This document shows, piece after piece, positions 1 to 22,072 of a DNA stretch of 22,072 bases. The translations under genes and the position numbers were made by a program. Source of the DNA: a virus; IMG/VR virus record IMGVR_UViG_3300032296_001952, positions 1-22,072 of that record. One strand, 5' to 3'. The notes under the pieces were generated by a model. It searched no databases and had not been told where the DNA came from. It saw only the letters and a program-made list of their open reading frames with translations. Position 1 is the first letter of the stretch. Each line of letters starts with the position of its first letter.

Positions 1-1243
1 GATCATTTTCTCCCTGTAGATATGGAGAATCAGACTGCATCTTTGGCACTGATAGATTCACGATGTCTCCCACCCTGCGGCGACTGTCTCCAAAGATGGT
101 TGCAGCAAGTTTCTGCGTGAGAAACGCGCCAAGATGATACTTGCGCGGCAAGAACAAAGACTCTACATTGAAATTGTCAACCAATTTGTTTGCATTGCTG
201 TGAACGGTATACGGAGTAGTGGGCATATAATAGTATGCTGCGCCGCGCTTCAGCAATCGGTCGGATTCAGGATCTTCAGGCTTGAAGCGTGGCTTGTCTC
301 CTAGTTTTCGCATGGAATCAAACACGCCATTTTCAAAAAACTCTATACTACGAACCTGTTTTCTCATAAGATCGTGAACACGAACATTTGATGATATGAT
401 TCCATTCATTATGTTAGACGCAACATCGAACCGCTCCAACTCCTCAAGATCCTGAATCTTGTGATATCTCACTGGCATATTGCTGTTAGCCAGATCAGGA
501 AGATCGCTCCGCTCTTGTTCGTATGGTAGGGCGCGATTGTTGCCCATAGTGTAGATGTAGCCCATAGAATTGACCGATCCATCTTCAATGATCTTTGACA
601 GGCTCTTGAAACGGTGACCGTCTATTGTTTCGTAGAACAGATATGGACTATAGTCCTTTCCTATGCTTGCGTGTGCTTTCGAAGACAGCCAGTTGATGCT
701 TTTGAATGGCGTGTTGCTTCTTGGTAGCACGAAAGAGTAGTTGTCCTTCGTGGGCTGAATCTCAAGACGGTCTTTCCACACAGATTCGGGAAAGTGTTTA
801 GAGAAAATAGTACCAACCATCTCTGCTACGGAACCCGACATGGCGTATCCGCAGTATTCCGAGTAGTTGAAGTATCCGCCTTCACTGACAAGATGCAACA
901 CATACTGCTGTGTCTTTCCTGTCTCTCCGATGATATGCGAATCAAACTTGTATACTCTAAACACCAGTTCAACAGGCTCAAAATCATCCAAGTCGGTCTT
1001 AAACGATATCTCTACCTTCTCCTGTCCCGATATGGGTAACCGTTCAGGAAAATTGTAAGCATCATCTATTATGACCTTTGCGGTCAAGTAGTTCGAAAAG
1101 ATGTCCTCATAAATCTCAATCTTCGTATACAGGTCACTCAAATCCACGAAAGCACCTGTCACCAAAGAAGTGATGACGAATCGCTCTAGCGAGTAGTCGC
1201 CTGGTTTATGAAGATTGTTTCCTGATACAGCCTGATTAGCCAT
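1..1243 (-). CDS. Baseplate hub protein, gp27-like (3' end beyond window)
   Basis: Open frame read from ATG at 1243 down to the left edge without a stop (about 414 codons), so the C-terminus is missing. The N-terminus begins MANQAVSGNNLHKPGDY; the next region (roughly residues 35-75) has the pattern YEDIFSNYLTAKVIIDD followed by LPISGQEKVEISF, the type of beta-rich opening seen in T4-like gp27-like hub proteins. In T4, gp27 forms the trimeric hub at the tail tip. It starts 4 bases after the stop of gp53 and is probably translationally coupled in the gp48-gp53-hub operon. The family call rests on sequence pattern and neighbours; another hub or wedge component is possible. Confidence 0.6.
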   Translation of the reverse strand, partial: MANQAVSGNNLHKPGDYSLERFVITSLVTGAFVDLSDLYTKIEIYEDIFSNYLTAKVIIDDAYNFPERLPISGQEKVEISFKTDLDDFEPVELVFRVYKFDSHIIGETGKTQQYVLHLVSEGGYFNYSEYCGYAMSGSVAEMVGTIFSKHFPESVWKDRLEIQPTKDNYSFVLPRSNTPFKSINWLSSKAHASIGKDYSPYLFYETIDGHRFKSLSKIIEDGSVNSMGYIYTMGNNRALPYEQERSDLPDLANSNMPVRYHKIQDLEELERFDVASNIMNGIISSNVRVHDLMRKQVRSIEFFENGVFDSMRKLGDKPRFKPEDPESDRLLKRGAAYYYMPTTPYTVHSNANKLVDNFNVESLFLPRKYHLGAFLTQKLAATIFGDSRRRVGDIVNLSVPKMQSDSPYLQGEND

Positions 1244-1246
1244 GTG

Positions 1247-2155
1247 TTACACTCGCAGCAGGGACTCTAGTTCTTTCACCGCTAGTTTCTTATAACGCGG
1301 ATGCAGAACTTTTATGGTTCGCTTGCTCTCATTGATCGTGTTCTCATAAGAGTAGTTGCTAATCGCGTAATTTTCAACCTTATCACCTGATATTCCCATG
1401 TATCGACCGATGTAGGTTTCCCAAAGATCAATCGTGCCAGAACCATTGTAGTTCAGTCCTTGGCTTTCGGTGGTGGGATATTCATCTTCTTCGCTACCAA
1501 CAACTCCACCAACAACAGAGTAACTAGTGTTCTGTTGAGAAAGAGAGTCAACATAAGCAGTTTCATTTGCGCCGCAATCACCCGATGGACGAGAGACTTC
1601 AAAATGATGAACCGCAGTATAACTTGGATCTACTCGATACAGGGTAACAGTTACAGAATCGCCGCCACTCAAACCAAGAACGGCATCACCTTCCGAAAAC
1701 TCTGCGCCCCGTACAGTGAGTTTGCAAAACTCTGGCTGATAGTCATACACTGCTGCCGAAACGCTGCCTTGCTGAAGGCTGCTTCCAGCCACGATGTTCT
1801 TGCTGTAGTAAAACCCACCAGCGGTTGTTCCGAAATACACAGAAGAGCCTCCATACTTTTTCTGAATGTACTCTTCCATCGCAAAGGATGATTTGTACCA
1901 CCCGTGATACGGATCAATGATGTCGTTCGTCAATAGGATGATCCAATGAAAGGCAGCATCACCATAAACTCGCTGTGCAATATGTTCTGGACGCTCTCCG
2001 TCCTTTACATCATACTGAAGAAACACACCTTCACCGCTCTTCAGGTCTTCATTCAGCGCAACCCTGCGAAGAATGTTGCGAGTTAGAGCGTAGCGGAACA
2101 CCTCTCCGTCACGAACAGGATACTGCAATACAGGAAACTTTGAGAAGTATGCCAT
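1247..2155 (-). CDS. 53: Baseplate wedge protein gp53
   Basis: 302 residues. The first ~110 residues carry the gp53 signature: an N-terminal FSKFPVLQYP, then RPEHIAQRVYGDAAFHWIIL and DPYHGWY, as in T4 baseplate wedge gp53 (LysM-like region). T4 gp53 is about 196 residues; this one has an extra ~100-190 residue beta-rich section before a conserved-looking end (KRTIKVLHPRYKKLAVKEL). gp53 joins neighbouring wedges around the hub in the T4 baseplate. Its ATG overlaps the TGA of the upstream gp48-like gene by one base, and the hub gene follows after 3 bases, so the three are one coupled operon. Confidence 0.9.
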   Translation of the reverse strand: MAYFSKFPVLQYPVRDGEVFRYALTRNILRRVALNEDLKSGEGVFLQYDVKDGERPEHIAQRVYGDAAFHWIILLTNDIIDPYHGWYKSSFAMEEYIQKKYGGSSVYFGTTAGGFYYSKNIVAGSSLQQGSVSAAVYDYQPEFCKLTVRGAEFSEGDAVLGLSGGDSVTVTLYRVDPSYTAVHHFEVSRPSGDCGANETAYVDSLSQQNTSYSVVGGVVGSEEDEYPTTESQGLNYNGSGTIDLWETYIGRYMGISGDKVENYAISNYSYENTINESKRTIKVLHPRYKKLAVKELESLLRV

Positions 2156-3666
2156 CAGAAGCCCTTCTTGATGTCTTCGCGGGTGAGCAGACCGATTTCG
2201 CTGAACTGTAGCGTCATGGTAACTGCTGTTGGAGCATTGTTGTTGAAAGAACTCCAGACGGAGTTGGGGGTATAATCCACAGAAACCGAGTTTAACGCAC
2301 AGCGAGCAATCTTGGGAATGTACTCGTTCTCAACGAACCCACCCTGATTCGGATTTGGATTGGTAGACAAAAAACGAATCTCAAACTCCGCAGGAACGCG
2401 AAGAATGACTTCAACCTTTTGCTCTTCCTTGCTTTCGGTGTCGGAATCCCGTGCAGGATGTGAGTGGTAGCGGAATGTTTCAATGATGTCCCGAACCGTG
2501 TCTGATTCAGCCTGATTGCGCGGATAGAACTCCCAACTGAAACTGAAGTTTCGGAAATCCTTCTGCTTGAACAGTTTTTCCAATACGGGATTCACAACTT
2601 TTCCTGTGCCAGCACCCACGGCTCCACCAAGACCAGGAACAGCATTCAACGCTTTGTTTGCTCCAACATAAGCACCCTGCTGAATCGTTTGAAGTGGAGA
2701 TCCTGCAAAACTTCCAGCACCTTGCATCAATGCTTGACTGGTGTCTTCATACTGAAAGGTGTCTTCATTGTTGATCTTTGTGCAGAACGGAAGATAGACA
2801 GAAACCATCTGATCGTACACCGCATCGTTCTTGAACCCCTTTGCCAATCCAACTCCAGCGGCTCCCACTACCGCACTGCCTGCGCCGCCTGCCGCTGCCC
2901 CAATCGCTGCGCCCTTCAAACCACCCATCAGCAGACCAGCCACTCCACCAAGAATGGCACCAGCACCACCAAAAGAAATGGCTGCATCTCCTGCACTAGT
3001 AGACTCAATCTTTTCATTCAGTCTGCTCTGCACTAGCAGGCGTTCTTGCTCATCCAAACCAACTTTTCCGATGCCGTTGCTGATGTCTGCGGAAATATCG
3101 GTAAGACGACTCTGATATGATGATACGGTTTTTTCGAGTAGGTCTTTTGCTCTGGCAGGATCGCTTCTCAGCAAAGACGCTGCGCTACTATTGCCCGAAG
3201 GATCAACAGTATCGACTAGTGGCGTTTCCAACAGAGCAGCGATTTTTTCATCTTGAAGTCCTCCTCTAGCAATCATTTCAGGAGTCAACTCGCCACTCTC
3301 AATCATTTCCTGAAGAGTTTGGAGATTTCCAATAGTATTCTTTGTCTCTTGCTCTATCTTGGTTGCCGCTTCTTTCAAGTCTCGCGGCTCGAACCTCCAG
3401 AACACCTTGAACTGCATGACATGGGGCAACTGTCCACTAGCAATATCAAGCGGATAACGAAGTATGCGTGGAAGGGTGCGGTCGCCCCTCGGTCCCTTCG
3501 GCACACCCTCCAAAGCCGCAGTCACGGGATCTTGTATTTGTGAATTGAATACTTCTCTTGCGTAGTTGCTGGTACGGTTTGTAGCCGTAACAGGACCGCT
3601 TGATTCTCCGTTTCCGTCAACGGGAACATATTGCGTTTGGTTGTAATAGTTCGGTATGGAGGACAT
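2155..3666 (-). CDS. 48: Baseplate tail tube cap, gp48-like
   Basis: 503 residues. The N-terminal part (RILRYPLDIASGQLPHVMQF, ~residues 65-85) and the C-terminal part (FRNFSFSWEFYPRNQAESD, then YHSHPA, ~residues 370-400) look like T4-like gp48, the protein on top of the hub from which the tail tube is built. Between them lies a ~250-residue insert: a helical region with coiled-coil character (residues ~95-225) and a glycine/alanine-zipper stretch of about 50 residues (~230-280). T4 gp48 is about 364 residues, so this form is clearly enlarged. Ribosome binding site AAAAGGAA lies about 9 bases before the ATG; a late motif lies 32 bases upstream. It is the first gene of the minus-strand baseplate operon. 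Confidence 0.75.
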   Translation of the reverse strand: MSSIPNYYNQTQYVPVDGNGESSGPVTATNRTSNYAREVFNSQIQDPVTAALEGVPKGPRGDRTLPRILRYPLDIASGQLPHVMQFKVFWRFEPRDLKEAATKIEQETKNTIGNLQTLQEMIESGELTPEMIARGGLQDEKIAALLETPLVDTVDPSGNSSAASLLRSDPARAKDLLEKTVSSYQSRLTDISADISNGIGKVGLDEQERLLVQSRLNEKIESTSAGDAAISFGGAGAILGGVAGLLMGGLKGAAIGAAAGGAGSAVVGAAGVGLAKGFKNDAVYDQMVSVYLPFCTKINNEDTFQYEDTSQALMQGAGSFAGSPLQTIQQGAYVGANKALNAVPGLGGAVGAGTGKVVNPVLEKLFKQKDFRNFSFSWEFYPRNQAESDTVRDIIETFRYHSHPARDSDTESKEEQKVEVILRVPAEFEIRFLSTNPNPNQGGFVENEYIPKIARCALNSVSVDYTPNSVWSSFNNNAPTAVTMTLQFSEIGLLTREDIKKGF

Positions 3667-3697
3667 TTACAGCGGTTCCTTTTGAAGAATGGCTACA

Positions 3698-3705
3698 TAT
3701 TTATG
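3698..3705 (-). promoter_or_regulatory. T4-type late promoter CATAAATA
   Basis: CATAAATA on the minus strand, 32 bases upstream of the gp48-like start. One base differs from the T4 late consensus TATAAATA, and the same octamer recurs at 5421, 19869 and 21829. It is centred in a short inverted repeat (TACATA-TT-TATGTA, 3694-3707) and overlaps the start region of the divergent gp4 gene. Confidence 0.7.
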
Positions 3706-3706
3706 T

Positions 3707-4150
3707 ATGGCATACAAAGGCTATTTCAGACCCGAAAACCCGTCCAAGTACATCGGCAATCCCACACAGATAATGTATCGAAGTATGTGGGAGCGCAAGT
3801 TTATGAAGTACTGCGACCAAAGCACGAATGTCCTTCGATGGGCATCGGAAGAAGTAGTCATTCCATATTTCAGCCCCGTGGACAAGAAATCCCACCGCTA
3901 CTTCGTGGACTTCTTGGTGGAAATACGCACACCCGAAGGCATAAAGACCTGGTTGGTGGAGATCAAACCGAAAAAGCAGTGCCGTGAGCCTGAAAAGAAA
4001 AAGCGAGTCACCCGCTCGTACATCACCGAAGTGAAAACATGGATCACAAACAAAGCAAAGTGGGAAGCGGCAAAGAAGGTGTCGGACGCTCGGGGATGGG
4101 AATTCAAAATATTGACCGAAGATGATCTGTTCCGCAGGAGTTCAAAATGA
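3707..4150 (+). CDS. 4: Head completion protein gp4 (nuclease-like)
   Basis: 147 residues from ATG 3707. The opening MAYKGYFRPENPSKYIGNP, then YRSMWERKFMKYCD, a VPY..P..KK.H.Y.VDF core and WLVEIKP, match T4-like gp4 head-completion proteins, which have a MvaI/PD-(D/E)xK-like nuclease fold; VDF and EIK are the expected catalytic strands. gp4 acts after DNA packaging when the neck is made ready for the tail. An in-frame ATG at 3689 adds six unlikely residues; neither start has a good ribosome binding site. It is divergent from gp48 with only a few bases between them. Its stop overlaps the next gene by 4 bases (ATGA). Confidence 0.88.
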   Translation: MAYKGYFRPENPSKYIGNPTQIMYRSMWERKFMKYCDQSTNVLRWASEEVVIPYFSPVDKKSHRYFVDFLVEIRTPEGIKTWLVEIKPKKQCREPEKKKRVTRSYITEVKTWITNKAKWEAAKKVSDARGWEFKILTEDDLFRRSSK

Positions 4151-4731
4151 CAGAACCATCCGAGGAGATGCAGGCTCTCATAGAGGAAACCACGACAGCC
4201 CTTGGAGCAACTGATCAGACCTACATCCGCCTGATCAAACTGTTTCAGAAAGAGGGAAAACTGTCCTTGCCGTCACGGGTATTCTCTGGACAAATGGTGT
4301 TTTTCAAGTACAAGCCCGTCAGTGAATCTTTCATTTCACGAAATACATACTATGATCTGTATCCGCTGGTACTGATTTGCGATGTCACAAGAGAAGGATT
4401 CGAAGGCGTAAACCTACACTATTTGAATCCACAGTACCGAATGTTTCTGTTTGAACAAATAACCAAACGCCTACCAGTACTGAAATCAGGAGATGAATGG
4501 AGAAACAGGCTGATGATTGACTACAGCCGCCTGAAGTCACAACGATCCATGAAGTTTTTCAGAGCGTGCTACAGACGATACTCGTGGAGCGGGATGAAGC
4601 GAAGACCTGTTGTGATGCCGTATGAACTTTGGGATCAGATGGTTGCTGCCGAAACAAGCAGATTTGTCGGAGCAAGACCCGTAACAGTTTACCGAGACTC
4701 GTATCACAAAGTAGTCAAAAGAGGAAGATGA
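4147..4731 (+). CDS. Conserved T4-like phage protein of unknown function
   Basis: 194 residues, no domain I can name. The visible pattern YYDLYPLVLICDVTREGFEG followed by VNLHYLNPQYR (~residues 65-100) resembles proteins often found beside head-completion and tail-tube genes in marine T4-like phages. The C-terminal third is strongly basic with many Arg and Tyr, compatible with binding DNA or packing into the neck or tail. It overlaps gp4 upstream by 4 bases and the tube-like gene downstream by 1 base (TGATG), so it is translated as part of a virion operon. A structural or assembly role is inferred from position only. Confidence 0.6.
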   Translation: MTEPSEEMQALIEETTTALGATDQTYIRLIKLFQKEGKLSLPSRVFSGQMVFFKYKPVSESFISRNTYYDLYPLVLICDVTREGFEGVNLHYLNPQYRMFLFEQITKRLPVLKSGDEWRNRLMIDYSRLKSQRSMKFFRACYRRYSWSGMKRRPVVMPYELWDQMVAAETSRFVGARPVTVYRDSYHKVVKRGR

Positions 4732-5402
4732 TGGCTAATCTACCGTCCAACATCAACGAAATAGTAACGAACATAACGAACTCTGGACTTGCGTACAGCA
4801 ACAGGTACGAAGTGGATTTCGGATTTCCGATCAGTCACCCATCACGGGACGAAAATGCAAAGAGATCCATGCTTGTTCGCTGCGACTCCATCATAATTCC
4901 TGGACGGTCACTGTCAACGACTCCGTACAGGTACTACGGTCCTGCTCGGAATATGCCCTATGAACCCATATACAGCGGAGAGATGAACCTGTCCATCATA
5001 CTGTCTGCTGATTTGCGAGAGCGAATTTTCTTTGAACGCTGGTTAGACTCAATCGTGAATCCCGTAAACTACAAATTTGGATTCTACGACACCTACACCA
5101 CAGATGTAGCAATTACAGTATTGGACAAAACGGACACTCCCACGGCGCGGTATATTGTAGAGGAAGTATATCCAAAGGCGGTCAGTGACATTCAACTAGG
5201 ATACGACCGCGACAACGACTTTCTGAAAACAGAAGTCACTCTATGCTTCAGAAAGTACTACGCCGAATATTTGGGTTCCGTGCAGCCTCCTCCAATGATT
5301 GCTGCTCCCATGCCTGTTGTTCCCTCAAGTCAACCGCCCCCGCTTCTAGCAAACGACAGTCTTCCAGACCCCGCCCCGCAGTTCTCTCTATTACAAGACT
5401 GA
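4731..5402 (+). CDS. Tail tube-type protein (gp19/gp54-like fold)
   Basis: 223 residues from ATG 4731, chosen because GAGG at 4721-4724 gives a 6-base spacing; ATG 4728 just before it is too close. The pattern IPGRSLSTTPYRYYGPARNMPYEP, then a MNLSIILSADLRERIFFERW segment and PKAVSDIQLGYDRDN near residues 155-170, matches the T4 tail-tube family (gp19, and the related tube initiator gp54), in which PxxVxxIQLxxDxxN closes the beta-barrel. The C-terminal ~40 residues are Pro-rich and look disordered. Length lies between gp19 (~163) and gp54 (~320), so which of the two roles it plays is not settled. Confidence 0.7.
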   Translation: MANLPSNINEIVTNITNSGLAYSNRYEVDFGFPISHPSRDENAKRSMLVRCDSIIIPGRSLSTTPYRYYGPARNMPYEPIYSGEMNLSIILSADLRERIFFERWLDSIVNPVNYKFGFYDTYTTDVAITVLDKTDTPTARYIVEEVYPKAVSDIQLGYDRDNDFLKTEVTLCFRKYYAEYLGSVQPPPMIAAPMPVVPSSQPPPLLANDSLPDPAPQFSLLQD

Positions 5403-5420
5403 ACCATCTCGCATTCGTGA

Positions 5421-5428
5421 CATAAATA
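5421..5428 (+). promoter_or_regulatory. T4-type late promoter CATAAATA
   Basis: CATAAATA 30 bases upstream of the ATG at 5459, in the 56-base gap after the tube-like gene. It is flanked by TCTCG (5407-5411) and CGAGA (5428-5432), which could pair. It probably drives the gp26-like, frameshift and tape-measure genes. Confidence 0.65.
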
Positions 5429-5458
5429 CGAGACAACCCTATATTGAAAAGGATCGCC

Positions 5459-6169
5459 ATGACCTCATTGAACCTGACTTCTGCTTCGTTGCCACAGTAC
5501 ACAATGACACTGCCAGTATCTGGTACGGTATGCAAGTTTAGACCGTTTCTCGTCAAAGAAGAAAAGATCCTGTTGCTGGCACTACAGTCAAAGGATCTGA
5601 ATCAGATCAATGACTCCATGAGAAATGTGATAATGATCTGCACGAACGGAACAATCGACACGAAGAAGTTGTGTTCTGCTGACGCGGAATACGCCTTCTT
5701 ACAGATCAGATCAAAGTCAATTGGTGAAGAAGCAAAACCAGAGATCACTTGCTCCAAGTGTGGCAAGCAGGTTTCTGTGAAGGTCAAATTGGACGAGATC
5801 ACCGTAAAGAAAGAGAAGAAAGAGAAGATTGATCCCACGATAAAGATCAACGACAATCTTTCGATTGTGCTGCGTTACCCATCCATTCACGATGTAGACC
5901 ACTCCAAGAACGAAGTAGAGATTGCATTCGATCTAGCGAAGCGGTGTATAGAGTCTGTGATCCTTAACGACCAAGTGCATGAAGCCAAAGACATCAACCA
6001 AACCGAACTGTCCGAGTTTGTAGACAACATGATGCCCGATCAGTTTGCAAAAATTATGGACTTCATCAGTAGCGTTCCAGAATTGATCTATCAATTCAAG
6101 TATCCATGTCCAGAATGCAAGGAAACGGTGAATGTGGAACTCAAGAGCGTATCGGATTTTTTTCACTAG
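5459..6169 (+). CDS. 26: gp26-like baseplate/tail assembly protein with zinc ribbon
   Basis: 236 residues. ATG 5459 is chosen because AAAAGGA ends 5 bases before it. It fits the T4 gp26 baseplate family: an N-terminal VCKFRPFLVKEEKILLLAL, a central CSKCGK (~residue 98), a long DQFAKIMDFI helix, and a C-terminal CPECKE (~residue 217). The two CxxC pairs would bind one zinc. The reading frame ends two codons after a run of seven T. A -1 slip there continues for 62 more codons, so the gene most likely makes two products (236 and ~297 residues), like the G/GT tail-assembly chaperones that sit before tape measures in other phages. Role in T4: hub assembly. Confidence 0.75.
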   Translation: MTSLNLTSASLPQYTMTLPVSGTVCKFRPFLVKEEKILLLALQSKDLNQINDSMRNVIMICTNGTIDTKKLCSADAEYAFLQIRSKSIGEEAKPEITCSKCGKQVSVKVKLDEITVKKEKKEKIDPTIKINDNLSIVLRYPSIHDVDHSKNEVEIAFDLAKRCIESVILNDQVHEAKDINQTELSEFVDNMMPDQFAKIMDFISSVPELIYQFKYPCPECKETVNVELKSVSDFFH

Positions 6170-6194
6170 CCCTCTGTCATAACGACTTGGGGGC
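6157..6194 (+). promoter_or_regulatory. Programmed -1 ribosomal frameshift signal
   Basis: The slippery heptamer T TTT TTT (6157-6163) is exactly in register with the gp26-like frame (GAT TTT TTT CAC TAG). Five bases later GCCCTC (6169-6174) can pair with GGGGGC (6189-6194): six pairs including one G-U, 14-base loop. The zero frame stops at 6167-6169; the -1 frame is open to 6351. Heptamer, short spacer and hairpin are the three parts of a known -1 frameshift signal. Confidence 0.7.
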
Positions 6195-6351
6195 ATACTA
6201 CCAAGTAAATTTCATGCTCATGCAGCACCACAAGTACTCGCTAGAGGAATTAGAAAACCTAATTCCTTGGGAGCGAGAGGTATACATACAAATGCTGACT
6301 GCTCACCTGAAAAAAGAACGGGAACGGGTGGGTAAAAACAAGCGGCTGTGA
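6163..6351 (+). CDS. -1 frame extension of gp26-like protein (tail assembly chaperone-type)
   Basis: 62 codons reached by a -1 slip at 6157-6163. The residues right after the slip (SLALCHNDLGAYYQVNF) are already protein-like before the first in-frame ATGs at 6214 and 6220, which is the reason to read this as an extension and not as a separate gene. The rest (QHHKYSLEELENLIPWERE, then a Lys/Arg-rich helix) is helical and charged. It lies directly before the tape measure, where frameshifted chaperone extensions usually lie. If started at 6214 as a stand-alone protein it would be 45 residues, comparable to small hub-assembly proteins such as gp51; no clear ribosome binding site precedes 6214. 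Confidence 0.65.
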   Translation, partial: SLALCHNDLGAYYQVNFMLMQHHKYSLEELENLIPWEREVYIQMLTAHLKKERERVGKNKRL

Positions 6352-6382
6352 CCCTTATACATGATGCGTTAAAGGGAGTCTC

Positions 6383-8206
6383 ATGGCTAAAAGGTATTCA
6401 GAATCTGACATCAGACGACAAATGTCGGCACGGCAAGGAAGAGATGCCCGTGGTCGATATCTTCCGTTAGAGTCTGGACAGAGACTTTCAGATATACGAG
6501 CAGCAGCACAAGCAGCGTCTTCTGCCACGGGTGAGCCACCGCCTATTGGAATTGCTGATGCAGCGGGGCAGTCATCACAGCCAAGTCAACTCACGGTGGC
6601 TGCTGCTGTTCTTCTACGCGAAGCAAAGGGACTGTCTATTGATGCCGAATTTGCCGAAAGCCAAGAGGCAAAGCGGATCTACGCAAAAATAAAGGTAATC
6701 AGAAAACTGGCTGAACGCTCGGCGGACTCTGCGGCGGTAACAGCAAAACTAGATGAGATCATCAAGCCTGTAGAAGATCAACTTCGCAAGAAGGCGTCTT
6801 TCTCTGAATATTTGAAAGAACAGGTTCAAGATTTCAGAAAGACGCTGCCAGAACGATTGCTGTCAAAGATACCCGTGGTTGGAGGTTTGCTTGGTGGCTT
6901 TATGCGTCAACGAAGGGAAGCCCAAGAGGAAATGGGTGGATACGAGCGTCAGATACTAAGACGCGGAGCAGGAGGCGGTGGATCTCCAATTTCAGGTGTT
7001 TTGGGTGGCGGTGGAGATGCCTTGCGAAGGCGCGAGCAGGAATTCGAATCATCCAAGTTCCCAACAAAGACCATCGAAAGCATCTACGAAGAAGTTGTGT
7101 CTATTCGAAAGATGCTTGAAAAAACATCAAAGGTCGCTGGCAAGGGCGCAGGCGGAATGCTTGGTTCTCTTATGGATATGTTTGGAGGACGGCGAAGCAG
7201 AATTGGACGCCTTTTCAGAAGAGGCAGAATTTTCGCAAGACGACTCGGAAGAAGAATTGGCAGAGCAGCCCGAGGTTTTGGACGAGGTATTGGTAGGGCT
7301 GCATCTGCTGTTGGGCGCGGAGTGAGAAGAGCAGCATCCGCTGTGGGCAGAGGTGCTTCTGCTGTTGGACGCGGAATAGGAAGAGCAGCATCTGCCGTTG
7401 GAAGAGGAGTCGGATCAGCAGCATCTGCCGTTGGAAGTGCAGCATCTTCTGCCGCAAGCGGGGCAGGAGGATGGATGTCTAGCGCATGGAATTGGACAAA
7501 GAATGCAGCCAGTTCCATGAATCCCATGAACACAATAAAGGGAGCAGTGAAATCTGGAGCAGGAAAAATTATGAAGGGCGTAGTGTCTCTGCCTGGATTG
7601 GGTGCGCTTATCAGCGGAGCAATCGGTGCGCTTGACATAATGAACATCAAGAACGATGCCACCATGAGTCCCGAAGAAAAGAAAGAGCAAATAGGAAGAA
7701 CGCTCGTAGGCACTCTCGGCTCTGCAATCGGATCAGTGATTGGCGGATCAGCAGGAACAGCACTAATTCCTATTCCTGGAATAGGAACAATTGTTGGAGC
7801 AATGGGTGGAGCATGGGTCGGAGAAACACTTGCAGAAATCCTTGCGGATACTGTTGGAGGAAAAGGTATTTACGACTTGGTGTCATCTATTCCTGGTATC
7901 GGTTCATTGATATCAGTTGACGAACAGACTCTTGGAGAGGGAGAAGGAGCAGAAGGGTCAATTGGCTCGCCAGCCACTCCAAACACTTCTGTTGGAGCAA
8001 TGGCAAATCAGGTGGCAGCGGAGCAAGATGCGTTCCAAGACGCTACGATGTCTGCCATGAGCGGACCTCCATCGAATCCAACCGTGAACAACTCTAGCAT
8101 TCGGTCGAATGTGACAAACAACATCAATAATTTCAATGATGACCTTCGAATCAGAAACAACGAACCCACGATCAAAACGATGCAAGCAGCATCTCATGTG
8201 TACTAA
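6383..8206 (+). CDS. Probable tail tape measure / gp29-like hub protein
   Basis: 607 residues; ribosome binding site AAAGGGAG before ATG 6383. Order: Arg-rich N-terminus; helical region to ~residue 150; Gly-rich linker (~190-215); a block at ~285-360 of Arg/Gly/Ala repeats built on GRAASAVGRG; then hydrophobic glycine-zipper helices (~400-490); an Asn-rich C-terminus. Length is close to T4 gp29 (590), the tail length ruler, and the position right after a frameshifted chaperone-type pair is where a tape measure belongs. At ~1.5 angstrom per residue it would span a tail of about 90 nm. There is no motif proof, so a different structural role is possible. Confidence 0.6.
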   Translation: MAKRYSESDIRRQMSARQGRDARGRYLPLESGQRLSDIRAAAQAASSATGEPPPIGIADAAGQSSQPSQLTVAAAVLLREAKGLSIDAEFAESQEAKRIYAKIKVIRKLAERSADSAAVTAKLDEIIKPVEDQLRKKASFSEYLKEQVQDFRKTLPERLLSKIPVVGGLLGGFMRQRREAQEEMGGYERQILRRGAGGGGSPISGVLGGGGDALRRREQEFESSKFPTKTIESIYEEVVSIRKMLEKTSKVAGKGAGGMLGSLMDMFGGRRSRIGRLFRRGRIFARRLGRRIGRAARGFGRGIGRAASAVGRGVRRAASAVGRGASAVGRGIGRAASAVGRGVGSAASAVGSAASSAASGAGGWMSSAWNWTKNAASSMNPMNTIKGAVKSGAGKIMKGVVSLPGLGALISGAIGALDIMNIKNDATMSPEEKKEQIGRTLVGTLGSAIGSVIGGSAGTALIPIPGIGTIVGAMGGAWVGETLAEILADTVGGKGIYDLVSSIPGIGSLISVDEQTLGEGEGAEGSIGSPATPNTSVGAMANQVAAEQDAFQDATMSAMSGPPSNPTVNNSSIRSNVTNNINNFNDDLRIRNNEPTIKTMQAASHVY

Positions 8207-8233
8207 AAAGAAAGAGGCGCACCGAAGTGCGCC
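8203..8233 (-). terminator. Rho-independent terminator of gp32
   Basis: On the minus strand GGCGCAC-TTCG-GTGCGCC (8216-8233), a stem capped by the stable cUUCGg tetraloop, followed by a T-rich tail (TCTTTCTTTTT). It lies between convergent genes. The plus-strand side has only a poor T-run, so it mainly serves gp32, though the stem may also slow plus-strand transcripts. Confidence 0.8.
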
Positions 8234-8263
8234 CCTTGCTGCGAAACCGAAGGCTGCTAGTAT

Positions 8264-9205
8264 TTAGTCGTCACTAGCCAACTTCTCAAAGTAAGAGAGT
8301 GCATCCTCTGTTTCATCGTCATTGCTGACAGATTCCTTCACAGGACTCTTCTTCGGGGGCTGCGGAGCAGCCTTCTTCGCAACTGGAGCAGGAGTATCGT
8401 CTTCGTCATCAAACGAAGCCTTCTCAGCACCACCCTTTGCTTCAGCCGAATCAGCCGTTGCGCGGATGTTGCCACCAAGAACCATCTCAAGACGAGCCTT
8501 GAGTTCATCGTAAGACTTGAATGACTTCGGATCAGTGAACTCCTTCAGGGAGTGTTCCGTCTTCCACAACTTCTCAAGCGCAGTGTCATCGCCACCAAGC
8601 AGAGCAGAGGGGGCAGCGAACTCGCTCTTGTCATAGTTCGTGTATCCGTCCACCTGACGAATCTTCAACTTGAAGTTTGCACCCGACCAGAAATCAAACG
8701 GGTTCAGGGGCTTCTCGTCTTGGAACTGCGGATTCATCGCCTCCTGAATCTTCTCGAAAATCTTCTTGCCGTACTTGAACAGAAACACCTTGCCCTCGTT
8801 CTCGGGGTGCTTGGGGTCGCTGACTACAAGAATGTTGCTGACATACGACAACTTGCGCTTGCGGTCACGCGCAATAGCCTTGTCCTTGTCTGATCCGCTG
8901 TTCCACAGCATGGAATTCATCTCACTGACTGGATCCTTTAGACCAATCGTGGTGAGCGAGTTCTCAATGTACCAACCGCCTGGACCACGGAAACCGTGAT
9001 GCCAGATCCGCGCCCACGGCAGATCCTCACCATCGGGAGCAGGGAGGAACCGAATCTCCGCGTAGCCATTGCCAGTCTTGTCAGTTTCAGCCCTCCAAAG
9101 GCGGTCGTCCTTGTAAGACTCCGACTTCTTCGCCATCTTGTCCATTTCGGATGCAAGAGTCTGATAGGCGTTCTTCGATGCACTCTTCATGTCCTTGAAA
9201 CCCAT
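8264..9205 (-). CDS. 32: Single-stranded DNA-binding protein gp32
   Basis: 313 residues with the T4 gp32 layout: a basic N-terminus for self-assembly, core motifs YAEIRFLPAP (~50), HHGFRGPGGWYIEN (~70), SNILVVSDPKHPENEGKVF (~125-145) and NPFDFWSGANFKLKIRQV (~165-185), then an acidic, disordered C-terminus (DDETEDALSYFEKLASDD) of the kind that recruits replication partners. It coats single-stranded DNA during phage replication, recombination and repair. The T4 zinc ligands are mostly absent: the loop after WYIEN has no Cys. This is also the case in cyanophage-type gp32. Ribosome binding site AAGGAGAC precedes the ATG; a sigma70-like promoter lies ~73 bases upstream. Confidence 0.95.
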   Translation of the reverse strand: MGFKDMKSASKNAYQTLASEMDKMAKKSESYKDDRLWRAETDKTGNGYAEIRFLPAPDGEDLPWARIWHHGFRGPGGWYIENSLTTIGLKDPVSEMNSMLWNSGSDKDKAIARDRKRKLSYVSNILVVSDPKHPENEGKVFLFKYGKKIFEKIQEAMNPQFQDEKPLNPFDFWSGANFKLKIRQVDGYTNYDKSEFAAPSALLGGDDTALEKLWKTEHSLKEFTDPKSFKSYDELKARLEMVLGGNIRATADSAEAKGGAEKASFDDEDDTPAPVAKKAAPQPPKKSPVKESVSNDDETEDALSYFEKLASDD

Positions 9206-9278
9206 AGTTGTCTCCTTGTACGAGGTGTACGCTGTGTGTTGAATGTGTGGCGAACAATTCAGTCACAGGTATGTAGGT

Positions 9279-9306
9279 AAGATACCACACACCTGTGTGT
9301 AGTCAA
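9279..9306 (-). promoter_or_regulatory. Sigma70-like promoter of gp32 with internal palindrome
   Basis: Minus strand TTGACT (9306-9301), 16-base spacer, TATCTT (9284-9279). The spacer is almost wholly an inverted repeat, ACACAC-AG-GTGTGT (9287-9300), which could be an operator. The ~70-base leader that follows also holds GTAC...GTAC just before the ribosome binding site; T4 gp32 is known to repress its own translation through its leader. Confidence 0.6.
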
Positions 9307-9309
9307 TGG

Positions 9310-9552
9310 TCAAACAGGCAGTTTTGACTTTTTGGGAAGCAGGTTCAGTTCCTGCCCTTCAGCCTTGATTTTTTCAATGATCGGCTTGCTCAAGAACTTG
9401 GCAGCGACTTGTGGCTCAATACCGAACCGCTCACAAACGGCTATTACCGCATCAATATACGAAACTTCGTATTTCTTGACATGGTTCTCTACTTCGCGTG
9501 GGAAGCGTATGTTGTTGATGTCCATAGTAGCCTTGCTTTCGGAAATATACAT
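9310..9552 (-). CDS. 33: Late transcription co-activator gp33
   Basis: 80 residues from ATG 9552. The pattern FPREVENHVKKYEVSYIDAV, then VCERFGIEPQ, LSKPIIEKI and a final LPKKSKLPV, fits the phage late-transcription co-activator family (T4 gp33). T4 gp33 links RNA polymerase (flap) to the sliding clamp so that gp55-directed late promoters fire; that agrees with the late motifs in this window. ATG 9525 (MDINNIRFP) has a better-placed AAGG and could be the true start (71 residues). A CTAAATA motif lies just upstream. Its stop lies 4 bases before the gp32 -35 box. Confidence 0.8.
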   Translation of the reverse strand: MYISESKATMDINNIRFPREVENHVKKYEVSYIDAVIAVCERFGIEPQVAAKFLSKPIIEKIKAEGQELNLLPKKSKLPV

Positions 9553-9564
9553 AGGTAGTAACCC

Positions 9565-9571
9565 TATTTAG
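9565..9571 (-). promoter_or_regulatory. Late-type promoter motif CTAAATA before gp33
   Basis: CTAAATAGGGTTACT on the minus strand, 13 bases upstream of ATG 9552. The motif at 19516-19522 has nearly the same downstream bases (CTAAATAGGGTACT), which supports a shared promoter class. Confidence 0.45.
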
Positions 9572-9609
9572 GAAGAAGTACCCACAGACCACGCACAGCG
9601 GAGAAGCCA

Positions 9610-11361
9610 ATGGGAGCAACCAGCGACAACTACACGATTGTTACTAGTGGTATTACTTATACCATAGCCAGCGATTATGTCAAGCCCACGGGCGGCGAAA
9701 CCGCTCACTTTCAACTCGTCAAGGTTGCCTACGGAGCAGACAACACTGCGAATTATGTCAGCGCGTCCACTCCCCTACCTGTTGGCATCTGTGGTTCCAT
9801 TCCACGATACGAATATTTGTCAACTCCGTATTACAGCATTGCCACGACCATCGTGGGATTCACTGGTTCGTCCATCAAGATATCGGGCGATTCTGGTGGA
9901 ACAGCAGTTGGCGTGACGGGAGAAGTCACCGTAACCGCAACCGATTTGGATGTCAGAACCCTGTATGGTGGTGAAGTAGGGTATACCCTAGGAATAACCA
10001 CTGGAACTGATTATATGGCGGTTCAGGGTATCTACGGCGGATATCCTGTCGGAATAACTGTTGATGGTTCGCTGCCTGTTTCTCTGTCTGTGTCTTCAAA
10101 CATTGGAATATTTGGAGTAAGCGGAGCGACTGCGGTAGGAGTCACATTCGGAACAGTAAACATCCGTGGTATAACTGCCACATCGGACACGATCACCGTT
10201 TACGGTGGCGGAACAGCATCCACTGTGTCTGTGGGACTGTTTGGATTCACGGGAGCAACCGCTGCTCCCCTGTACGCAGAAAACAACGCTCTCAATGTCA
10301 ATGTAAAGACATTCGGTGTAGGCATCAACGGCGTAACAGTTTCTGCCACGAATCTAGACATCAGAGATATTGACTACACAACCGACACGATTACTGTGGT
10401 CGGTGAAGGTGCAAGCGATGATGCTGCTCTTGCAACCGTTCCAACCTATGTAACAGGACTGAACACCAACGGAAATCTAGTTAGAATCGGTGGCAGCACT
10501 GGTGCAGGCTGGTGTGCAGGCGCACTGAATGTGTACATGGTGAACAGCGGAATTACTTTCTCTGTCAACGCAAACGCTACATTCTCTGCTGAAATCGGAA
10601 TCACTGCACAAGCGACTGGTGCAATTCCTGTACAGGGTTCAGACTACGCAGCAAAACCAATATGGGTTGCAGGTAGCACAAGTGGTGATGCAATCACCGT
10701 TGTGGGTAACAGCGCAGGATTCTTGCCTGTCACCGTAAACAACCTAGACAGCAACTTCTCTACGGTGAACACCACCGCTACGAACATTAAAAACAACACC
10801 GACTTCATGGCTGCTGTGAAGAAGGCTTTGTATTCGGACGCACAGAGCGTGGGTGCATTTGATTTTGCAGACAAGTACTCCATCTATACTCTTGTTCGTG
10901 ACAGCATTGGTGCAAATATTGAAGCACTGAAGGACGCCATAGTTCCGAACGGATCGGTTTACAGCAGCCAAGACTCTATGGCGGTGACTGTTATCGCACA
11001 GAAACAGCAGCCATCGTTCATGGCTCGTACAGGTTCGGCTACAAACTCGTCACAGAACCTGACAGCGTTCAACAGTGGATCTGGTTACACCTGTGCAAAC
11101 GGTGTACGCATCAAGACCTCTCGTATTGCAACAGGCGCAAACGCTTCGCAGAACGAAATCATGTGCGTGATTTCGGAAGCAGATGCAGCCCTATACGGCG
11201 CATCAGCAGGAACTTCATCCTATGTGCTGTATCACGGAGATGAGATGTTCTTTGAAGTAGACAACATCAACAAGATCAAGGTATTCTATCCCGCCTACTC
11301 CGCTGCGTTTGCTCCACACAACACAGGAGCAGGCATGACATTCTCGTTCTACGCCTCCTAA
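9610..11361 (+). CDS. Large beta-repeat virion structural protein
   Basis: 583 residues, ribosome binding site GGAGAAG. Family not recognised. Residues ~80-390 are low in charge and rich in Gly, Thr, Val, Ser and Ala, with repeating strands of the type GxTxTxxxxxVYGG and VSATNLDIRD, as in trimeric fibre or decoration proteins. Residues ~400-450 are helical (ATNIKNNTDFMAAVKKALY), followed by a compact C-terminal domain (~480-583) with Phe/Tyr-rich strands and an aromatic end (MTFSFYAS). No signal peptide. It overlaps the next gene by one base (TAATG), so both are made together, probably as parts of a tail fibre, whisker or capsid decoration. No plus-strand promoter was seen just upstream. Confidence 0.6.
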   Translation: MGATSDNYTIVTSGITYTIASDYVKPTGGETAHFQLVKVAYGADNTANYVSASTPLPVGICGSIPRYEYLSTPYYSIATTIVGFTGSSIKISGDSGGTAVGVTGEVTVTATDLDVRTLYGGEVGYTLGITTGTDYMAVQGIYGGYPVGITVDGSLPVSLSVSSNIGIFGVSGATAVGVTFGTVNIRGITATSDTITVYGGGTASTVSVGLFGFTGATAAPLYAENNALNVNVKTFGVGINGVTVSATNLDIRDIDYTTDTITVVGEGASDDAALATVPTYVTGLNTNGNLVRIGGSTGAGWCAGALNVYMVNSGITFSVNANATFSAEIGITAQATGAIPVQGSDYAAKPIWVAGSTSGDAITVVGNSAGFLPVTVNNLDSNFSTVNTTATNIKNNTDFMAAVKKALYSDAQSVGAFDFADKYSIYTLVRDSIGANIEALKDAIVPNGSVYSSQDSMAVTVIAQKQQPSFMARTGSATNSSQNLTAFNSGSGYTCANGVRIKTSRIATGANASQNEIMCVISEADAALYGASAGTSSYVLYHGDEMFFEVDNINKIKVFYPAYSAAFAPHNTGAGMTFSFYAS

Positions 11362-12719
11362 TGCTAGACAGAAACGAAAACTATTGGTACAGCAAATTCT
11401 ACAACGCCAACACAATAGATTTGGCGATTGATGATCCTGTTCGGATTCAGGATACCTACATCACAAATACGCTATCGGACACCAAAGTGCTGGCGTTTGA
11501 TCGTAAAGCAAAGAACTTTATCGAATTAAACGATGTGCAGGTGAATGAAGAAGTCATTACAGAAGAATTCTCTGGCGGTAAAAACACAAACACGCTGTAT
11601 CAAAACAGATCGACACTAAAAATTGGTGGAACCAACGAGTCCACATACCGTGGAGTTCTGATTTTTAATATACGAGACAGCGTAGAAGATGCAGTAAGTG
11701 CAATTACAGGATATACAGCAGGAATGGAGTATTCCATTCTTCATGCAAACATCACGCTGACATCATCCGAAGGACGAAGCGGTGGTGTTTTGCAGGCTTT
11801 CATGCTTGCAACAGGTGCATCAACAGACGAAAGCACTACATGGACGAAGCCATCACAGGAATACGATACAACATGGACTGCTGGTGGAGAGCAAGAACCG
11901 CTTTCGGCTGAAATAACTGTATCAGGATCATGGAGCGGACATGATGCAACCTTCGATATTACCCCATTCTTCAATATTTGGAAGTCTTCAGGCAAAGGCA
12001 CTCTTGAAGTAGCGGTAAAAACAGATGAAACCTCTTCAGAAGTTCTGCAATTTCACTCACAACAAGCATCATCTCCTCTGCTTGGAGCAACACCGCAGAC
12101 AAATGTTGTATTCTACGGGGCAGGAGACAGCAATTCTATCAACACAGAGGGAGTTGTTGTCAAAATATCGCAGCAATTGCCGTATTTGACACTAGAAAGC
12201 GCGGAAACAGAAGGCACAGGAACAAACCGATGGTCTGCTTTCAACGCATCAGTGTCCGTTGGCAACACATTTTCCATGTTCTTGCCCGATCTAAAAGAAA
12301 CCGCAAGCACATACACCCTAGTAGACAAGCGAAGCGGGGACAGCGGCGTTCAGATGATCATTTCGGGAGACACGGCAGGATTCTCATCCACCGTTCACAC
12401 CACAGCAGAGTTTAGTTGCACTGGAACAGTGGCGGCGGGACTCGGAATAGTTGAGTTTACCGCTCCCAGCAACTCTCTGTTGACAGATTTGAGTGCGCTC
12501 AATCCCAACGACACTGTGATTTTTGGATACACGCCAACGATTTCGCCAAACAACGCGAAGTCCTACACCGTAGACTTCTACTCAGACGAAAGAACGAAGA
12601 ACAATCGGGTTCGTCTGTACATGAAAGAAGCCACCGCATCGGAAAATCGAAGCGGATCATATACTGAAGTGAAACGAGTCAGCGTAAAACCGCGACTCAA
12701 TCTAACGCTATCAGTGTGA
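11361..12719 (+). CDS. Virion protein with DNRLRE-like carbohydrate-binding-type domain
   Basis: 452 residues. Residues ~90-250 have the look of a DNRLRE/CBM-like jelly roll: STYRGVLIFNI, a strand series ending VLQAFMLATGA, DESTTWTKPSQEYDTTW with its WxxP and DTTW features, and ATFDITPFFNIW. Such domains occur in surface adhesins. The C-terminal part (~270-452) forms a second beta-rich unit ending in VKPRLNLTLSV. It starts within the stop of the preceding structural gene (TAATG) and ends convergently, overlapping the stop of the small minus-strand gene at 12711 by 9 bases. Likely a partner of the 9610 gene in a fibre or decoration complex; the target is unknown. Confidence 0.6.
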   Translation: MLDRNENYWYSKFYNANTIDLAIDDPVRIQDTYITNTLSDTKVLAFDRKAKNFIELNDVQVNEEVITEEFSGGKNTNTLYQNRSTLKIGGTNESTYRGVLIFNIRDSVEDAVSAITGYTAGMEYSILHANITLTSSEGRSGGVLQAFMLATGASTDESTTWTKPSQEYDTTWTAGGEQEPLSAEITVSGSWSGHDATFDITPFFNIWKSSGKGTLEVAVKTDETSSEVLQFHSQQASSPLLGATPQTNVVFYGAGDSNSINTEGVVVKISQQLPYLTLESAETEGTGTNRWSAFNASVSVGNTFSMFLPDLKETASTYTLVDKRSGDSGVQMIISGDTAGFSSTVHTTAEFSCTGTVAAGLGIVEFTAPSNSLLTDLSALNPNDTVIFGYTPTISPNNAKSYTVDFYSDERTKNNRVRLYMKEATASENRSGSYTEVKRVSVKPRLNLTLSV

Positions 12720-12908
12720 CCAAGCGGCTTGTAGTCTGTTCTTCTGTCGCGCTTCCCGCTGTGCAGCACGATACAGTCCTTCGGTAAAGCCGCAGTGCTT
12801 GCCGTCCTCGTAGCCACGCGAATACGCAATGTGATACAGTTTCAGCAGACCCGCAACAGTGGCGGCGACTACTCCGATTCCTAGTGATGTGAATTGCAGT
12901 GTTTCCAT
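12711..12908 (-). CDS. Small membrane protein, unknown
   Basis: 65 residues. One hydrophobic segment near the N-terminus (residues ~8-24, LGIGVVAATVAGLLKLYHIA) followed by a charged tail (SRGYEDGKHCGFTEGLYRAAQREARQKN). The topology suggests a single-pass inner-membrane protein with a cytoplasmic tail. No family recognised; small one-span proteins next to tRNA clusters are common in large phages. The ribosome binding site (AGGG) is only a base or so from ATG 12908, so the start is uncertain. It lies directly downstream of tRNA-Thr in the direction of transcription and overlaps the plus-strand virion gene tail to tail. Confidence 0.5.
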   Translation of the reverse strand: METLQFTSLGIGVVAATVAGLLKLYHIAYSRGYEDGKHCGFTEGLYRAAQREARQKNRLQAAWSH

Positions 12909-12953
12909 ACCCTATGTTCATCCGCGCTTGTGCTTGAACAGTCCCTTAACAAA

Positions 12954-13024
12954 GCCACCTATCGGATTCGAACCGATGACCTGCGGTTTACAAAACCGCT
13001 GCACTGCCGCTGTGCTAAGGTGGC
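12954..13024 (-). tRNA. tRNA-Thr(UGU)
   Basis: Full cloverleaf on the minus strand: acceptor GCCACCT/AGGTGGC, D arm GCAC/GTGC, anticodon arm GCGGT-TTTGTAA-ACCGC giving anticodon UGU, T arm ATCGG-TTCGAAT-CCGAT. CCA is not encoded. It is the last of three tandem tRNAs (Glu, Gln, Thr) spaced 2-3 bases apart. Confidence 0.95.
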
Positions 13025-13026
13025 GT

Positions 13027-13096
13027 TCCCTCGCTTGGATTCGAACCAAGACTAGAAGAATCAAAATCTCCTGTGCTACCTTTACACAACAAGGGA
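13027..13096 (-). tRNA. tRNA-Gln(UUG)
   Basis: Acceptor TCCCTTG/CGAGGGA (the U1-A72 pair is typical of tRNA-Gln), anticodon arm GGAGA-TTTTGAT-TCTTC with anticodon UUG, T arm CTTGG-TTCGAAT-CCAAG. CCA is not encoded. Short 3-pair D arm. Confidence 0.93.
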
Positions 13097-13098
13097 GT

Positions 13099-13172
13099 GA
13101 TCCTGACGGGATTCGAACCCGTGTTACTTCCGTGAAAGGGAGGTGTCCTAAACCAGGCTAGACGACAGGACC
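13099..13172 (-). tRNA. tRNA-Glu(UUC)
   Basis: Acceptor GGTCCTG/CAGGATC, a D arm with GTCTAG...TAGGAC as in bacterial tRNA-Glu, anticodon loop CTTTCAC with anticodon UUC, T arm ACGGG-TTCGAAT-CCCGT. One C-A mismatch in the anticodon stem. CCA is not encoded. Confidence 0.9.
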
Positions 13173-13176
13173 GAAA

Positions 13177-13257
13177 GCGCGGCGAGGGGCTTGCACCCAT
13201 GCTCAATCGTCCCTTGCAAGTAGACGATCCTAGTCAGCATCACACACTGAACCGCGC
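13177..13257 (-). ncRNA. Unexplained tRNA-like structured segment
   Basis: Directly upstream of tRNA-Glu. The ends pair like an acceptor stem (GCGCGGT with GCCGCGC). Inside, ATCGTC pairs with GACGAT around an 11-base loop containing CTTGCAAG, and GGG-TGCAAGC-CCC resembles a T arm. It lacks a normal D arm, T-loop bases and a 7-base anticodon loop. It could be a decayed tRNA (TGC if read as anticodon), a tRNA with unusual structure, or another RNA. Confidence 0.35.
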
Positions 13258-13289
13258 AAAAAAAGCGGCGGCTTTTGAATGGAGCCGCC
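13258..13289 (-). terminator. Rho-independent terminator upstream of the tRNA cluster
   Basis: Minus strand: GGCGGCT (13289-13283), 9-base loop, AGCCGCC (13273-13267), then GCTTTTTTT. It ends transcription arriving from the 13511 gene region before the tRNA-like segment and tRNAs. Confidence 0.75.
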
Positions 13290-13510
13290 GAACCATTTTC
13301 AGATGAGTGCTGTGTGCCACGGTACTCTGAAGTCACCGCCGCAAGAAGCCCAATCTTCTCTTGCGTTCCACGCATATCCTGTGTTCTTACGAACACAAGT
13401 ACCGTTGGTTTTTTCCTGCGTTTGATGGGGATCAGCCGACCGTGATCATCGGTGCAGGAAGGGATAGGCATTACCAAAATCTAATAATATGATTCTTCAT
13501 TGTATTCCTA
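13290..13510 (-). other. Stretch without a convincing gene
   Basis: Between the Gly/Tyr-rich gene and the terminator. A minus-strand frame opening at ATG 13471 (MPIPSCTDDHGRLIPIKRRK...) runs on through the terminator and into tRNA-Glu to 13148; its first ~65 codons look protein-like (basic, with TVLVFVRTQD), but it has no ribosome binding site and an implausible 3' end. A 9-codon mini-frame starts at 13500. A perfect inverted repeat TGTGTTC-TTAC-GAACACA lies at 13380-13397. Role unknown. Confidence 0.35.
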
Positions 13511-13921
13511 TTACCAGCAAATCGGAGCCTGCGGAAGAACCGCAGCGGGAGCGCACGGATACTGCGGAGTGTACATGGGAGTACCGTAGCAACGGGTGAA
13601 CGGCGAATACGGAACCACAGTGGGGTAACAACCGCCTCCGTAGTACGGCAGAACTGCCGCGCCACCGTAACCGTAGCCACCACCGTACCCATACCCACCA
13701 CCGTAGCCGTAGCCACCGTATGGAGTGTTGAAAGACGATCCACCAAGACCAACACCCCAATTCAGGCTGTTGTTGGTGATGGACTGACCGTTGGGCAGGG
13801 TGGTCTTGTTGTACGACCCACCAACGCCGACACTAAAGCCGCCGCTGCTCCACTGCGCCGAGGCAGCAGACGAAAGGGCGAGACTAACCACGACAGACGA
13901 AACGAGAGTGCTAAAGTTCAT
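13511..13921 (-). CDS. Secreted Gly/Tyr-rich small protein
   Basis: 136 residues. N-terminal signal peptide: hydrophobic core VSSVVVSLALSSAASAQ with a likely cut after ASA (residues ~20-22). The mature part is Gly/Ser/Asn-rich, then a GYGYGGG-type repeat (about residues 70-88), then a Pro/Tyr/Cys-rich tail (CYPTVVPYSPFTRCYGTP) with four Cys that could form disulfides, ending QAPICW. This is a host-envelope or surface-type protein, unusual for a phage. Ribosome binding site AAAGGAG; its own sigma70-like promoter at 13943-13970 means it can be made early, apart from virion genes. It has no PEP-CTERM tail. Function unknown. Confidence 0.7.
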   Translation of the reverse strand: MNFSTLVSSVVVSLALSSAASAQWSSGGFSVGVGGSYNKTTLPNGQSITNNSLNWGVGLGGSSFNTPYGGYGYGGGYGYGGGYGYGGAAVLPYYGGGCYPTVVPYSPFTRCYGTPMYTPQYPCAPAAVLPQAPICW

Positions 13922-13942
13922 TACGAACTCCTTTCACGCATG

Positions 13943-13970
13943 ATTGTATCAGAACAAACGGGATGGTCAA
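13943..13970 (-). promoter_or_regulatory. Sigma70-like promoter of the Gly/Tyr-rich secreted protein
   Basis: Minus strand TTGACC (13970-13965), 16-base spacer, TACAAT (13948-13943), 22 bases before ATG 13921. Spacer length equals that of the promoters at 9279, 16264 and 18244. Confidence 0.7.
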
Positions 13971-13990
13971 TCCCTCACAGTGCTAACAGA

Positions 13991-14098
13991 TTATTTCTTT
14001 TGACCCTTCTTGCGATCCACTATTTCACGCCGTATATTTTGCACAGCGTTCCGCAGCAGTGATTTTTTCAATGCTGTCCTAGCAGTGTCCTTTTTCAT
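13991..14098 (-). CDS. Very small basic protein (35 residues)
   Basis: Sequence starts MKKDTARTALKKSLL and ends IVDRKKGQKK; 12 of 35 residues are Lys or Arg, one amphipathic helix. GGAGG lies 5 bases before ATG 14098, a strong ribosome binding site, and the gene follows the 14116 gene after 17 bases, so it is probably co-transcribed. A CTAAATA motif overlaps the stop of the upstream gene (14113-14119). Likely binds nucleic acid or a phage partner; no family recognised. Confidence 0.6.
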   Translation of the reverse strand: MKKDTARTALKKSLLRNAVQNIRREIVDRKKGQKK

Positions 14099-14115
14099 TT
14101 AGTCCTCCGACTTAT

Positions 14116-14967
14116 TTAGTCGCGGTCTTCAGCGGAATCCTCGTAGATTGTGATCCACTTGGGGTCTTCGCCTCTACGCAAGTACGCAGCCTTTGCGAAA
14201 TTCCACTCTTCGCGCTCTTGGATGCGGTAGCCCTTGCGATGCTTCTTTGAGAACCTACGAGCAGACTGTTCGTCATCAAAATACTCGTAGTTGCCTTGGT
14301 CATCCATCCCGCCCCACAAACCGCTTGATGTCTTCCAGATGTCGCCTGGACGGTGGCGTTGAGTAGCCTTGGATTCGGCTTCCTTGCCCTGTGCCTTCTG
14401 CTGTGGGGTTTCGTCCTTCACATTGAACACGAACTTCGTGTCGCTGTGCGGTCCCTTCTTCAGACTAGAGAAGAAGTCAATGACCTTGTGCTTGGCAAGT
14501 TCAAGATTGTCCTGACCAGCACCCTTCCTGAAGCGCATGAGAACCTTGCCCACACCAGCCTCTTCATTCGTGCCAATGTAGTAGAAGTCCTGATCGTTCT
14601 TGTACATCACAGAGTGCTGTTGGAACTTGCGACCAAGATCCACGATGCCCTTCTTTGTGATATTAGGAATGAGCAGACTCAATTCCTCCACATAGCCTTC
14701 GTCACCCTTGTAGCCGCCACGGAGTTCAATGAATCCGTAGCCCATCTGACGAACCATCTTCTTCAGTTCTTCGTGACGAGCCTTGTTCTCCTTGTCGGAG
14801 TTTACACCACGGAACGCGCTAACAATGCCAAAGTCCTTCTTGTCGTCTTCCACATATTGGAACACGCGGGACAGTTTGGCTTCAACAAGCGAAACCTCGG
14901 TGGCTTCCTTGTGGGACAGAGCCTCCTGTAGTCCGCGCGTATCAAGATATTGGGTGAACTTTTTCAT
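14116..14967 (-). CDS. DUF3293-like protein with possible capsid-targeting leader
   Basis: 283 residues. Residues ~45-160 (FGIVSAFRGVNSDKENKARH, then MGYGFIELRGGYKGD, EELSLLIPN and QHSVMYKN) match the look of DUF3293-type proteins found in phages and bacteria; biochemical role unknown. The N-terminus MKKFTQYLDTRGLQEALSH resembles T4 internal-head-protein leaders: a short amphipathic start followed by LQE-A, which fits the T4 prohead protease rule (L/I-x-E before a small residue). The C-terminal ~90 residues are charged with WKTSSGLWGG. A TATAAATA late promoter 25 bases upstream agrees with a virion or late role. Its start overlaps the end of the deaminase-like gene by 26 bases. Confidence 0.6.
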   Translation of the reverse strand: MKKFTQYLDTRGLQEALSHKEATEVSLVEAKLSRVFQYVEDDKKDFGIVSAFRGVNSDKENKARHEELKKMVRQMGYGFIELRGGYKGDEGYVEELSLLIPNITKKGIVDLGRKFQQHSVMYKNDQDFYYIGTNEEAGVGKVLMRFRKGAGQDNLELAKHKVIDFFSSLKKGPHSDTKFVFNVKDETPQQKAQGKEAESKATQRHRPGDIWKTSSGLWGGMDDQGNYEYFDDEQSARRFSKKHRKGYRIQEREEWNFAKAAYLRRGEDPKWITIYEDSAEDRD

Positions 14968-15379
14968 TTAAAATCTCCTTGATGCTACCTGTATTTATAG
15001 GTAGCAGTCCGTCACCGTGAAGCAAAACACCCTCGTCAGTGGTGTACCAAATCTCATTAAACACTCCCACGCACCACGGCATACAGCGGAAGCACGGACG
15101 GGACATACGCATCTGCCCAAACCGATTGAAACGAATATTGAAAAGAGTGAGTCCCCGCTTGCGCTCTCCAAGTTTCAAAAATGCGTCAAGTTCGGAGTGC
15201 ATTTCGCCAAACAGGTAACCGTGCTTCACGGCTTCGGGGTGGGTCTTCAACTGATTCGTACCGATGGATTCGATCCTGCCTTTGTACAGAATGATCGAAA
15301 TGTGCTTCTTGGGACGAGGAATCTCCAAGCACAACGGGTACGCAATCCGCAGCAGACGCTGAATCTGTTTCGTGTTCAT
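14942..15379 (-). CDS. Zinc deaminase-like protein (cytidine deaminase fold)
   Basis: 145 residues. The motif GEMHSELDAF (~residues 58-67; His and Glu in H-x-E) followed 30 residues later by RPCFRCMPWC (PCxxC) is the zinc-binding and catalytic pattern of the cytidine/deoxycytidylate deaminase superfamily: His and two Cys hold zinc, Glu shuttles protons. The family acts on free (deoxy)cytidine nucleotides or on nucleic acid; which substrate applies cannot be told here. T4 gene cd (dCMP deaminase) is larger with extra zinc sites. The ribosome binding site AAGG lies within the 3' arm of the terminator at 15383-15417, so expression may need read-through. Confidence 0.7.
   Translation of the reverse strand: MNTKQIQRLLRIAYPLCLEIPRPKKHISIILYKGRIESIGTNQLKTHPEAVKHGYLFGEMHSELDAFLKLGERKRGLTLFNIRFNRFGQMRMSRPCFRCMPWCVGVFNEIWYTTDEGVLLHGDGLLPINTGSIKEILNEKVHPIS
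14983..15006 (-). promoter_or_regulatory. Late promoter TATAAATA inside a hairpin loop
   Basis: TATAAATA (14999-14992, minus), the exact T4 late consensus, sits in the 8-base loop of a perfect 8-bp inverted repeat, TGCTACCT/AGGTAGCA. It lies within the 3' end of the deaminase-like gene and 25 bases before ATG 14967. Confidence 0.7.
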
Positions 15380-15382
15380 ATC

Positions 15383-15417
15383 AAAAACGCCTTGAGGGAT
15401 ATTTCACCCGCAAGGCG
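15383..15417 (-). terminator. Strong rho-independent terminator
   Basis: Minus strand CGCCTTG-C-GGG...CCC-T-CAAGGCG followed by TTTTT. It ends the 15431 gene. Its 3' arm carries the AAGG that serves as ribosome binding site of the next gene, whose ATG is at 15379. Confidence 0.85.
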
Positions 15418-15430
15418 CAAAGGGGGTTGA

Positions 15431-15817
15431 TCACTTCTTGCACGGAGTGCAAGCGCGGCAGTTCTCAAGATCGGATTCAAGACGATCAATGTTCACCCAC
15501 ACCGAATCCACCTGCTTCTGCGTGTCTCGCTCAAGCGCAGCGAGTCCATCATCAACACGGCGATGAATGCTCTCTGCGTTCTTGTAGTGCGAATCGTTCA
15601 CCTCGTTGATGTGTTCAACGAGCGAATCCAGAGCCGCCTTCTGCTTGCCAAGCACATAGAACGCGCCTGTGGTGCAGAGGAAGCCGTAGAAGCCAAGGAA
15701 CGCCACGACAGCATTAGTGTCATTGTTCTTGCCTGTAAAGCCAAGCAGAGCCGTGCCACCAAAACCAACGAGAACGAGCAGGGCATACGAAACGAAAATC
15801 GAAGTCTTGTTGTTCAT
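15431..15817 (-). CDS. Membrane protein with coiled-coil tail, unknown
   Basis: 128 residues from ATG 15817, chosen because GGA lies 6 bases before it (ATG 15820 is too close). Two hydrophobic segments: residues ~7-27 (SIFVSYALLVLVGFGGTALL) and ~36-55 (NAVVAFLGFYGFLCTTGAFYVL). Then a charged helical region (~57-118) with heptad character and a CRACTPCKK end (CxxCxxC). Likely an inner-membrane protein with a long soluble coil on one side; no family recognised. Small two-span coiled-coil proteins in phages sometimes act in lysis control (spanin or Rz types differ) or superinfection exclusion; neither is shown here. Followed by a strong terminator. Confidence 0.6.
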   Translation of the reverse strand: MNNKTSIFVSYALLVLVGFGGTALLGFTGKNNDTNAVVAFLGFYGFLCTTGAFYVLGKQKAALDSLVEHINEVNDSHYKNAESIHRRVDDGLAALERDTQKQVDSVWVNIDRLESDLENCRACTPCKK

Positions 15818-15839
15818 CATTTTCCTTTTGTTTGATGCG

Positions 15840-15882
15840 TAAACCCAAAGGGGTGGCTGCGCCAATCGGTCGCAACCACCCC
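15840..15882 (-). terminator. Hairpin terminator after the winged-helix-like gene
   Basis: 12-pair stem (GGGGTGGTTGCG with CGCAGCCACCCC on the minus strand, one G-U pair), 9-base loop, followed by TTTGGGTTT. The T-run is broken, so termination may be partial. Lies 25 bases after the stop of the 15907 gene. Confidence 0.6.
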
Positions 15883-15906
15883 AAGGGCATGAGTCAGATC
15901 AACGAA

Positions 15907-16182
15907 TTAGGCGTTGATCAGATAGCGCGAACCGTCCTGACGGAAACCGTAGGTGCGGTCGCCATCGTGGGTGTCGATCATGCCGTAGGCAGTCTCACCG
16001 TTGCGAACGGTCTGCGTGACCTCCCAGTTGCCGAACGACTCGACCTGCGAACGAATGTCGCTGATCATGGCGCGGAAGTTCTTCACGCCGAACTTGCTGG
16101 CAGCCTGGCTAGCCGTGAGGGTCTTGCCAGAAGCGAGGAAGTTCAGGACGCGGCGGCGGTTCGAAATCTTAGCAGTCTTCAT
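15907..16182 (-). CDS. Small winged-helix-like DNA-binding protein
   Basis: 91 residues. Residues ~8-48 (RRRVLNFLASGKTLTASQAA, SKFGVKNFRAMISDIRS) form a helix-turn-helix pattern: the LTASQAASKFGV helix-turn leads to a NFRAMISDIRS recognition-type helix. Residues ~55-91 (GETAYGMIDTH, TYGFRQDGSRY) look like the beta wing. Similar small proteins occur in cyanophage-type T4 relatives. It likely regulates transcription, but no operator can be assigned. It has one of the best sigma70-like promoters in the window (16264-16291) and its own terminator, so it is a stand-alone, probably early and highly transcribed unit. Ribosome binding site GGAGAT. Confidence 0.65.
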   Translation of the reverse strand: MKTAKISNRRRVLNFLASGKTLTASQAASKFGVKNFRAMISDIRSQVESFGNWEVTQTVRNGETAYGMIDTHDGDRTYGFRQDGSRYLINA

Positions 16183-16263
16183 AACGAAATCTCCAAATTG
16201 GGCTTCAGGAAGTTTACGCCTTGGATGTCAGCCCGTCACATCGGTCGGCGTTTCGATGAGTAG

Positions 16264-16291
16264 ATTGTAGCAGGTCTGTGGTGCGTGTCAA
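16264..16291 (-). promoter_or_regulatory. Strong sigma70-like promoter
   Basis: Minus strand TTGACA (16291-16286), 16-base spacer, TACAAT (16269-16264), 82 bases before ATG 16182. The spacer is very similar to that at 18250-18265: both begin CGC and share CACAGA and a final GC. Confidence 0.8.
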
Positions 16292-16324
16292 TAGGTGGAC
16301 ACCACTTTCCTGTATTTCAATTGG

Positions 16325-16804
16325 TCACCATCTAAAATATCGCATGGCAGCAGCCACGCCGATGGTAACACCCGTGAGAGCAGTGCAGAAAGCAATTGCA
16401 AAAAGAAGAGGATGGTTGAATGCGAAATTCTTCAATTTCTCAAACTGACCATCTGTAAAATTGTCAAGCCAAGCCGATGAGTCTTCAGCCAATTCTTTAA
16501 TTGCTGAAGTCCAACTATTCGGCTTTTCCGAATCGTCCAAGTAGTCCAGACGGCTAGGAACGCTGATCTTTGTGTACTCCACTGGCGGAACTAGTGGAGT
16601 GTCCGCATGAGTTGGAGCGGGAGTGGGAACAGCACCAACATCCGCAAGAAAGTCGTTCACCGAACCTTCGCTCCAAACAGTCTTGATAGCGGGTTCAGTG
16701 GTGACCATGCTCTTTGGCTTCTTGGCGCGAGGCTTGCGGACTTTGGGTGCATCAGCCTTTTTGACTCGTTTGCTGACGGGCTTCTTGATCTTCTTCTTTG
16801 CCAT
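16325..16804 (-). CDS. Lys-rich, tail-anchored membrane protein, unknown
   Basis: 159 residues from ATG 16804 (ribosome binding site AAGGAGA; an upstream in-frame ATG at 16885 lies inside the HNH gene and is unlikely). Residues 2-40 are very basic with KKPVSKRVKK and RKPRAKKP, histone-tail-like, able to bind nucleic acid or membrane phosphates. A Pro-rich acidic linker follows, and the C-terminus has a single membrane segment (~residues 131-152, LLFAIAFCTALTGVTIGVAAAM) with RYFRW after it. Layout: cytoplasmic basic head, C-terminal anchor. It follows the HNH gene after 11 bases and is probably co-transcribed. No family recognised. Confidence 0.6.
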   Translation of the reverse strand: MAKKKIKKPVSKRVKKADAPKVRKPRAKKPKSMVTTEPAIKTVWSEGSVNDFLADVGAVPTPAPTHADTPLVPPVEYTKISVPSRLDYLDDSEKPNSWTSAIKELAEDSSAWLDNFTDGQFEKLKNFAFNHPLLFAIAFCTALTGVTIGVAAAMRYFRW

Positions 16805-16815
16805 TTCGTGTCTCC

Positions 16816-17184
16816 TTACTGAAGCAATCCCATGCGCTTCATCAACTCTGTGTTTGAATGCTCTATGCTGTGGCAACAAGCACACAGTAGTTCACACTTA
16901 TCCAACTCCGACCAACGCTCTTTTAGTAGCAATCCGTTTCCACTTATACCAAACTCTTTTTTGGATGGATCTTTATGGTGGAATTGTAGCGCACCAGGAT
17001 GTCCGCTCCAACCACACCTTTCACACTTTCCGCCCTTGGCTTCAACCAATTCTATTTTGGTCTTCCACCGCCTCTTTGTCACCCCACACGAATTGCATTG
17101 CGTTCTACCAGCACTGCTTCTCTTTTTTTGCGAGGGGGCGAGTTTGCACTCCTTGCCGCAATATTTGCATATTGGTTTACTCAT
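16816..17184 (-). CDS. HNH-type endonuclease (homing-like)
   Basis: 122 residues. An N-terminal zinc knuckle (CKYCGKEC...CNSCG, ~residues 6-34), a second CxxC (CERCGWSG, ~55), LQFHHKDPSK (~69-78; the HH of the HNH motif), and CELLCACCHSIEH (~97-109). This is the Cys-rich HNH layout of phage and intron-associated nucleases that nick or cut DNA. It lies only 38 bases downstream of a tRNA-Lys gene holding a group I intron, so it is a candidate mobility partner of that intron although encoded outside it. Its ribosome binding site lies in a hairpin loop (17182-17210), suggesting controlled translation. Confidence 0.8.
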   Translation of the reverse strand: MSKPICKYCGKECKLAPSQKKRSSAGRTQCNSCGVTKRRWKTKIELVEAKGGKCERCGWSGHPGALQFHHKDPSKKEFGISGNGLLLKERWSELDKCELLCACCHSIEHSNTELMKRMGLLQ

Positions 17185-17210
17185 AGATTAGCAACTCCTT
17201 CTAATCTATG
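17182..17210 (-). promoter_or_regulatory. Perfect hairpin holding the HNH ribosome binding site and start codon
   Basis: 10-bp inverted repeat CATAGATTAG / CTAATCTATG around a 9-base loop AAGGAGTTG (minus strand). The loop is the ribosome binding site and the ATG forms the base of the 3' arm. No T-run follows, so it is a translation control element more than a terminator. Confidence 0.7.
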
Positions 17211-17222
17211 TATACTAACAAA

Positions 17223-17479
17223 TACCTTGGGTGGGGTTCGAACCCACGACTTGCGGATTAACTTACCACTTCGGCTTACGCCGCCCTTGCGGTTCGTGGT
17301 CTGGACTTTGCCTTCATCCGTTCTGGATGCCCGCCGTCAAGTCTCTACACCTTCGCATTTCTGCGCTTGGCTCGGCGTTGGGCGTTTAGCCGTTCACCGA
17401 ATTTGACGGGATTCATTACACCATTCCTAATGCAATGCTCCTATGAAGTCCGCTACTCTACCAACTGAGTTACCAAGGT
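17223..17479 (-). tRNA. tRNA-Lys(UUU) interrupted by a group I intron
   Basis: 5' exon 17479-17446: acceptor ACCTTGG, D arm ACTC-AGTTGGTA-GAGT, anticodon stem GCGGA, loop CTT. 3' exon 17251-17223: loop TTAA, TCCGC, T arm GTGGG-TTCGAAC-CCCAC, acceptor CCAAGGT, discriminator A. Joined, the anticodon loop is CTTTTAA with anticodon UUU, as in normal tRNA-Lys. The intron falls between positions 34 and 35. CCA is not encoded. Confidence 0.88.
17252..17445 (-). ncRNA. Group I self-splicing intron (IC3-like), about 194 nt
   Basis: The 5' exon ends in U and the intron ends in G, as group I introns require. A guide GAGC near the intron start can pair with the exon end CUU with a U-G at the splice site. 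The core matches the cyanobacterial tRNA-Leu intron: AACGGCTAAAC, GCCGAGCCAAGC (P4-P6 joining), then GAAGGTGTAGAGACTTGACG (P7/P3 side) and AAAGTCCAGACC (P7 other side). No reading frame inside. Very small for the class. Exact splice points are inferred. Confidence 0.85.
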
Positions 17480-17488
17480 GTGATGTGT

Positions 17489-17728
17489 TCAGTCAATAGA
17501 GTCCCATAGGGACGGCTGTTTCCCGTACTCAATCATCTTGCGCTTCTGTTCCATTTCGGAAAGCAAGAGCGAAAGGCGGTTGATGATTTCCTCAACCTCT
17601 TCAATACAGTATGTATCCACCTGCTCGGGCGTGTCCAAGCCGCGAATGCACAGAGTGGGTTCGCCTTCAATGTGCGGGTTGGTGGTGATCTGCATTGTGA
17701 TATTGTCTAGATGGTCAACATTGGTCAT
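17489..17728 (-). CDS. Small acidic protein, unknown
   Basis: 79 residues; clear ribosome binding site AAAGGAGA before ATG 17728. The N-terminal half reads as beta strands (ITMQITTNPHIEGEPTLCI), the C-terminal half as a long amphipathic helix (~residues 36-70, EEVEEIINRLSLLLSEMEQK). Net acidic with a WDSID end. No family recognised. It sits between tRNA-Gly (upstream) and the intron-bearing tRNA-Lys (10 bases downstream), so all three are probably on one transcript and the tRNAs are released by processing. Confidence 0.65.
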   Translation of the reverse strand: MTNVDHLDNITMQITTNPHIEGEPTLCIRGLDTPEQVDTYCIEEVEEIINRLSLLLSEMEQKRKMIEYGKQPSLWDSID

Positions 17729-17745
17729 GGGTGTCTCCTTTGAAT

Positions 17746-17816
17746 GCGGGTTGGGAGAATCGAACTCCCGTGACGGGTTTGGAAAACCCGCGTAATAGCC
17801 TCTATACGTAACCCGC
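17746..17816 (-). tRNA. tRNA-Gly(UCC)
   Basis: Acceptor GCGGGTT/AACCCGC, anticodon arm CGGGT-TTTCCAA-ACCCG with anticodon UCC, T arm GGGAG-TTCGATT-CTCCC, discriminator A at 17745. Weak D arm (GTA/TAC). CCA is not encoded. Confidence 0.92.
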
Positions 17817-17818
17817 GT

Positions 17819-17844
17819 GGATCAACGCGCTCGGGCGTTGATCC
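17819..17844 (-). repeat. Perfect 10-bp inverted repeat before tRNA-Gly
   Basis: GGATCAACGC-N6-GCGTTGATCC. It holds the last codons and stop of the 17822 gene and ends 2 bases before the tRNA-Gly 5' end. No T-run, so a processing or mRNA-end stabilising hairpin is likelier than a terminator. Confidence 0.65.
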
Positions 17845-18037
17845 GTTGCGCTCGGCGCAAATTCTCACTGTCTGCACTGTTCACTACAACTAGTTCAGGA
17901 GCGGTCTTGTGCGACCAATCCATGAAGCCCACGAATGTGGTGACCCGCGAACACTTCACGCAAGTGGTGGTGTTGGGCAGAGCCTCAAGACGCGCAGGGG
18001 GGATCACGCAGTTGCAAGTGTCACAAGTACGGGGCAT
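17822..18037 (-). CDS. DksA/TraR-type small zinc-finger protein
   Basis: 71 residues from ATG 18037, which overlaps the upstream stop by one base (TAATG). The motif CDTCNCVIPPARLEALPNTTTC followed by VKCS (split as CxxC-x17-CxxC, residues ~5-30) is the C4 zinc finger of DksA/TraR proteins, including the I-P-xx-R-LEALP linker. DksA-type proteins bind the RNA polymerase secondary channel and alter promoter choice. Here the long coiled-coil tip is absent, so an effect on host polymerase is possible but not shown. The tail (TAPELVVVNSADSENLRRAQ) is unique. Same operon as the 18037 gene under the promoter at 18244. Confidence 0.7.
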   Translation of the reverse strand: MPRTCDTCNCVIPPARLEALPNTTTCVKCSRVTTFVGFMDWSHKTAPELVVVNSADSENLRRAQRINARAR

Positions 18038-18237
18038 TATTGCTGCTCCAACATGATACGGATTCCACGAATGATGCGGCACTGCTGACGGAACTCGCCA
18101 TCAAGCCGCGCCTTGCGCTCCTTATGGGTGCGCTTGTTCAAACCAAACGGCTTGCACTGCTGCTGCCGTCCGCGCCGCAGGGCTGCACCCTGCCGTTCTG
18201 CTTCAAGGTCGATTGGGTCTAGGACTCGCTTTGCCAT
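18037..18237 (-). CDS. Small basic protein, unknown
   Basis: 66 residues, strongly basic (RRGRQQQC, NKRTHKERKAR), predicted helical, no domain recognised. ATG 18237 lies only 7 bases after the -10 box of a strong promoter, leaving no room for a ribosome binding site, so the mRNA is probably leaderless. It is coupled by a TAATG overlap to the DksA-like gene; the pair may act together on host transcription (inference). Confidence 0.6.
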   Translation of the reverse strand: MAKRVLDPIDLEAERQGAALRRGRQQQCKPFGLNKRTHKERKARLDGEFRQQCRIIRGIRIMLEQQ

Positions 18238-18243
18238 GCACAG

Positions 18244-18271
18244 AGTATAGCGGCTCTGTGCGGCGTGTCAA
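18244..18271 (-). promoter_or_regulatory. Strong sigma70-like promoter, start site at or near the ATG
   Basis: Minus strand TTGACA (18271-18266), 16-base spacer, TATACT (18249-18244). Predicted start of transcription falls on or next to ATG 18237. The spacer closely resembles that at 16270-16285. Confidence 0.8.
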
Positions 18272-18284
18272 CAGGTAAGACGAA

Positions 18285-18536
18285 TTAATATAGTCCGTAG
18301 ACTGAAACACCAGTGGCGCAGGACGCACCACTTGTCTTAATTGGGAAAATGACCGAAGAACTTGCGCCTGCAACCATCCGCATTGAAAAAGTCGCGCCAG
18401 TGGCTCCCCACGGAAACAGGTCAACATTGGAGGGAGAACCGTTGGTGTTCACGAACAGCACACCCTTTACCTTTGTGGTCAGGGTTGCAGCATATGCTCC
18501 AGAAGTAATAAGTGAAGTCTTGTGGTAGATGTCCAT
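18285..18536 (-). CDS. Small virion-type protein sharing the SVYGLY tail
   Basis: 83 residues, beta-rich (LTTKVKGVLFVNTNGSPSNV, FSMRMVAGASSSVIFPIK), ending GVSVYGLY. The 18558 gene just upstream ends in GLSVYGLY, so the two share a C-terminal module. Compact strand-rich proteins of this size occur as fibre tips or decoration proteins in cyanophage-type myoviruses. Ribosome binding site AGGAGAAC, CTAAATA late-type motif 19 bases upstream. No signal peptide. Confidence 0.6.
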   Translation of the reverse strand: MDIYHKTSLITSGAYAATLTTKVKGVLFVNTNGSPSNVDLFPWGATGATFSMRMVAGASSSVIFPIKTSGASCATGVSVYGLY

Positions 18537-18554
18537 TTTTGAGTTCTCCTAGAG

Positions 18555-18561
18555 TATTTAG
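18555..18561 (-). promoter_or_regulatory. Late-type motif CTAAATA overlapping a stop codon
   Basis: The TAA stop of the 18558 gene forms part of CTAAATAC, 19 bases before the 18285 gene start. Motif and position fit a late promoter, but the TAA stop alone explains half of it. Confidence 0.4.
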
Positions 18562-19496
18562 TAAAGTCCGTACACCGACAGACCCGATGGGGGAGCCACA
18601 CCATCTATATTGTTTGTACCTACGGTGAACGCCGCAGTATTCAGCATGATGGTTCTCTGACCACCCACAGCAATAGGCGTAGATACAATTTCATAAATTC
18701 CATTCATGGATCTGAAACCGTATGCAGTAGTGGTTGCACTTGCTAGACCATTGTAATTCGTTGATGTGGGAACATAGTCTCCAATAGCGTTTCCATCAAC
18801 CAATTGCGCTCCCCAAAAAACTTGATTTTGGTCTTCAGTAGAATCACTACCATTTGCCAAAGCAATGTTTTCACCGTTAGAACTGGCAGATCCAGTGTTC
18901 GCTATGAAACTCCAATAGAACCGAGTGGGAGTAGTTGTTAATTGGAAGTTTTGAGAAAATGTACTGGTGTTACCATTGTAGTAACTGAAACGGAAACTAC
19001 CTGTGGACGGATATGCTCCAACAGGATCGACCGCAGCCCACACAGACAGTGTGTATACCCGTCCACGAACCACTTGCGGAAATGCGTTAGGAAACGGCTG
19101 ATAGATTCCGTTGTTAGCAGTTCCTCCTGCTAATGCTCTGTATACACGACTAATCACACCATTGGTGGTTCCATCAGGCATTCGTATTGTGGAGTACACA
19201 GTGGCTGGTTGTGTGGGTCTACTGTAATTTACCCATCCCTGTGATGATGATCCCGTTGTCAGTCCTGCACGGATGTTTTCGCTGAAGAAGATGTAATTGG
19301 TCAATCCCGCAAGTTGTGCGCCGTAGGAGTATGCATTGAAAGATACTCCCGAAACAGCAGTATTAGTGACAAGCAAAGCCTTTGCTTCAGAACGACTCTG
19401 CACAGTTGCTGAGTGATACCAAGCATTAACACCCTGATTGTCTCCACCCAAAGCAAAAGAATACACCTTTGAATACTGATCTTGTCCGTCCTGCAT
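18558..19496 (-). CDS. Virion adhesin with jelly-roll binding domain
   Basis: 312 residues. Residues ~140-245 form a CBM/concanavalin-like jelly roll of the type common in phage tail fibres: RGRVYTLSVWAAVDP, SFRFSYYNG, a TTTPTRFYWSF strand and the hallmark FWGAQLVDGNAIGDYVPTS. The N-terminal part (~1-90) is a separate beta domain (VYSFALGGDNQGVNAW); the end is GLSVYGLY, shared with the 18285 protein. Likely binds host surface sugar. GGAGGAAAAGG precedes the ATG; a CTAAATA late motif lies ~20 bases upstream. Why two proteins share the tail is unknown: a common docking site on the virion is one possibility. Confidence 0.7.
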   Translation of the reverse strand: MQDGQDQYSKVYSFALGGDNQGVNAWYHSATVQSRSEAKALLVTNTAVSGVSFNAYSYGAQLAGLTNYIFFSENIRAGLTTGSSSQGWVNYSRPTQPATVYSTIRMPDGTTNGVISRVYRALAGGTANNGIYQPFPNAFPQVVRGRVYTLSVWAAVDPVGAYPSTGSFRFSYYNGNTSTFSQNFQLTTTPTRFYWSFIANTGSASSNGENIALANGSDSTEDQNQVFWGAQLVDGNAIGDYVPTSTNYNGLASATTTAYGFRSMNGIYEIVSTPIAVGGQRTIMLNTAAFTVGTNNIDGVAPPSGLSVYGLY

Positions 19497-19515
19497 ACCT
19501 TTTCCTCCAGTACCC

Positions 19516-19522
19516 TATTTAG
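19516..19522 (-). promoter_or_regulatory. Late-type promoter motif CTAAATA before the adhesin
   Basis: CTAAATAGGGTACT on the minus strand, directly after the tmRNA terminator and ~20 bases before ATG 19496. Confidence 0.55.
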
Positions 19523-19525
19523 ACC

Positions 19526-19552
19526 AAAAGAAAAGGGAGCCTTGCGGCTCCC
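19526..19552 (-). terminator. Rho-independent terminator of the tmRNA
   Basis: GGGAGCC-GCAA-GGCTCCC with a GNRA-type tetraloop followed by TTTTCTTTT on the minus strand. Confidence 0.9.
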
Positions 19553-19864
19553 CTTGATCCGTTCAGATGCGGGAGGATCAGTCCCCACGGCTTCAAGCCG
19601 CCATCGCCATTCTGTTGGCGTTTGTAGTTGCGCCAGTGTTTTTAACGAGGGTCTGATGCACCCCTCGGGTATCTCCTGCTTCTCTACTGCACACCAGTCG
19701 ATTCCGTATCGACCCCGTATATTTGCCCCCACTGCAACTGGAGGACTTGACTGCGGGAAGAGGCGGGTGATGCAGTTACTCCGCATTCGCGCATCTTTTG
19801 AATGGAGTCGGGGGGATTCGAACCCCCGTGCTGTATGTGTGTCGATCCGCTATCAACAATACCG
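19535..19864 (-). ncRNA. ssrA: Circularly permuted (two-piece) tmRNA
   Basis: In transcription order: the acceptor piece comes first (about 19864-19803), with a T arm GGGGG-TTCGAAT-CCCCC and 3' strand CGACTCC plus discriminator A; then an ~86-nt intervening segment (19802-19717); then the coding piece from GGGGTCG at 19716 with the tmRNA signature GGAATCGAC. GGGGTCG pairs fully with CGACTCC, including G3-U70, the alanine identity pair. Pseudoknot 1 is visible (CGAGGG/CCCTCG, then GTG/CAC). The tag frame 19631-19593 reads ATTNANRMAMAA and stop. CCA is not encoded. tmRNA with SmpB rescues stalled ribosomes and tags proteins for breakdown. Exact mature ends are estimated. Confidence 0.9.
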
Positions 19865-19868
19865 TTTG

Positions 19869-19876
19869 TATTTATG
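19869..19876 (-). promoter_or_regulatory. T4-type late promoter CATAAATA of the tmRNA
   Basis: CATAAATA immediately upstream of the acceptor piece, overlapping the stop codon of the 19872 gene. A start about 6 bases on would fall at the expected beginning of the tmRNA precursor. Confidence 0.65.
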
Positions 19877-20120
19877 CTGGCTCAAGCATTTCATCTTCAC
19901 GATACGCTGCCTGCCATGCTGCAAGCGGAACAAACACATGACCGCCTGCCTTGTCGTCCCAGATCCACCACCCGCCGCTGATCTCGGCACACCGCAGGAG
20001 CATCTGTCCTTCAATCGTGTTCTGCCGCAAGGCAAGATTCCACAGATAATGCTCCAAGCCAATCATCCATCCTGAAGCGTAGTACTCCTCGCTCAAGTCG
20101 CGCATGATGCGTAGGAGCAT
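19872..20120 (-). CDS. Conserved phage protein of unknown function
   Basis: 82 residues from ATG 20120. Core: MRDLSEEYYASGWMIGLEHYLW then CAEISGGWWIWDDKAGGHVF and PLAAWQAAY, rich in Trp, compact and acidic. The frame is open back to ATG 20276 (134 residues, preceded by GGAAGG), but that part overlaps the better supported gene at 20125-20289 in another frame, so the shorter form is preferred; neither internal start has a good ribosome binding site. No function known. Its stop codon lies in the tmRNA promoter. Confidence 0.6.
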   Translation of the reverse strand: MLLRIMRDLSEEYYASGWMIGLEHYLWNLALRQNTIEGQMLLRCAEISGGWWIWDDKAGGHVFVPLAAWQAAYREDEMLEPA

Positions 20121-20124
20121 CTGC

Positions 20125-20289
20125 TTATGGATTTCGCGGTCGCTTAACCGTCCGAGTGCGCGGTTTCCGCTTGGTGGCTTTTCGTTCAGTTTTGGCTTTC
20201 CCGAAAATAGAGTTCCAATTGCGTTCCCAAGCCACTGGATCAACCTTGCGATAAGTGTCACCTTTTCCTGCGCCATGCTTACCTTCCAT
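20125..20289 (-). CDS. Small conserved basic phage protein (54 residues)
   Basis: Begins MEGKHGAGKGDTYRKVDPVA and continues WERNWNSIFGK, then a Lys/Arg tail (RKATKRKPRTRTVKRPRNP). The pattern G-K-G-D-x-Y-R-x-V-D ... W-x-x-N-W-x-x-I-F-G is one I know from short proteins in many phages; function unknown. Ribosome binding site AAAGGAA about 8 bases before ATG 20289. The same DNA is open in a second frame (see 19872). Confidence 0.65.
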   Translation of the reverse strand: MEGKHGAGKGDTYRKVDPVAWERNWNSIFGKAKTERKATKRKPRTRTVKRPRNP

Positions 20290-20332
20290 TTCTATATTCC
20301 TTTCACATATTCACAGGCGGAAGTCGCCTACA

Positions 20333-20360
20333 GTTATGTATCTCACGAACAGTATATCAA
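20333..20360 (-). promoter_or_regulatory. Possible sigma70-like promoter
   Basis: Minus strand TTGATA (20360-20355), 16-base spacer, CATAAC (20338-20333), 43 bases before ATG 20289. The -35 box overlaps the stop of the 20357 gene. Weaker -10 than the others. Confidence 0.4.
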
Positions 20361-20989
20361 CGGCGGCGGGTAAATCCACCAATTATTCCACCGATTGCCA
20401 AAAGAGAAATTGCGCCAGGTGCTGGCACAACACCCACGCCGAAATCGCACCAGTCAATCAGATTGCCTTGCGTGTTGCCACCCACTGCGCTCACAGCCTC
20501 AAACGCAAACCGCATGGAATTTCCCAAAGATGTCACACTGCCGTAGTTCAATACCCATGCAGTGTTGTCTGCGGAAAATTCACTAGTGTATACGGTGGTG
20601 TCATTTCCTCCACCCCAATCTCCATCCGATCCCAAGTCCGTAATTGTCAGTCGCATCGTGTCTGTGCCGTACCGTCCGTGGTGGGCAAAGTGCCAGTTCA
20701 CCGAAGAACCAGCACTGATGGGAGCCACCGTCTGATACAGAGTGGAAGCGTAGTTTGCATTCAGTTCCGCGCAACGAGTTCCATCGTATGCGCTGATCTC
20801 CATGTATTCTCCCCAAATCTCAATAAGATTGTCGGGAGCAGTGGTGAGCCATGAAGTGTCGATTCCGCCCTGTATAAATCCGTATCCGTAATACACATCG
20901 TTGTTCTCAAAACTTCCATCAACCAATCCGCCCATAGCGGATGCGCTGACAGTTGCTGCACCGATAGCCGACAGTATTTGCTTTTGCAT
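20357..20989 (-). CDS. Secreted protein with PEP-CTERM-like sorting tail
   Basis: 210 residues. N-terminal signal-like segment (QILSAIGAATVSASAMGG); then a galactose-binding/jelly-roll-like secreted domain: DGSFENNDVYYG..., YGTDTMRLTITDLGSDGDWG, then WCDFGVGV. The end is VPAPGAISLLAIGGIIGGFTRRR in sense: the VPAPG box, a ~13-residue membrane helix, and RRR (write-up of residues ~188-210). This three-part tail is the PEP-CTERM signal processed by an exosortase in Gram-negative bacteria; the VPAPG variant is frequent in planctomycetes. A phage gene for such a substrate would decorate the infected host envelope. Ribosome binding site AAGGAG; follows the 20999 gene after 9 bases in one operon. 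Confidence 0.75.
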   Translation of the reverse strand: MQKQILSAIGAATVSASAMGGLVDGSFENNDVYYGYGFIQGGIDTSWLTTAPDNLIEIWGEYMEISAYDGTRCAELNANYASTLYQTVAPISAGSSVNWHFAHHGRYGTDTMRLTITDLGSDGDWGGGNDTTVYTSEFSADNTAWVLNYGSVTSLGNSMRFAFEAVSAVGGNTQGNLIDWCDFGVGVVPAPGAISLLAIGGIIGGFTRRR

Positions 20990-20998
20990 CTAGTCTCC

Positions 20999-21775
20999 TT
21001 ATGCCCGTCTGCGATTGTGAATGAGTCCGCTCATGGCAAAAAGAGTGATGGGAGCAGGAGAGGGAACAACCGCTCCTGCATATGAGTACGCAAACCCGCT
21101 GCTGTCATCAAACGGCAGCAGAGGCGCACTAAACGAAATCGTGTACAGCGGCGGAAGAGGTTCGCTCAATGCCGCAATGAGATTTTTCGAAACTTCTTGT
21201 ATTTCGGCAGAGGTGATCTGCTGCAAGCCTGGCTTGCTGATGTTCGTGTCTGTGGTGTACGGACTCCAGTCTTCAACGATGGGAGAGGGCTGCTCCCCTG
21301 TCATCGAAATTCTGCTGCCTGCCCAGACACCAGAGATGTCTCCGTTGCCGCCCGAATCTTGATTTGTTATGGATTTGTTCTTTGGAATGTACGGCTTCCA
21401 CCCGCCACCCCAACCAATCTTCGTGGTGTTATCAGCAGGAGCGGCAGACTGATCCGATGGTGCAGCCTCGCCCGTGATCTTCTCCTGCATTGCTTTGGCA
21501 GAGTCGATCTTCGCGGTGATCTTGTCCACCATTTCCTGCCCGATCACTACACCACCAACAGCAGTAGCCAGTTGGAATGCAATAAGTTTTTTCTTCAGGC
21601 TTTTGACTTCAGCCTCGGCTTCGTCTGCCCGCTTTGCGTTTTCGGCTTCCCGCTCGCGCCGTTCGGCTTCACGGGCTTCAACACATTTTTTAAGACCCTC
21701 GCGGAGTTCTTCCCGCTCGGCATTCTTTAGTTTTTCACATTCACACGGCGATCCTGCGCTGTGCTTGTGTGTCAT
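20999..21775 (-). CDS. Coiled-coil protein with PEP-CTERM-like tail
   Basis: 258 residues. Residues ~10-66: a long Glu/Lys/Arg coiled coil with an N-terminal CxC; ~67-85 a hydrophobic segment (IAFQLATAVGGVVIG); a polar Ser/Pro/Gly-rich middle; then a C-terminal VPSPAP box, short hydrophobic stretch (ITLFAMSGLI) and HNRRRA end. The tail resembles PEP-CTERM but is weaker than its neighbour's, and there is no N-terminal signal peptide, so export would depend on the internal hydrophobic segment. CAGGAGG precedes the ATG; a CATAAATA motif lies ~54 bases upstream. It forms an operon with the 20357 gene. Confidence 0.6.
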   Translation of the reverse strand: MTHKHSAGSPCECEKLKNAEREELREGLKKCVEAREAERREREAENAKRADEAEAEVKSLKKKLIAFQLATAVGGVVIGQEMVDKITAKIDSAKAMQEKITGEAAPSDQSAAPADNTTKIGWGGGWKPYIPKNKSITNQDSGGNGDISGVWAGSRISMTGEQPSPIVEDWSPYTTDTNISKPGLQQITSAEIQEVSKNLIAALSEPLPPLYTISFSAPLLPFDDSSGFAYSYAGAVVPSPAPITLFAMSGLIHNRRRA

Positions 21776-21813
21776 CTGTCCAGACCTCCTGTGTTGGGAT
21801 CAGGACAAATAGA

Positions 21814-21851
21814 AAACTCCCGTAGGACTATTTATGTCTCTACAGGAGTTT
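21814..21851 (-). promoter_or_regulatory. Hairpin combining a terminator with a late promoter in its loop
   Basis: AAACTCC/GGAGTTT, one mismatch, GTAG/CTAC, then GAC/GTC with one bulge; the 7-base loop and its edge hold CATAAATA (21836-21829, minus). The minus-strand stem is followed by TTTTCT. It would end the 21875 transcript and start the one for 20999. Confidence 0.6.
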
Positions 21852-21874
21852 GAAGTAGCGCGTTAGCGCAATAT

Positions 21875-22009
21875 TTACTTCTTGCGGCGCGGCTTGGGCT
21901 TCCATTGAGAAATGTTGAACAGGCGATCCACCGCCGTGAACGCCAGTGCAATCACCACGCCGCCCATGAAAATCGCCATCAAGTTTCCGAATCCGTCATC
22001 AATTCCCAT
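21875..22009 (-). CDS. Small membrane protein (44 residues), unknown
   Basis: One membrane helix (residues ~9-27, NLMAIFMGGVVIALAFTAV) followed by a basic tail (KPKPRRKK). ATG 22009 is chosen because AAGGAG lies 7 bases before it; ATG 22015 is too close. One-span with positive tail: N-out, C-in by the positive-inside rule. Holin-like by layout only (holins of class III have one span), and no lysin is visible here, so that is speculation. It overlaps the upstream gene by 11 bases. Confidence 0.6.
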   Translation of the reverse strand: MGIDDGFGNLMAIFMGGVVIALAFTAVDRLFNISQWKPKPRRKK

Positions 22010-22072
22010 TGTCATTCTCCTTTTTTATGAAACGCTTCCACTCGTTCAGAGTTCGTTTGGCGGCACGGAATA
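21999..22072 (-). CDS. C-terminal end of an unknown protein (cut by window edge)
   Basis: The last 23 codons, starting FRAAKRTLNEWKRFIKKEND, then NGN and TGA. Basic amphipathic helix. It overlaps the next gene by 11 bases, as in coupled phage genes. Only the tail is visible, so nothing can be said of its role. Confidence 0.5.
   Translation of the reverse strand, partial: FRAAKRTLNEWKRFIKKENDNGN

What the first reader, a model, noticed from the sequence alone, without database searches (positions are those of the whole stretch)
17223..17479. Group I intron in the anticodon loop of a phage tRNA-Lys
Exons join to a perfect tRNA-Lys(UUU); the 194-nt insert has the conserved group I core segments and proper U-before, G-at-end splice boundaries. 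It lies between positions 34 and 35, the same place as the classic cyanobacterial tRNA-Leu(UAA) intron, but in a different tRNA. Group I introns in T4-like phages are usually in protein genes such as td or nrdB.
Basis: partly seen in the sequence, partly recalled or inferred. Interest (0 to 1): 0.88.

Follow-up and report, generated by a model that had tools for sequence, protein, structure and literature searches.

The report
Self-splicing intron in phage tRNA-Lys
A virus of bacteria carries a lysine tRNA gene split by a 184-base RNA segment that should cut itself out; close relatives lack both that segment and a DNA-cutting gene beside it, which suggests a mobile intron in a place, phage tRNA genes, where a 2014 review said none had been seen.

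Summary
Confirmed, with corrections. On the minus strand, window 17223-17479 is a tRNA-Lys(UUU) gene interrupted between U34 and U35 by a group I intron. The intron is 184 nt (17262-17445), not 194. The core folds as a group I ribozyme. Sixteen homologous tRNA-Lys introns (15 from phage or viral contigs, one bacterial) show strong covariation, including P3 and the P7 pseudoknot, and an invariant U34.G splice-site pair.

A relative with gp32 98% identical has the same gene order with an uninterrupted 73-nt tRNA-Lys, and lacks the HNH endonuclease gene that follows the tRNA in the window. That HNH family sits beside phage tRNA genes: 5 of 14 intron-plus tRNA-Lys loci have one within 50 bp, against 0 of 32 intron-minus.

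The window intron belongs to a phage clade that mixes tRNA-Lys and tRNA-Leu(UAA) introns, so the lineage has changed tRNA hosts. Likely mechanism: self-splicing (strong), spread by collaborative homing with the adjacent HNH (moderate).

A 2014 review says all phage introns then known were in protein genes. I found no later report, but many phage contigs, and isolates such as Gordonia phage Daredevil and Agrobacterium phage Atu_ph07, have them. Some bacteria also have tRNA-Lys introns.

The parts
17446..17479 (-). 5' exon of tRNA-Lys(UUU), nucleotides 1-34 (ends ...GCGGACUU)
   Evidence: ARAGORN -i, own splice-site enumeration gives one solution, identical sequence around the site uninterrupted in L220
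17262..17445 (-). group I intron, 184 nt, CAUAGGAG...GGUAAG
   Evidence: RF00028 38.3 bits; RNAalifold and pair counts on 16 homologues; absent from L220
17438..17441 (-). internal guide sequence GGAG of P1; U34 (17446) pairs with its second G as the U.G splice-site pair
   Evidence: U34.G invariant in 16/16
17304..17343 (-). P7 strands GACUU (17339-17343) and AAGUC (17304-17308), the guanosine-site helix that forms the pseudoknot with P3 (17405-17410 with 17330-17335)
   Evidence: P7 100% paired with UA to AU compensatory change; P3 5 of 6 pairs with double changes
17424..17427 (-). GGAA (GNRA) tetraloop of P2
   Evidence: sequence and structure
17276..17279 (-). GUAA (GNRA) tetraloop of the P9 extension
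   Evidence: sequence and structure
17223..17261 (-). 3' exon of tRNA-Lys(UUU), nucleotides 35-73 (UUAA UCCGC...); CCA not encoded
17182..17210 (-). perfect 10-bp inverted repeat CATAGATTAG-AAGGAGTTG-CTAATCTATG that holds the ribosome-binding site in the loop and the HNH start codon in the stem
   Evidence: z -2.4; same layout with sequence changes in L105, L066, L091 and L049
16816..17184 (-). free-standing HNH endonuclease, 122 aa, 38 nt downstream of the tRNA and co-oriented
   Evidence: phrog_2255 HNH E 2.5e-23; 89% identical protein at the same place in L105; zinc CxxC pairs and HH...N...H intact; absent from L220
17489..17728 (-). upstream neighbour ORF, 79 aa, one flank of the syntenic slot
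   Evidence: 88% identical in L220
16325..16804 (-). downstream neighbour ORF, other flank of the syntenic slot
   Evidence: 95% identical in L220, directly after the uninterrupted tRNA-Lys

Best explanation
A T4-like phage tRNA-Lys(UUU) gene carries a small, ORF-less, IC3-like group I intron between U34 and U35. The transcript folds as a ribozyme. Guanosine attack after U34, then attack at the terminal intron G, joins the exons and releases a normal tRNA-Lys(UUU), so the insertion is near neutral. The element most likely spreads by collaborative (trans) homing: a free-standing HNH endonuclease encoded 38 nt downstream would cut intron-minus tRNA-Lys alleles in co-infecting phages, and repair would copy intron and HNH together. 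Shown: structure, splice geometry, a syntenic intron-minus and HNH-minus allele, association of the HNH family with tRNA genes and with intron-plus tRNA-Lys, and a change of tRNA host in the intron lineage. Inferred: splicing in vivo, HNH cleavage of the tRNA gene, and co-conversion. The confidence given is for the self-splicing intron; for the homing step it is about 0.55.
For: Intron. Precise 184-nt presence/absence against L220 with exon identity around the site. HNH absent from the same relative. HNH within 50 bp of tRNA-Lys in 5/14 intron-plus versus 0/32 intron-minus loci, Fisher p 0.0015. HNH relatives otherwise usually lie near phage tRNA genes, often tRNA-Asn. Start-codon hairpin like T4 I-TevI, segB and Aeh1 mobE (PMC2988022). 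Tree: window in a 97/96-supported phage clade of 9 Lys and 3 Leu(UAA) introns; one clade for all phage Lys introns rejected (AU p 0.011). Exons keep pairing (two compensatory changes against L220).
Against: No RNA data; the Rfam score of the window copy is under the curated cut-off. Nine of 14 intron-plus loci lack this HNH nearby, so it is not needed for persistence and may be an independent tRNA-gene parasite. The HNH cleavage site is unknown. The Fisher counts treat related phages as independent. In L180 a related HNH (44%) sits beside an intronless, odd tRNA-Lys-like gene.
Confidence: 0.85

Rival explanations
1. The intron is real and self-splices, but is a passive inherited or recombined element; the adjacent HNH is an unrelated intronless-homing gene that targets tRNA regions, as T4 SegB does.
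For: HNH relatives lie beside many intronless tRNA genes; 9/14 intron-plus loci lack it.
Against: Window and L220 differ by both elements together; HNH sits on either or both sides of intron-plus tRNA-Lys (L069, L091) and at 0 of 32 intronless copies.
Confidence: 0.35
2. A degenerate group I intron that no longer splices, leaving a dead tRNA pseudogene.
For: RF00028 score below the cut-off.
Against: All core helices intact, P1 U.G present, exons keep a full cloverleaf with compensatory changes; homologues with the same core score up to 64 bits.
Confidence: 0.05
3. Assembly chimera or host-chromosome contamination placing a bacterial tRNA intron in a phage contig.
For: The window is a 22-kb metagenomic record; two alphaproteobacterial genomes hold tRNA-Lys introns.
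Against: Same intron in the same syntenic slot in independent contigs that share gp32 and neighbours (L218/L219, L238); L105 is 98% identical in the intron with the same HNH; bacterial Lys introns fall outside the window's clade.
Confidence: 0.02

Closest known systems
IC3 group I introns of bacterial tRNA genes (tRNA-Leu(UAA), tRNA-Arg(CCU), Azoarcus tRNA-Ile(CAU))
   Same: size class, P1-P9 layout, GNRA loops on P2 and P9, anticodon-loop insertion; 34/35 as in tRNA-Leu(UAA)
   Different: in a phage tRNA-Lys(UUU), in a phage clade apart from the alphaproteobacterial introns sampled
tRNA-Lys(UUU) introns in alphaproteobacterial genomes (L104/L240, L265)
   Same: same tRNA and same 34/35 site
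   Different: 215 and 223 nt, chromosomal-type contig for L104, separate branch with bacterial Leu/Arg introns
Group I introns in T4-like phage protein genes (td, nrdB, nrdD)
   Same: phage group I introns linked to homing endonucleases
   Different: those are in protein genes; this is in a tRNA gene and lacks an internal ORF (review PMC3984707)
Collaborative/trans homing, e.g. cyanophage psbA intron with a free-standing endonuclease (PMC3984707)
   Same: ORF-less intron next to a free-standing endonuclease gene
   Different: here the gene is a tRNA; cleavage at the insertion site is untested
T4 SegB, free-standing endonuclease of the tRNA region (PMC2988022)
   Same: stands among tRNA genes; hairpin over the start region
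   Different: GIY-YIG, not HNH; no intron involved

Membership tests
Group I intron | conserved core P3-P8 with P3/P7 pseudoknot | tested here: met
   RNAalifold recovers P1-P6, P3, P8, P9 unaided; P7 100% paired with compensatory change
Group I intron | U before the 5' splice site in a U.G pair of P1; G as last intron base | tested here: met
   U34.G in 16/16; intron ends in G in all
Group I intron | score over Rfam RF00028 cut-off | tested here: inconclusive
   window 38.3 of 50 bits; homologues L102, L098, L091, L030 at 50.6-64.3
Group I intron | guanosine-dependent self-splicing | not testable with these tools
   needs in-vitro assay
IC3 subgroup | compact tRNA intron, GNRA loops in P2 and P9 | tested here: met
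   GGAA on P2, GUAA on P9 extension, 184 nt
IC3 subgroup | best score to an IC3 subtype model | not tested
   no subtype models available here
Collaborative homing pair | free-standing endonuclease gene adjacent to an ORF-less intron | tested here: met
   HNH 38 nt downstream; also next to the intron-bearing tRNA in L105, L066, L091, L069
[quoted passage not shown]
   biochemistry needed
Collaborative homing pair | intron-minus/endonuclease-minus alleles in relatives | tested here: met
   L220, L163 and others

The most novel reading that the evidence does not exclude
Phages maintain their own pool of mobile group I introns in tRNA anticodon loops. These introns move between phages and between tRNA species (Lys and Leu(UAA)) by collaborating with free-standing HNH nucleases that live beside tRNA genes.
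Probability: 0.5. Interest if true: 0.75.

Novelty: new variant of a known kind. Interest (0 to 1): 0.62.

Why it matters
A 2014 review stated that all known phage group I introns were in protein genes despite many phage tRNA genes (PMC3984707). Standard tRNA finders skip such genes, so phage tRNA sets are undercounted; the Atu_ph07 paper counted 33 tRNAs with tRNAscan-SE and mentions no intron, and its record has nothing annotated at the intron-bearing tRNA-Leu. The window and L220 give a ready intron-plus/intron-minus pair to test how a ribozyme intron and a separate nuclease become one mobile element, and how tRNA introns change tRNA species.

Tried and rejected
Default ARAGORN and the Rfam gathering search miss the gene. 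Blastn of INPHARED with window, L105, L005 and L003 introns gave few isolates; some hits are introns in protein genes (Pelagibacter HTVC120P capsid, Vibrio VEN terminase, crAss cr116_1 DNA polymerase) and were set aside. ARAGORN isotypes for several viral introns were wrong (SeC, Ala, Stop), so I enumerated U|..G| splice pairs; some stay ambiguous (Lys 35/36 or Thr). A published claim of 22-49 nt 'group I introns' in cyanobacterial tRNAs including tRNA-Lys (PMC5733544) is too short for a group I core and was not used as precedent. NCBIfam gave no match for the PEP-CTERM-like ORFs.

Full report
WHAT IS THERE. The feature lies on the minus strand. ARAGORN with introns allowed finds tRNA-Lys(UUU) at c[17223,17479] with a 184-nt intron between nucleotides 34 and 35 (gactt|intron|ttaat). 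Without the intron option ARAGORN misses it, as does Rfam at its gathering cut-off. At a permissive threshold RF00028 matches over its full length at 38.3 bits, E 2e-8 in a 401-base search, under the 50-bit cut-off. My own enumeration of splice sites, requiring U before and G at the end and a full cloverleaf, gives one solution for the window: Lys(UUU), 34/35.

STRUCTURE. A plain fold of the window copy already gives P2, P4, P5, P6, P6a, P8 and P9 hairpins (z -4.0). Aligning 16 tRNA-Lys introns (15 phage or viral-contig, one bacterial) and folding them blind recovers these helices plus P1 and P3; 44 of 69 pairs, tRNA stems included, have changes on both sides that keep the pair. With P7 added by hand, 77 pairs are 96.8% paired. 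The covariation score is 0.535 against 0.177 in shuffles (0/500) and 0.098 at most when slid. This structure was read from the window sequence, so percentage paired alone would lean its way. The double changes in intron helices do not: P3 has 5 of 6 pairs with double changes, P2 has 10 of 10, P9b has 4 of 4, and P7 has U-A to A-U. The U34.G pair of P1 is invariant. GNRA loops cap P2 (GGAA) and the P9 extension (GUAA), the anatomy known for IC3 tRNA introns (own knowledge). A subtype model was not available. Four of the homologues pass the RF00028 cut-off.

THE EMPTY SITE. gp32 relatives were fetched with 10-kb flanks. Contig L220 has gp32 98% identical and the same order tRNA-Gly, 79-aa ORF, tRNA-Lys, next ORF, but its tRNA-Lys is an uninterrupted 73 nt and no HNH follows. 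The window's joined exons match it at 69 of 73 positions; the four differences are two compensatory pairs, so the tRNA is still constrained. Many more gp32 relatives keep the slot intron-free, and 37 viral stretches carry the exact uninterrupted site. In the same slot L218/L219 and L238 have the intron without the HNH.

THE HNH NEIGHBOUR. ORF 16816-17184 is an HNH endonuclease (phrog_2255, E 2.5e-23) with zinc CxxC pairs and HH...N...H intact. The 89% identical gene in L105 sits at the same place, just after an intron-bearing tRNA-Lys. Homologues lie 3' of it in L066, 5' in L069, and on both sides in L091. After removing identical copies and requiring 500-bp flanks, 5 of 14 intron-plus tRNA-Lys loci have one within 50 bp against 0 of 32 intron-minus (Fisher p 0.0015). 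Related phages are not independent, so this is suggestive. Other members of the HNH family usually lie beside intronless phage tRNA genes, so it looks like a tRNA-gene homing family that has met an intron. The HNH start codon and ribosome-binding site sit in a hairpin in the window, and the layout is kept with changed sequence in L105, L066, L091 and L049. The review of T4 mobile elements describes such hairpins for I-TevI, segB and Aeh1 mobE (PMC2988022). A different phage tRNA intron (huge-phage record LR756511, L006) encodes an HNH-like protein inside the intron.

HOW COMMON. An exact core pattern hits 90 viral stretches. Splice-site enumeration places many in tRNA-Leu(UAA), tRNA-Lys(UUU), tRNA-Arg(UCU), CAU-anticodon tRNA, tRNA-Asn and tRNA-Gln; some isotypes stay ambiguous. 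Isolates include Gordonia phage Daredevil (tRNA-Lys) and Agrobacterium phage Atu_ph07 (tRNA-Leu, 278 nt); neither has a feature annotated there. The Microcoleus phage My-WqHQDG record carries a 286-nt annotated tRNA-Arg that is a 213-nt intron in tRNA-Arg(CCU). One strict tRNA-Lys pattern over 84,980 prokaryote species found one bacterium; a model search of 289 alphaproteobacterial genomes found 27 with group I introns, two of them with a tRNA-Lys intron. So the Lys site is not unique to phages.

DESCENT. In a tree of 49 tRNA introns (197 columns; bootstrap not fully settled) the window lies in a phage clade (97/96) of nine Lys and three Leu(UAA) introns. Those Leu loci are T4-like, beside gp43-type DNA polymerase. 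All phage Lys introns as one clade is rejected (AU p 0.011). The phage/bacteria label needs only three changes; Daredevil falls with bacterial introns. Only one bacterial class was sampled.

VERDICT. A real group I intron in a phage tRNA-Lys gene, very likely self-splicing (inferred), and probably spread with its HNH neighbour by collaborative homing (inferred). The 2014 review says all phage introns then known were in protein-coding genes (PMC3984707). Ten literature searches found no later report of phage tRNA introns, but the library lacks most subscription papers, so novelty is provisional.

Noticed in passing
window 19593-19863 (-): A permuted (two-piece) tmRNA, RF04321 70.4 bits, tag ANRMAMAA; relatives L102 and L057 also carry permuted tmRNAs, and L067 a one-piece tmRNA. 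tmRNA genes in T4-like phages deserve their own look.
   Followed up: partly
window 14116-14967 (-): Protein with an S-adenosylmethionine lyase family match (PF23780, E 1e-9), conserved in the syntenic relatives; possible anti-restriction function.
   Followed up: no
window 20357-21775 (-): Two ORFs ending in a PEP-CTERM-like tail (VPAPGAISLLAIGGIIGGFTRRR; VPSPAPITLFAMSGLIHNRRRA); no NCBIfam match. May hint at a planctomycete or similar host.
   Followed up: partly
L025, L078, L081: tRNA-Leu(UAA) with a group I intron lies near a gp43-type DNA polymerase ORF of about 490-500 aa matching only the N-terminal part of an 856-position family: perhaps a split polymerase gene with tRNAs at the split.
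   Followed up: partly
L006 (LR756511.1, 595-kb phage record): tRNA intron that contains an HNH-like ORF inside, unlike the window's separate HNH.
   Followed up: partly
L028, L040, L049, L050, L084-L086: A second class of phage tRNA intron, best read as tRNA-Lys(UUU) split at 35/36 or tRNA-Thr at 34/35; L049 has an HNH (57%) 44 bp downstream with the same start hairpin.
   Followed up: partly
L180 about 1440-1520: In the syntenic slot, an intronless tRNA-Lys-like gene with an unusual T loop (GTGCAAG) beside a diverged HNH (44%).
   Followed up: no
NC_048021 41820-42131 (L003): Temperate Gordonia phage Daredevil: unannotated intron-bearing tRNA-Lys lies close to the integrase; it may overlap attP.
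   Followed up: no
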